Shown here: positions 1 through 64,000 of the stretch, one piece after another
How positions within the stretch are numbered: position 1 is the stretch's first letter
Layout of the letters: the number at the start of each line of letters is the position of its first letter
DNA from: Panaeolus papilionaceus
Taxonomy: Eukaryota > Basidiomycota > Agaricomycetes > Agaricales
Reading direction: 5' to 3'
Assembly: GCA_015501605.1 (NCBI GenBank)
Contig: JADNRZ010000028.1
Coordinates: 372,001 to 436,000, forward strand
DNA length: 64,000 nt
Translations under genes and position numbers: made by a program
The notes under the pieces: model-generated
Told to the model about the DNA's origin: nothing
Seen by the model: only the letters and a program-made list of their open reading frames with translations
The model's database searches: none

Positions 1-174
1 CTTATTCTTTCGCTTATATCTACTCGTGGGCTCAGACTTGGCTAGCAGTTGCATGCACGCGACAATTAGTTCAGGTTACTCCCATCTCCCGTTCAATACC
101 ATTCAAACCATTAGGAGACGATGTCTGGTGAGAAGCAAGACCCCATCATGGCTATCTGTTCCAATCCCAACCCG

Positions 175-300
175 TCGAGCTGGACTTTGCGTCGCTCGTT
201 CTTCTCAGGATTAGACTTTGCGTCGTCCTCCTCCCTCCCTCAGGATTAGACTTTGCGTCATCCTTTCCTCCTTCCGTGGATTTGACTATGTGTTATCCAC
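175..300. repeat. Degenerate ~35-40 bp tandem repeat upstream of first gene
   Basis: Three to four diverged units share the core GGACTTTGCGTC or TTAGACTTTGCGTC followed by a CT-rich tract (near 181, 211, 246 and 281). It lies directly upstream of the first gene, and no coding function is seen. It could be part of the promoter or simply local duplication. Confidence 0.5.
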
Positions 301-341
301 TGCGGTGTCATTCCCTCCTGCAGTAGGGGCGTGTCTGGAAG

Positions 342-2496
342 ATGAGCACTGATTCGTTGTCTATCATAGATCACCAGTACGTCTTTATATTTCTTATTAT
401 CATCAATTTTTTCTGATTAATACAGATATCCCCACTGTAGCTTTGAAATGCCGTCTGTGTTTGACCAAGCTATTGTCGCTAAGCGCGACCCTTCCGGTAG
501 GTTTATTGTCTGGTATATGCTACTTGGACTAATTTTAATTACATTGCAGCTCCTATTCGAGTCTTTGACGGCCTAGTTGCCGCCTACATGCTGTATGAGG
601 GCGAACATGTTCTGTGCACTTCCCCAAACCAACACCATATTCCCTTACCCATCCTACATGAAGACGATGTACGCCTTCGAGCCAACCTACACTATGGTAC
701 AGCAGATCATACGCTCTGGCCTCAATTTGTTACACCCAACACATCTCACTTCGCCACCATGCCGAGAAAACCTGTCAACCCAAACCACACCCTTGCAGTC
801 ATTTGGTGGGACCCGCCGCCTGCTGATTTTCTTCCCTCATACGGGGGAATTATTAGCGGGATAGGGACAATTCACCCACATCGGTTGGCAGCCCTGCGAA
901 GCGTTGAATCCGAGATGCAACAAAGAGTGGATTTATACCTGGAATCCTTCCCAAAACCATCATCCAACGCTACTGAGCAGATCAATCTCAGGCGATACCA
1001 TTTGGAGAATTCTTGGATTAGACTCGCTTCGCTCAAGGTGTCCTATGTCGAGACTGTCTTCACCATCACCGAGTTCCAGAGATACTGTCTTGAAATCATC
1101 GGCTTCATCGATTTCATGCAGAAGTATCGACCCCGTCTGGATGGTTTACATAGAGGTTCCAACGTCACCGATGAAGTTATGGGTGCCTTCACTTGGGATT
1201 CTCGCGCAGCTCAAGAGCTCTTTAATGCTGGGGTGCCAGTTTGGTTTCTGAGACGTTGGAAGGGCGAAACTTTTCCTTTCGAGAACAACATACTTCGTGT
1301 TGTTGACTTCACGCCACCGGATCCCTCGATTCTGAAGGATCACAACATCATTACCCTCCCCACCCTTTTTCGGGGACGCATGTCAGACGCTGGGCGTTAC
1401 AATGCCATCTGGAATTGTTCCTTAGCTCGCCTCACATCTGCGGATCCATTCCGAGGTGAAGTGGCCTCATCCAGTTCCACGCAGCAATCCAATTGTAAGC
1501 CCCTCTCATTTCACTAGTGCTTTTTCGCATATTGACACTCTTTCCAGTGTCTTCCCTGTCTACTCCGGGGTCATCGAGACCTTATCCGTCGCCGGGCAGT
1601 CACGCTGTTGGTGCTCGACTAAACGGTACTATCATCTTGATTTGAATACCTGCATTCTTGATAAGCTAACATTTGGTTTTATTATAGCACAACTGCAGGG
1701 CAACTCGCGGAACAAGTTCTTGCCCCTCACTCATCCCGCTGCTCCCTATCCAATAGAAGCCTGGAAAGAAGCTCTCGCATCTGTGGATCAGTCCCCTGCC
1801 AACATCGTCGACCATGATGCGCTCCGTACGACAGCAGGTCACTACGTTGTTCCTGATCCTGGAGTTATTGTTGGTCCGGAGACTGATGAGAAGAAGGTAA
1901 GGTTCCTAACGACTTGGCTGCTATGTTGCAACAAGTGGTTTCGCCGCATGGATGATGATGCACTGGCATTGTCAAACCAGTCATGGAGGGACTTACTGGG
2001 TCTTGATCTTCAACAAATGCGAGAGGATGGGGTGCCAGATTCTCGATTTCGAAACACACCAGCGGCGTCATCATCAACACCATCTAAGGCACCAAAACTA
2101 CTTCCTTCCTCACTGCCCATACGGCCAGCACGATCCTCCTCCGGGTCTCGCTCGTCCAAAAAGCACACAGCACAAGATCGTCGTCAGAAGATTTTGGAGC
2201 TCTTCAAGGACAATTCTGTCTTTGCAGACACAGTGCAAACGTTACATGTCTTCCCGAATCCTCTTTGGAATGGAACGGAGCTCACTGCCAACGTTCTTCC
2301 ACCCCAGTCTATCATTCGCGAAGTTCTCTGGGAGCTATATGAAATCAATTTTGTCTATGAACTTGAGGCTCTTGATTGTCGTGCATGTGTAGATCTGAAA
2401 CTTGTCACTCCTGTTGCATGGTATGAGCATCAAAGGCTTGTTATTAAATGCTATGACAGCTATCTCCAGTACAAGTTTCCCAATATCCCAGCATGA
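342..2496 (+). CDS. Hypothetical agaric protein, five exons, 645 aa
   Basis: Function not recognised. I join exons 342-376, 426-496, 550-1494, 1548-1625 and 1688-2496 at GT-AG introns of 49-62 bases; frame is kept across all four junctions and gives 645 residues. The start is the ATG at 342, because the first short exon splices in frame into the body (which would otherwise begin at the ATG at 448). No signal peptide or membrane segment is evident. The middle has a hydrophobic stretch followed by a WFLRRW motif and an acidic/Pro segment; the last exon has a Ser/Lys-rich low-complexity linker and a conserved-looking C-terminus. A diverged, truncated relative lies at 6297-7094, so this belongs to a dispersed family. 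From memory, such proteins are common lineage-restricted hypotheticals of agarics. It could be host or transposon cargo. Confidence 0.7.
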
Positions 2497-2947
2497 AATC
2501 TCAGCTTAGCTGCTGATGACATCACCCATCGTCTACCTTTCATCATCGCACTTGCCCGCATTATGACATTTTGGAAAGGCACCCCTCCCCAATCTTTTAC
2601 CAAATTTTGTCAATCCCGTTGTCCTGAAATGCTTGGAAGAGAGCTTGCCATACAGCTGGAGAAGGATGTAGCTTGATTTTATTGCCAAATGTTCTACAAC
2701 TACTTCGGTCGAGCAGCACAAATCCCTCATAGGCTGTACATGCCACAGTGATCACAAGGGTGGGGAGAGTCTTCTTGGAACTTGTGTATTATTATTAGTA
2801 CGTGACGTTAACATGCTAAATGAGCCCTAATCAACTAATCTGTCTTGCTCTTGATAGAAAAATTAATATCCAATGTGCCGCCAGATGTATTTAATTTAAA
2901 TTCTAGTAATATCTCGAGGGAAAAAAGTTAGTTTGTAGTGATGCTCG
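2497..2947. other. Intergenic, no gene seen
   Basis: Separates the 3' ends of two convergent genes. AT-rich in its second half. The short open frames here have no family resemblance or plausible exon structure. Confidence 0.5.
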
Positions 2948-3744
2948 TCATATTTTGAGACTAACCTTTTCCTTCTTGTAGGCTGGGACGACTACACTCT
3001 TCTTGTCATCATCATCACTGTCAGCTTCTCGCTTTCTCTTCATCATCTCTTCTGCCCCCTCAGTCGCCTTCTGTTTACCTTTCAGTCCACCACTTGTGGC
3101 AGTCTCTGCATTGGGCAACTCAGTGCTGTCCGCATCTTGGTTCATTGTACTGATGGTTTTGCTGTTGTTGTTATCAATGTCAAGGCTCCTGGTGCTGGTT
3201 TCACCATTGTTGTTGGCACTGAGCGTGCACATGTTGGTGGTGGATCCATCTACGTTGTACAGTAATAAGGTCAGTTGAAAATAATTTGGAATAAAAAGTA
3301 TCATACTCACCAGATGTACTGCCCATAGTCGCAACTACGGATGTGCTAGAGGTGCCCACTGAATCATTCAAGTGACCTAAATCCCGTAATTGCCAAAATC
3401 AGTGCTCCACATTCCAAAAATAATATCATGCTTGGCATACCTTCGAGTTCAAGAGCACGTCGGCAACCTGGTTGCAGGTCAGGATGGATATTACCATCCA
3501 TGTCCCAATGTGCGAGCTGGTTTTTGCAGTGGCACTCATCGTCAGTGGTGTAGGACTCGAGAACCATAGACTGGCTAGGATTTGGGGGAGACGAAGGAAC
3601 TGGAGAACCAGATCTCGAGGATGGTGCATAGAAGCTGCTATTGAGCATGTTTGGAGTGAGTGTTTGTTTATCCTCTTCTTCTTTTCGAGAGCACTTATAT
3701 ATGTTTTCATTTCCTTTCGTCCTTCCCATTTGAGAGAAGACCAT
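2948..3744 (-). CDS. Small Ser/Asp/Lys-rich hypothetical protein, three exons
   Basis: Function unknown. Exons on the minus strand are 3744-3441, 3376-3311 and 3249-2948, with introns starting GTATGC and GTGAGT and ending TTTAG and CGTAG. The joined frame is open for 223 residues. It is low-complexity: an N-terminal Lys/Glu-rich patch, a Ser/Pro-rich stretch, a Cys/His pair in ECHCKNQLAHW, an Asn/Ser/Thr-rich middle and a Lys-rich, acidic tail (DSDDDDKK) typical of nuclear proteins. The start at 3744 is the first ATG of the open frame; an upstream exon cannot be excluded, since a possible acceptor lies just before it. It is transcribed divergently from the gene at 4263, with about 520 bases between. 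Confidence 0.5.
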
Positions 3745-4262
3745 ACTAGCAATTGTATTCTGTAGGGTTGTAAAATTTTAATCATCGTGTACCTCTCCGT
3801 AATCTTTCCCTTTGGGCTAAATGCACATTTTTTGAATGCGCATCCAGGGTAGTTTTTCCCCCTTCAAACATTTTGATTTTTTTTTTACTCAATATCTGTG
3901 TTTTTTAGCGCCGTTGCTGTGTTGAGGTCCGACTACATTCCACAGGTTTGTCGAATCCCTGTCTTAACCCTGATAAAATGGAAAAAATGTGCTGAAAAAA
4001 GATTTTAGCTTTCTCGCTGCCGATATTTTTGCGAGGCCCAAACCTGTGGCGGGCTCCCGCATTCAGTTTTTTGGCCACCGACGCCGAACACCCTGTCGTG
4101 AAAAGATGTGCAATGATGGAGACCATGCCGGATCTTGGTTGCTCTAAACGAAAGGGAAAAAAAAACCAAGTCTTTCGCAGGTATTTAAGATATGACCTCT
4201 CTGTTGGTGTCCTCTCAACAAACCGCACCTTCTCACTTGAACAATTAGTTTCTTTACCACCA
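3745..4262. promoter_or_regulatory. Divergent intergenic region between two hypothetical genes
   Basis: Holds the presumed promoters of the minus gene ending at 3744 and the plus gene starting at 4263. T-rich tracts are visible, with no clear TATA box. Positional inference only. Confidence 0.35.
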
Positions 4263-5705
4263 ATGGGCAGGAAAGCAAAAACCAACAAAGTGCAGAAAGC
4301 TAAGGCTGCTGCGCCTGCTGTTGATGCTGAAACAACCTCAGTTCACCCCACCGCCTCTGCTACAACAAATGCTACGACAACCCCAGCTGAGCCCACCATG
4401 TCCAGCACAGCAACGGCTTCTGCTGCTCGCCGTCGACCTGTTCCTACAGGTGCTGCTGCCCTTCAAGCCGCATCTCGTACTCCTCTCCAACCTGTTGATA
4501 CCAATGTCGATGCCAGTGCCAACCTACCATCCGTTCGTCCCACTGCTGAATCAGTCCCTCCAACGACCAATCAGCATGTTGGCCAAAGTGGTGGTGCACA
4601 GCCACAACCTACTTCTCAAGCTAATGCTAGCTCAACCACCGCTCCGTTGACTGCCTCCGGCCCAGCTACTGTGCCACTGGCTGGCTCCATTGCTGGCTCC
4701 ACCGCTCCACTGGCACCAACAACAGGTGATGAGTCCTCTAGTCTTGAAGAAGAGGTTCGACTTCTCCGAGCAGAACATGGTGTGTCCTACTGTTGCCTTC
4801 CTTTTACCTTTAAATTAAGTTGCAACCTATAGATGGCTTGATTCGGGCTCTTGCGAGTGCAAACACAGCCCCTCCACCACCAGCACCAGCACCTGCAGCG
4901 CCTTCTGCAAGCGAAACTGACCTGATTCCTAGGTCGCGACCTCTTCCTGTAAACCGCCAAGTTGCTTTAGGCCTCAGTCATGATCGAGGCTTATACCTGC
5001 GTTGCCGTGTACGAAATCTTTCCTTGATGTATTATTTCAGCCGCTAACTATTCATATTTGCAGCGTGTCCTCAGAAGCTGTGTCAGCAAAGTCGAAGAAG
5101 CTTATCAAGTGAATTGGCATGATCAACCTGATGAGTTCATAGCCAAGGTTAAAAGTCTTGTAAATTAGTTTCCTAATTTGGTTATATGCGCTATTCTGAC
5201 ATCTACATCACAGGCAAAGGCAAAGTGCCCACATCTTGGGCGCTATCGTAATGGCTGGGCAACCGAGCTCCTCATGTGTGGCTCAAACAAGAACAAGCGC
5301 CGATATGACAAGATTCTTGAACGTGATCCTGACGGTGCACAGAGAAAGGCACAGGTTGCCGCAAGAAATGCTCGACGTGCCTCAGCTACCAGCAACAGTT
5401 CCAGCAATGATGCAGATGATGAGCACAGCACCCACGAGGACAATAGCGATATGCAAGCTGTTGCTGGCCCATCAAATGCCAGCAATGGCATTGACAACAC
5501 CTCTGAGCTTTCCGAGGAGGACTATGGTGTGTTTTGTTACTGCCTATCTTTTGGATTGATAACTGACTGATTTAATGCAGCCGAGATGGAGATAGATACT
5601 GCTGGAAATGAAGATGCAGGCGAGGAAGAAGATGAGGAGGTTCAGCCCCAGAGGGAACACAGAAGTTCTGGCAGACACAACGCAAACAAGCGCCCAAGGA
5701 TCTAG
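4263..5705 (+). CDS. Hypothetical Ala/Thr-rich protein with short coiled coil, five exons, 404 aa
   Basis: Function unknown. Exons 4263-4779, 4833-5008, 5064-5147, 5214-5526 and 5581-5705 join in frame to 404 residues. Domains in order: a basic N-terminus (MGRKAKTNKVQKAKA), a long Ala/Thr/Pro-rich disordered region to about residue 160, a short acidic coiled-coil-like helix (SSLEEEVRLLRAEH), a Pro/Ala linker, then the most conserved-looking part: GLYLRCR, a VNWHDQPDEFIAK segment and YRNGWATELLMCGSNKNKRR. The tail is Ser/Asp/Glu-rich. From memory, WAT-x-x-L followed by a Lys/Arg run occurs in expanded agaric hypotheticals near transposons. No enzymatic motif is seen. The start is the first ATG after a T-rich leader. 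Confidence 0.65.
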
Positions 5706-6296
5706 GATCGTGTAATTATGCTCCTCATTTATCTGCATATTCCCTCCTCTTCCCACGATTATATATTGTTGCATATTCCATTTTATTCTTCCCTTTCCCA
5801 CCGCCTTAAATTCAGCCACATTGCTCTTTTTGTCGCTCTAATCAGTAATTTTTCCTTTTTAATACGGGTCACTTTTTTCCATATACACGTTGGAATACTT
5901 GTAACATACTTGACTAATAAATGGCCCGCCACCATCATTTTCCCGACCTCTACTGGTGTGAATTTCCGATGGCAAAGGATCAGAAACCAGAGTATTTGAA
6001 GATGCCAGAATTAGTGGCCTCCAGAATTTCTGGGTGACCAATGTCAAAATATGAAAATTTTTTTCCATTTTTTATGTATTTGCTGGTGAGTTTTTCCTCT
6101 TAAAGCCGTTTTTTGTGGGGTCATTTTCTGACTTTTGTTACAGAAAATCTGTACTACGGGGTGCTTATTTCTCGTCGTACAGGTCATAAACTTCTCACCC
6201 ATAGCCCGACTCGATATCCAATAAAACACAATAAAATATGGCCTCAGGGGCCAGTTATTGAGGTATGTCGATGCCGTTTTGTGAGGTCAGGTTTTC
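5706..6296. other. Intergenic, no gene seen
   Basis: AT-rich. It contains a small quasi-palindrome (CCAGAATT with TTTCTGG near 6006-6032) and no supportable coding region. It separates the preceding gene from a decayed gene copy. Confidence 0.4.
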
Positions 6297-7094
6297 TTGC
6301 CCCGTGGGGTGCACAGTGTATCTGAGGGTAAAAGTCCTAATGGCGTAGCCTCCAGCTTGGAACGAATCAGTGGATATGTCCTCAACCGTCTCTTGTCACT
6401 GAAAACGACTTGGATTCAAATATGCTTTACCCTCACTGAACTCCAGCACCTGCTCCTTGAACTTCGTGGCTGTCTTGACTACCTGGAGATATTTAAGCCC
6501 ATGATGGATTTATCGCACATAGCACCATCCAACCCCACAACGATCCATACAATAGGCACATTCACTACAAATGCCAGGGTAGCTGAGGAGTTCAACTCTG
6601 TCGGGATACCAGTCTGGTTTGTTCAGCGCCAACACATGTCAGACTTTGGCAACAACGTTCTCGCAGAAGTCGATCCAGTTGATTACTGCAAGCATCTGGT
6701 GATGGACAAGCATCCAGACTTTCCTCTGGTGTTCAAGGGAAAGCGGGATGCAGATTCCTTCATTGTTGTCGCACACGTACTACAATTCTCTCAACATTGG
6801 TTGAGCAGCCCCAACCCCTTTTCGGACCTCGCTACGCCGTTATCATCTACCCAACAAGCATCATTGTCATCGCAAAATGTTATCCAACAATCCTTGTCTC
6901 GAGGTCCTGATGGCAGGCCTCCTACCAAAAAAGCCAAAATTTCAGCCAAGCCATGTACAGTAGGTTACATAAGTATTGCACATGGTCATCAAAATCCTTA
7001 TCTCGCGTCTCACTCCTTAAAAATGCTTCCTTTTGAAATAAATCTGGAACACAAGTATAGCCAATTGAGTGCTGAATATAATTATATTTACTAG
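6297..7094 (+). pseudogene. Decayed paralogue of the gene at 342-2496
   Basis: The open frame aligns by eye with the middle of the first gene: TLTELQHLLLELRGCLDYLE against TITEFQRYCLEIIGFIDFMQ, GIPVWFVQRQ against GVPVWFLRRW, then NNVLAEVD against NNILRVVD. Homology starts near 6360 and fades after about 6850. The exons for the first ~130 residues and the last ~330 residues of the family are missing, and the final stretch of the frame looks non-coding. I read it as a truncated old duplicate. No introns could be placed. Confidence 0.6.
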
Positions 7095-7240
7095 AAAAAT
7101 TGATTTGAAATATCAAGCTGGTGAAGGCTTAAATACTGATTGATATATGGTGCAATTCTTTTGGTTCTACTTGATCTGTCAAGATAATGGGTCAGTTATT
7201 TCCCAACGACTGAAGATAAGAAAACACAAACATTTAATAT

Positions 7241-8130
7241 TTAGTATACCCCCCCCTTAGCTTTCTTGACAAGTTCAACACGCCTTGGCATGCTCTGATA
7301 GAGCTTCGTAATGAAGTCCAGTGGCATATTCTCCCATTCCTCCTTCAAAGCCTCCCACATCTCATCCTGGTTCCTTGGTCTAGTATCCCTAGCGCGCACC
7401 ATGTGGTCTAAATAGTCCCAGCAATGCTCAATAGGGTTTACATCTGGGCTATTTGGGGCCCAGTCAAGTACATCAACCTTTTTCTGAGCAAACCAGCTCC
7501 GAGTGTGCTTCGAAGTGTGCTTGGGGTCATTGTCCTGTTGGAAATACACGTCTTTTAGCTTCATGTGTTTATCCTTTAGGGTCCCAAGAAACTCCTTCTG
7601 AAGTATCTCGGTGTACTGGATAGAATCCATGATTCCATCAACCTGAGAAATGTGACCAACACCTGATGCTGTGATACATCCCCAAACCATCACACTCCCA
7701 CCCCCATGCTTCACCGTTTTCTTGACAAATCGTGGATCCAATGCTTCCCCAGGCCTCCTCCAACAATACTGCCAACCGTCAGATGAAACCAAGTTGAATT
7801 TGGATTCATCTGAGAAAATTACTTGACCCCAGTTTTCAACAGACCAATGTCTGTGATTATTTGCCCACTCCAGGCGACGTTTCACATGTCCTTCAGTGAG
7901 CAGTGGCTTAGACGACGCACACGTGCCACAAGACCATATCTATGAAGTTCCCGTCGAAGCGTTTGGGCATTTACTTGTGGAAATGCCTGTCTCTGGAGGT
8001 CAACTGCATCCTTTGCTACTGTCTTGGCAAGTAACTGGGCCCCTAATCAAACATCTTGCTCTGTTAATTTGTGTTGATGTGCGCGCAACGTCTTCAAGTG
8101 CGGAAAACAAACACACTTGATGACCGGAGT
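7241..8130 (-). pseudogene. Tc1-type (DD34E) transposase, inactivated
   Basis: The catalytic half (7885 to 7241, minus) is intact and shows the three acidic residues of Tc1/mariner transposases: IFSDES, FQQDNDPKHTS and NSPDVNPIEHCW, with the last Asp and Glu about 34 residues apart. It also has the VMVWGCI motif between them. The helix-turn-helix half lies upstream in two frames. Readable family sequence (QLLAKTVAKD, TLRRELHRYGLVARVRR) is joined to KPLLTEGHVKRRLEW only after a one-base frameshift near 7905, and a TGA replaces an expected Arg at 8047-8049. The C-terminus ends normally at a TAA beside an eight-C run. No paired terminal inverted repeats were found by eye. Confidence 0.85.
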
Positions 8131-8159
8131 GAGGTCAACGTTGCTGAGGGCGCTCTGAG

Positions 8160-9612
8160 GGTGCAGGTTGGTGTTTCCGTAGGTAACTAGGCCTTCGTAG
8201 CGATGAAATGACACGATATTCAAAGCAAACTACACTTCCTGAGACTGAAATCTAAAACTGAGAGACGAAGGTTCAAATGTGGGCCAAAAGTAAGCTGGTT
8301 GATTTTTACGAAGCCTTCTGAATTAAGTACAAATGAAAATGAACTAAAATACCAACTACAGGGGGGTTTGAAACGAAACAAGAAAGTGCCAATGTGCACA
8401 AGAAAGGGTTTGAAACAAGGGAATAACTTAAAAGGAGATGCAAAAGGAGGGGGTGGAGTAAGGGGAGAGGGCGGTTGAATGGTAAATGAGTTTAAAATTT
8501 GAATTACTAGGTGAATTAAATGGATATTTCAGAGTCCGTTTGAAAGGTGAGGTGGGGTGTTATGGGATGCAGCGTCGGTTTATCCCATTTCGTGTTGTGG
8601 CGGCTGATAGGGATGATATGAGCAACGGTGTTAGCGGTAGAAGTGCGCGCAGATGCGAAAGGGGGCATGGCAACCAAAACGGGTAAGTGTTGATGCATGT
8701 GCATGTGCGTGTGCGTGGGGAATGGGTTGTGAACCTAGACGTGATTCACGGGGTCACATGAGCGCGCTGCTCATCATATCCTCCTGACTGAAATTCTGAC
8801 TGTCCACAGTCAGTCGTTCTCGAGGTCGAGTGGTAGTTGCAGAATGGTGAAGTAGTGATGAGTGATGACGAGGATGGAAAATGATAGAGCGCTTGTGATG
8901 ATGAATGTGTATACCCGATGGCGGACGCATTGAGGAGGTTACCAAAATTGGCATAGATGACGCAATACCAGCCAACTTTTTCAAAGCTGGACGGTTGGTT
9001 GCGTCATCGCGCAACCAATGAAAGAAATAAAAGAAAAATGAATAAAATGAAAGAAAAAGTAACATGTGCTGGGTGAGCATTGAGGAATAATAAATGAGTG
9101 TGGATAGCGATGAATTTGCGACAGGGAAAGTGACATGTTGGAGGACTTGAGTAAAATAAATGAAATGATCTAAACGAGCAGTGATTAAAATGAAGGTGGA
9201 AAGATAACTGCATGTATGGATTGATTGATGGTAAGGATTGTGGACATTCAGCGATGAAAGGTGGGGAGGAAATTGGATGATGATGTTGTAAGTAAGGTGG
9301 TGGTAACTAATTGAGTGATATTGAAGAAAGATTGATGTGAGGTCGATACGAAATGCTTCAGGAATGGGAGTACGAATGGTATATATGATGAAGCGAATGA
9401 AATAGGTATCCTGGAGGGAAAATGGGATGAATTGCAATGATCTAATTATCTACAGAGGGAATGATGAATTGAAAGGCTTGTGGAGATGAAGTGAAATGAC
9501 GAGGCGCGAGAATTGAATGAGAAACGATGAATATGAAGACAAAATGAAAAGAAATGGTTGTAAAATCGAAACATACGGCGCCTCCTCCTCCTGACTGAAA
9601 TCTCGACTGTCC
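8160..9612. other. Non-coding stretch downstream of gypsy pol; possible 3' LTR region
   Basis: No gene is supportable; the long minus-strand frame at 8754-9437 has no family features. A ~34 bp sequence with core CTCCTGACTGAAAT plus a short hairpin (GACTG-TCC-CAGTC) occurs at 8781-8813 and again at 9587-9620, the second copy overlapping the end of pol. A TGCATGTG-type microsatellite lies at 8692-8720. The position suggests this holds the 3' end and LTR of the minus-strand gypsy, but no LTR pair is available to set its limits. Confidence 0.35.
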
Positions 9613-12600
9613 TCAGTCAGGTTGAGGTAAAGCGTCGTCCTTGTCCTCCATAAACTCGTCCTCCGGGTCCTCCTTGGTTGATTCTTCAAGTTCTCGAAGG
9701 CGCTTAAGCGAAACGTCCAGTAATTCTTCAAGAGGAGGGAGAGGGATGAATTCTCGAGGGAAATAGGGAATGACACGGTAGGCGGCGACTGGGCGATCGA
9801 GGAGGGTGCCATCGAGTTCACAGATAATGTAAGCGCCGCCTCGATTGCATGAGATGACGATTAATGGTCCTAGATAGCGAGTGCGCATCTTGCGATTGAG
9901 TGACTTCTTGATGGCGGTGTTACGGATGAGCACGAGGTTACCAAGGATGAAGTTGAAGTCACAGATAGTGTGAGCGTGGTCAATCTCGAATTGACGCGCG
10001 GCTTTGAGACGAGCCTCGAATACGTTGGAATGAAGAAGGGAGAGATGCTCTCGTCGCTTTTGAAGAGCAATGGCGCGACGAGCAGTGAGATCGGTGGTTG
10101 AAAGATCGGAATTGGGAGGTGGAAGGAGGTAATTAGCCTCCGCTATATCAAGAGGAAGGAGTGGGTGGGTGCCAGTGACAGCGAAATAAGGTGAGCACCC
10201 CATGCGACGACGTGTGGTGATACGGTCAGCCCAAAAGACTGAGTAAGCAACGGATGACCACTTGGACTGGTCACTGTCTGCTGCTTTGAACAAACCCTGT
10301 CGGACATCAAAATGAGGTCTCTCGGCCAAGTTGGCACGAGAGTTGTAACCAGAAATATGTATGTGATAAATATGGTATCGCTTCCATAAGTAGGCAAGTG
10401 CCTTGATGAAGGGACCTCTGTTATCGGTCACGATCTGTACGAGGGTACCCCAGCGCCAAACGAAATTGAGCATGATATATTCGCCAATAGCGCGACGATT
10501 CTCCTTGCGGAGCATATCAAACTCGATCCAATGGGTCAACGAACAACGTCCTTGAACGATGTACTTGTACCCAGATGATGGAGGAAGGTGCATTGTGTCC
10601 ATGTACACTTTAGAAAAGATAGGAGCGGGTGAAGCAACAGTAGGGGGTATAAGGATCTGTCTATGCTGACGCTTTTGACAGAGATCACAGGTTTTGATAA
10701 AGTAAGCAATATTGGCAGCCATAGCAGGCCACCAATAACGAGTTGAAATCAAAGTTCTCATAGCAAAGAAACCATGATGACCGAGATCATCATGGGCAGA
10801 AGTTAAAATAAAGAAGTGTCGGGGCGGGGGAACCACAAGCTTGTGTTCACCACGCACATCCTTACGCCATAAACGATCCCCAGAAATGAAAAACTCGGTA
10901 CAATAACAAATAAATGCAGGCATATCAGCCTTCTCGATACCGTGAGGAGGTTCGAGAGGCTGATCCAAGAATAAACGGACCAAAATTAAACGAGCGTCGG
11001 CTTTACGAGCGCTCTCAGATCGAGGAATTAAAGTGTAAGAATCAGATTCAGCCTCAGCAGGCACTGAATCGTCAGGAGTCGGGGAAGGTGAACATGAAGG
11101 AATTGAAGATGAATTGAAATGAAGGATATTCGACTCAGCAACATACACCACAACAGGTGGCTGTTCAATAGTCTCAACGAATGGCGAATTAATAAAGTGC
11201 ATAAAGCCATGCATTTGATCTACCCAGTCTTCGAATGAATCGTCAACTGGCTCCTCTTTGTCTCCCGGTTGAGGTGGACGCTGAGATAGACCATCTGGAC
11301 CATGATGGGTACCAGGAACATGAACAAGTTCGAAATGAAACAAAAGAATCGTGACAATCCACCGATTCATGGATGCAGAAGGGGCAATATCAGGATTTGA
11401 CAACATACCTTTAATATATTTTGCATCTACTTCGACGATGAGATTCCGGAGTCCGATGAGATACACCTTGAGGGACTTGAGAGCACAATAGAGACCGTAC
11501 AACTCAAGTTTGGGCTGTGAAAAGCGAGCCTCGCGCTCGTTAAGGGTGATGGAACCAAAACGAGAGTAATATCGACGCTTGGGCTCATTTGCATCGCACT
11601 GAGCCAACAAATAACCCACAGCAATGTATGAGGTGTCCACTGATAGGATGATTGGAGGTGCGTCCACTGAGTAGTCAAGTGGACGCAGTGCTGGTGACTC
11701 TAAGAGTACACGCTTGAGGTCTTCCTGAGCGGAGCGCTGCTCTGGACCGAAAACAAAAGGTGCATCCTTACACATCAACTTGTTCAAATGATGTGCTTGG
11801 TGTGCGAAATTTCGAATGAAAATACGGCAAATGCCTATGGTGCCAAGAAAAGCTCGAAGCTCTGTAAGTGAATAACAAGGTCCCCAGTTGACAATCTTGT
11901 CAACTCGGGACAGGTCAGGAATGCGACCGTTAGGTGTGCATAAGTGACCAAGAACCATAAAACATAAAGCAAATAGAACAGACTTTGAACCGGAGAATGT
12001 ACCACCAGCGTACTTCATGCGCTGAATAACACGATTAAGATTGATAAAATGCTCCCAAACGAAGCATCAAATCCCAGGATTACTGGGAATCATTTCAAAC
12101 GAACCATCCTTGAGACGGTAATAAGAAATCGGACCCTTCACTGGTATGTCATCAATGTAAGGTACAGTGATGTGCGGGATCTCGGGTTGAAGAATAAAGG
12201 TAATATCATCATGAAAAATGGGAACAGAATTTGTCCACCCCATAGGGAGCTTGGTGAGACGAAGGGGACCCAGAGGGGTCTGGAAAGTGGTAAGATCTCG
12301 AGACGAGGGTGCAAGTGCACGCTCGTCATAACCAACAAAAAGATCGAGTATCGCACCACAGGAGCGCCCAGCAAACTGCTCAGCGACTTCCTCAGTGAAA
12401 GGGGGAACTCCGGAGTGTTGAATAGTGACCGCATTTAATGGTTCAAGAGATTGAACAATGCGAAGGGACGTACCATCCTTCTTGACCACAATAAACCACT
12501 GGCCTCGGTAGGCTGCATTCGATGCTTCGAATACTTTTGAATCAACCTTTCGCTTGAGGAGCGAGTAGACCTGCTCTCGAAGGGCATGAGGGATCGGAAT

Positions 12601-13198
12601 GACTCGCTGGACCCATGGCTTATGAGGAACTGTAGCGATCTCAATAGGAGGAAAGAACTTCTCCTTGAGATGACCACGCTCATCCTCTGTCCAAGCGAAT
12701 GCTTCGTTGTGAGTGGACATAATGAAGTCAAGGAGCTTAAGCTCCTCTAAATTAAGATCTGAATGCCGCAGGTGGAATTCCTGGCGACGTTCGAAGGTAT
12801 AACGCCCAGTGGGCTCGAAACTCGGAGGGTTGGTAGGTAAGGTTGGTAAATCCTCAAGAGGATTGCCATCACACTGCCGAATGATTTGAAATCGCTCTGG
12901 GAGCTCAGTTACCACAGGGCGAACCTTTTTGGCAACCGGCTTGTACTTTTTCTTCGAAGCAGCAAAACTGGGGAATGAATCGGGAGGGGAATGGGATTTA
13001 AATGGTACATTTGAAAAGGCATCCTCATGAGCATAATTACTCGGAGGAGAGGCAAAAGTGGGAAATGAAGAATGAACAGATGAATCAGAGGCGGAGTTGA
13101 ATACAGAAGAGGGAATGAAATCAAAGGATGATGGATCAAGCTCAGTGCTGGTTATATAATGACCAGCACCAGCCTCTGCAAATGAATCAAATGACAAG
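9613..13198 (-). pseudogene. pol: Ty3/gypsy Pol (RT-RNase H-integrase), one nonsense codon
   Basis: One continuous frame on the minus strand from the insertion junction at 13198 down to 9613. In order it has a Ser-rich linker, a reverse transcriptase with LPMGWTNS and a YIDD box (VPYIDDIPVKG), RNase H (SVDTSYIAVG, TLNEREARFS), an HHCC zinc finger (HDDLGHHG ... CDLCQKRQH) and an integrase core with D, D, E in YMDTMH, VTDNRG and NLAERPH, then a C-terminal tail with no chromodomain. The only break is a TGA at 12067-12069, where relatives have Arg; the frame resumes directly. The upstream part of the polyprotein is at 41544-42452, separated by the 28 kb insertion. Across that junction, using one copy of the target duplication, the frame is open. 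Confidence 0.9.
13192..13198. repeat. Left target-site duplication TGACAAG of the 28.3 kb element
   Basis: TGACAAG directly precedes the CA of the left terminus and recurs directly after the TG of the right terminus (41544-41550). The gypsy sequence on either side is colinear, which is what a target duplication predicts. Confidence 0.75.
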
Positions 13199-13387
13199 CA
13201 GCCATAGAGGCTAGAATCATTAATGAACCCATGTCTCTGGACAGTGACAGCTCATCAGTCAGACCCGTGTATAGCCAGTACTGTCCATGGACAGTAGGGG
13301 CTCAGATATAACCGGGTTGGGGGGTAAATACAACCAAACATCCCTCAGATATAGGGTGGGAGGGGTAAATGGCTATTCTACAGGGTA

Positions 13388-13411
13388 TGGGGGCGGGGAT
13401 GGGGCGGGGGA
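13388..13411 (+). other. G-quadruplex-prone tract in the terminal repeat
   Basis: Four runs of at least four G (core GGGGCGGGGATGGGGCGGGG) in 24 bases on the plus strand. The complementary C-rich copy is in the right terminal repeat near 41330-41352, with one run interrupted. Confidence 0.6.
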
Positions 13412-13527
13412 GGTTATAAATATATTCTATACATATAATACTATTTTTCTAGACAGTTTGCCCCGCCCTCCAGGGGCGGGAAGGGGTGGATGCAGAGGGA
13501 GGAGGTTGGATGTAGTTGATTTTATTT

Positions 13528-13586
13528 AATCCGAGATAAGACAGGATAATTGATGGCGCATCAATTATCCTGTCTTATCTCGGATT
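13528..13586. repeat. Perfect 26 bp hairpin stem with 7 base loop
   Basis: The left arm 13528-13553 (starts AATCCGAGATAAGACAGG) is the exact reverse complement of 13561-13586, around the loop TGGCGCA. The same hairpin is kept in the right terminal repeat at about 41156-41214, so it is part of the element end and not a chance palindrome. Confidence 0.9.
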
Positions 13587-13768
13587 ATCTCATACCTATT
13601 ATTAGCTTGCACAGCATTATTTTCTCTTATGTCATGCTGTTTATCGCGATCATTTCCTGCTCTCTTATCTTAATCAGAACGCGTTAATTAAGAGGCACTT
13701 TATCACACTGCCACGAAATTTAAATAAAATAATTTAAAATAATATTCAATAATTCAGGGTAAAACAAA

Positions 13769-16700
13769 TTATAAATCCCCTTCGTCTTCATCATAGTCGT
13801 CCTCTTCTTCATCATCCTGCCCATTTTCCCTATCTTGATGTTCAAGACCAATGAAAGCCTCCCCTAGATTCGTGAGAGTCATCTCCAATAAAGTGCCATC
13901 GGGAGAAAATGCAGCCTCGGATGCGTTGAAAGCCTTGAGCGGAGAGTGCCATTGTTTCTTAAACTTGGCAGCCAGAGCCCGCTGGTGGGCAGCACACTGG
14001 TGAGCATATGCATTCAAACCCTCCTGCAAAGTGCTATCCACCATCCCCCTCCGTAGTTGAGCCTGTGAAAGCCACTTCTTGGCCTTCCACTCCAAGTACT
14101 GCAGCACCCTTCGCATCTCTTCCTTCAAGAGGGGAACCTCCTCCTTTGCCCGCAATACCCTTGCCCGACTCTTTGCCCATTCAGCCTGAAGAATTTTATC
14201 TGCATCCATATTCTTTGTAGACGCACCCCTCCCCAACCAGATCCATGAAATCGTCCTGCCCGTTTCGCCAGTACCATCCCTTTTATCTCTCTCCTCAGGG
14301 AGCAAGCTGAAATTATCAGTTTGGCTTTGATCCTCCCTGAGGGGATTCAACCCCTTCTCCTTCCCCTCACTCTTTCCCCGCTCCTCTGCTTCAGCCGATT
14401 TCTGCCCTGCAACCCCCCCATACTTTCCAACATTGCTAGCCCTCTCCTTCTCATCCTTATCCTCATCCTCCTCGTCCTCCTCGTCCTCCTTGTCCTTGTC
14501 ATCCCAACTATCTTCATCCTCGTCATCCTCCAAACCCTGTTGCTTCAGTTGTGCCAGCTGTTCATCGGTAAGAGTTCCCTTCCTTCCTTCAGACCTCTTC
14601 AATTTGTTGGGATCTTGATAGCTTCTGATATCCGCATCGGCAAGAACCCGCAGCTCCTCCTCCCAATCCCCCCTTCCGCACAACGCTAGCTTTGCTTCAC
14701 GAGCAGAGCGATATCGCGCAGCAGCCAACCGTGCCCTCTCATGAACTCTGTCAATGAGAGCACGCAACCATGTCCCCTCCCTTTGACCCCGGGAATTCTT
14801 GTTCTTGAAGTGAACAAGCCGACTTTTAAGGCGAAGTGGTCAAGGGCACTGAGACACTGGGCAGTCCGCAGCTGCTCCTCAATCTCGGGAAGCCCCTGAA
14901 TACAGACGGTTTGTCGATGAGGAAGGGGAATATGGGAGGGTAGCCAGAGGGTACGATTTTCGGCGACATCTTCAATTGATGATGGCTCTGCTGCCTCCTG
15001 GCCTAACTGACGCTGGTAAGAAAGGAGGCCAGGGAGATAGATTGGAAGATGTTGCTCCCAGGAGCGTATTCTTGATGTAAGTTGATTCCGCTGCTCAACG
15101 AGCCCCCCAGCTTGAGACGCTGTAGCCTTCGCGACATCGATCCTTGCAAATCGTTGAAGACGGCGTCTAGGCGGAAAAAAAAAATAGTAAGGAGAAGCTG
15201 AATTAAGAGAGTGACATCTACGTACTGTGTCTCCTCAATATCTAACCCTATTTTGATAAACGCGTCGGGGCTGGTGGTATGATGGGGTGAATTGGTTGTT
15301 TTGAGACGCTCCTGTTCCTCCTCCGCGAGCTCCTTCCTCACCTCTGCCTCAGTGATTCCTAAAAAGAAAATGATGAGTAAAGCACATTGCATAGGGGGGT
15401 GGGCAGACTACCTTCATCAGCGTCATACGGGCAGGGCTTTTTCTTGGGTATGGATGGATCAGCCTCATATTGGGCGCACATCAAGCCCCACTTGTCCTCT
15501 AGCTCCTTTCCAACAGCCTCGCAAAGTCCCCGGTGAGCCTCTGCTTGCATGTTGCGGTTGGCGAGTGCGGCTCTGTATTTTCGTAGAAGGGTTGGGCCCA
15601 TGGTGGAGTACTTCATCCAATTCCAGTGGCTGAAATGGCTATCAAGCACAACGTGACGTGTTCCCCATCCCTGGGACTGGGTTGAGGTACCAAGGGGGTT
15701 ATGGAAACCCCAGACGTGTTCAGGGGTTTCCATATCTGAAAGACTGACGCCAGGGATGTAATTGAGGGAGTACACCTGATGATTGTCGGTGATGTGCATG
15801 GGTTCGTGGAGTTTGGGAACGGCAGGAATGAGGTTGGTGTCTTTGGAGATGGAGAATTCCTGGGGCCAATCGGCAGCAGACATTCGCTTGTCAAGGTTTT
15901 TAAACCACTGACAGGCTATGTCGTAGCTGATGAGCACCATCGGGTGATCTTTGAAGTCCTGCATTGCCGATCCGAAGATATAATCCATATTGGAGTATCT
16001 GACCATGAGTTAGTGTGATGTTACAAACGTTGAATGGCTGTCAGCACATACCTTTCACCCTTTTGAAGATTTCCTATGGACTGTGGAAGAACCATCTCTG
16101 ACCACCCACAAAAAGCCCCCCCGACACCCGTGTATCTCAGACCCTTGGAAAAGCGTGTGCTGGCTTGAATGATTGCTTGAAAACCGACGCAGGAACTGAC
16201 CTGTAGGCAAGCATGGATTAGTGGTGAGCAAGGAATGGGATAAGACGATACACACGTCGGTATCATTGGCGCGGTTAACGACATACTTTTCATAATCCTC
16301 CCTCCCAATCATATAGGCCCATCCCACCCCAAGTCCAGGATCTTGGTCGTAGTTGGAAACGAGTTGGTTTTTGAGCCGAAAATTGGCGTCCATCGCAATG
16401 AAGGGCATGTATAGGTAGCTTGGGGTATCGGTTAGTACTTTCGGCAGCACAGGGTGAATGAAGGGCCTACCTGGAATCCTTGTGAACGCATCTCCACCCC
16501 TCTGGCAAATTTATCCCTGGATGTGGACAAGACGGACATCTCAACCCCAACTCCCCTGGCTTTGTCTTATCTGGACCCCCTGCGTCATGGGCCCTTCCTC
16601 CCCACTTCAACAGCATGAGATGGCGCCATTGGAGCGTCATCCGGAAGAGCTCGCGGTAACGAGAACGAAAGGTTTTGAGACCCGTGTTGTCAGTCAGCTT

Positions 16701-17745
16701 GACTAGACCTTGGTAGAAGTTGTAGAGCGCCAATTTAGTGGTCAGAGATAGCTTGTGTAGGTGATTAAGCAGCTCAAAGGTGGCACAGGTTTTGATGATG
16801 ATTTGGGAGGCGGGGTAGAGACGGCGACGAAGCAGCTGTATGTGCTGCGGCTCACCACAACCGCAGCCACAGTACTGCAGGTTGACTTCATGAATTCCGT
16901 TGATGTGAAGGACGAGGAGGGATTTATGACAGGGTGTGGGGGAGGTGCAATACATGCTGGCATGGTTCAAGGTAACCTTTAAACCCAAAGATGCAAGGGA
17001 AACGGGTTCAAAATGTGACCCATTCCAAAACTAAGGTAATGCATCAATAATGGATCGATGGATTGAGAGGAGAAGATTACCTGTATATGATGGAACGGCA
17101 ACCGCCTATGTCTGTGGACACAGCACTCCTTGCACGTTAAATCTGGAAGGATGCATTCCGATTCACATCGGTAGGCTGGAGAGCCTGGGTGTTTTTTCTT
17201 CGTAGATAGACAGTCAGGGCACTTAGTACCCTTAATAAAATCGCTGCGGCCTGCAAAGCACAGGGTTTCATCCAGGTAGGAACTTCGGCATAAATCCCTC
17301 CACACAACATTGGGTCTTTTCTTAAAATGAAATGAGAAAGGTTTGAAAGATTTAAGCTTACTAAAAAAAATCAACGTACCAACACCTGTGACCTCGCCTT
17401 CCTCTTCTTTTTAGATGAGATCGCCTGTGGCCGCAAGGGCTTATCCTTTACGATACTGCTCTTCAATGCTTTCTCAAACAGTGATCCGTTGGGATCCAGA
17501 GCAAAATCATCATCCTCCGGCGGCTCCCAATCAGTGGCACTTGTCCAAGCGGTATATGATGGTATAGAGAAGGTGAATTGTGTGTTGGGAGCAACAAAAC
17601 CACTGGCTGGGCCGTGTTTGAATGAATGGGCTTCGCGAGAAGTGACAGAGTGGTATGCATCGTCGCCAAAAGGGATGCGGATACGGCAAGAGCCGCCTTC
17701 GTTGGCTGCACGAGCCGAAGCGGTCCTAAAGGATGAATTGGACAT
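13769..17745 (-). pseudogene. KDZ transposase (CxC2 type), eight exons, one 1-base frameshift
   Basis: DDE transposase of the KDZ class. Minus-strand exons are 17745-17380, 17320-17081, 17030-16471, 16418-16256, 16200-16052, 15998-15412, 15358-15226 and 15166-13769, all joining in phase. The CxC2 zinc cluster spans exons 2-3 (CPDC, CESEC, CKECCVHRH, then YCGCGCGE). Presumed catalytic residues are D399 (AMDANFR), D519 (SYDIACQW) and a Glu near 586 (PEHVWGF). The C-terminal part has the SWIWLG motif, an AEWAKSRAR helix typical of agaric KDZ proteins and an acidic tail. In the last exon the reading frame slips by one missing base near 14840; about 350 further residues then follow in the new frame. 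It is otherwise complete (~1,199 aa). It sits at the left end of the 28 kb element, facing the terminus. Confidence 0.9.
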
Positions 17746-18407
17746 ATTATTGTGGTAGAGCTGAAGCGGTAGGGAATGATGATTAGGGGGCGATCACAGG
17801 CTGAGACTCGAGGCAGTCACAACTTCGTGGTCATGTGAAGTCCAGATGGGTTGAGTGGAAAGGCGGACCGGATAAACAAAGTAACGGGGAGTTCATCACT
17901 CACGCAGGATTTGTTTAGCTCCATACTGTTGAACTGACCTCACCCCACCTGTCCGCCCACACATTTAATAATAACCCAGTCTAAAAGGTGGGCCTCAATC
18001 CCTACTTGAGTATTTTTTCTATTCGATGACCGCTGCATGATTCTTGAGAAATACCCGGGCACGGGAATACACTCAGATCGCCAGTCTGGATCACCAACTT
18101 TACAGTGTTGTGTAGAAATACCCGGGCACGGGAATACGCTGCACAACACTGGTGTCTTCTAAGTTCACCATAATGATTTATAGACTTTTTTACACCCCCC
18201 CTTCCAGTATTTATTATAAAAACTAATCCTTAAACATCTGCGACAGATAACAGACTACCCACATGATGCATATGTGTAAGGTAATCCATATCTCGTTTAA
18301 CCATGATTTATGAGATGAGCTACATTATTTTATTCACAATAGGACGCCGTCATTGCAAATAATCCGAATTTCTGCATATCTGGACTGGCTCAGGCTGCTC
18401 ACCAACG
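17746..18407. promoter_or_regulatory. Spacer between KDZ transposase and nested element, with a repeated GC motif
   Basis: Upstream of the transposase. A 24 bp sequence with core ACCCGGGCACGGGAAT occurs exactly at 18047-18070 and 18114-18137. The second copy sits in the loop of a 10 bp perfect stem (CAGTGTTGTG at 18103-18112, CACAACACTG at 18142-18151). It is probably promoter DNA of the transposase. The right end, up to 18407, may hold the missing 5' part of the TET/JBP-type gene: a plausible acceptor TTCACAATAG lies at about 18350, but I could not join it in frame. Confidence 0.45.
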
Positions 18408-19720
18408 CACATAGGTAAGCTATGCATCAAGAACTGAGTTAATCCATGGAATTATGAAAAGGCAAGAACTGAGTTGGGTCTATGGAATCTGTGGAATTGT
18501 GCAGTTGGGTGGTAGGTGGGTAGGGAGGGTAGCGGGTGGTGGGCAGGTAGTGGTGGGCAGGTATCGGGTGGGTGGTAGGTAGATAAGTATCGGGTGGGTG
18601 GTAGGTAGGTAGGTGGATAGCGGGTGGGCAGCAAGCAGGCAGGTGGTGGGTAGGTGGGTAGATGGCGGGTGGTAGGGTAGGTGGGTAGGTAGCGGTTGGG
18701 AGGTAGGTAGGTAGCGACAGGTGGTAGGTAGGTAGCAGGTGGCAGGGAGCAGGCGTGTGGGCTGCGACGGATGGTAGGTAGCGGGTGGTAAATGGCCAGC
18801 GAGCAGGTGCGTGGTGGGTAGGTAGCGGGTGGTAGGTAGGTGGGTAGATGGGTAGATGGTAGGTAGGTGGGTAGGTGGGTAGGTAGCGGGTGGACAGCGA
18901 GCAGGCGAGTCAGTGGGAAGTAGAAGGTAGCGGGTGGTAAATGAGGAGCGAACAGGCGGGTGATGGGTAGTTAGCGGGTGGTTGGTAGGTGGTGGGTAGG
19001 CAGGTAGGTGGGTAGGTAGGTAGTAGGTCGTAAATGCGCAGCGAGCAGGCGGGTGAGTGGGACAGTGAATAACAAACAAGCAGTGGTTGTTAGGCGTAGC
19101 AGGCGAAGTTGATAATCCGTAAGCAGCCGGTTGATTCAGCAGCCGAACCACCAACAAGCACACGTGCTGTGGGATGGGTGGAAAGCGAGCAGGCGGTTGC
19201 GTGGTTGGTCGTCGTAGCAAGCGAAGTTGATGGTACATGATCATTAAGCAGCCGAATAGTTCAGCAGCCGAACCAACAACAAGCACAGGTGATGGGTGGA
19301 AAGTGAGCAAGCGGGTGAGTGGTGGGTTGCGAGCAGGCGGAGGGTAGGTAGCAGGCGGGTTAAGCAGGTCGGGTTGAGCTCATGGTTGGGGACTGGGTAG
19401 GCGAGCAGGCGTTGTGTGTTTCTTTTTAGAATTATGCTTTAAAATAGAATAATAATGACGATAAAATAGTTAATGCATGAGGAGCTGATAGCCCATCGTG
19501 AGTGCGTTAGCAGCCGAGTGTCCGTTACATGGAGATTCAAAGCGGCCGTTAGGATTGTCGCAGGCGATCATGATTGATCAGTACTCGTCGCAAGCCAGCA
19601 ACCGGTTCTCGCCTGACAATTTAGCACATTTAGCAGCATCCGTTAATAGATGGTCAGTGAGCAGGCGATAGCAGGCAGCAAAGATGGTGTTGTTCACAAG
19701 CGGGCAACCGTGGGAATACA
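18408..19720. repeat. Left inverted repeat of the 14.5 kb element (inner limit approximate)
   Basis: Begins with about 90 bp nearly identical to the complement of 32889-32800, then a GGTAGGTGGG-type minisatellite. Next is a block starting ATGAGGAGCTGATAGCCC that has a clear diverged counterpart on the right arm at about 31880-32030. Confidence 0.75.
18496..19380. repeat. GGTAGGTGGGTAGCGGGTGG-type minisatellite
   Basis: Irregular arrays of GGTAGGT, GGGTAGCGGGTGG and GAGCAGGCGGGTG units. The long Thr/Pro/Leu-rich open frame across it on the minus strand is a product of the repeat. A complementary array lies at about 32110-32810. Confidence 0.85.
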
Positions 19721-19831
19721 AACCCGTCTTTCGATGTGTCAGGATGGTTTTTTTTTCTTGCTCTTCTTCTACAACCATCTCCAATCGAAAACCCATCGAT
19801 CCGACCGATCTCGCTCTCCTCCAAATTACCC

Positions 19832-22811
19832 ATGGCAAACTTCGATGCTGAACACTTCTTCCGTGTGCTCAACCAAGTTCGCGATCGATTGATCCCAGTA
19901 TTGACGAGCAATGACGGGCGGGCATGTGCACAAGTGCTTGCTACTGTAAATGCTGAGCGGGTAAGATAGCCATTCTCTCCCATGCGGCAATCAATGCTCA
20001 TTTTACAAAAAGGAGTACCTAAATGGAATTGTTAGCCAAGCGCGCGAAGGCTCCACCATTCCCGCGCCGTCAAACGTTGCTGGAGCAAGTCATCGCCCCA
20101 TGCATGGGTTTTTTGGGTGGGCCTCCACTTCAAGCAGCTTGTTGCTGACCAAAGGACGGAAGCGGAACAGTCAGCAACCAATGTGTCTTCCAAGATGAAT
20201 GAGTGGAGGCAGATGATGATGAATGGGGAAGAACTTCGAGGAGCGACCGAAGCGGCCGCTCCCCTTGCAGCGCCACCACCAGGAGCCTCAGTTGGTTCTC
20301 CTCCCATTGCTGCGCCTGCTCCTTCGCCTGCTCGTGCTACTGCTCCCGCTCGTGCTACTGCACCTGCACCTGCACCTTCTCCTGCTCGCTCAGCCGCTCG
20401 TCCCGCACCTGCTTCACCTGCTCCGCTTCCCCTGCTGTTCTTGCACCTTCTCCTCGTGCCCCACCTACCACGGCTGCTCTTCCCCGCGGCCCACCTGCTA
20501 CTGCTAATCCCTCCCGTACCCCGGCTGCTCCTCCCGCGCCCCCCTGTGACGGCTGCTGGCGCTCCAACTACTCGACCAGCAGCCGTTCCACCTGTCCCCG
20601 CAACGGCTGCTGGTCCTGCTGCTCGCGCTCCTGCTGCTCAGCCAGCGACGGCCGCTCCACCTCCACGTCCCGTCATTGCTCAAACCCGGCCAGCAAGCGG
20701 AGTACCCGCTGGACCCTCCATGCAGCCACCTGCGGCTCCGGTTGCCGGTGGCTCTAGGGCATCAGCCCAATACCGGCCGGCCGCTGTCCACCCACCCTCT
20801 CGTCTTACAACGACATGGACTCCTGGTAAGTATTGCAGACCAAATTGCATTCAGCAAAGCTAACTTTTTGACAGAAGACTTAGCAGGGAAAAGGAACCTC
20901 GAGGAGGAGTCGGAGGAAGAGACCACAGAAGGTAAGCAATCAGGAATGTAACAATTCTTACTTCAAATCGACCATCTTATAGGAAGCAAGCGGCGGCGTT
21001 TGGAAGGCCACGACGATGTCTCGTCTGCAAGTTCGGCTCCTTCAGGGTCTCCGGCTGCTTCCAAGCTAACGCTCAAGGGTACTAGGAAGCGGTCGACAAA
21101 ACTCGAGGAATACCCTGTTCGCTGTGCCCAGTGCGAGAAAGCTGGGAAGAGTTGTCTAAAATCCTCACAGAGCAACCGGTGCCGAGCGTGTGCACAAAAC
21201 AAGGTAAAATGCTCTTACTCACTCAATCGTAGGGAGGCGGCTGCACTGGGTGCAGCAAATAAAAAGGCCAAGTTGGAGACCATGGTAGCTGCGGGCGTCA
21301 TTGATGAAAGTCAAGCGGCCGAGTCAAGTAAGGGGAAGGGAAAGGAGCGTGCAGCTGAAGACGAGGCGGAGTACAAGCCGTCAGATGAGGAAGCCAAGCC
21401 AAAACGTCGTAAAGGTGCAAAAGGTAAGCACATCCCTAGTTATGCACTGCCAAAATAACTGAAATTCACAATTTCTTGTTCAGTCACAGTCTCGGAGTTG
21501 AACGAGGTCGTTCAAGACTTGAAGGAACGCATCATAACTTTGGAGAAAGACGCACTCGACAACGCACAACTTCTTGGCAAAAGCCTGAGTGCAATCCGCA
21601 TGTTTCGCTATGAAACCGGTAATGCTCTTCTTGGAATCGGAGAAGATCTGTCACTGGCACTGGCGAAGAGCGACGCTGGAGCGGCCGCTCCCAACATCGG
21701 CCGGCCACCAGTTTCAAAGGCCTATCGTTTGGGTCCACAGTCCCACATTGTGCAACCCACCTTGTGGGCGGCCGGTGACCAGTACATTTTCCGGGACCAT
21801 CATCAGCGCGACAAGTACCCCGAATATTTCCATCCAAGGCTTGTCTCAGTAGATGAAGACCGGGTCGCCACTTGGGGAGAAGCTCTTCCCCATCACTACA
21901 TTGTTGGAGCGGCCGATGCAATTCAGGTTCCCTACGGCACCCCAAGCGACGACCCGACCATCCTCCCGAGAGCCCAGGGTCCCAGGTACAGGTTTGGCCC
22001 CAAGGGCAAAGCTAATGACCAACCTGGCAGCTCTGCTCCTGACACACCTGCTTCTGCTTCTGCCTCTGCCTTGCCTTCCGCCAAGTCCCAGCTGAGCATG
22101 CTGCTGGGTGAGGGAACTCATGGGAGCGTGATGGAATGGGCGGCCGGTCAAATGCCTCCCGCGGCCGCTCCTGGCTCTGACCCAATGGATGTTGATCCGA
22201 CTCAACCGCATCCAACTGTCGACCCAGCACAACTTCATCTGCCGGTTGCTGCGGCTTCCACCTCCAGCCAGGGCAGTCATCAGCAAATGACCCAAGGTAC
22301 GCATCCAGAGTCGGGTGCGACAGATCCAGCTGGATCCACTAACATCACCCACCAGGCAACAAGCCCGCCCACTGAGGGGTGTCAGACCATGAGCTCTCTC
22401 AATGCCATTGAAGCGGCCGGTCATATCATTATCCCCCCTCCCTCAAATTGCTTCGACACTCCTTCTCCTCTTTCAATTGGACTCTCACTAGGGCCTTTCA
22501 CTGCTGAGCAGGAAAAGGTGGTGGACACAACAACTCGATTGGGTCACGGGCTTGAGGGCCTTTCCCCTCTGACGGATGCTGGGTCTTTCACAGAGGCATC
22601 GGCTGCAGTGGCTGGTCCATCCCATGCAACCAGTGGAAGATCAAGAGGTAAAAAGGCACGGCGAACATCAGTGTTGCCACGCCATGCTGCTGCAACACGC
22701 TCGCGTACCAGCACGCCTGCCTCTCAACTCTCGCCTCGTCGCACTCGGTCACGGACTGGAACACCCGCCTCCCAGCCTGCTCTTCGTCGCTCCGGCCGCC
22801 TCGCCAAATAG
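19832..22811 (+). CDS. Zn(II)2Cys6 cluster protein with coiled coil, transposon-borne, 914 aa
   Basis: Probable nuclear DNA-binding protein. Exons 19832-19960, 20036-20825, 20875-20931, 20983-21423 and 21484-22811 join in frame to 914 residues. Domains in order: a helical N-terminus; a very long Ala/Pro-rich disordered region (about 100-300); a basic KRRRLE patch; at residues 373-402 a perfect fungal binuclear zinc cluster with spacing CX2CX6CX8CX2CX6C; a Lys-rich linker; a heptad-like helix (VSELNEVVQDLKERIITLEKD), as often follows such clusters in dimeric regulators; then a Ser/Pro-rich C-terminus ending in Arg/Ser/Thr repeats. Known Zn(II)2Cys6 regulators bind CGG triplets, and this gene sits in an element packed with CGGCCG. 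Convergent with the next gene (261 bp apart). The target is inference. Confidence 0.8.
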
Positions 22812-23071
22812 ACTTTTTTTTATGTTGTTTTGTTGGACTTGCACCATGTACCATTTCCCTCTGCCTTGTCTGCTTTTTTCATGTTACATATTTTTCCTCG
22901 TTTTGTGCTTCTTGTTAGCGGCCGCTTATTTCTAACCTTGTTTCATACCCCGACATTTTGATTCGCCGCTTTTTTGGACTCCAATATGTTCTTATCTCTC
23001 AATTTTGCATCGTATATAATTTTGTTACTATCACGTTTGATGCAATACAAAGAGGTTGATTGTTTTAGCAA

Positions 23072-25290
23072 TTACTGAGTATTTTTTTTTCGTAACCTGA
23101 GTCTTGAAGAGCTCCTCAAATGTTGCTCACTGTTAGCTGCTGGGGTGGGCGAACGCTCTGAAAATGGAGTTGGATATTTTTCTGCAGGACCACCGGATTT
23201 TGTTGTTTGACGAGTGGCCCGCCTGGGTTGAATAGACGAATCTGCGGCCGGTACATGCAGACCAGCAGCTCCCGCTTCACCATCGATCTGCGGAATTTCA
23301 GGCATAGAGGCTCTACACGATGCTTCGGCATTCGCATGCTCGTTGTCTTCTTGTGCTTCATCAACAGGCGTTCTCTTCTTGCGTTTCTGTTTTGGTCTCT
23401 TTTTTTTTGGCTTTTTCTGGGCACCGTCTTGCTGATCCTGGGACATGGCAGCAGGCGTAATTGCAGGTGTAGGCAACGTAGCGGCTGTTGCCCCATCGAC
23501 CTGCACTTCAGTAGGTTGTATATCAGCTCCTCCACATTCGCCTTGCTTGTCGGCTGCCACTCGCTCTCCAGTGGGTGAACACAAAATGGCAGGTTCACCA
23601 TCGGTTTGCGTGATTTCGTTGGTAGGTATTATATCGGCTCCTCCATCTCTGTCGACTTCCACTTGGACTTCACGCTCTCCAGCCTTCCCCCGCCGCTTTC
23701 GCTTGCCTTGCTTGCCTCTCATTACATTCGCAAACATAGGATTGTTCTCGGCTGCTGGAATCATCACGTCCTGTATCGTTTCTTCAGGGTATCGAGCCTG
23801 CACAATTGTGTTATGTATGCCATTATACACTGCTTGGAACCTGAAAGACTTTTCAGGCCCCAGGTCTTGCTGTCGTTTGAGTGTCTCAATGAAAAACTGC
23901 CGGAGTTGATTAGGGTTTGTCTGGCGGTACGCAGTAAATTTGAAGTCAGGGTATGTCGCCAGGGGCAAATATTGCGGATCAACATAATTTGACAATCCAT
24001 TGTTGTTGATCTGAGTCCAGGGAACAGATGCACAACTAGGATCATTGCTTGCAAGGCCTGGAAACAATTATGAAAATTAATACCCCAAATATGTTCTAGT
24101 ACATACGATAGTGAGCAAGCGTGAAGGCTTTCCATAGGTTCTCCTTAGTAGCACGATCCAGGTCAGCACAACCTTCAGGCAAAATTGGGTATCCAGTTGG
24201 AGTTGTCAACATGGATGTTACCGCGGCCGCTTTTGTCGTCGCTTCTTCGCCATGTCCGGCCGCTGCAATCCCGCCTGCTGTTATCATCTTCAGATCCCTG
24301 ACATATGCTGAAATCAGGGCCGCAAATGTGCTTATTTCCTCTGTATGCTTATCCTGGAATGACTGTGCGGTGATAAAACCATACGTCTGTGCAATATTTT
24401 CTGCCCTAGAATTATGTATCAGCGGCTGCACAAAATGCAAATTTGACACTTACAAGCCAAGATTCACTGATCCATCGGCCACCTCTGCAACATAAAATTG
24501 CACAGAGGCAATTCCAAGCTCCAGTTGTAGTAGGTGCTGCGCCTGCTTTAGTTGTGCCATTCCATGTTTGGCGAAATTTCTGCAAGCAGCCGATCACAAG
24601 TTAGCAAGCGGTCTCGTAAAGCGGCCGGTGAAATACCGTTTCTTGAGATCATCAGTATAACCCCTTTCTTTGACCAATTTTCTGGCATCTTCAAATTTTG
24701 CCCACTCTGATGGTGTAGACCTGTCATGAATGTTGCGGACTGCTGCATGCCTTTTCTTCATGACTTTTATGGAAGTAACTTCTGCCTCTGGACCTTCCTC
24801 TGCTTGAACAATCTTCTTGACTTCATTATACAACTGATCATAGTGGTAGTTGTAAAAGTAATCTGACATGGTGACTCGTAGGGTTGGAAGTTGGTAGAGT
24901 TGGTGCCTAGACTTCCAGTTCCTGGCTGTATATTCAGCAATTCTCTAAGAGAAATGATAAGGCAATGAAAAAAATAATGAAGTGGGAACTTACATCTGTC
25001 CAGATGCCAATGTTTTCTGGAGCAGTCCGACCAGTTGTGTCTGGGTTGTTATACCAATATGACAGAAGTGGTGGAAAGACATATTGTCTAAGATATGATG
25101 CTCTAGCATCCACATCCCGACCCAGGATATCTCGAAATCCAACTCTCCAAGGCCTAATAATGTTCAGCTCATCTGCTGTAAAGTATGCAGAATCTTTGCG
25201 AGCCATCCGTGGCTTTTGAACAGGCTCATCCAGACTGATCTGTAATCCCTGTCCATCTCCTGTATCTGCCCTTCGATAACCACGAGTCAT
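23072..25290 (-). CDS. Hypothetical protein of the KDZ cassette, five exons, 671 aa
   Basis: Function unknown. Exons on the minus strand, 25290-24994, 24944-24637, 24579-24454, 24405-24107 and 24057-23072, join exactly in frame to 671 residues. The N-terminal 450 residues look folded (aromatic-rich: FPPLLSYWYNN, MSDYFYNYHYDQLYNEVKK, FRFQAVYNGIHNTIVQARYPEE). The C-terminal third is disordered and strongly basic (GKQGKRKRRGKAGERE, KKPKKKRPKQKRKKR), suggesting nuclear location. It starts 138 bases from the transposase gene in the opposite direction, so the two probably share a promoter and are expressed together. An accessory role in transposition is possible but not shown. Confidence 0.75.
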
Positions 25291-25428
25291 AGCACATGTA
25301 ACAGTGTTAGATGATCAGAGATGATGTGTCTGATCGTGTTGAGAGGTGAGCATGACAAGTGTGACAATGTCACAATATGTATCCCTCACACCTGAAAACA
25401 GAACAGTGACACTTAGCATCTATCCATT
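25291..25428. promoter_or_regulatory. Bidirectional promoter of the KDZ transposase and its partner
   Basis: 138 bases between divergent start codons. It contains a 13 bp palindrome GTGACAATGTCAC at 25361-25373, a plausible operator. It lies in the longest CGGCCG-free gap of the element. Confidence 0.5.
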
Positions 25429-28400
25429 ATGAGTCAACACCCAAATGTCATACCCCTTGATACCAAAAAGAAAAGAAAGAAAAGGGAGGAGCATAATATT
25501 GTTGCTTCTATGCATCCATCCTCTTCTACACCTGGAAATGCATCCCAATCCCAATCCCAATCCCAGCCTTCTCATCCCAATGAACAGAAATACTACTTCC
25601 AACAACCTGGAAAAACCACACGTAGTGGGCGCCAGGAGCTTGATCTTAGCAAAATACAGAAACCCCCTAAGCCTAAACCCAAACCCAAACCTCCCATTAA
25701 TCCTGCTACTATGCCTTGGCCTCCACCAACCAACACACATACACATGGTGATGGTGTTCACACTCACGATTATCATGCTGCCACTCTTCCTGATGACAAC
25801 TGGCATGGAATGGGAGATCGCCCTGCCTTTCAAAGCAAGGTATTACCATATTAGATGTCAATCTGAAGAGCATTTTCCCCCATACTGACATCACAAATAC
25901 AGAACCAAGGTGACTACATCAAGGAGTTCATAGACCATGTTGGAGAAGCAATTCCGGCATACATTCATCATGAATATCTTCATCCTGATAACCAAATTTG
26001 TGGCCATTGTAAAGATGACACAACTACCAATTTTGCTATATGGCGTTGCAGAGATTGCTTTGTACCTCATGCTCTCTGTCGTGGCTGCATTCGCAAGCAG
26101 CATCTCCACAATCCTTTCCACAAGATTGAGTGCTGGACTGGCAATCATTTCCGAAGGGCTGCCCTGTGGGAAGTAGGACTTTATGTTGTTGCCCCTCATC
26201 AAGATCTTCAGAACTTGTGTGGATCATTGAAAAACATGGTTGCAGTGGAGGAACAGAAGCAAAGAACAATTGACGAAGAACAACAAAAAGAGATTGCCAT
26301 TCATGTGTTCCCAATTGGTGAGTTTCTGAATTTCTGTGTAGTTCTCATCTAACTTTTGAACAGGCTTTCCAATGGATGGAGTGTCAGAATCTGGTCACGT
26401 AAGTATTGAAGCGGCCGCTCCAGCTGCTTTCAATGATTTACAAGATTGCACTCATCACTCTTGACAGGATGCCAAGTCAGGCAGCGCAGATCAACCGGCT
26501 GCCCCAGCTGCGCATGAAACGGACCAATATGCTAACAAAGTCAACCTGGCCGCCCCGGCTGCTCTCCGCAATATCTCCATGCCTGGCACTGCCAAGGTTG
26601 CAACCGAGGCTTCTTTGAAGGGCAAGCAAAGGGAGGTGCAGCAGGAAGACTATGAACGGACGGAAGCACAGGAACAAGCCGATGAGGACCAGGAGGGGAT
26701 CAATGACACAGAGGACGGAATGGAAGTTGATGTCACCCTTGAAGCTGAAATTCATGCAGACATCGAGTTCGACAAGAAAATGGAGCAGGCGTATCGAGCG
26801 CACGGCCTCAAAAATTATATCCGGCCGGAGGAGTTTCTCTACCAGCATGCGGCTGCTTTTGAGGGCCAACAAGCATCCAAGGTTGAAGTCATTGATCCTG
26901 ATGTTCGTCAACCATCTGGCTTGATGCGAGTTGCCCACACAAACGGCTACCACCGAATCAATTTTCTGCGGTGCTCGTGTCAAGGAGAGTCTAAAACATT
27001 TGGAGACTTTGTTGCAGCTGGTTTCATGCCAGCAAGCTTCTCTCAGGTCAATACACTTTTCACCAGGCAGCTGTTGGACTTTGCACGACTTGCCAATTTG
27101 GAGCTTGCAGCATCTGTGTACCAGATACATCAATTACTGGTTAGACAAACGCAGCCGCTGGGCTACATTCTTGCAGATGACTTGTATCACTTGCTACGTC
27201 GGATGCTTCGACTGGATCGTTGGATGAAGAAGCTTAAATGGGCGGGATTCGGCCACTTGACGCAAGATCCTTTAAAACCGGCCGCTGGACAGTTATCCAA
27301 CTTCTGTGCAGCATGCCCTCAGCCTGGCATTAACTTGCCAGCAGATTGGAAGAGCGATAAAAACCAGGTAGTCTACAGCCGCTCATTTGTTGCAGATGGG
27401 AACTTCAAGGCAGATCACATTTCGGCTGCAACGCGAGCAGATGAGACACCATTGTATGATGGTGGAGGCATGATGCCTCACTCTGACGCTTACAAGAATC
27501 ACATTGAAAAGGCAACAGAGACCCGCATGGTAAGCTTGGAGGGTTGTCTGGGTTGACAAGCTTCTAATTATTGGAACAGAAAGCACCATGTGAAAACACG
27601 TTCCGAGCCATTGAAGCATCCTTGACAGCAAGCAAAGTCTGTGATGTGACGGGTGTTGTTGGCATTGCATGCGCCCGCCATGGCATTTACTGTCCTAATG
27701 GGCTTGTGGATCTCTACAAGGGAGAACAGCAAAAAAATGTTGATTATGCCTTTGTTCAGGCTCTAGTTCGAACCAACGTTGATGTCAAGCAGCGTGTCAC
27801 AATTTTGTACGACATTGCTTGCCAGTATTCTATTCACCTACGGGCGCGAATTGACGGGATGCTGGCTGAGCATGGTCTGGAGCTTTTGGAAATCGACCGG
27901 GCAATTGGATTGTTCCATATCCATGCCCACAAGGACAAGTGCTATTTCAGATATTCTCCATCGTTTATTCCAGGGCTTGGCATTGTTGATGGAGAAATCA
28001 TGGAAACCAACTGGTCTGTTCTCAACAAACATTCCCGGGCACTCCGTACTGGACACCAGGTGGGTCGAGTGGAAGGGTTGGATGACTACACCAGCGACTT
28101 GAACTACAAACGGACGCTGCAAATGCCCGAGACCCTACGGAAGAAGTATTCGCTTGCTAAGACAATGTCAGCCGAACATAAGCTGGTCTTTGCAGAGGTC
28201 AGCCAAAAATGTCACCAGCATGTTCAGGCGTGGACGGCTGCTATCGAGGAGGCAGAGTCAAAGCGCTTGGAGGAACCAGCTGTCATGGATATTTATGGTG
28301 CAGATTCCAACAAGATGAAGCTTTCGCCACCGGCCGCTCTGCCTGCCAGTGCTAGCTCGGATCTTCAAGAGTATCTCAACTTTGCATTCATTGTTGAGGA

Positions 28401-29458
28401 TGCTCAGTAGGTGGTACCTGATCTATATCATGTTTGTGCACTGAAACATGGTTCTTCGTGCAGATCCCAGGTGGTGGAAATTGCGCAGAGAGCAACAAAA
28501 GACAACACGGGCGTTGAAGCAGAAAAGCTTGAAGCGGAACGCGAAAAGTTGCGCACAATGCTAGGCAAGCTACAGATTCTTGAAGCCAAGGGTGGAGTCC
28601 TCTATGAAGCAGCACCGGCCGATCTCCCACCTCCCAGTGTCACCGACGGCCTTCCAGAGCACAAAACTCTGTTCCTTCCTTCCAACAAAAATGTAAATGC
28701 TCAACAGACTTCAGTTGAGTGTGCTTGCCGAGTTCAACACCTTCAGAGTCTCTTGAAAGGCATTCGTGATCTTGTTGTTGAGCGCTCCCTCAAGTTTTCG
28801 CATGTCATGCAAAACAAGCCATCAAGTGGAGTCAAGACACGTTCGCAAGCGAAGACACAGCAGTTGGAAACACGCGTCAAAGTAATGGCACAATTGTACA
28901 GAAACAGCCGCAACAAACTTCTCAAGCTTAATCCGGATCATCATACCCTGCACATATTCCAGGAATTGAACGACAAAGATGTTCAAGCAAGTAGCCTGAT
29001 GGTCAGTGGGAATTCCACTAGTTCACGTGGGATTTCAAAAGCTTTGTCTTGGATATGGCGTTCGCGGCTGCTAGCACGTGCACCCGATCAGCTTGGACAG
29101 GAAGATCGGAATTCATTGGACTCGGTTGCTACGGAAGAATGTAGGTTCTTCGTTTACATGTTCATAGAACCCATCTCATGGTCAAAATTGATCAGTTTTG
29201 CGCGTGCATTGGCTGCGTGCACGGGCACTGTGCCAACGCTGGGAGGAAGAGGTTGAGTTAGTCACACATGAAATGGCTTGGGTTGTGCGATATTTTTTGT
29301 ATCGTGCAGAGGGTTGGAAGCGGGCGGCTCTTGATCCAAAAACATCCAAACCGGCCGGTTGCTATGCATACCGCCAACAGCATGCTTGTTTGCGGATTGC
29401 AACTCATGCAGACATGATCTTTAAAACAGTCAATTCTCAATACCAGTCACCAATGTAG
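25429..29458 (+). CDS. KDZ transposase (CxC2, WIW motif), intact, seven exons, 1,229 aa
   Basis: DDE transposase expected to cut and paste the 14.5 kb element. Exons 25429-25839, 25903-26317, 26364-26398, 26468-27529, 27580-28406, 28464-29140 and 29196-29458 join in frame to 1,229 residues with no stop. Order: a low-complexity N-terminus (QSQSQSQ, KPKPKPKP); the CxC2 zinc cluster around residues 168-215 (CGHC, CRDC, CRGC, HNPFHKIECWTG); an acidic linker; then the catalytic core with D596 (VADGNFK), D719 (LYDIACQY) and E783 (IMETNW); a coiled-coil Glu/Lys/Leu helix; SWIW near 1112; and the conserved HWLRARALCQRWEEEV helix near the end. An apparent early stop at 28408 is inside the intron starting GTAGGT. 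The second exon-exon junction depends on a 35 base microexon. It has the fewest defects of the three KDZ transposase genes here. Confidence 0.92.
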
Positions 29459-29663
29459 CCACAATCATGTAAAAAACATTCAAATCATCAAATATATTCT
29501 TTAAGCAAAGCAATATGTAAAAGTGTGCGAGGGAGACTACATGTATCAAAAAAAACCTAAAAAGTTAGAAGTCAGCTTGCGACACTCAAACACAACAAAA
29601 TGATATGAAAGCACCTGAAAACCAAAGATGATGGCGTATATAAAATGCATGATCGACCGGCCG
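29459..29663. other. Short intergenic spacer between convergent cassette genes
   Basis: AT-rich 3' flank shared by the transposase and the minus-strand gene ending at 29664. One CGGCCG lies immediately beside the latter's stop codon. Confidence 0.5.
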
Positions 29664-31618
29664 CTACTTGCCCAGGAGGGCATTTGCAAATCCATCGTCC
29701 TCGTCCTCCTCGTCCTCATCCTCTTCCTCCTCATCATCTTCCTCATCGTCCTGGTCGTCCTCATCCCCTCCATCTTCCTCGTTGTCGATTCCCTTATCCA
29801 GAAGTGCCATCTCGACATCCTGCTGGACGACTGGTTGACCGGCCGCTCGGTTAGTCGCCTGCACCAATGCCTGGGCAAACGAATTATCATCCTCTTCCTC
29901 CTCACTCTCATCGTCCTGCTCGCCCACTGGTTGTGGTGGAGCCTGCGCGGGTGCCCGGTAAGTCGCCTGAACGGCTGCAGCAAGGGCTGGTTTCAGCGAC
30001 ATTTTGGTTACGGCGAGGGCAGAAGCGAGGCCACCATCCGACTCCTCGTCATCGTCCAAAATTATGGGTGTGTCGGCAGTCCCAAGATGGGGGGGCATGC
30101 TCGACGCGAGGACCGCAAGCCCCCCATCGGATTCGGTGTCGTCATCCCCCTCCATATCATCATCTTCATCTGACTGATCAATATCGTCCATAATTTTCTT
30201 CAACCTGTCAGACCCATACTGCACAGAATCGGCCCAGTTTGGTTCTCCTATTTGCAAGGGTTATGGATTTTGATCATTATGACACAAAAACGCTCACTGG
30301 ATGTCACCGGCTGCTCATCTGACTTCTTGTCCTTCTTGGTAACTGATGCATTTGCAGATCCGGTCGGCTGCTCATTGCGCATGCGGCTCGAAGCAATTGA
30401 TGGCTTCTGTGCTCGACGAACCCCAGAGGCGGACCTCCACGCTGAGAGCGATTCCATAGGGCGTTCGGTGACAGCATCGGGTGCAGGAAGTGGCCTTCGA
30501 GCGCCCGCAAGGCTGATTGGTTTGTTGATGATGGGCGGCAAGGACTCCATGCGTGCCTGGTCAGGATGCAGACCATCAGCAGGACTGGAGTAAGGTGACT
30601 CGACGTCCTGGCCATCTCTGGCAAGACTATTTCGCATGTGCAAGAGCCTGCTTTCAATGTCGAGGCCCTCATACCTTCGCCTTGTTTCCTCCCGGTTGTA
30701 TACGTTGTCCATGCAACCGAGAATGTCGATGCCTGGAGCCGGAACCTCTGCGGGGTTGGTACTTGCCCATCGCCTGCCACGAACTCCAACGTAGAGGTCA
30801 TTCCAGTTGTCCCAATCAGCAGCCAAACAGGTTGTTCCGACATCGGGTCGTTGGGGCATTTTCCACTGTGAACGGCGGCTGGTATGGGGATAGTCGCCCT
30901 CAGTCAAGGCCGCGTGCTCTGCCATTTTGAAAGCTGCATACGATTCCCAGAACTGCGCCATGGCATCAAATAAATTGTGATCTGATATGAAGGTGGTCTT
31001 GTTGATGGGGTCGAGCGGCCGGTCGATGTTAAAATCAGCGTCCATCCACCACGCGTCCACCCACTCCACATTTTCTGTAAGCCATGCACAGAAAATAGTG
31101 TGGTCGAACAGGCGATCATCGATGCTGACTGGAAGATCTTCTTTCGAAGCAATGCCAAATGCCGAAGACAAATACGTTATGATTGGGGGGATGTCCAGCT
31201 TATGAGACCAACCGGAAGCGGCCGCAAGTCCAATATATCCCAAAAAATAACGCTTGGTATTCATCAGATAAGAAAGATATGAATCAGTATCATGAAGAGC
31301 ACTCACCAATTCATGCAGCAAACCTGTCTGGATCCAGGTAAGCCGTCTCATGCTCTCCCCAACATGTACCACGCGAGCGTAGTCCATTCCATGTTGCAAA
31401 ATCTGAGTCAAACGGAAGCCGGCATAGATAACAATATTTTGAACTTTGAAATCGTCCTCCAACTCTCCATTGCTCTTGAAATTATCCAGCAGTTTGTCAT
31501 TCTTGGTGTGAGTAAACATAGTATAAAAGGGAGACTGCAAAGAAAATGCAAGATCTTTTGTGAGGGATGTGTTATTGAGGAAGGATTGAGGATTTTTGGA
31601 GGGTGCAGCGTCAGTCAT
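29664..31618 (-). CDS. Hypothetical protein of the KDZ cassette with acidic tail, two exons, 634 aa
   Basis: Function unknown. Exons 31618-30298 and 30247-29664 join in frame to 634 residues; the intron is 50 bases. The start MTDAAPSKNPQSFLNNTSL at 31618 is preferred over the upstream Met at 31648, from the context of similar agaric proteins as I remember them. The first ~250 residues are a helical, presumably folded region (DDFKVQNIVIYAGFRLTQIL, YLMNTKRYFLGYIGLAAASG). The middle is Arg/Pro-rich and disordered. The end is a long Asp/Glu run (EEDDEEEEDEDEEDEDDG). No catalytic motif was recognised. It is convergent with the transposase, and its uninterrupted frame suggests it is still under use within the element. 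Confidence 0.75.
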
Positions 31619-32889
31619 GATGGTTATGTGCAGCGATCTGTGGATCAATCATCAATGGTGAGTGAACACAAAAGATGATCCAAATGAAGTAGTATATCCC
31701 AGGATCATTACTTCACGATTGGTAGTAGCCAGAAGTTCACTCGGCTGCTATCTCGCATTTGTCATGATCGGCTGGGCTCTGGGTGTACGAAGTCGGCCGT
31801 TGGCACACAAACGAAGCTGTGTGTATTTCCAGTTTTCAATGGCTGCACAAAAGGACGACGGCAGTATCGGCTGCGTTCAGAGAGCGGAAGCTGCTTAATT
31901 GTCAGGCGGGGCACCGGTTGCTGGCTTGCGAAGAGGACTGAGAAATCGGCTCCTACAATTCCAACGGCCGCTCTGAATGACACTCGGGTGCTACTGCACC
32001 CACGGAGGGGCTATCAGCTCCTCATGCGTTCATCATTATTATTGTTTCATTTTAAATCATAATTCTAAAATCAAACAGACAACGCCTGTACGCCTACCCA
32101 GCCCCTACCCATAAGCTCGACCCAACCCGCTCAACCCCGCCTGCTACCTGCCATCCGCCTGCTCGTAACCCACCCACTCACCCGCCTGCTCGCTGTCCAG
32201 CTAACCCCTATCCCCTGTGCTTGCGCTTGGTGCTACCCACCCACTCATCCGCCTGCTCGCTTTCCACCCTTCTGTGCTTGCGGTTGGTTCGGCTGCTGAA
32301 CTACTCGGCTGCTTGCTGATCATGTACCACCAACTTCGCCTGCTATGCCTAACAACCACTGCTCGTCTGTTATTCACTGTTCCCACTCACCCGCCTGCTC
32401 GCTGCCTATCTACCACCCGCTACCTACACACCACCCGCTACCTACCCACTTCCCGCAACCTACCCACTTCCCGCAACCTACCCACCTACCACCCACCCGT
32501 TACCTACTACCCACCACCCGCCTGCTTGCTACCCACCTGCTATCTACCCATCAGCCACCCAACTACCACCCGCCTGCTCGCTACCCACCCGCTACCTACC
32601 CACCTACCACCCACCCACTACCTACCCACCTACCTAACTACCCCCACCCGCCTGCTCGCTGCCCACCCGCTACCACCCACCGCGCTGCCCACCTGCTACC
32701 TACCCACCTGCCACGCAACTACCACCCGCTACCACCCACCCACTACCTACCCACCACCCGCTGCCTACCCTCCCTACCCACCTACCACCCAACTGCACAA
32801 TTCCACGGATTCCATAGACCCAACTCAGTTCTTGCCTTTTCATAATTCCATGGATTAACTCAGTTCTTGATGCATAGCTTACCTATGTG
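31619..32889. repeat. Right inverted repeat of the 14.5 kb element (inner limit ~31740)
   Basis: Counterpart of the left arm. It holds the diverged block near 31880-32030, the CCCACCTACC-type minisatellite at about 32110-32810, and the outermost ~90 bp almost identical to the left end. There is no gene; the Pro/Thr-rich frames are repeat artefacts. Confidence 0.75.
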
Positions 32890-34308
32890 GCATACCAACA
32901 ATTGAACTGGAGGCGATTTCTGATTTATCGCCCCTTACATCCCTCGACTCGTCCCCTGCCAACAGCCCATCCACACCGACAATTGAACTAGAAACCATCA
33001 CAGAACGGAGGCCTAACACACCCCAGCTACACCCTCCCCCTCCTGAAAATCAACCACTCAGTGCCAAGCAAAGGCGCAAAACCATGAAGAAGGAGAAGAG
33101 CCACGCCAATTGGCGTAAACAACGCGCCATGGCAAAGCAGTCATCAGACTGCACCCCGTCGCGTCCGAACGCTGAGCAGAAGCACCTGTTTGCTCACCCA
33201 TCGACCTTTTCGTCATGTGATTCCGCCTCTCTCAAGACAACCAAAGGAAGCTATATCGCAGGCCGATCCCCACACGAAACCAAAAAAGAATACTCGCTGG
33301 ATGATCTCGTTGGTCCCTCATCTTCCTTTAAATTCCGACTACATCAGTGGGATGGCAGGTTCGTCTCCTGTAGAGCTTATAAACCATCATCTAACCCTAC
33401 CTCACACAGCACCCCTACACCCATTGTAGACAGAGAAGGGCGCGTTATTGGGGTCCTCGCAGGAAAACCAGACGATGGCAAATGGGATCAGCTCATGGTT
33501 CAAGCAGCCCAATTGCTGCAGGACGCCAGGCCGCGATGTACGGAGTCGCTGAGTGGTAAGGAAACCCGCCATCGACGGGGTAGATTCAGCTGCCTTAGGG
33601 ATGGGGTTTCACATGGTGGGGGGCAGACACAGCCAGGAAACCTACGGAGTAGTTCGAGGGATGAGGAGCTGTTATTGGAGTTGAACTCCGCAGAGCCTTT
33701 CAAGCGCATTGCATGCTTCTCTTCCAGTAAGTTGAATTCCACACTCCGCTTCTCCATCTGACTGCGTTCAAGGTATCTTTGCCACCTGGGCTCCAAAACT
33801 ACATGAATATTACCGACTCACGAAGGAGAAGCTCAAAGCCCGATACCCATCTCTTCAGTGGCCTTTTACTGGCAGTGTGTTCAGCGCTGTTAGTTACAAC
33901 CTTGGCCCCGCCACCATCTGCTTTCCCCATACCAACTCTGCCAATCTTCCCTTTGGCTGGTGTTCTCTGACCGCACTCGGTTCCTTTGATCACACCAAGG
34001 GTGGCCATCTTGTCCTCTGGGAATGCAGCATTGTCATACAATTTCCTTCAGGCTCCACCATTCTCTTCCCCTCCGCCCTCATCACACATTCCAATACAAC
34101 CATCTCTGCTCATGAAAGCCGCTTCTCCATGACGAAATACACCGCTGGGGGTATTTTTAGATGGGTTGACTTTGGTTTTCGAACGAAGAAAGCCTACATG
34201 GCATCCATACCCAAAGCTGAGATGCCCATGGTCTTGCAATGGTTAGATGATAGGTGGTCTTGGGGTTTGTCCCTGCTTCGTGTACTACCTGGTTGTATAT
34301 CAAAGTAA
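32890..34308 (+). pseudogene. TET/JBP-type 2OG-Fe(II) dioxygenase, 5'-truncated, HxD changed to HxN
   Basis: Family member of the fungal TET/JBP-like nucleic-acid dioxygenases, some of which oxidise 5-methylcytosine. The frame is open from the transposon edge at 32890 without any ATG until 33084, so the 5' end is missing. Exons 32890-33726 and 33773-34308. Family landmarks in order: GVSHGGGQTQPGNL, FKRIACF, ATWAPKLHEYY, NLPFGWCSLTALGSFD, KGGHLVLWEC, FPSGSTILFPSALITHSN, RFSMTKYTAGGIFRWV. The distal His (codon 34087-34089) and the 2OG-binding Arg (34120-34122) are present, but the first iron motif reads HTN (Asn codon 33934-33936) where relatives as I remember them have HxD. Probably inactive for both reasons; the remaining frame is clean. 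Confidence 0.85.
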
Positions 34309-34978
34309 TCAACGATTCAATATAATATTTACACAATAATGTTTGATTTTAAAGAATGATCAAAAGTCTTGATTACATGAAAAAAAATGGATGAATTAAA
34401 AACAGAAACGGTCAAGTACCATAGGACTTGAGAACAGCACTTGAATCTGGATCAGACGTGGTGCAGCTTGATATTGAGTGGTGATTTCGGGATATACCAA
34501 AAATGGGTATGTTCGTTTTGCAGTTTATGCATTTAATACACACTTTTTGGAGATGAAATTCCGTCTGTGATATTATGGAGCAAAAATGAACATACTTTAC
34601 CAGAGTTACACAAGAGTCGAGACTGCACTGGTCTCAAACCATACCACTCAGTTTGTGTGTGCATCAACATCGAAACACTCATCACGCCCTATTCAGTCAC
34701 CACAATCCTTGCAACATGGGTCTTAAGTTGATGTTCTCTACTTACATGCTCACAAGGTATGTCTTAATTACTCTTCAAATATTATATATTCATGAATTTT
34801 GGACCTTGTACATAGCAGTGATAAGAGTGGAAGGGCATTCCTTCAAGTTGAGCATTGCCCTTATCTGGATAATTACAATTACAAACAATACCCCAAGTCC
34901 TTCGGCCTATTCTTAGATAAAGCAGCGACTCTTACTCTCACATCAACTTGAATCATCTTTGACCTGTACCATTGATCA
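34309..34978. other. AT-rich intergenic, no gene seen
   Basis: 3' flank of the dioxygenase gene and leader of the next small gene. The 87-codon frame at 34653 has no supporting features. Confidence 0.45.
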
Positions 34979-35478
34979 ATGTCTAGGGACAAACGTAAAA
35001 CATCACAACAAATTAAACGTGAATACTATGCACGGTATGTTCTTCCATTAGCGGCTTCAGGCTTCCAAAACCCTCTCCACAGTTCAAACTTAATTCTCGG
35101 CCTTCACAATTTAGGAACAGGGATGTAGAACGCAAAAAAGCTAGAACCCGGGCACGTCGGTAAGTGCATTCTTAAGCTCAATATACATCATAATTATAAT
35201 TTATTCAGCCGTCGAGAAAAAGAGACTCCTCTAGAGGCAGAGTTGCGACAAACCCAACATTGAGAAGCACAAGCGCGATACCGCAATGGAAACTGTTTAC
35301 AGCTCAATGTTCAGTCGTGGCAGTATAGGTATGTGCTATGGAACCGAGAAATCTCTGTTTTACGAATACCTATATGTCCGTCAGGCATAACAAGAAATGG
35401 GAGCATGCCAAGGCTCGGGATGAAGAAGAATATGCTGAGTTAATGGCGCAGGGCGAGATGGATTTGACCATTTATTAA
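34979..35478 (+). pseudogene. Small, very basic Arg/Lys/Glu-rich ORF with one nonsense codon
   Basis: ATG at 34979 (MSRDKRKTSQQIKREYYAR) followed by exons joined at GTATGT...TTTAG, GTAAGT...TTCAG and GTATGT...GTCAG introns. The chain reads basic and helical to a final HNKKWEHAKARDEEEYAELM and a TAA at 35478. A single in-frame TGA occurs at 35261-35263. Such short, intron-rich REYYARNRD-type proteins recur in agaric KDZ/TET loci as I remember them; function unknown. It lies inside the 28 kb element, downstream of the dioxygenase. Confidence 0.6.
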
Positions 35479-35894
35479 CGGATGAACCGGTTCATCTGAT
35501 GTTGGTTTCAATAGACCCCAATAGCGACTATCTGCTAGTCCTGCATTGGTCGAAACATTGATATTAGTGGTGGTGGCAATTATAGGAATATATTTAAATA
35601 GATTAAGAGTCCCTAACTCTGTCTGCGCCAATACCAGCGCAGCAATTGTTTAAATTTGCAAACAGTGATCCGATTATGCATGAACACCATATCCAGTCAA
35701 GTGAAAAACTTTTAATTGGAGGCGATCTATGTAACAGTAAAAAATGGAAAACATCTGAGGTATAGGGGTTAGGTACAACTAGCCGTGCAACTAAGCCATT
35801 ATGAGATTATCAAGTGAGAGGGGGGTGAGGTCTATGAAAAGAAGAAGTACTCTAAACCGCCGAAATAAACATCGCGGTAAGAAAATTAATTGGA
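35479..35894. other. Intergenic, no gene seen
   Basis: Between two convergent genes. It carries no recognisable coding sequence or repeat. Confidence 0.4.
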
Positions 35895-37055
35895 TCATTG
35901 GGATTGGGAGCTGCCTTGACCAGCTGTGCCATAATGGAAGGTCTCAGATCCAGCCAAGACCCATGCAGGGTCTCCTGAAACACGACGAACAACCTCTGTC
36001 ATTTCACGATCGTAGTCCTCATCCTGGCCAGGTTTGGGATTGGTGTCGTCCTTGGAGAGAGCGTCCACATAGTGGCGCATGAACACGTCATACTCGGGAT
36101 TTTCACTGTACTTTGGAGGGTCGTTGGAAGCAAGAAGTGTTTGCATATCCTCGTCGTCTGAATCACAATACACGCGTTTGACTTTGGGGGGCCGGTTTCG
36201 TCGGATGATTCTGAGGGTAGAGCTGCCCCTGTTCCTCCACTTAAGGTGGGTTACAGCAGGTTGAAAAGGTCCGTTCTTGCGGTATTTGGGGAGGGGTTCA
36301 TCCAGGTCACCCTCATAGTTGAGAGGGCGAAAGGAGAAATGAGGAGGTGGAGTTGGGCTCAAAACTGGGCTTGGGCTATTCAGATCGGGCATGGAAGAGG
36401 TGGTAGGTGTTGGTGAAGGACTCGAATTCGGTTCCGGAGATGGCGATGGAGATGGCGTTTGAGGAGGAGGAGCTGGCTCAGGTGAAGAGTCTGGTCTGAA
36501 TAATTCCGCTGCACCTCGTAGTACGAATGGTGTATCTGCAGGAAGACGTGGCTGGGGAGCGAATATGTTCTGGAGAGTGGATGAGGGGTTAGGAGGTGTA
36601 CCCTCAGTGGACTGGTTGGTATCATCGGCGGATGGGTTGCCATCTTCGATGAACTGGTTGGTGTCTGGAGTGAGTGGGTTGGGCGTCTCGGTTTGAGGAG
36701 GTCCAATGGGGTAGAGGCGCGTCATGGCACGCCGATACATGCTCTCGAAGCCATCGTTGTCGGGGATTTGTCTGGAAAGCTCTGCGATTCTACGGTGTAC
36801 CATGGCAGCCCTGACTTCTCGGTATTGCACGAGTCGCTTTCTACGGTTGTCTGTTACAAGTGTCGGGTCGGGTTAATTGGGTAGAATGTAACCGAGAATT
36901 TAATAGTTCATACCCTCTTCAATTTGCCTCCGAGAACGAAGGATGTTGGTGGGATTGGTGGCTTGAGAGTTCTGCATGATGGAGAAAAGTGGTGTGGGAT
37001 GGGATGAGGAGTTGCGTTGGGGACTGGATGGTCGGTTTCTGTTTCCAGCAGGCAT
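35895..37055 (-). CDS. Pro/Ser-rich hypothetical protein of the TET/KDZ element, two exons, 365 aa
   Basis: Function unknown. Exons 37055-36914 and 36850-35895 join in frame to 365 residues. An N-terminal Ser/Pro/Arg segment is followed by a helical, basic part (DNRRKRLVQYREVRAAMVHRR, ELSRQIPDNDGFESMYRRAM) that looks like the conserved core, then a long Pro/Ser/Glu low-complexity region (PSPSPEPNSSPSPTP), a basic patch (RNRGSSTLRIIRRNRPPKVK) and an acidic, possibly folded end (YDVFMRHYVDALSKDD, DPAWVLAGSETFHYG). Divergent from the HMG-like gene with 808 bp between starts. Probably nuclear; its role in the element is unknown. Confidence 0.7.
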
Positions 37056-37863
37056 TAAATATATTTTTTGTGAGAGTATTTCATGCAATTGAGCCGACGA
37101 GTTGAACTGAAAATTTTGCGATCCAAAATCTGGCTTGGATATCCCTGAAGGGGGGTTGGTTGGTTTGAGCTAACACGCGTTTAGCAAATCGACTAGTCTT
37201 GACTGGCCCCTGAGGTAATAGCGTGAATTAACAAGCGCTGAATGCAAAGGAAATAAAATAAAATAAAAACCAAAATCGCCCATACCAGTGGTACGAGATT
37301 GTTAAGTCTTACTGACTGAACATCCCCTTCCGTCCTTCTGGTTTGTATTTAGCGTCTTCAGTCTGAAGCTCTTGTATCCAGCGTCAAGTTATTTTCTTGC
37401 CACGTATCGGCTTCAGCTCTGAACCTCCCCATTCCAAGTCCCTTGATACTGCTTGTGAGTAATTCATTTTGACAAGTCAAGACACAACCTCACCATGCGT
37501 CAGGATATCTCTTGCCTGTGAATCACACTGTGGCATTAAGCAGCGTTGCTTGGTCAAGACCGTCCTGGGTTTCAAGTCTACACTTGAGGACTTGGTGTCA
37601 GTCGTGCATTGTGATTATCCCCAACCTTGTCTTACCATCTTTATCCCAGCTCGGAATCCCCAACTCGGACACGTTCGCCACCACTCCATTTCCCACTTTT
37701 ATTCTCTCGTAGCGGAAGCATCTTCACTGAGAATCCTTCACTGAGAAGCCTTCCACATAGGCAATTCGCACTGGTGTATTGCCAGAACAACTCGTCCCAC
37801 AGAGGTCCTTCTCTGTCGATCTTCATCCCAACTCATACCGTTATACCGGACAACGTAAGTGTA
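37056..37863. promoter_or_regulatory. Divergent region between two element genes
   Basis: 808 bases between opposite starts, presumed to hold both promoters and perhaps a 5' untranslated exon of the plus-strand gene (a donor-like GTAAGT lies at about 37856). No clear TATA box. Confidence 0.35.
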
Positions 37864-40608
37864 ATGAACCAGGGTGCTAGACGTCAGTTGAGTAACTAAC
37901 GGTGGTTCTTCTGGCCAGATCCCAATATGGTACATCCAGGAGCGTTTCAAGGATCCCGAAAGCTATTCTTGCTGAGCCAGAAGGAAAACTACAAAGCAGG
38001 GATTCTAGGAGGCTACGCAGCTGATGCAGCGGCAATCATTACCCGAAAGTATTTCAAGCGGTTCCCAATCACCCTGGGCCACAATGTTGAGCCCTCCGCT
38101 GAGTTTCTCGAGAATGTCGACGACAATGCACCAGATGAAGATTACCCAGAGCCAGATGAAGATGTGTTGTCGCCAGAGGAGTATGCCGAAGCTATCCAAG
38201 AGCACCAGGAGAGAGACGAGTTAATCCAGTTTCGCAAGGCAGTACGTTCAGTTTTATCTCTCTTTTTCTTTGGGTTATCGTTCAATATGATTGACTATGC
38301 CAACGGTGTGGGGATGATTAATCTCTTCACCTGTATTTCTCTTTGTTTGTTGTTTGTTGAAACCTGTGTTGATCTCCAATGCTTTAGCAAATCAAACGTC
38401 GTCTTGCCTACCAGTATCTTAAGGACCATGACATCGACCCCAAAGAATCAGGCGCAGAAAACCCATATTTTGCCCTTCTGTGCAAGCTCACAGGAACCAC
38501 ACCTGGGAAACCTGTAAAGAAGTCTGCCGCGAATATCTGGCGAAAGACAGCAGCTGCTCAAATCAACGAAGAGGTCAACAGGCGGGCTCCATCAGATAAA
38601 GTACAGCGCAAGAATGTGTTGGCTGGTCTGAGGTCAACAGTCGCAAAGGAACTATTTGGCCAACTGCCTGCTGATCAGAAGGAGCACTGGGAGCGAATGT
38701 CAAAGGAGGATCTCGCCATCAGGATGGAGGAATGGGAAATGACGTTGAAAAATGGCCCTTCAGCTGCTCCTGAAGATCGCCAAAGGTATGTATCTACTTG
38801 ATGTTTTTGACCCGTTTACTTCGGTTTCTAACAAATTTCATAGGTGCATTGAATCCTTGATTCGTTTTGTCCAGCCAATCCTGGACGCTATATGCAGTGC
38901 GACAGGGTGGAAGGCAACACTCATCGCTGGAGGCCCAGAGCCTGCGTGCAGTGGTGCGCTCTCCATAATTAGGTATGTATGCGATTTGTCACATTCCTAC
39001 TGTAATATCTAACACTTTATAACAGTGTTCACTCTGGAACGACTTCTGGTGATATCAAAATGAATTTTGGCAGAGCGGAAAGTGCTTGTTTCGCAAAATA
39101 TATTGGTCCGATTTTTACTGACTTCTTGAAAAAATGTTACCGTGAGTTTGTTTCTTGCTATAACCTGTATATCTCATTCATTATCTGCCAACCGTATAGC
39201 CGTTGAGGAGTGTAAGGCCCGGGCATTGGCGTCCAGTTCAGCCTTTGAGGGTCTCTCTGGTACCGTTGAAGAAGCACAGGGTGTCAACCTGTTCTCCGTG
39301 GGGTTCCCTCAAGCGTCGACGCCCCAAGATCCTTCAATGTCACAGAAAGGGCTCAACGCTATCAACCTACCCTCGGCTTCAAGCCAGGTAGATCGATCAC
39401 GGTCCCAATCTGTCCAACGTACCGCGCTAGCTCCAGTCACAACCACCCAATTACCACCATTGCTATCCCTTCCCGCTTCATCCAACAACTTCTCCACACC
39501 TCGCACTCCTATTGGTGTTGTTCCTCAAGCGTCTCCTCCTGTGTCTCCGCTTGCCTCTCCCCCTGGTTCTCCCCCTGTCTCTCCACCCGTTTCTCCCCCT
39601 GTCTCTCCACCCGTTTCTCTGCCCGTTTCTCCGCCTGCCTCTCCCGCTGTTTCTCCAGTGCCTCCTACCAATCCCCTTCTCGTTCCCCCTCCTCAAATTT
39701 CTGTGACACATCCCGCCGCTTCTTCTCGCGAGATGGGTCCTCCACAACCCTCTCCCCTACTTGCTCTTGGGCCCAATTTGCCTATCGAATCTCCTTCAAA
39801 CTCTTTGTCCGTTGCCAACATCCCGCAAGCGGATCCACCTGTCTTTGCATTACCCACTGTCCAACAACCAACAGAGACCACGTTCGCTCATGGTATTGCA
39901 CGTACCATGGAATTGGATTCACCCAGTCGGCCAACCAGGAAGCGAGGTCCTGATACAAGTGGGGATGATCAGCGTGATGGCAATAGCAAGAAGGCACGCA
40001 TTGCAGCTCGAGAAGACGCCGCCCCAAGTGGGTCAACCGTCAGCAATACAGTGGCAGGGAGGGCGTGGGTGAAGGGAAAGGGAAAGCAGCAGCTGAAGGG
40101 AAAGGAGAATAATCCCCGCACCGGTTCTACACCCGAGAAGGCTCAGAACACCCCATCAGTTTCGGATCCCAGGTGGTTTACTGAGTGGTTAGCTGTATTT
40201 CGTACAGAATCCAAGGACCTTGGCCCAAAGCAGCAGGATTGGATGGGGTTGGGTTTCGTTGAGCTGTTGGATGAGTGGGAGGCTTTCGAGAGGGAGAACA
40301 ATTTTCAGGACCGAGGCCGTCCTTCCACCACCAATCGTCCTGAATTCATCCACCTATGGATCAAGAATGCCAGGAAGACCGCCTTTCATCCTCCCATTCA
40401 AGACGTGAGGGCGGCTCAACAGGTTTTCAAGCAATGGTGGGATGGCTTACAGCCTGCATGGAGGAAAAACAGTGATGGCAGCATCAATAGCCGCCGGGTT
40501 GAGGGGGACTGGAGCTCACTGAATCTACCAGGATTGAACGGTTTGTTCAGCATGATCGCAGCCCTCTTTTTTATCAGTTCACTATCCTATTCCAAGCATC
40601 ATACATGA
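37864..40608 (+). CDS. HMG-like protein of the TET/KDZ element, six exons, 797 aa
   Basis: Exons 37864-37882, 37919-38241, 38388-38785, 38844-38972, 39026-39141 and 39200-40608 join in frame to 797 residues; the first exon (MNQGAR) is the least certain. Order: a conserved agaric N-terminal block (NYKAGILGGYAADAAAIITR, YFKRFPI); an acidic linker; residues ~163-230 with HMG-box-like spacing (NIWRKTAAAQINEEV ... FGQLPADQKEHWERMSKED); a globular segment (LIRFVQPILDAICSATGW); a Pro/Ser region with PPVSP repeats; and a Trp-rich C-terminal domain (WFTEWLAVFR, LWIKNARKTAF, VFKQWWDGLQPAW). HMG-type genes are known partners of TET/JBP genes in KDZ elements. The HMG call rests on pattern only. Open and undamaged. 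Confidence 0.7.
39535..39665 (+). repeat. 15 bp-type tandem repeat coding PPVSP units
   Basis: TCTCCGCCTGTT-like units repeat about nine times inside the last exon of the HMG-like gene, coding Ser-Pro-Pro-Val/Ala repeats without breaking frame. Confidence 0.75.
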
Positions 40609-41059
40609 GCGGCTTGGACCTATGCTGTGGACGACGTCACCACTGCATTATGCCAATTACAGGCTGCCAATCATGCTTCCTAAATACTGCCTTTCCCCCA
40701 TGTTCGCCATCTGGTTCCTCTCTTCCAATTGTCACATAAACGACAATATCTCCCTCATTCCTTGTCCATTCATCATATCTACTTCCCTATTAATCTATGT
40801 AATCATTCTTTCCCTTTTCCCTCCCCAATTTTATTGTTGGTTCACTTTTTCAGCCGTTCTGCACACCGGTGTTCATATTCTTTTCCTTCCGTTTTTCCCC
40901 GATTTGTTCCGATTGTTTGATATATAGAATAATTTATTATCTTTTTAATTGATTATTGTGGCGCTTTAGATCTCAATGTTCAAACCTCTCCAGAAATGAA
41001 GATTGGATTTGATAACATGCAGGTGGTCAGATTACAACACGTCAAGTAAACACGTCGAC
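40609..41059. other. Intergenic, no gene seen
   Basis: 3' flank of the HMG-like gene up to the right terminal repeat. C/T-rich then AT-rich, with no coding support. Confidence 0.4.
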
Positions 41060-41543
41060 GTGTTCTAATTAAGATAAGAGAGCAGGAAATGATCGCGATA
41101 AACAGCATGACATAAGAGAAAATAATGCTGTGCAAGCTAATAATAGGTATGAGATAATCCGAGATAAGACAGGATAATTGATGCGCCATCAATTATCCTG
41201 TCTTATCTCGGATTAAATAAAATCAACTACATCCAACCTCCTCCCTCTGCATCCACCCCTTCCCGCCCCTGGAGGGCAGGGCAAACTGTCTAGAAAAATA
41301 GTATTATATGTATAGAATATATTTATAACCTCCCCTGCCCCATCCCCGCCCCCATACCCTGTAGAATAGCCATTTACCCCTCTCGCCCTATATCTGAGGG
41401 ATGTTTGGTTGTATTTACCCCCCAACCCGGTTATATCTGAGCCCCTACTGTCCATGGACAGTACTGGCTATACACAGGTCTGACTGATGAGCCGTCACTG
41501 TCCAGAGACATGGGTTCATTAATGACACCAGCCTCTACAGGTG
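41060..41543. repeat. Right terminal inverted repeat of the 28.3 kb element
   Basis: Inverted copy of 13199-13683, including the 26 bp hairpin, the C-rich complement of the G tract and the CTGTCCATGGACAG palindrome. It ends CCTCTACAGGTG followed by TGACAAG (41544-41550). Confidence 0.9.
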
Positions 41544-42452
41544 TGACAAGAAGGAAACCTCATCATTTACTAAGTCCAAGTCCAAAGCAATACAAGGGAA
41601 CGAAGAAGCAACTGGTGAAACAAATGAAGAATAAATAAATGAGGCCAATGGATCATGGTGATCCTCATCGACCTTTATTTGCGAAAACCCAAGCCCAAAC
41701 CATGGCGATAGGTGGGAATGGTGACAGAGTTGTCAGGCTCATTAGGGTCACAAATGGTAACAGTTTGCTCTTCGTTTTCGAAGTTCTCAACGATGGAGCA
41801 AGCAAGGGCGTCGAATGGACGACCCAGAAGAATATCATATGCTGCATTACAGACAATATGAACTTGAAGATATAAAACTATAGAGTCACCAAAGCAAAAT
41901 GGTACGTTACGAGCCAATCCTATAGATGGATTGATCTCGCCATTACCAGACTGGATGTTAATCCAGTGCTTGTGGTCAAATGCCAGACCCAGCTTGTGAC
42001 AGACATCCTGAGACATCGCCACTATTTGACAACCTGGGTCAAGGATCGATTCAACGTAAAGACGATCATTGACAAAGGGTACAAGTGTTCGAAGTGAACA
42101 ACTCTCTGCACCCACGACGCCAAGGTTCACCTCAACAATAGGCAGACTCAGGTCAAAATTGGAAGAAGAAGAATTGAAAAGAGAAGGATCGGGGAAATAA
42201 TGTTCGAGGGTTTCGTCTGAATCCAAATAACTACTCACCTCATCCAATGCCTGAGCGAAAGCGGGATCAACTGGAGCAGCAGGATCCTTTGTAGGGATTC
42301 GTTTCGTTGAAACGAGGTCACGAGTACTTGACCGAAGCTCTGGAGCGAGCGAAAGAAGTTCACCTACAGTCATGGAGATGTTAGTACCCATGAGACGAGC
42401 CTGTACTTTACCCGCAACCTCAGCATTGTACACAGGTGGTAAGAGTACTTTA
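41544..42452 (-). pseudogene. Ty3/gypsy gag-protease part, truncated at 5' end
   Basis: Upstream part of the gypsy whose pol is at 9613-13198. It shows a retropepsin-like aspartic protease: SILDPGCQIVAMS (active site written DPG rather than DSG or DTG) and AAYDILLGRPF near the C-terminal end. The protease frame ends in TAA at 41675-41677. The pol frame (-1) is open from there through 41551 and over the insertion junction into RT. The 5' end is cut by the CACT-type terminus at 42453, and the gag N-terminal part and 5' LTR are absent. Confidence 0.8.
41684..41690 (-). promoter_or_regulatory. Candidate -1 ribosomal frameshift heptamer GGGTTTT
   Basis: Reads G GGT TTT in the protease frame, three codons before its stop, exactly where the pol frame (-1) takes over. 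This matches the X XXY YYZ slippery rule. A one-base deletion by mutation is the alternative. Confidence 0.55.
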
Positions 42453-42482
42453 CACTCTCCCCTGAGTACCCTAGGGAGTCCC
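42453..42482. repeat. Left CACT-type terminal repeat
   Basis: CACTCTCCCCTGAGTACC then CTAGGGAGTCCC. Inverted copy at 55089-55118. Confidence 0.8.
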
Positions 42483-43008
42483 ATCGATTTGGTAGGAACT
42501 CTAATCCATGAAAATCCCTACAGACTCTGTAGGGACCTACTGTATAATATTATGACAAATAATTTATATGAAGCTTATTAATTGTTTTTTCAACATATTT
42601 TAGCTTTATTATGTCTCTGTATACTCTATATAATTTTATTTTGATTTTATGGTATTTTCCACGATTTTTTCCAATTTATTTCGATTTTATTTCGATTTTT
42701 CGTGTTTTTTACCAGTCTTATCTTATCGTTATCTTATCGTTATCTTATCTGGTCATTATATAATACCGAAAAATAATATTAAATTATCACGTGCTGTCAC
42801 ATGCTTGGTCCGTGCGCAACCCATCACACAATGTGACAATCCGTTACTTCTCCTTTCTTCCTTTCACCATCACCCATCACCACCACCATTCCGCACCCTC
42901 CCCGTCGTCGCGAGCCACAACAATCACCCACCACGCCATCTCCACCTCATGCCACGTGGAAGGCACACCACCGCGACCCACCACGACCACGACCCACAGC
43001 TCGCCATG
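42483..43008. other. Left subterminal region of the CACT element
   Basis: Contains CTACAGACTCTGTAGGG near 42519, AT-rich tracts with TTATCTTATCGTTATC repeats at 42720-42750, then a CCATCACC/CCACCA-rich stretch. No gene seen. Confidence 0.5.
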
Positions 43009-43196
43009 CAGCCATAGACGCTAGATTTATGTATGAACCACTGTATTTGGACAGTACTTGGTCATACATCAGAACTGTCCATGAGCAGTCCACTGTTCTC
43101 CAACAGTGGACTGTTCATGGACAGTGGACTATCTCAGGAAGCCAGATAATCATTAAAAATACATAAATAGAATATCAGTAAATTACAGATAACAAG

Positions 43197-43385
43197 GGCG
43201 GGTAAGCTACCAGTAGATAAAATAGGGCGGGGTGGGTAGATAAAATAGGGTGGGGCGAGTAGATAAAAACGGGGCGGGGTGGGTAGATAAAAACGAGGTG
43301 GGGCGAGTGATTAAAAGTTGGGGCGGGTCAAGTAGATAAAAACAGGGCGGGATGGCAAGTAGATAAAATAGGCGAGGCGGGCATA
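43197..43385. repeat. GGGTAGATAAAA-GGGCGGGG minisatellite
   Basis: About eight units of 21-26 bp alternate AGTAGATAAAA with a G-rich block (GGGCGGGGT, GGGTGGGGCG), between the KDZ left terminus and the transposase pseudogene. Confidence 0.85.
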
Positions 43386-43399
43386 ATCTGAAATCGGGG

Positions 43400-44165
43400 A
43401 TACATGGAAAAGGAGAGGCAGGATGGGATGGTGGGATGGAGCAGCAGGACAATGTGGATGGGTCAGGTGGGGGCATGGGTAGGCAGGTAAAATAATAATT
43501 GGGGATTGGGTAGGAGCTATGGGGGAGCCATGGTGTACATCGGGGATGGGAAGAGGATGGAATGGGTTTGTTATGGTCGTGGTCGTGGTCATCTTCGTCC
43601 CCCCACCATTGCTCACTATCTTCACCATCCCCCTTCTCTTTGTCATTGTCGTTGCTGCCACGTCATCGTCTCCATCATCTCCCCACAGCTGGTCACTATC
43701 CTCATCATCCCCCTCTTCTTTGTTGTCGTTGTTGTCACTGCCACATCACCGTCTTCGTCTCCCCACCATTCCTCCTTGTCGTCGTGTTTGTGGTCGCTGT
43801 TGCTGCCACATCATCTTTATCTCCGTCTCCCCATCTCTCCCCACCTCACTATCGCTGTTGTTGTCGTCTCCCCACCTCTCCTCCTCTCCTCAAGCCCCCC
43901 TCATTTTCTTCGTCGCTCGTCATCTCCCTGCCTCTCCTCACCATCCTTGTCACCGTCGTCTCACCCTCTCCTCATTGCCGTAGTTGTGGACTCTGCTCAT
44001 CCTCTTCAATCTGGCTGCCTTCTATGCCACGTCACACCCGACGTCTTTGGCTCCACCCTTCTTTCCACATTCCTCATCGCTGCTGCTCCCATCCTCCTCA
44101 GTACCCTTCAAAGGCCCTTCCACATGCCTCCGTTCAACACAATCCACATCTCCACACCCTACAAC
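43400..44165. other. Pyrimidine/triplet-rich low-complexity stretch
   Basis: Plus strand dominated by CTCCCCACC, CATCATC and TCGTC motifs, giving several overlapping Ser/Pro/His-rich frames with no family features. It probably continues the degenerate acidic tail of the minus-strand KDZ pseudogene. Confidence 0.5.
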
Positions 44166-46205
44166 TCAGCCATCATCCTCATCCTCCCCCATCCCATCTC
44201 CATCTTCATTATCGGCATCATCTTCATCCTCTGAATTCTCTCCATCTTCAACCTCTTCCAGCAGGGTACCGTTTGGAGCAACGGTTGTCTTCTCCTGATT
44301 AAATGTCTTGAGGGGGGCACCCCACAGAGTCTTGAAATCTGCGGCAAGGTAGGTGAGGTGGTTAGCCCTGGCTATGGCATATGAATTTAACGCTTCCCAA
44401 AGAGCCAAATCGGCAGAGGAAGATCTCAGTGATGCTTTGGAAAGCCACCACCTTGACTTCCACTCCAAATAAGCCAGAATCCGACCCATCTCTTCCTTCA
44501 ACAGCGTCAACTCCTCCTCTGACCTCATCGACTGCGCTCGACTCTTCGACCACTCCGCCATCAAGATCGCATCGCCCTCTGCACCTTTCAAAGCCTGTTT
44601 CTTCCCAATCCAAATCCACGAAAGCTGATATGAAGTAATTCCAGATCCATCCTTTTGGCTTCATTGGTGGGGAAGTAGGGTGAAATTGTTGGTTTGAGAC
44701 TGGCTGGGTTGATTGGGAGGGGGGTTGGATCGGAGACTTTCGACTTGTGCATCGGTGAGTGTACCTTTTCGCGGTTCAGGATTCTTGGGCTTTTTGATAT
44801 TGTCATAGCTTCGGATGTTGTCGTCTAGAAGTGGCTGAAGCTCCTTCTCCCAATCTCCGGGGCCAGAGAGCTCCATTTTCATCAACCGTGCATGCCTGTA
44901 TCTTGACGCCGCCGATTTGGCCCTTAAAAGCACCCTGTCGATAATCGCCCTCGACCTGGTACCCTCTCTCTGACCACGAATGTTCTTCGCTTTGAACTTG
45001 GCTAGCCGACTCTTGATACGCAAGACATGGCGAAGCTTCTCCAATGAACCGTGGCATTGCGCTGTACGGAGTTTCTCCTCGATTTTGGGGAGGTTGGGAA
45101 TGCACACGACGTCGCGGTTGTCCTTGTCAACCTTGGATGGTAGCCACATGTCGTGGTTTTCAGGGTTGGCAGCGATTCAGGTGGATTGACCCGATTTCTG
45201 CTCCTTCTCCTTCAGATACTGCTGCAGCCCAGGCATGTAGATAGGGAGCAATGACTCCCAAGCCTTGATCCTCGACCTCAACTGGTTTCTCATCTCAACT
45301 AAACCACCTGCCTGAGAGGCGGTAGCCTTGGCAACAGCATTCTTAGCAAATTGTGAAAGGCGTCTTCTGTAGATAAAATAAATGAGTAGATATTCAAAAA
45401 TTAAATGCTCTTTACTTACTGAGCATCTTCAATTTCTATTGCTGTGGACAGAAAGGTGCCAGCAGGGGTTTCATGGTATGACACCCCACTGTGTTTTATC
45501 CTCTCATTCTCCTCCTCTGCAAGCTCCTTCTTTGCCTGCGCCTCCATCATAGCTAAATGTGTTATTAGCACAAGTAAAAAAAAATAGAGCAACGGATAAC
45601 TTACTAGCACCTTGCTCTTCGTTTTCATAGGGGTTTTTGGCAGTCTTGGGCACTGCCATGTCTTCGTCCCAAGCGCGGCACACCTGCCCCCATCTCAACA
45701 CCAACTTGGGGCCTATATTATCGGATAGCCCTTGATGAGCTTTGCGATGCAGGTTCCTGTTCGCCAAAGCTACGCGATATTTTCAAAGCGTGGTGCAGCC
45801 GAGATCGATGATTTTTTCATAATTCCAAAAATTGAAATTGTCGTCGATGTTGTCGTTACAATTTCCCGGTGCCTGACCAGAAGTGGACTTCCCAAGGTCG
45901 TTGTTAGCACCCCACACCCGCTCTGGGACCTCGCCATCCACCTCTGCCGCACTGGGAATGTAGTTAAGAGAAAAAACTTGGTGGTTAGCTGCCTCATGGG
46001 AAGCTTCATGGAGTTTAGGGACAGCGGGGATGATTCGTGTGGATTTTGGAATAATGAAGTTGTGAGGCCAGTCATCTTCTGCCATTCGCTTGTCAAGGTT
46101 GATGTACCATTGACAAGCTATGTCATAGCTGATCAGGATTGAAGGCAGCGCCTTGAACTGTTGAACCACGGAGCCAAAGATGTAGTCCATGTTTGCTTGG
46201 AACCC
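44166..46205 (-). pseudogene. KDZ transposase copy, 5'-truncated, three nonsense codons
   Basis: About half identical by eye to the transposase at 13769-17745, colinear with its last three exons. Shared landmarks: MDYIFGS, LISYDIACQW (second Asp), ALANRN, KELAEEE, KATASQAGGLVE, RTAQC, then SWIWIG and EWSKSRAQ. Introns match in position (GTAAGT...TTTAG near 45550-45605; GTAAGT...TACAG near 45370-45421). Nonsense codons are TGA at 45783, 45177 and 44661; at the first the sister gene has CGA. A degenerate patch replaces the Glu region near 45850-45920. All exons upstream of MDYIFGS are lost at the fold-back element junction. Confidence 0.85.
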
Positions 46206-47575
46206 CAGCCATGGAGGCTAGAATCATTAATGAAAGACTGTCTTTCGACAGTGAGTGTTCATTTATCAGAACTGTCCATGGACAGTGACTGTCAATAGGC
46301 AGTGGGCTGGCTTTTGTCAGTGGGGGGGGATTTTCCGGGGGTGGGGGATGGGTAGGGGGTGGGTAGGGGCATATAGGGGGTGAAATAGGTGATATTCCGG
46401 GGGTAGGAGGATGGGTAGGGGGTTGGGGATAGGGGGGATGGATGGGGGATACCGGATAGGGGCTGGTGGCTTATCTGGCTGGGTGGGGGTAGGGGAAATG
46501 TTGTCGGATAGATATGATATGGGTATGGGGCTGTAGAGAAAAAAATCAGGATCCCGGAATGGGTATTTTCGGGGTGGGGGGATCAGTGGTTGGCGAGCAA
46601 TTAAGGAAATACACTCTCAGAGCTGGCGATAAATCAAAATAAATCGAAAAAATAATATAAATCGCAAATAGCGCGCTCATTTCTGCTCCGATTAGGCTGA
46701 AATTTTGAACGCAGCCTCCCACATATGATCCCTATCGACCCTTAAAAAATGTTTTTTTACATGGGTCACTTGAAAAGCCCCTATCTTTGGCCCAAACAGT
46801 ATCCTGCTCCATATTGCACCGCTCTGGGCACTATTTTGGGCGATCTATATATCATTAGAAAGCTATTAACAGCCTCTATAAGATCCCACCATCTGATCTG
46901 CCAAATTGTACCAGCAACCCAGCAGATCAGGTTCGCTTTTTCTGCTTTTTCAGCCCCTATTCCCCCTACTACAATTATTTCCTCAATATTGCTTCGCTTT
47001 TGGCACCATTTGGGGGGATATATATATCATTAGAAAGGTATACACTATATCTATCTATTCATGTAGTCTGATCTGCCAAATATGGCCACAGAAGCAGCAG
47101 ATCTGCTCTGGTTATTGTGCATTGATTAAATGAGCCCCTATTTACAAATCAAATCTTCGTCCTGATCAGGAATATTAGTGTGATGTCATTGATCCCATTT
47201 AATCTCATCAATCCTCATTAATTAGCTTCGCTTTTTTGGGATATTGGCATCACTGATCTGCTTCCAGGCACTAATGACACCACATCAATTAATTAATCCT
47301 CCCCCACAAATATTGCAGCATTAATTGAACCGCTTTTTAGCTATTTTTTATTATACATATATATATCACCAGAAAGCTACAAATGTCTACTTTCAGGATC
47401 TGAAAACAGATCATAAATGTTGTGTTTGTGGAGGGAGCAATTGCATTTCGCATTTTGGGTACTAGAGCGTGGGAACACCTCTTGATCCTCCTTCTCCTCC
47501 TCCCCCCTCCGCTTTTTTGGCTTCATTCCTCCACTCTCCCTGCAGCTATCAACCTGAAACTTGGCACATCTCTTC
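46206..47575. repeat. Left arm of the fold-back element
   Basis: Includes a G-rich array (GGGGGTGGGTAGGGG, 46320-46470) and three diverged ~170-340 bp spaced repeats, each carrying ATATATATCAT(T/C)AGAAAG (near 46847, 47023) or ATATCACCAGAAAG (47360). Confidence 0.85.
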
Positions 47576-48754
47576 ATATACATCATTAAATGGATCTCAC
47601 CAGCCTAATAGTCAACATAAACACTATGTTGCATTCTATCAGCATAATAATACATATTTCCTTAAATTCACAAAAAAGCGCACCAAATTTTAATGCTTCT
47701 GTATGATGTATGCCAGTAAATGATATTCATATATAAATACTGCATACTGGGGATATGAAATCCAATGGAAGTGCATTATATATCTCTATATTTGCATGTA
47801 GAATTAGCAAAATGGACATTTTTGTTAGTCTGAACTTCTATGGCTTTTTCCATTGGTATTTCCCTCCATATATAATCTCTGGCATTGTCTAAGCGTTGTC
47901 TAAGTGTTTATATACACCATATGTAATGTTCCACACAACCCACCACCTGATATATTGAGCCACATTTGTAGTATTGGCCATATATTTATGGAGGGCTTAA
48001 AATACACTATTCTGCACTTTACTATACCATAGCAGTCCTATTTGTATTTTATAACTAGCAGGAAACGAATATATTAACTCTAGTTACACGATGCAAAAAA
48101 CCCCAAGTGATTTGGACAAGTGTAGCCATCTGAATGTTCAAAATGGTGTGCAACCATCATAGTTGATACTAGGTGTTTCAAGAATACACACAATCACCAC
48201 TACATCAAACTCCTTCTGACCGCTTTTTTGAGGCTCTACCCTTCCACAATGATCCAAATCACTTCAAACCTTTTGTAAACATTATATATCATGTCTCCTG
48301 ATCCATCTGTATGTTCTGATTAAATTATTTTGTTGCTGATCCTTTGTCAGAAGCTTATCAGTGGAAATTTGAACGATTTTGAGAACTGCTCAGAATCCTT
48401 TGGGGGTGGGCTACTTTTGAAGGCACAATTGAAGCGTCCTCAGAACAGTTTGGTGCATGTTGGAGCGGTCAATATTCATGAAGATATTCACAAATTACTA
48501 TTCTGCATAACCTGAGGTATCATTTAGTGTTTTCTATTCTGTTGCTTGAACTTTTGAAGCGGTTGAGTGTCAAATTCAATGCTTTTACATGTTATGAGTA
48601 ATATGCATGAGGGCTTTCAGCAGTAGAGGAGCCAAAAGGATGTATTATTGGGTATATATGGTGCAAATATGGTATTTTGATATGTAATTGGTGAATGGAA
48701 TGAGTGGAACCTTTTCAATTTCTATATAAGCGGAGATATGGACATATATATGGT
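47576..48754. other. Central spacer of the fold-back element
   Basis: About 1.2 kb of AT-rich unique sequence without coding support or internal repeats that I could identify. Confidence 0.5.
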
Positions 48755-50129
48755 ATATGTAGAGGTGTGCCAAGTTTCAGGTTGATAGCTGCAGGGAGAG
48801 TGGAGGAATGAAGCCAAAAAAGCGGAGGGGGGAGGAGGAGAAGGAGGATCAAGAGGTGTTCCCACGCTCTAGTACCCAAAATGCGAAATGCAATTGCTCC
48901 CTCCACAAACACAACATTTATGATCTGTTTTCAGATCCTGAAAGTAGACATTTGTAGCTTTCTGGTGATATATATATGTATAATAAAAAATAGCTAAAAA
49001 GCGGTTCAATTAATGCTGCAATATTTGTGGGGGAGGATTAATTAATTGATGTGGTGTCATTAGTGCCTGGAAGCAGATCAGTGATGCCAATATCCCAAAA
49101 AAGCGAAGCTAATTAATGAGGATTGATGAGATTAAATGGGATCAATGACATCACACTAATATTCCTGATCAGGACGAAGATTTGATTTGTAAATAGGGGC
49201 TCATTTAATCAATGCACAATAACCAGAGCAGATCTGCTGCTTCTGTGGCCATATTTGGCAGATCAGACTACATGAATAGATAGATATAGTGTATACCTTT
49301 CTAATGATATATATATCCCCCCAAATGGTGCCAAAAGCGAAGCAATATTGAGGAAATAATTGTAGTAGGGGGAATAGGGGCTGAAAAAGCAGAAAAAGCG
49401 AACCTGATCTGCTGGGTTGCTGGTACAATTTGGCAGATCAGATGGTGGGATCTTATAGAGGCTGTTAATAGCTTTCTAATGATATATAGATCGCCCAAAA
49501 TAGTGCCCAGAGCGGTGCAATATGGAGCAGGATACTGTTTGGGCCAAAGATAGGGGCTTTTCAAGTGACCCATGTAAAAAAACATTTTTTAAGGGTCGAT
49601 AGGGATCATATGTGGGAGGCTGCGTTCAAAATTTCAGCCTAATCGGAGCAGAAATGAGCGCGCTATTTGCGATTTATATTATTTTTTCGATTTATTTTGA
49701 TTTATCGCCAGCTCTGAGAGTGTATTTCCTTAATTGCTCGCCAACCACTGATCCCCCCACCCCGAAAATACCCATTCCGGGATCCTGATTTTTTTCTCTA
49801 CAGCCCCATACCCATATCATATCTATCCGACAACATTTCCCCTACCCCCACCCAGCCAGATAAGCCACCAGCCCCTATCCGGTATCCCCCATCCATCCCC
49901 CCTATCCCCAACCCCCTACCCATCCTCCTACCCCCGGAATATCACCTATTTCACCCCCTATATGCCCCTACCCACCCCCCTACCCATCCCCCACCCCCGG
50001 AAAATCCCCCCCCACTGACAAAAGCCAGCCCACTGCCTATTGACAGTCACTGTCCATGGACAGTTCTGATAAATGAACACTCACTGTCGAAAGACAGTCT
50101 TTCATTAATGATTCTAGCCTCCATGGCTG
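48755..50129. repeat. Right arm of the fold-back element
   Basis: Reverse complement of 46206-47575, including the C-rich copy of the G array at about 49860-50010. Confidence 0.85.
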
Positions 50130-50354
50130 TTAAATTGTAATGTACTTCATGTCATACATTAGATATAGTTAATATAATTTTTTTTTTAATCAACTCGCAC
50201 TGCAATCTAAAAATAGATGGATTGGGTGAGCAATCCGTGGAACGCCGCATGTCAATGACTCATGCCACGCGCGGTTGATAACTCTTTCTTTCTGCTTCCA
50301 CCAACGCACGCACTACATTTTCTCCAACAAACTTAACAAACCACTACTGTAACT

Positions 50355-50669
50355 ATGTCTGCTCCACGTTCAAGCACCCGTCTTAAGGCAAAAAAAGCTG
50401 CAAGTTCTTCTGTTACCAAGCCTGCTAAGCTGAGTCCAACCAAACCCGGCCGCAAGCGTGCTATCTCCTCTCTCGAAAATTCTGCCAAAGCCAAGAGAGC
50501 CCGAAAGGGTGAAAATGAAGGGGATGAGGATGGGGATGGGGATGTTGCAATGCTTGTTGGGGACACAGGGGAGAACGAGGATAAGATGGAAGTTGATGAG
50601 GCAGAGGATGAAGGGGTGGATGATGATGATGAGGTAGAGGATGACGATGACGATGTTGAGGAAGAGGAA

Positions 50670-50704
<35 letters not shown>

Positions 50705-52685
50705 GGCAGAGAAAGAGGAGGAGGACGAGGATGAGGAGGACGAGGAGGACGAGGAGGAGGAGGACAATGACGACGATGAAGCAGAGAAGGACAAGAAGGG
50801 AAAAGCCAACATAATGAAGAAGAAGTATGTATTTTCTCTTCTTGATATTCGCTGTACAATCTAACTGTGTGCCAGATCGTCTGCAGCCAAGGCTCCCGCT
50901 AAAGGAGGAAAAAGATCCAAGGGTAAAATTGATTCGACTTCGAAGGATGTTCTTGCGTATGTCACAAATTTTGAATTTTCATCAAGTATTTATACTAATA
51001 TATATTATAGGACAAAAGATCGTCTCAAGAAGATGGGTATACCTGTTGGTCCTCCACCACGTTGCCATCCAAAGAAGGTAGAGGTCCAGGAGACTGCTGC
51101 AGCTCCCAGTGTTGATGTTCCTATGCACGAGGACTCTCCTGCTCTTGACGACTTTTTCGATATCGACACCTCTAACGAAATCACTCTTGACACCTCTCCT
51201 GGTGTTGCTCTTGACGCCTCTCCTGACATTGCTCCTGAGACTGCTCCTGAGGTTTCCAACCTTTCCAACAATCCTGTTTCTGATGAACTCAATGTCTACG
51301 ACTTTGAGGACACCTTCACTGAGAAAGATAAACTTCAGGGTGCGTCAACTACTACCGACGGGACTATCCGAGGGAAGGCCGCTCGAAAGGATATTACCGA
51401 TACTCCTCCCCCTGCTATTTCTTCAGCAAGTAACCCCAAGCGATGGGTCGCTCTTTACACCAGTTCCGAAAATCCCAGTGGAATTGGTTTAGATCTGCCA
51501 CCAACTTGTCAAGCAAAGGTTACAGCTAAGGAGTATAGTCTTCAGTCTGTGTTGACGTTGTTGGAGAGCCAATTATCCTACATAAAGAGTATGTCTATTT
51601 TATTTTGGATTGTGACTCTTCTAATTATTCCTAATTTTAGATACACCCCGTGCAGTCTTCTTTGTCCACAATCGCAATTTTTGGGTTTTATGTGGAATCT
51701 ATGATTCGGTTATGACAAAGGCAGACTATGCAGACCCTGACGATGATCTCTGGTTTGAAGAGGATGGGGAGTTGGTGATTCATGTCTTAATGGTGAGCAA
51801 TAATACTTGGAATATATCATTCATCCCAATTAATACATGCATATTCAGAGCACTTTTCAAATTTTTCCTCCTTCCTTGTCAGCTGTTCCAAACCTTCTCC
51901 ATAGTCGCTCTCGTTCTACTAGTGCAGGCAGGCGCTCTATGACCCCAAACTCTCCACTCTCTGAGTATGCTATGTCCATTGATCCTCCTCCTGAAACGCT
52001 TAAAGATCTTCCACTCACTGATGTTGATCATGCGATCATCAATCATCTCAACATGCCCACCGACATCCTCTGGCTCTATGACAAGAGCCCAATTACCAAT
52101 CTCTACCAGGCTTACCAACGCTGGAAACTCATCACCTCTAGTGTCGAGCTGCTGGACGAAAAGAAGAAGAATGGCACATGGCCCTCCAAGTTGAAGGCCA
52201 CTCATGAGGACATCATTACTCTTATCAACAACAAAACCACTTTCTATGGCTACTGGAAGCCAAAGTTTTCTCTTGTTGATGGCAACAATCCTCGTCACAA
52301 GAAGGTCTTCGACTGGCTCAACACAGACTTGCACACACCACTCTCTGGAAAGGAGGAGGATATCTTTGAAGGAGGTACTGGAAAATTGCAATCGCTTCTC
52401 ACATCTTGGCTTAAGAAAGTAGCTGAGGAGGAGGCAGAGGAGGAGGAAGCTGAGGCATGGGAGGAAGCAGAGGCAGAGGGGAGCAGTCAGAAGAAGTCCA
52501 AAGGGAAGAAAAAAGCGGACAAGGGAAAGGGAAAGGAGAAGGAGAAGGAGAAGGAGAAGGGGAAGGAGAAGGAGAAGGAGAAAGTTACAGAGAAGGCAAA
52601 GGAGAGGGCAAAGGAGAAGGAGAAGAGCAAGGAAAAAGAGAAGCGAAAGGAGAGGAAGAAGAAGACTGTAGCAGATAGCGAGTAG
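50355..52685 (+). CDS. Lys/acidic hypothetical protein of the CACT element, five exons, 705 aa
   Basis: Function unknown. Exons 50355-50824, 50876-50956, 51011-51588, 51641-51792 and 51849-52685 join in frame to 705 residues with no stop. Order: a basic N-terminus (STRLKAKKAA, PGRKRAISS); a long Asp/Glu run coded by GAT/GAG triplets (50590-50790); a Lys-rich part; an Asp/Thr/Pro-rich region; then folded-looking segments (RAVFFVHNRNFWVLCGIYDS, YDKSPITNLYQAYQRWKL, WLNTDLHTPLSGKEEDIF); and a KEKEKEK tail from GAGAAG repeats (52520-52660). It lies 125 bases upstream of the CxC5/CxC6 gene on the same strand, so the two may act together. It differs from its neighbour in being undamaged. Confidence 0.7.
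50590..50790 (+). repeat. GAT/GAG triplet repeat coding an acidic tract
   Basis: Pure GAT run at about 50671-50703, flanked by GAG/GAC mixtures, in frame in the first exon of the Lys/acidic gene. Confidence 0.85.
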
Positions 52686-52810
52686 TGAGTTGATACATCT
52701 ACGAACACTTCCATACTTTTGTTGAATAAACTGTGATTAGTCTGTGTCTTTACCTATGGCAGCTGCTTGCATTTTTCCTGTCCATCTTTCTCAAATCATT
52801 CACCTTTCAA

Positions 52811-54889
52811 ATGCTTGCACTGCTTTCATTCATCCCCATCGTATCTGCCACATCCAATACCTCCCCATTTCCAGACATCCCTTTCTCAACATTTAGCTCC
52901 TTTATTCAGAGCAATTTCAACAACAACATATCATTGTCCTCTACCCTTGTTATTCTGTTCAGCCTTCTGGAGAATCCTGATCTTCTTAACCTTCACTTCC
53001 GACAAAAGATTAGAATTTCTGGAACAGAGCGGACATCCAGTGTTTGGATAGATGCTCTTGCTCACCTCCTCATCCGTCGTTTTGATGATGATACCTCACT
53101 CCTCCTCAACTCCCATGCTACTCCAGAGAAATTTGGAGACATTCTTCATCAGCTAGCAGTCAACCTCAAGTTAAAACCCTCCTTCCAACAACGTGGTCAC
53201 ATGTCTTCACTAAAGCCAATCAACACTGCAGCTATTGAACCTGTCTATGTCATTGCTCCTACTGTCTTCCAATGTCAAATGCCTAACTGCCAGCCTCGCT
53301 CCCTACACTTTTACATGAAGCATGATGATGTTGCACAAGTCAACCTTATCAAATCTTCCACATACCATCCATATAGCTATGTGGTTGGAGCACGATGCAG
53401 ACATGGAACAGGTGCTGGCTGCAAGACAACATATCTACCAGATACCTGGTATTGGTCAACACCTGATACAGATCACAAAGAAGAACTCCTACAACCAGAT
53501 GCCCGTTATTTGAAGATTGGACAGTCACTGTGGTCAGATCGTGTTTTTTCCTCTGCTGTATGCAATGCAACATACAATCTCCATGCTTCTTCATCAGCCT
53601 ACAAGGAATTCTGGAATGACAGCTTTTCATCTGAAAATCCCAACAACCTTGTATCGCGTCGACACATTTGGCAGGCATTTATTCAAGAATCCACTTGTCT
53701 GATTTCTAGCAACACCTCTGTTGACCTTACTATTCCCTATAATTCTTCCATCGACTCCTTGACAAAACATGCATTCCAACAGCTGGGACAGAAAGGCCAA
53801 CTTCCCAACATGGCTACACATTCCTGCAGTGACTGCACACAGCCATACCGAGAATCAGTAGACGATGAACCAGACATTTCCTCTGAAGATACAGTCAACA
53901 TGCGTGTTGTGGATGGCATTGTGACTGGTCCTGTGCATTGTGCTCGTCCTGGCTGTACCAGTGCTCTGGCTAACTATTGTGGAGAATCCTACTGCCATGA
54001 TCATGTTGCTCAGTATGGAGCCTTGTGTCGTATGGCAGACTGCTCTTGACAAGTTGTACAAGGAACCAAGGCATGTCGACTTCACCAAACCCAATGGAAC
54101 AAATGGAATAGTGCAAATCGTCGAAGTGACTTTCTTGGAGTTGCTCGTGTTATTCATTGGAATGGAGAGAGAAACCCATGGCAGCCCACTCCTAATCACC
54201 AGCCCAATCCCCATGACCAGGATGACCCAGAGCCAATTACATTCAAGCATTACTTTTCCCCAACAAAGTACTACTGTGTGGAGACTCTCTGCGCTCCATG
54301 TGGTGTTGTCATTGCTTGGGCATTGTTTGCCAAATCAGAGTCTCCAACAAACATTATGTCCTTTCTCACATCAGTTTATCCCACTCCTGAACTACGACCT
54401 TCATTTATCTGCATTGACAAAGCCTGCATCGTTCTTAAAACAGTGACTAAAAATCCAACTTTCAAAGGGTGGTTGGACACAACTCGCTTCATTGTTGACT
54501 CCTACCACTATAAAAACCATAGCAAGACAGATGCACTTTGTCAAGAATTTTGCAACCCTGCTCCAGAAGATGGGTCAAGTCCAAATTTGGTTTTAAAAGT
54601 AAGGACCAACACTGGCCAGACTGTTTGGAAAAGAGTATTCAATACCCAGGTTTGATTTTGATTCTACTTACTTCACAAATGTGTGTTAATGTATTCTCTA
54701 CAGGCATGTGAACAACTTAATGCATGGCTTGCTGGGTATGAGTATATTCTGAAAAAGTTCACCATCTGGAACTTCAACTGGTTTTTGCATGCTATCTTAT
54801 ATATCCACTCCAAGAAGGTTCTAAAGAAAAGGGCTCAAAAATCTGATAGTACTGACTCAGAGGACTCTGACACAGATGATGATGATTAG
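52811..54889 (+). pseudogene. CxC5/CxC6 KDZ-associated transposase-like protein, one nonsense codon
   Basis: The ATG at 52811 opens a frame with CQMPNCQ and GARCRHGTGAGCKTTYLP (CxC5-like cluster), then VVDGIVTGPVHCARPGCTSAL ... CHDHVAQYGALCRMADC (CxC6-like cluster). After a TGA at 54047-54049 the same frame continues in family sequence (QVVQGTKACRLHQTQW, CVETLCAPCGVVIAWALF) to a DDE-like set: FICIDKAC, FIVDSYHYKNH and, after the intron at about 54650-54702, ACEQLNAWL. It ends in an Asp/Ser tail at 54889. CxC5/CxC6 clusters are described as KDZ-associated. Probably the mobilising gene of the CACT element, disabled by a single codon. Confidence 0.8.
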
Positions 54890-55088
54890 TTATATAAACT
54901 AGAACAGTATTTTCATGGTCATGTATTACTATAAATCTGGAAGTGATATACCAGACTCCCTACCAAGTCTGTAGGGAGTCTGTAGGGAGTCTGTATACCC
55001 CCCTTTGGCTTATTATGTCAGAAAAGTAAATTTGAGCAAATATGTGAAAAGTCTGTAGAGAGTCTGTAGAGAGTCTTATGAGTCCCTA
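54890..55088. repeat. Subterminal repeats of the CACT element
   Basis: AGTCTGTAGGG or AGTCTGTAGAG occurs at least five times between 54968 and 55078, just inside the right terminus. A related CTACAGACT lies inside the left terminus (42519). Confidence 0.75.
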
Positions 55089-55118
55089 GGGACTCCCTAG
55101 GGTAGTCAGGGGAGAGTG
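55089..55118. repeat. Right CACT-type terminal repeat
   Basis: GGGACTCCCTAGGGTAG then TCAGGGGAGAGTG. Inverted copy of 42453-42482 with one mismatch. Confidence 0.8.
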
Positions 55119-57806
55119 AGAAGTTCTGCAAAAAAGGACGCCAACTCCAAACTCCGCCCATGCCAAGACTATCGCCATCTGAATGAAGGAACTGTCAAAA
55201 ACGCTTACCCGCTACCCCTTGTCACCGACCTCATGGATAAACTCAAAGGCGCCAAGTACTTCACCAAGCTTGATGTCCGATGGGGTTACAACAATATCCG
55301 CATCAAGGAAGGAGACAAATGGAAAGCCGCCTTCAAGACCAAATTCGGACTCTTCGAACCCTTGGTCATGTTTTTTGGCCTCTGTAACTTGCCTGCTACG
55401 TTCCAATCGATGATGGACAACATCTTCATCAAGCAGATCGACAACGGTTATGTGATCATCTACATGGACGACATCCTTATCTACGCCACAAACGAAGAAG
55501 ACCTCGAACAATACACCAAAGAAGTGCTGCAGATTATGAAAGACAACGACTTATACCTGAAACCCGAAAAATGCGAGTTCACCAAAAACAGTGTGGCTTA
55601 CTTAGGATTTGTCATTGAACATAACAAGATCTCCATGGACCCCTCGAAACTCGCTGGAATTAAAGAATGGCCCGCTCCCAAGACCCTCAAACAAGTCCGA
55701 TCATTCTTAGGCTTTGGCAACTTCTACCGAAAATTCATCCGACATTACTCCGACATTGCCCGACCCCTGAACGACCTCCTTAGGAAAGAACGCCCCTTCG
55801 AATGGGGAGAAGCCCAACAAGCCGCATTCGACAACCTGAAAGAACGATTTTCCCAAGAACCCATACTCGCCATGCCCGACCTCAACCGACCTTTCCAAAT
55901 AGAATCGGACGCCTCCCAATATGCTTATGGAGCCGTCCTGACTCAGACTGACTCCAACGGAAAACGCCACCCTGTCTGCTTCCTTTCTCGATCATTCTCC
56001 CCTGCCGAACAGAACTATCAGATCTTCGATCGCGAACTCCTCGGAATTATCCGCGCCATAGAAGAATGGAAACATTACATCCTGGGATCTCCTCACACGA
56101 CCACTATCCTCTCCGATCACAAGAACCTTACCTATTGGCGCTCCCCTCAGAAGCTCAATGGCTGACAAGCACGCTGGTTCCTTATCCTATCTGAATATGA
56201 CCTTAACCTTGTTCACACCCCAGGAGATAAAATGATCCAATCTGATGCACTATCCTGACGACCTGACTTAGTCCCAGAAGGTGATAATGAAGAAAACACC
56301 GACATCACAGTACTCCCCGACTCCCTATTTGTCAACCTTATTGATCTCGAACTCCAAGAAAGAATCGCCACCACCAAATTGCTTGACAAAGATGCCACGA
56401 AAGCACTGGAATTATTATTATCCAACAAAAATGTATCTTCGGGAACCTCCCTCAATGACTGGTCCTATGAAGAAGGTGACTATGGGAAACTTCTCTTCTA
56501 CAAAGAAAAGGTCTACGTCCCTAAAGATAATGAACTCCGCCGCTCCATTGTTCACCATTTCCACGACACCGCTTCTGCCAGACACCCAGGAGAGTTAGAA
56601 ACGTTCAACTCTATCTCCGCCACACATTGGTGGCCCGGGATGCGACAATTCATCAAGACATACATCAAAGGATGTGCCACCTGCCAACAGTTTAAGATCA
56701 ATCGCAACCCGACACGACCAACTCTAGTTCCGATTGAACCCCCGAATTCTCTTAAACCCTTTGCCCAGACATCTATGGATCTTATCACCAACCTTCCGCC
56801 ATCAAAAGGATTTGACTCCATTCTTTCCGTGGTGGACCACGGCCTAACGAAGGGGGTAATTTTGCTACCTTGCACGAAAACGATCAATTCAGAAGGCGTC
56901 GCCAAGCTCCTACTCGACAACCTTTACAAATGTTTTGGATTACCTGACTCCATTACTTCAGACCAAGACCCTAGATTCGCCTCCCACGCCTTCAAAGAAC
57001 TCCTAAAACTCCTCAAAATCGAATCCAGACTTTCCACCACTTACCACCCACAAACCAATGGCACAACAGAACGTTACAATCAAGAAATCGAAACCTACCT
57101 CTCCATTTACTGCATTTCCAACCCAGAAGACTGGGTCGACACACTCCCTATCCTCGAATTCACACACAATAACCGCTGACATTCTGACCGCCGACACACC
57201 CCATTTGAACTCATGTTAGGAACTAACCCCACTCAAATCCCGATTGCCTTCGAACATTCTATTCACCCTTCTGTAGAAGACAAACTTGGAACCCTTGTCC
57301 AAATGCGTCAAGAAGCAATCGCCGCTCACACTCACACCAGAAACCGTATGATCACCCGCAGCAGAAACCCTCACACGCCTTTCAAACTCGGACAACAAGT
57401 ATGGTTAGAAGCAAAGAACCTCCGACTTGGTACCAATAAGAAAATTTCCTCCAAACGTCAAGGACCATTTCCGATCTCCGAAGTCTTAGGACCCGTCACG
57501 TATAGACTCCGACTCCCTTTCTATTGGAAAATTCACGATGTCTTCCATGCCAACCTTCTTACTCCCTATCACGAAACCCCAGAACATGGTCCGAACTTCC
57601 CAGAACCACCGCCTGACCTTATCAGCGGAGAAGAAGAATACAAAGTCGAATCTATTCTCCACCATCGAGGGAAACCTCCCAATAGAGAATATATGGTATC
57701 ATGGAAAGGCTTCCCACCGTTTCATAATTCCTGGGAACCAGAAGACAACTTTGTCAACGCCCCTGATATCCTTTCCGCCTATAAAAGAAGATGCAAACTC
57801 ATCTAA
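55119..57806 (+). pseudogene. pol: Ty3/gypsy (chromovirus-type) Pol, 5'-truncated, three nonsense codons
   Basis: Single frame from RT to chromodomain. RT shows [30 protein letters not shown] and YMDDILIY. RNase H shows [13 protein letters not shown] and [12 protein letters not shown]. The integrase zinc finger is HHFHDTA ... CATCQQFK; core residues are in TSMDLITNLP, TSDQDPRF and TTERYNQEIE. A C-terminal chromodomain follows (YKVESILHHRG, YMVSWKGFP, SWEPEDNF). TGA replaces codons at 56163, 56256 and 57177; in each the context (NG-QARW, ALS-RPDL, NNR-HS) expects Arg in related elements. No frameshift. The protease, gag and 5' LTR are missing where the CACT element ends. Confidence 0.93.
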
Positions 57807-57850
57807 AACTCCCAACAACCATCCTTTCAACAGCAACAACCAACTTTACT

Positions 57851-59053
57851 ATGACTCCTACCTCAACCTCTACCTCTTCTTCCACTGCCATCCCCAAATC
57901 CGTTCGCATCCTCTCCCCCGCTCAAGGATCATTTTCTGAACCTCCCACTGTTGCTTCTCCTGTATTCCCGCAATCTATGTCCGATACCGAATTCATTGCC
58001 CACACCAAATCCCTCATCGCAGAAGCAAAACAACAAGGACGCATCCTTGAAGAAGAAGCAAAAGCATCAGAATCCAAGGTCCCGGAAATCCAAAACCTCA
58101 ACGACGTCCTCAAAACCCTCGTCGCTGCCCATACTATCACCACCAACGCCACCCTCAATCCCAACAACGCCTCAGCTTGGGAAATACCAAAAGAAGCCCC
58201 AAGCACCACTCATGATCGCACCTCCATCACCTTCGACGAATTCGTCAATCTCTTCTGAGACTCAGAAGATTATGAGACTCTCGCTTGGACACTCCCCTTC
58301 AACGATGCCCTACTCTCCCCAATCCGAACTATGGATAGTCATATTGCTCCAACCCGTGAACAAGTCCTAAAGTTATACGCAGCCATCAGTGCTCATGAAA
58401 AGGCTGCTGCAACCTACTGGAATATCGGTTGCTCTCAATTCGAGTTGTTCTGCGCCGAACACTTCAATAACCCGGTCTGTCGCGACCGACTCATGCAACT
58501 TATCATCACCCAAAGGGCAAAATACGCTCACTACAAACCCAATGACCTTTATACCTTCAAACACGACAAAAACTTCCTATACGACTACTCCTATCAACAA
58601 AACCATTTCCCAACGCTAGAAAATCTCGCTCAACGACCCCTCGACAAAATGTTCGATGGCCTCAACTTTACTACCCGTTGCCATGTCCTCAGTTTAATGA
58701 AACGAGGACAAGACCTATGCCGTTCCTGTCCCAACTCAGAAAATCATTTTCAACAAAATTGCCTGAAATATCGCTGTCCCCATTGCAAGAAATACGCCCC
58801 CAACCATCTTGCAAATACCTGCTCCAAGAGATCGCCCTCGTCAAGCAACAAAGGCAAGAATAAGAAGAACTCGACGAGATCTTCTAACCCTTGGGGAAGG
58901 AACAACGCTTGGGATACTACTTGGACCGACAACAAACCAAGCAAGCAATGGACTCCCAAAAGCAGTACCAACGACGACGGCACCTGGGCCTACGATTTCT
59001 CGGACTACGACGACGACATGTGCGACGAAGCTATCCACAATATCAACACCTGA
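57851..59053 (+). pseudogene. Gag-like zinc-knuckle ORF located downstream of gypsy pol
   Basis: The ATG at 57851 opens 45 bases after the pol stop, in another frame, and runs to 59053 with one TGA at 58256-58258 (about 400 codons). Order: a Ser/Thr/Pro-rich start, a Glu/Lys/Ala helix (FIAHTKSLIAEAKQQGRILE), an acidic linker, a folded-looking region (LKLYAAISAHEKAAATYWNI, RDRLMQLIITQRAKY), then two tandem zinc knuckles CX2CX5HX4C (CRSCPNSENHFQQNC) and CX2CX6HX4C (CPHCKKYAPNHLANTC), a basic Ser/Lys stretch and an acidic end. Knuckles of this kind are nucleocapsid-like, so this may be Gag in an unusual position or an accessory ORF. Confidence 0.75.
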
Positions 59054-59071
59054 TTGTGGTCAATCAGCCTT

Positions 59072-59082
59072 AAAAAGGGGGA
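59072..59082 (+). promoter_or_regulatory. Polypurine tract of the second gypsy
   Basis: AAAAAGGGGGA immediately before the TGTTACGC that opens the LTR. This is the normal plus-strand primer position. Confidence 0.75.
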
Positions 59083-59085
59083 TAA

Positions 59086-59567
59086 TGTTACGCTTTATCT
59101 TTCGTCCTTTGTCTTATTGCTATGCCCCTATCTTTTTCTTTATCTTATCCGGACTATTTTCTCATCTTCGTGTACTATCATCTCTCTTTGTACTTGTGTC
59201 TTGTCTTATCTTCTTATCTTTTTTCTTTTCTCGCTCCACATTATACTCCATTCTCTGACTCATGCCTCTCTCACACTTATGACTCGCCCTCTACTACATT
59301 CCCATACACGTTCTATTATGACTCCTTCACCCCGTCTTCTGACTCTTATTTATCTTGTGCACAGACCTCTTGTATTGCGCACGGACCATTAGCATTACAT
59401 ATATAAAACTCTGGTATTATACCCTATGTTCTTTAGCTAGTTCTTTAACTACAATAGAACAATAACTTCTACTGGACTTCTTTTACTTGCTCTCTGCTAA
59501 GACAATACCATCGAGCGATCACTCGAAGTGGCATTCTTAGTTAGACATTCTCAAATTCCGACGTAAC
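59086..59567 (+). repeat. 3' LTR of the second gypsy (right edge approximate)
   Basis: Opens TGTTACGC after the polypurine tract, is T/C-rich, and has a TATATAAA box at 59400-59407 suitable for LTR transcription. The right edge is guessed at ACGTAACT (about 59560-59567), roughly the inverted counterpart of the opening; no 5' LTR exists in the window to confirm it. Confidence 0.6.
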
Positions 59568-60396
59568 TTACTGAACTGACTCCAACTTCACCCTTGAACT
59601 TCGTTCTTGTTGACTCTACAGCCAGACTCGTACGCGCTGAACAAGTCAACCATAACACACAGTGGTTTGAGAGGAGAGATGTGGCACAGCTGCAATGGCA
59701 GCCTGGGAGATATCAACGGATTTTGATGCCACGCGACTGGCTGCCTCCACAGCCTGTCGATGATAAGATAACACCTGTTCACCAGCATTTTCAGCTGTGA
59801 GCTTGGAAGCGGGGCGTGGTTCTCGACGTGGGCGCGATGAGGTAGACATACAAGTGTTCATCAGGACTCACGAGATAGTCCTTCACATCTATTTTTCATT
59901 TTATACTTTTATTTATTTATTATTATTTTGAATTTGATTATGTGCTGGGGTTAGTAATAATCATCGTGATTACTCTGAATTCACCAACCTGTCCCAAGCT
60001 CGTAAAACCACAAAGTAACAAAAAAAATGTACATTGTAGCTCATAAACCACGGCCTGAGCCAGCAGCTTTGGCTTTCAAAACCCCAGGCCGAGGCTGCAG
60101 GCCAACAAAAGCCGCCCATCTGAGACATACTCAGCCTCGGCTTGGCCTGGCTTTTTGCGGCTTGGCTTGGCTGGCTTTGGCCCAAAAGCCAAAGCCGGCA
60201 CATCACTAAGGATGTGGAACCATGGTGATGTTGTCACCATGAGAACACGTTGGAGGCACGATATCGGAATGAACTATTTCTGTGGACGGTTTGGGGATGG
60301 CAATGGCAGCTCTGAAATAAAGGTCAATAAACACCTTGAATGGGAAGATCGTGCTTGTGAAATTCTACAATGGATTCTAAAAAGATATCAGACATG
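59568..60396. other. Non-coding, with a GGCTTGG/GGCCTGG repeat patch
   Basis: No supportable gene. At 60050-60205 short GGCTTGGCCTGGCTT-type units and an imperfect inverted pair (GCAGCTTTGGCTTTC at about 60064 with the complement of GCCGGCTTTGGCTTT at about 60195) suggest a small inverted-repeat element. Confidence 0.45.
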
Positions 60397-62366
60397 TCAT
60401 GGCAGATAACTTACAATAAAAAGCGATCCCTTTTTAGAACGAGTTGCTCGTTTAATTGGAGGAGACCCAGTTCCTGCACCTGAGGTGTCCAACTCTTCGG
60501 TTTCTATTTCATTTGGGGCTGACGCATCAGCAAGGGCCTCCTTTTCAAACGTGATTGATGCAGAAGTTGCATCAGATGGTGGTGGTGGTGGTGGTGGTGG
60601 ATGGGTGTTGACAGAAGGTTTAGGTGCAGGTGGATGGGTGTTGACAGGAGGTTCAGGTGGGGGTGTGGTTGTGGTGGAAGCCGAAGTGGTGCTGGAGCCA
60701 GTATCCAAGGGTCCATCTGACAATACATCCCCTTTTTTTAGTTTAAATACAATACGAAAGACACAAAACACCCATCAGACAACATGTTTCCCTCTGCGCT
60801 AGCCTTCTTGACCCGTGCCTTCTTAGGAGGCTTTTCATCGGACTCCTTCGCCTTGTGCTTAGCTGCACGGGCAACACTTTTTTCAAAACCTAGGGATGTA
60901 CAACATCACACATATATAATGATAAAGAAATAAAAATATGAACATACCTTCATCTGTGTTCCGGTTGTAGTCAGGGAAAACCCGAGTACAGAAGTGCCTC
61001 AGCTTCCATGTCATGTTGGCATACCGGAACACCCTGAACTGAGCTGCCAATGTATCGTACATGTACTTGGCAGGCTCTGGGCGAACTTTGGACCAACCTC
61101 CCAGAAGCATCTTCGCGTCCTCAAGGTGACAGCACAAAGAAAAGAAATACTTACACATCTCCCTGATCTCCTTCTCGTCAGCAACAACACTCCCGTCCTC
61201 TGTGCGAAGATAATCATAGGTTGTGACTTTCTGGCTGAGGTTCTTGCGATTGTCACTATCGCTATCATAGTGCGCCTCTGTCCACATGATGCTGGTGTCG
61301 TATTTCTTTTGGTCAAGTGGCTCTGGGGTTGTTGTAGATGGAAGTGTATGATTTATTTCTGGATTGGTGGGGGGTTTAGGGATGTCTGGAGCTGCAAAGC
61401 TATGTGATGGTGCTCTACGAGCAGATGTCTGCCCCATCTGTAACATCAGTTTGCTATATTGCATATATTAGTGCGCATATATGCATATATTAGTTGTGTT
61501 GTTATGCCTTCAATAGTTGTCTTTATAAAAGAGAATAAGACAGGCAAGTTCTCGAACAGAATCAAAGTATTCAAAGGTTTCTTAAGTTGTTCAAGGGGTT
61601 TCTGAGTTTCTTAACAGTATCAAACTGTAGTAAGTTTCGAGGAATCAAAAGTAATAGTAGACTGAGGAATACAATACATGGATGTCTAGTTTATATACCT
61701 AGGCTAAGGACTGTGCAGTAAACATGTAATAATAGTGATGATCATGAAGTATTAAAGTATGTTTCAAGGGTTGATTGTATATGAAGTATTAGAATAGAAT
61801 GTCCATGAGGTTAACATGAAATAGGTCTGGTAGAGGCATGTTACGATAGAAAAAGGAAGTATGAAAGAAAGAAAAAGAGCATGTGCTAATACATGAGGAA
61901 AACATAAGGTAAACATGAGGTTGGTCATAACATGTGTGTACTCACCTTTGGATTTTGATTTCACTCCTAGCGTCTAGGAGTTCCTTGTAGATTGTAAGAT
62001 ACTGGCAGCTGTGAGTCATTAGAAATGGATGCAAGCTCAGTTGGTCCGCAGTAACCATAATGACAGAGGAAAGAGGTGATCCTGTCATCATTGGCGGTGC
62101 TGTGCCTGCAGCCTGTGGTCCACTTGTACCAACAGAACTCTGATTTTCGTGACTTTGACCTGCCGCAGTAACAGTAGCAACACCCTATAAAAATATTTAG
62201 CATGTAAAAAACATTAATTTCGTCATACTGGTTGGTTAGCCTGAGTAGCGACGAGGGCGGGATCAATTTGGGGATTTTGCATAGGAATCCAGGGGGGGAA
62301 GGATGCTCTCTGCTCATTGGGAGTAAATCCACCAGTTTGGGTAGAGAAATTGTATGTATGATTCAT
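60397..62366 (-). CDS. Hypothetical spliced protein, exon structure partly uncertain
   Basis: Function unknown. A 5' part starts at the ATG at 62366 (MNHTYNFSTQTGGFTPNEQR), splices at GTATGA...TATAG near 62230-62185 and ends in LTIYKELLDARSEIKIQ before a GTGAGT at 61946. A second block (61464 or the ATG at 61443, MGQTSARRAP) holds KKYDTSIMWTEAHYDSDSDN, DEKEIREMCKYFFSLCCHLE and WKLRHFCTRVFPDYNRN. It then splices into a Lys-rich patch (KHKAKESDEKPPKKARVKK) and a Pro/Thr/Ser-rich end with a GGT-repeat-coded Pro run. The ~500 base gap between the blocks did not join in phase, so these may be two genes. Divergent from the Plavaka-like gene. Confidence 0.45.
60580..60600. repeat. GGT microsatellite
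   Basis: Seven GGT units on the plus strand, read as a Pro run in the minus-strand exon. Confidence 0.85.
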
Positions 62367-62693
62367 GTTTCAGACGTATACGCAAGGGATGGTGGTGGTT
62401 GCGATAGAAGAAGTTTGTTGGTATTCTTCGTTTGTGTGTTGGATTGTGGCTGTGTTCGTAATTTCCCACACGCCCCACACGATCCTCAGCTTCTCAATGA
62501 GAGTTGCTGCAATCCAGCATCCAACAGCTTGATGAGATTCGAAAAGAGCATTGTGAGGCATTAACATGCTGTCAAATGAGATATTCTGGCGCACTCTATT
62601 ACCATTGGTCTTAAGTTAGGCCTTGCACAATGTTTCTGTTCGATTTTACACATTTTACACCCCTACTTCCAAGTCCTACTCTCTTATGGTAAC

Positions 62694-63520
62694 ATGGTTT
62701 GCTGTTACTGCGTGAACTGCAAGGGAATCTCTGTATCAGTCACCACCAAGAGACATCACCTAGAGCAGCATAGTGCTGTTATCATACCAAACGATGAGCA
62801 ACAAGAGTCAGATCCTAACAGTCCCGACCGAGAATTGATCAATATTGTGGAGAACAATGGTGAAGATGGGGGAAGTGATAGTGAAATGGAGGAAGAAAAC
62901 GAGATACGAGGTCATGAAATCTATGGCGAGGATATTCTCAGAACTGAGGACGAGGATATGGAGGACTATGATAATGTGTCCCAACCTCTGGAACAGAATA
63001 TTCAGAGAAATGATGTATGCATAGATACCAGTATTTTTTCATATGCCTAATTTTGTGTTAATTTATCCAGTCTCGAGAGCACTCTGCTTCACCACCACTT
63101 GAATTTCTGCTCTCCAATGAGGAGCCACTCAACCTGCAAATGGACAACGAACAGGAGGATGACAGAGATGAGAGTGAAGATGAGAATGGTGAAGCACGTC
63201 AGAATGAGGATGACAATGATGTGAGCAAATCTGAATTTTGCATTGTGTTAAATATGCTCATGTGGACATCTTCATAGCTCGATCAAGTACAGCAGGAGGA
63301 GGAGGAGCACATAAACTGGGTGTCAAATATCAAGAGCCTCGACATTACAAATCAATTCATTCAACAAATCCGAAGTGCTACTCTCGAGGATTGTGGACTT
63401 GACGAAACAACTTTCAATTCTCTTCAGAACCCTGAAAGTGACATCTGTGAAGACCTAAATGATCCCAACGTACGACTCTCCATTGACCTCTACATATCTC
63501 ATCAACACACATCGGAGTAA
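62694..63520 (+). pseudogene. N-terminal part of a Plavaka-like transposase gene
   Basis: Exons 62694-63014, 63071-63220 and 63278-63520 join in frame to 237 residues. The start MVCCYCVNCKGISVS with a following HHLEQH forms a C2H2-like zinc motif as in the N-termini of basidiomycete Plavaka/CMC transposases. Acidic linkers follow, then FIQQIRSATLEDCGLDE, LQNPESDICEDLNDPNVRLSIDLYI, the block that precedes the catalytic domain in that family as I remember it. The catalytic domain itself is absent: a TAA ends the frame at 63520, and a small palindromic sequence follows. Truncated remnant, or short derived protein. Confidence 0.6.
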
Positions 63521-64000
63521 GGCTCCAACCGTATAGTATATGTATAGGGCTGGAGGCCTATACATACGGATATGGTTAAATATACAGTATATACTGTATG
63601 TATACTGTTATACTATTATTTTATACAAATAATTTGTATCCCACTGGAAAGTTGGGAATTTCTCCGAATGTGAGTTGTTCCAGGTCTTAGTAGTATCAAA
63701 TATATTATCTAAATGCCTCGAGAGATGGTCAGGCGTGATGGGATGGTGAGACGTTACAGTCAGAGGGTAGATCTATCTATCGAGACGTGAACAAGTAGGA
63801 ACCATGTGGCTGTGCTAACCCCTATTATCATTCGCTTGAAATGCGTGACGAGTTAAAGAGAGACAAAAAGTACTAGTGAGAATAGCATGATTGAAAATGC
63901 TTTCTGATGTCGCCGGTACCCCAATGGCGGCGAGAAACACCTTCGATGCTCTCCCTTCCCGGTCTTTCCTCACTGCTATTAGATAACCATATATGAAAAC
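63521..64000. other. Non-coding with small AT palindromes
   Basis: Just after the stop, CCGTATAGTATATGTATAGG pairs with CCTATACATACGG (63528-63571). A TACAGTATATACTGTA palindrome lies at about 63584-63599. This is consistent with a short inverted-repeat insertion. Nothing recognised beyond. Confidence 0.5.

Follow-up and report, generated by a model that had tools for sequence, protein, structure and literature searches.

A KDZ transposon of Panaeolus papilionaceus with CGGCCG sites throughout its inner region encodes a putative Zn(II)2Cys6 protein

Results

The window analyzed here (a stretch of 64,000 nucleotides, positions 372001-436000 of contig 21 in an assembly of 50.85 Mb) contains a KDZ transposon that carries the palindromic word CGGCCG 31 times and encodes a protein with a zinc cluster-like arrangement of cysteines. 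Judging from the sequence, this protein is the likely binder of CGGCCG, and we see an even chance that it binds the word along its own element and acts there as a self-specific activator or antisilencing factor. The features are as follows (coordinates are those of the window; no strand is assigned to the whole element, its repeats and the sites):

18410..32887, whole KDZ transposon, ends CATAGG...CCTATG, 14.5 kb, four genes, long inverted repeats
18410..19465, left terminal inverted repeat with GGTAGGTGGGTAG-like arrays, no CGGCCG
19832..22811, + strand, Zn-cluster/coiled-coil gene, exons 19832-19960, 20036-20825, 20875-20931, 20983-21423 and 21484-22811, model of 914 aa
21123..21212, + strand, cysteine cluster CX2CX6CX8CX2CX6C
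21498..21674, + strand, coiled-coil-like segment, judged by eye from the sequence, alignable in the relative on contig 32 (C32)
23081..25290, - strand, gene 2, function unassigned, conserved in C32 and in the relative on contig 3 (C3)
25873..29467, + strand, KDZ transposase gene with CxC2 domain, limits given by conserved stretches
29760..31582, - strand, gene 4, function unassigned, conserved in C32 and C3
32029..32887, right terminal inverted repeat, no CGGCCG
19543..31970, 31 CGGCCG sites, at 19543, 20253, 20649, 20774, 20778, 21316, 21682, 21698, 21769, 21910, 22141, 22162, 22414, 22793, 22919, 23245, 24224, 24257, 24622, 26412, 26822, 27279, 28331, 28616, 29352, 29658, 29840, 31016, 31219, 31794 and 31965

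A preliminary description had delimited the element as 19543..31970; the sites do lie inside this span, but the true element extends from 18410 to 32887. Its genes are arranged in the order Zn-cluster/coiled-coil (+), gene 2 (-), CxC2-KDZ transposase (+) and gene 4 (-). The KDZ transposase domain (PF18758, E = 5.8e-42) and the CxC2 domain (E = 5.8e-11) each scored above the Pfam cut-off; the same search gave no match for the gene 2 open reading frame at 23072-24067 and nothing above noise for those of gene 4. No 6- to 9-base match was found directly at the element ends, where KDZ elements have a target-site duplication of the 7- to 8-bp type. A second copy lies inverted on the same contig, about 50 kb away, and an inversion that took place afterward between these copies could have erased the duplication. 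The second copy is 99.8% identical in the part matching 19489-24308 and 98.2% identical in the part matching 24839-32679. Colinear relatives are present on contigs 41, 32, and 3, and more broken ones on contigs 24 and 43. The relative on contig 41 (C41) has the same 16-base end and is 97.9% identical over 12.3 kb. In total, ten genomic places have a related transposase, 66 to 100% identical to that of the window; we refer to them as clade I. A TET/JBP gene as cargo of the element was rejected: a six-frame search of the genome gave six matches, one of them over the cut-off, and none inside clade-I elements.

The cysteine cluster seen in the preliminary description is indeed present and is the only one in the six-frame open reading frames of at least 60 aa in the window. 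Zn(II)2Cys6 proteins are defined by six cysteines with the spacing CX2CX6CX5-12CX2CX6-8C, and the window protein has this spacing. Furthermore, the six cysteines are invariant in all five family members, which are 20 to 29% identical to the window protein. The Pfam profile Zn_clus matched three of the five members at E ≤ 1 and stayed below its cut-off (14.5 versus 21 bits). Comparison of the predicted domain with the PDB returned Zn2Cys6 chains only, none of them significant, and a match to AlcR was in two pieces with swapped order and likewise not significant. Basic residues lie mostly in the second half. Among the matches listed by homology searches with single sequences, only P. papilionaceus proteins appeared. 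The reading of the gene model is uncertain in its N-terminal and proline-rich parts, where small indels separate it from C41. Assignment to the Zn(II)2Cys6 class, as made in the preliminary description, is thus partly supported, by the spacing of the cysteines and by structural matches that are weak.

Of the 32 CGGCCG in the window, 31 lie in the element and one at 50447, in agreement with the earlier estimate of about 31 in 12.4 kb against one elsewhere; 3.4 would be expected in the rest of the window. The density of the whole genome is not equal to that of the element but is 0.07/kb (3588 in 50.85 Mb). The word read backward occurs 3692 times; CGGCCG is not commoner genome-wide than its reversed form, and the excess is therefore local and not genomic. 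In the inner element (19500-32000), 30 nonoverlapping CGGCCG stand against a mean of 1.75 in 200 dinucleotide shuffles (maximum, 6) and a mean of 6.1 under an order-3 Markov model (maximum, 10 in 30 runs). CGGCCG is the top-ranking hexamer of the window element (31 versus 0.29 expected from a background of 124.8 kb); its ranks in six further loci are 2, 2, 15, 2, 6, and 7, with words of the terminal repeats above it in some. Hexamers made of the same letters occur 0 to 5 times each, except for the overlapping GCGGCC (36 times). Base composition as the cause of the excess, which the preliminary description had proposed to check, was rejected by these shuffles and same-letter hexamers, although the GC content of the element is somewhat above that of its surroundings. 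CGG pairs at other spacings were rejected as well: CGG-Nx-CCG occurs 31 times at x = 0 and only 0 to 4 times at each x from 1 to 14. The half-sites are preferentially flanked by A (45 of 62) and by G or C (53 of 62), giving ASCGGCCGST. The sites are dispersed, with gap lengths resembling uniform chance. They are densest in the exons of the Zn gene (13 in 2745 bp) and in the inner noncoding DNA, where approximate exon limits leave 2835 bp with 8 sites (7 if 31219 is assigned to the gene 4 open reading frame), or about 2.5 to 2.8/kb. The described spread over exons and noncoding DNA was found; the terminal repeats have no CGGCCG in 1919 bp.

The word and the protein family occur together across elements, all from one genome and related by descent. 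All nine of the ten clade-I places that were examined at least in part are rich in CGGCCG, and eight of the nine have the CX2CX6CX8CX2CX6C/coiled-coil gene, whole or in part. A search with the cysteine-cluster exon hits 6 genomic places and one with the C-terminal exon 12, all in CGGCCG-rich loci. When the window and a further 200 kb (264 kb together) were scanned in six frames, the cysteine pattern appeared seven times, with a single instance in each element copy and none outside the copies. The density of CGGCCG is 0.5 to 2.1/kb in Zn-gene loci versus 0 to 0.07/kb in background stretches; thus, related elements with the Zn gene share the enrichment, a comparison suggested in the preliminary description. 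Five KDZ loci of other kinds contain 2 CGGCCG in 18.4 kb. Among ten-letter words, AGCGGCCGCT has 32 genomic occurrences, AGCGGCCGGT has 36, and ACCGGCCGGT has 10, of which 18, 22, and 6 are in clade-I elements (46 of 78 ASCGGCCGST words; about 490-fold denser there, with the element total estimated at 150 kb). Their reversed versions occur 8, 32, and 20 times; the totals exceed those of the reversed words little or not at all, and it is therefore the clustering that tells. The element at C23:2226 has CGGCCG sites and a transposase 95% identical to that of the window, and the Zn gene was not detected there in exon searches of the genome, the sequence of the locus having been seen over 3 kb. At C3:280598, also in clade I, the genome-wide listings contain no match to the Zn gene and none of the three ten-letter words.

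A sister group has 11 transposase places, 53 to 60% identical to the window transposase. One member (contig 34) has, in the equivalent place, a diverged gene with CX2CX6CX9CX2CX6C and a coiled-coil-like segment, and another (contig 2) has a C-terminal exon nearly identical to that of the contig 34 gene. No CGGCCG was found in 10,458 bp, which represent three loci of two near-identical elements out of the 11 places; with the rate pooled over four clade-I elements, such an absence has a probability of 7e-7. CAGCCG reaches 7/kb in the sister Zn-gene locus (where a single 18-bp repeat contributes 6 of 21) and 1.3/kb in the two remaining loci, and CATCCG 1/kb in the Zn-gene locus and 2 to 3/kb in the other two. 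On this small evidence, the word seems to have moved together with the protein between the clades.

Are the sites selected? Synonymous positions, for which the preliminary description had proposed a test, are biased toward CGGCCG: in seven coding stretches, we observed 21, compared to a mean of 3.1 and a maximum of 9 in 1000 synonymous codon shuffles. The Zn gene alone has 13 versus 1.6, a number reached in none of 1000 trials. An excess that is significant by itself is also seen in a KDZ exon (P = 0.011) and in a gene 4 open reading frame (P = 0.017), and the other four stretches are not distinct from the shuffle (P = 0.08 to 0.35). Alanine codons were rejected as the cause by the synonymous shuffle and the noncoding sites. 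Where coding DNA of the window element was aligned with that of C32 (64% identical in nucleotides), 5 of 10 CGGCCG were retained, compared to 1 of 63 among other two-CpG hexamers (P = 9e-5); with unchanged amino acids, the figures were 4 of 4 and 1 of 20 (P = 5e-4). Retention was 2 of 8 versus 0 of 33 between C32 and C3 (P = 0.034) and not significant between the window element and C3 (1 of 11 versus 2 of 57). In a hypothesis-free hexamer scan, whose best P value of 0.0013 would fail correction for multiple tests, CGGCCG ranked 1 of 756 (window-C32), 216 of 627 (window-C3), and 55 of 680 (C32-C3). Selection on the sites beyond protein coding is supported by these comparisons, and in our reading the sites appear to be retained at short range and turned over at long range while their density is held.

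Sites are also lost. C41 has lost 12 of 29 alignable CGGCCG, all by C-to-T or G-to-A changes at CpG, and all 17 CGGCCG of C41 are kept in the window copy. The second copy has lost 6 of 12 sites by CpG transition in its more diverged part and kept 17 of 17 elsewhere. Since CGGCCG loses sites in this way, its density requires upkeep or a recent origin. Protection of the sites from CpG decay in C41 was rejected: 12 of 57 versus 80 of 487 other CpGs had changed (P = 0.36). CAGCCG/CGGCTG, the CpG-decay product of CGGCCG, is frequent, but its retention between the window element and either relative did not exceed that of the controls; as a conserved second site in clade I it was rejected (kept in 0 of 12 cases for window-C32, 0 of 13 for window-C3, and 1 of 2 for C32-C3), and it is best read there as deaminated CGGCCG.

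Discussion

In our model, the Zn-cluster protein, probably a dimer, would recognize CGGCCG as two CGG half-sites with zero spacing, flanked by A and then G or C. Such inverted CGG pairs are what dimers of Zn2Cys6 proteins classically bind. Bound throughout the body of the element, the protein would mark it as self and keep it expressible, by activating element genes and/or by preventing or reversing the host's cytosine methylation and the closing of chromatin. Host DNA-methylase domains were found over the cut-off at five places in the genome, and CpG-directed decay is evident in one element copy. We infer that the outcome would be antisilencing or activation rather than packaging for transposition. 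Counting against this explanation are the weak retention at distance, the unprotected sites of C41, the restriction to one genome, the nonsignificant Zn_clus and PDB matches and, likewise, the element at C23:2226, which has sites although no Zn gene was detected.

That last element bears on another possibility, that CGGCCG is recognized element-wide, for synapsis or self-recognition, by the CxC2 transposase or by the product of gene 2 or gene 4. The transposase and its cysteine domain covary with the sites just as the Zn gene does, and at C23:2226 the transposase is there with the sites; cysteine domains associated with KDZ transposases have been proposed to recognize specific DNA or chromatin proteins in transposition (excerpts of PMC12062965, citing Iyer et al. 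2014). However, the terminal repeats are empty and the sites are thickest in the Zn gene, and therefore the idea of sites serving the CxC2 transposase, already offered as an alternative in the preliminary description, is less likely; inverted CGG pairs, too, are classic for Zn2Cys6 dimers. On balance, we regard a role in the transposition machinery as unlikely. The concentration of 13 of the 31 sites in the exons of the Zn gene itself would also suit an ordinary autoregulator that uses a few promoter sites, the remainder being titrating decoys; this is rather improbable, as synonymous excess and retention extend into the KDZ and gene 4 coding parts. Finally, the excess may have no function and result from composition, from alanine codons, or from the common descent of the copies. 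The GC content of the element is somewhat higher than that around it, its copies are related and from one genome, and few sites are retained in the deeper comparisons, but this explanation is already strained and in our opinion highly improbable: same-letter hexamers are not enriched, neither dinucleotide and Markov nor synonymous shuffles reproduce the excess, the inner noncoding DNA is also dense in sites, and a word eroded by CpG transitions must have been renewed or be recent.

For the preferred reading, self-directed binding by the Zn-cluster protein, the closest working model is VANC of the Arabidopsis VANDAL transposons, and we are evenly divided on whether the element protein is alike in action and unrelated in descent. 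VANC proteins are transposon-encoded antisilencing factors for which hypomethylation was demonstrated (as described in parts of PMC5735166 and PMC10398659); for the window element, it is putative. Common to both are a transposon-encoded protein other than the transposase, a short word that is concentrated in the protein's own element family and scarce outside it, and variation of word and protein between related families. According to the same excerpts, VANC sites are mostly noncoding, in single orientation and in tandem repeats, whereas those of the window element are palindromic, dispersed, and largely exonic. Indeed, 21 of the 31 sites lie inside the tested coding stretches, a layout other than the noncoding, tandem, same-orientation one of VANC, and no VANC-like family was among the matches at E ≤ 1 in a comparison at the level of Pfam profiles. 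A further reading, which we hold to be somewhat less likely than not, is that KDZ transposons acquired a Zn2Cys6 factor, spread its CGG-pair site through their coding as well as noncoding sequence, and became an independent fungal counterpart of VANC in sequence-specific, element-wide antisilencing, with codivergence of site and protein (CGGCCG versus CAGCCG/CATCCG in the sister clade).

In maize, TnpA of En/Spm is an accessory protein that binds a short word repeated many times within the element encoding it and is linked to demethylation. The window element resembles it in having an accessory protein with many short-word sites, but TnpA sites are subterminal, and ours are element-wide with none in the terminal repeats. 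Transcription factors of the fungal Zn(II)2Cys6 class, among them Gal4, Ppr1, and Rds1, also have CX2CX6CX8CX2CX6C followed by a coiled-coil-like segment; inverted CGG pairs are given as targets of Zn2Cys6 dimers, and CGGCCG is said to be bound by the yeast zinc-cluster protein Rds1 (excerpts of PMC4872168). The window protein differs from these in being transposon-encoded, in having its basic residues mainly in the second half, and in its Zn_clus score below the cut-off. With the Kyakuja-Dileera-Zisupton elements, including TET/JBP-carrying Kyakuja, the window element shares the KDZ transposase with CxC2, and 5'-CA...TG-3' ends are shared with two Laccaria Kyakuja families, for which terminal repeats, about 1 kb long in the window element, are said to be absent (excerpts of PMC12730594). 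Where those Kyakuja elements carry TET/JBP, the window element has a Zn-cluster gene and sites instead. In the open PubMed Central text consulted, we found neither a Zn2Cys6 protein nor sites of this kind described for KDZ elements.

Sequence-specific antisilencing by a transposon's own protein has been shown in Arabidopsis, according to the texts cited above. If our model is true, the window element would provide the second example, from a different kingdom, using a different domain and exonic sites under synonymous-site selection, and would suggest a general strategy. Motif and domain are short enough for direct testing, and the divergent elements within one genome constitute a natural test of the coevolution of protein and motif. 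The model could also explain how KDZ elements that have no TET/JBP persist in hosts that methylate their DNA.

Gene content and repeated words of the element

Besides the Zn-cluster gene and the KDZ transposase gene, the 14.5-kb element carries two further genes, and it lies in the window together with transposase remnants of other kinds:

15620-16405, minus strand: KDZ transposase fragment, of another kind than the element's
18500-19460 and 32029-32800: terminal repeats
23081-25290, minus strand: gene 2, conserved at the same place in the co-linear relatives on C32 and C3
29760-31582, minus strand: gene 4, likewise conserved in place in C32 and C3
45822-46202, minus strand: KDZ transposase fragment, again of another kind

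Pfam searches with the tested ORFs of genes 2 and 4 gave nothing above noise. CGGCCG was absent from the 3.8-4 kb around the two KDZ fragments. In the sister-clade elements (L048, L006, and L007, on C34 and C2), two other words stand in for it: CAGCCG, with a density of 7/kb at the locus of the Zn gene, and CATCCG, which occurs at 2-3/kb close to the transposase. Both terminal arms are built alike from degenerate GGTAGGTGGGTAGC-like units, which are candidate transposase sites.

The cluster at 21123-21212 has its basic residues mostly in the second half, unlike that of Gal4; a nonsignificant match to AlcR pairs the two halves in swapped order. In the recorded model of the C41 protein (BJ165DRAFT_1535498), the second half is spliced out, and therefore, family searches of annotated proteins may miss the cluster.

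Divergence between copies

Comparison of C41:87000-99500 with window positions 19500-31785 revealed 111 C-to-T or G-to-A differences in C41 (84 of them at CpG positions) versus 44 in the reverse direction, a methylation-like pattern by which this copy has decayed directionally. A second copy on the window's own contig (C21:332000-346500) forms an inverted pair with the window element (18410-32887), separated by ~50 kb. Since its identity to the window element is uneven, with one part at 99.8% and another, CpG-decayed, at 98.2%, the alignment suggests conversion or recombination.
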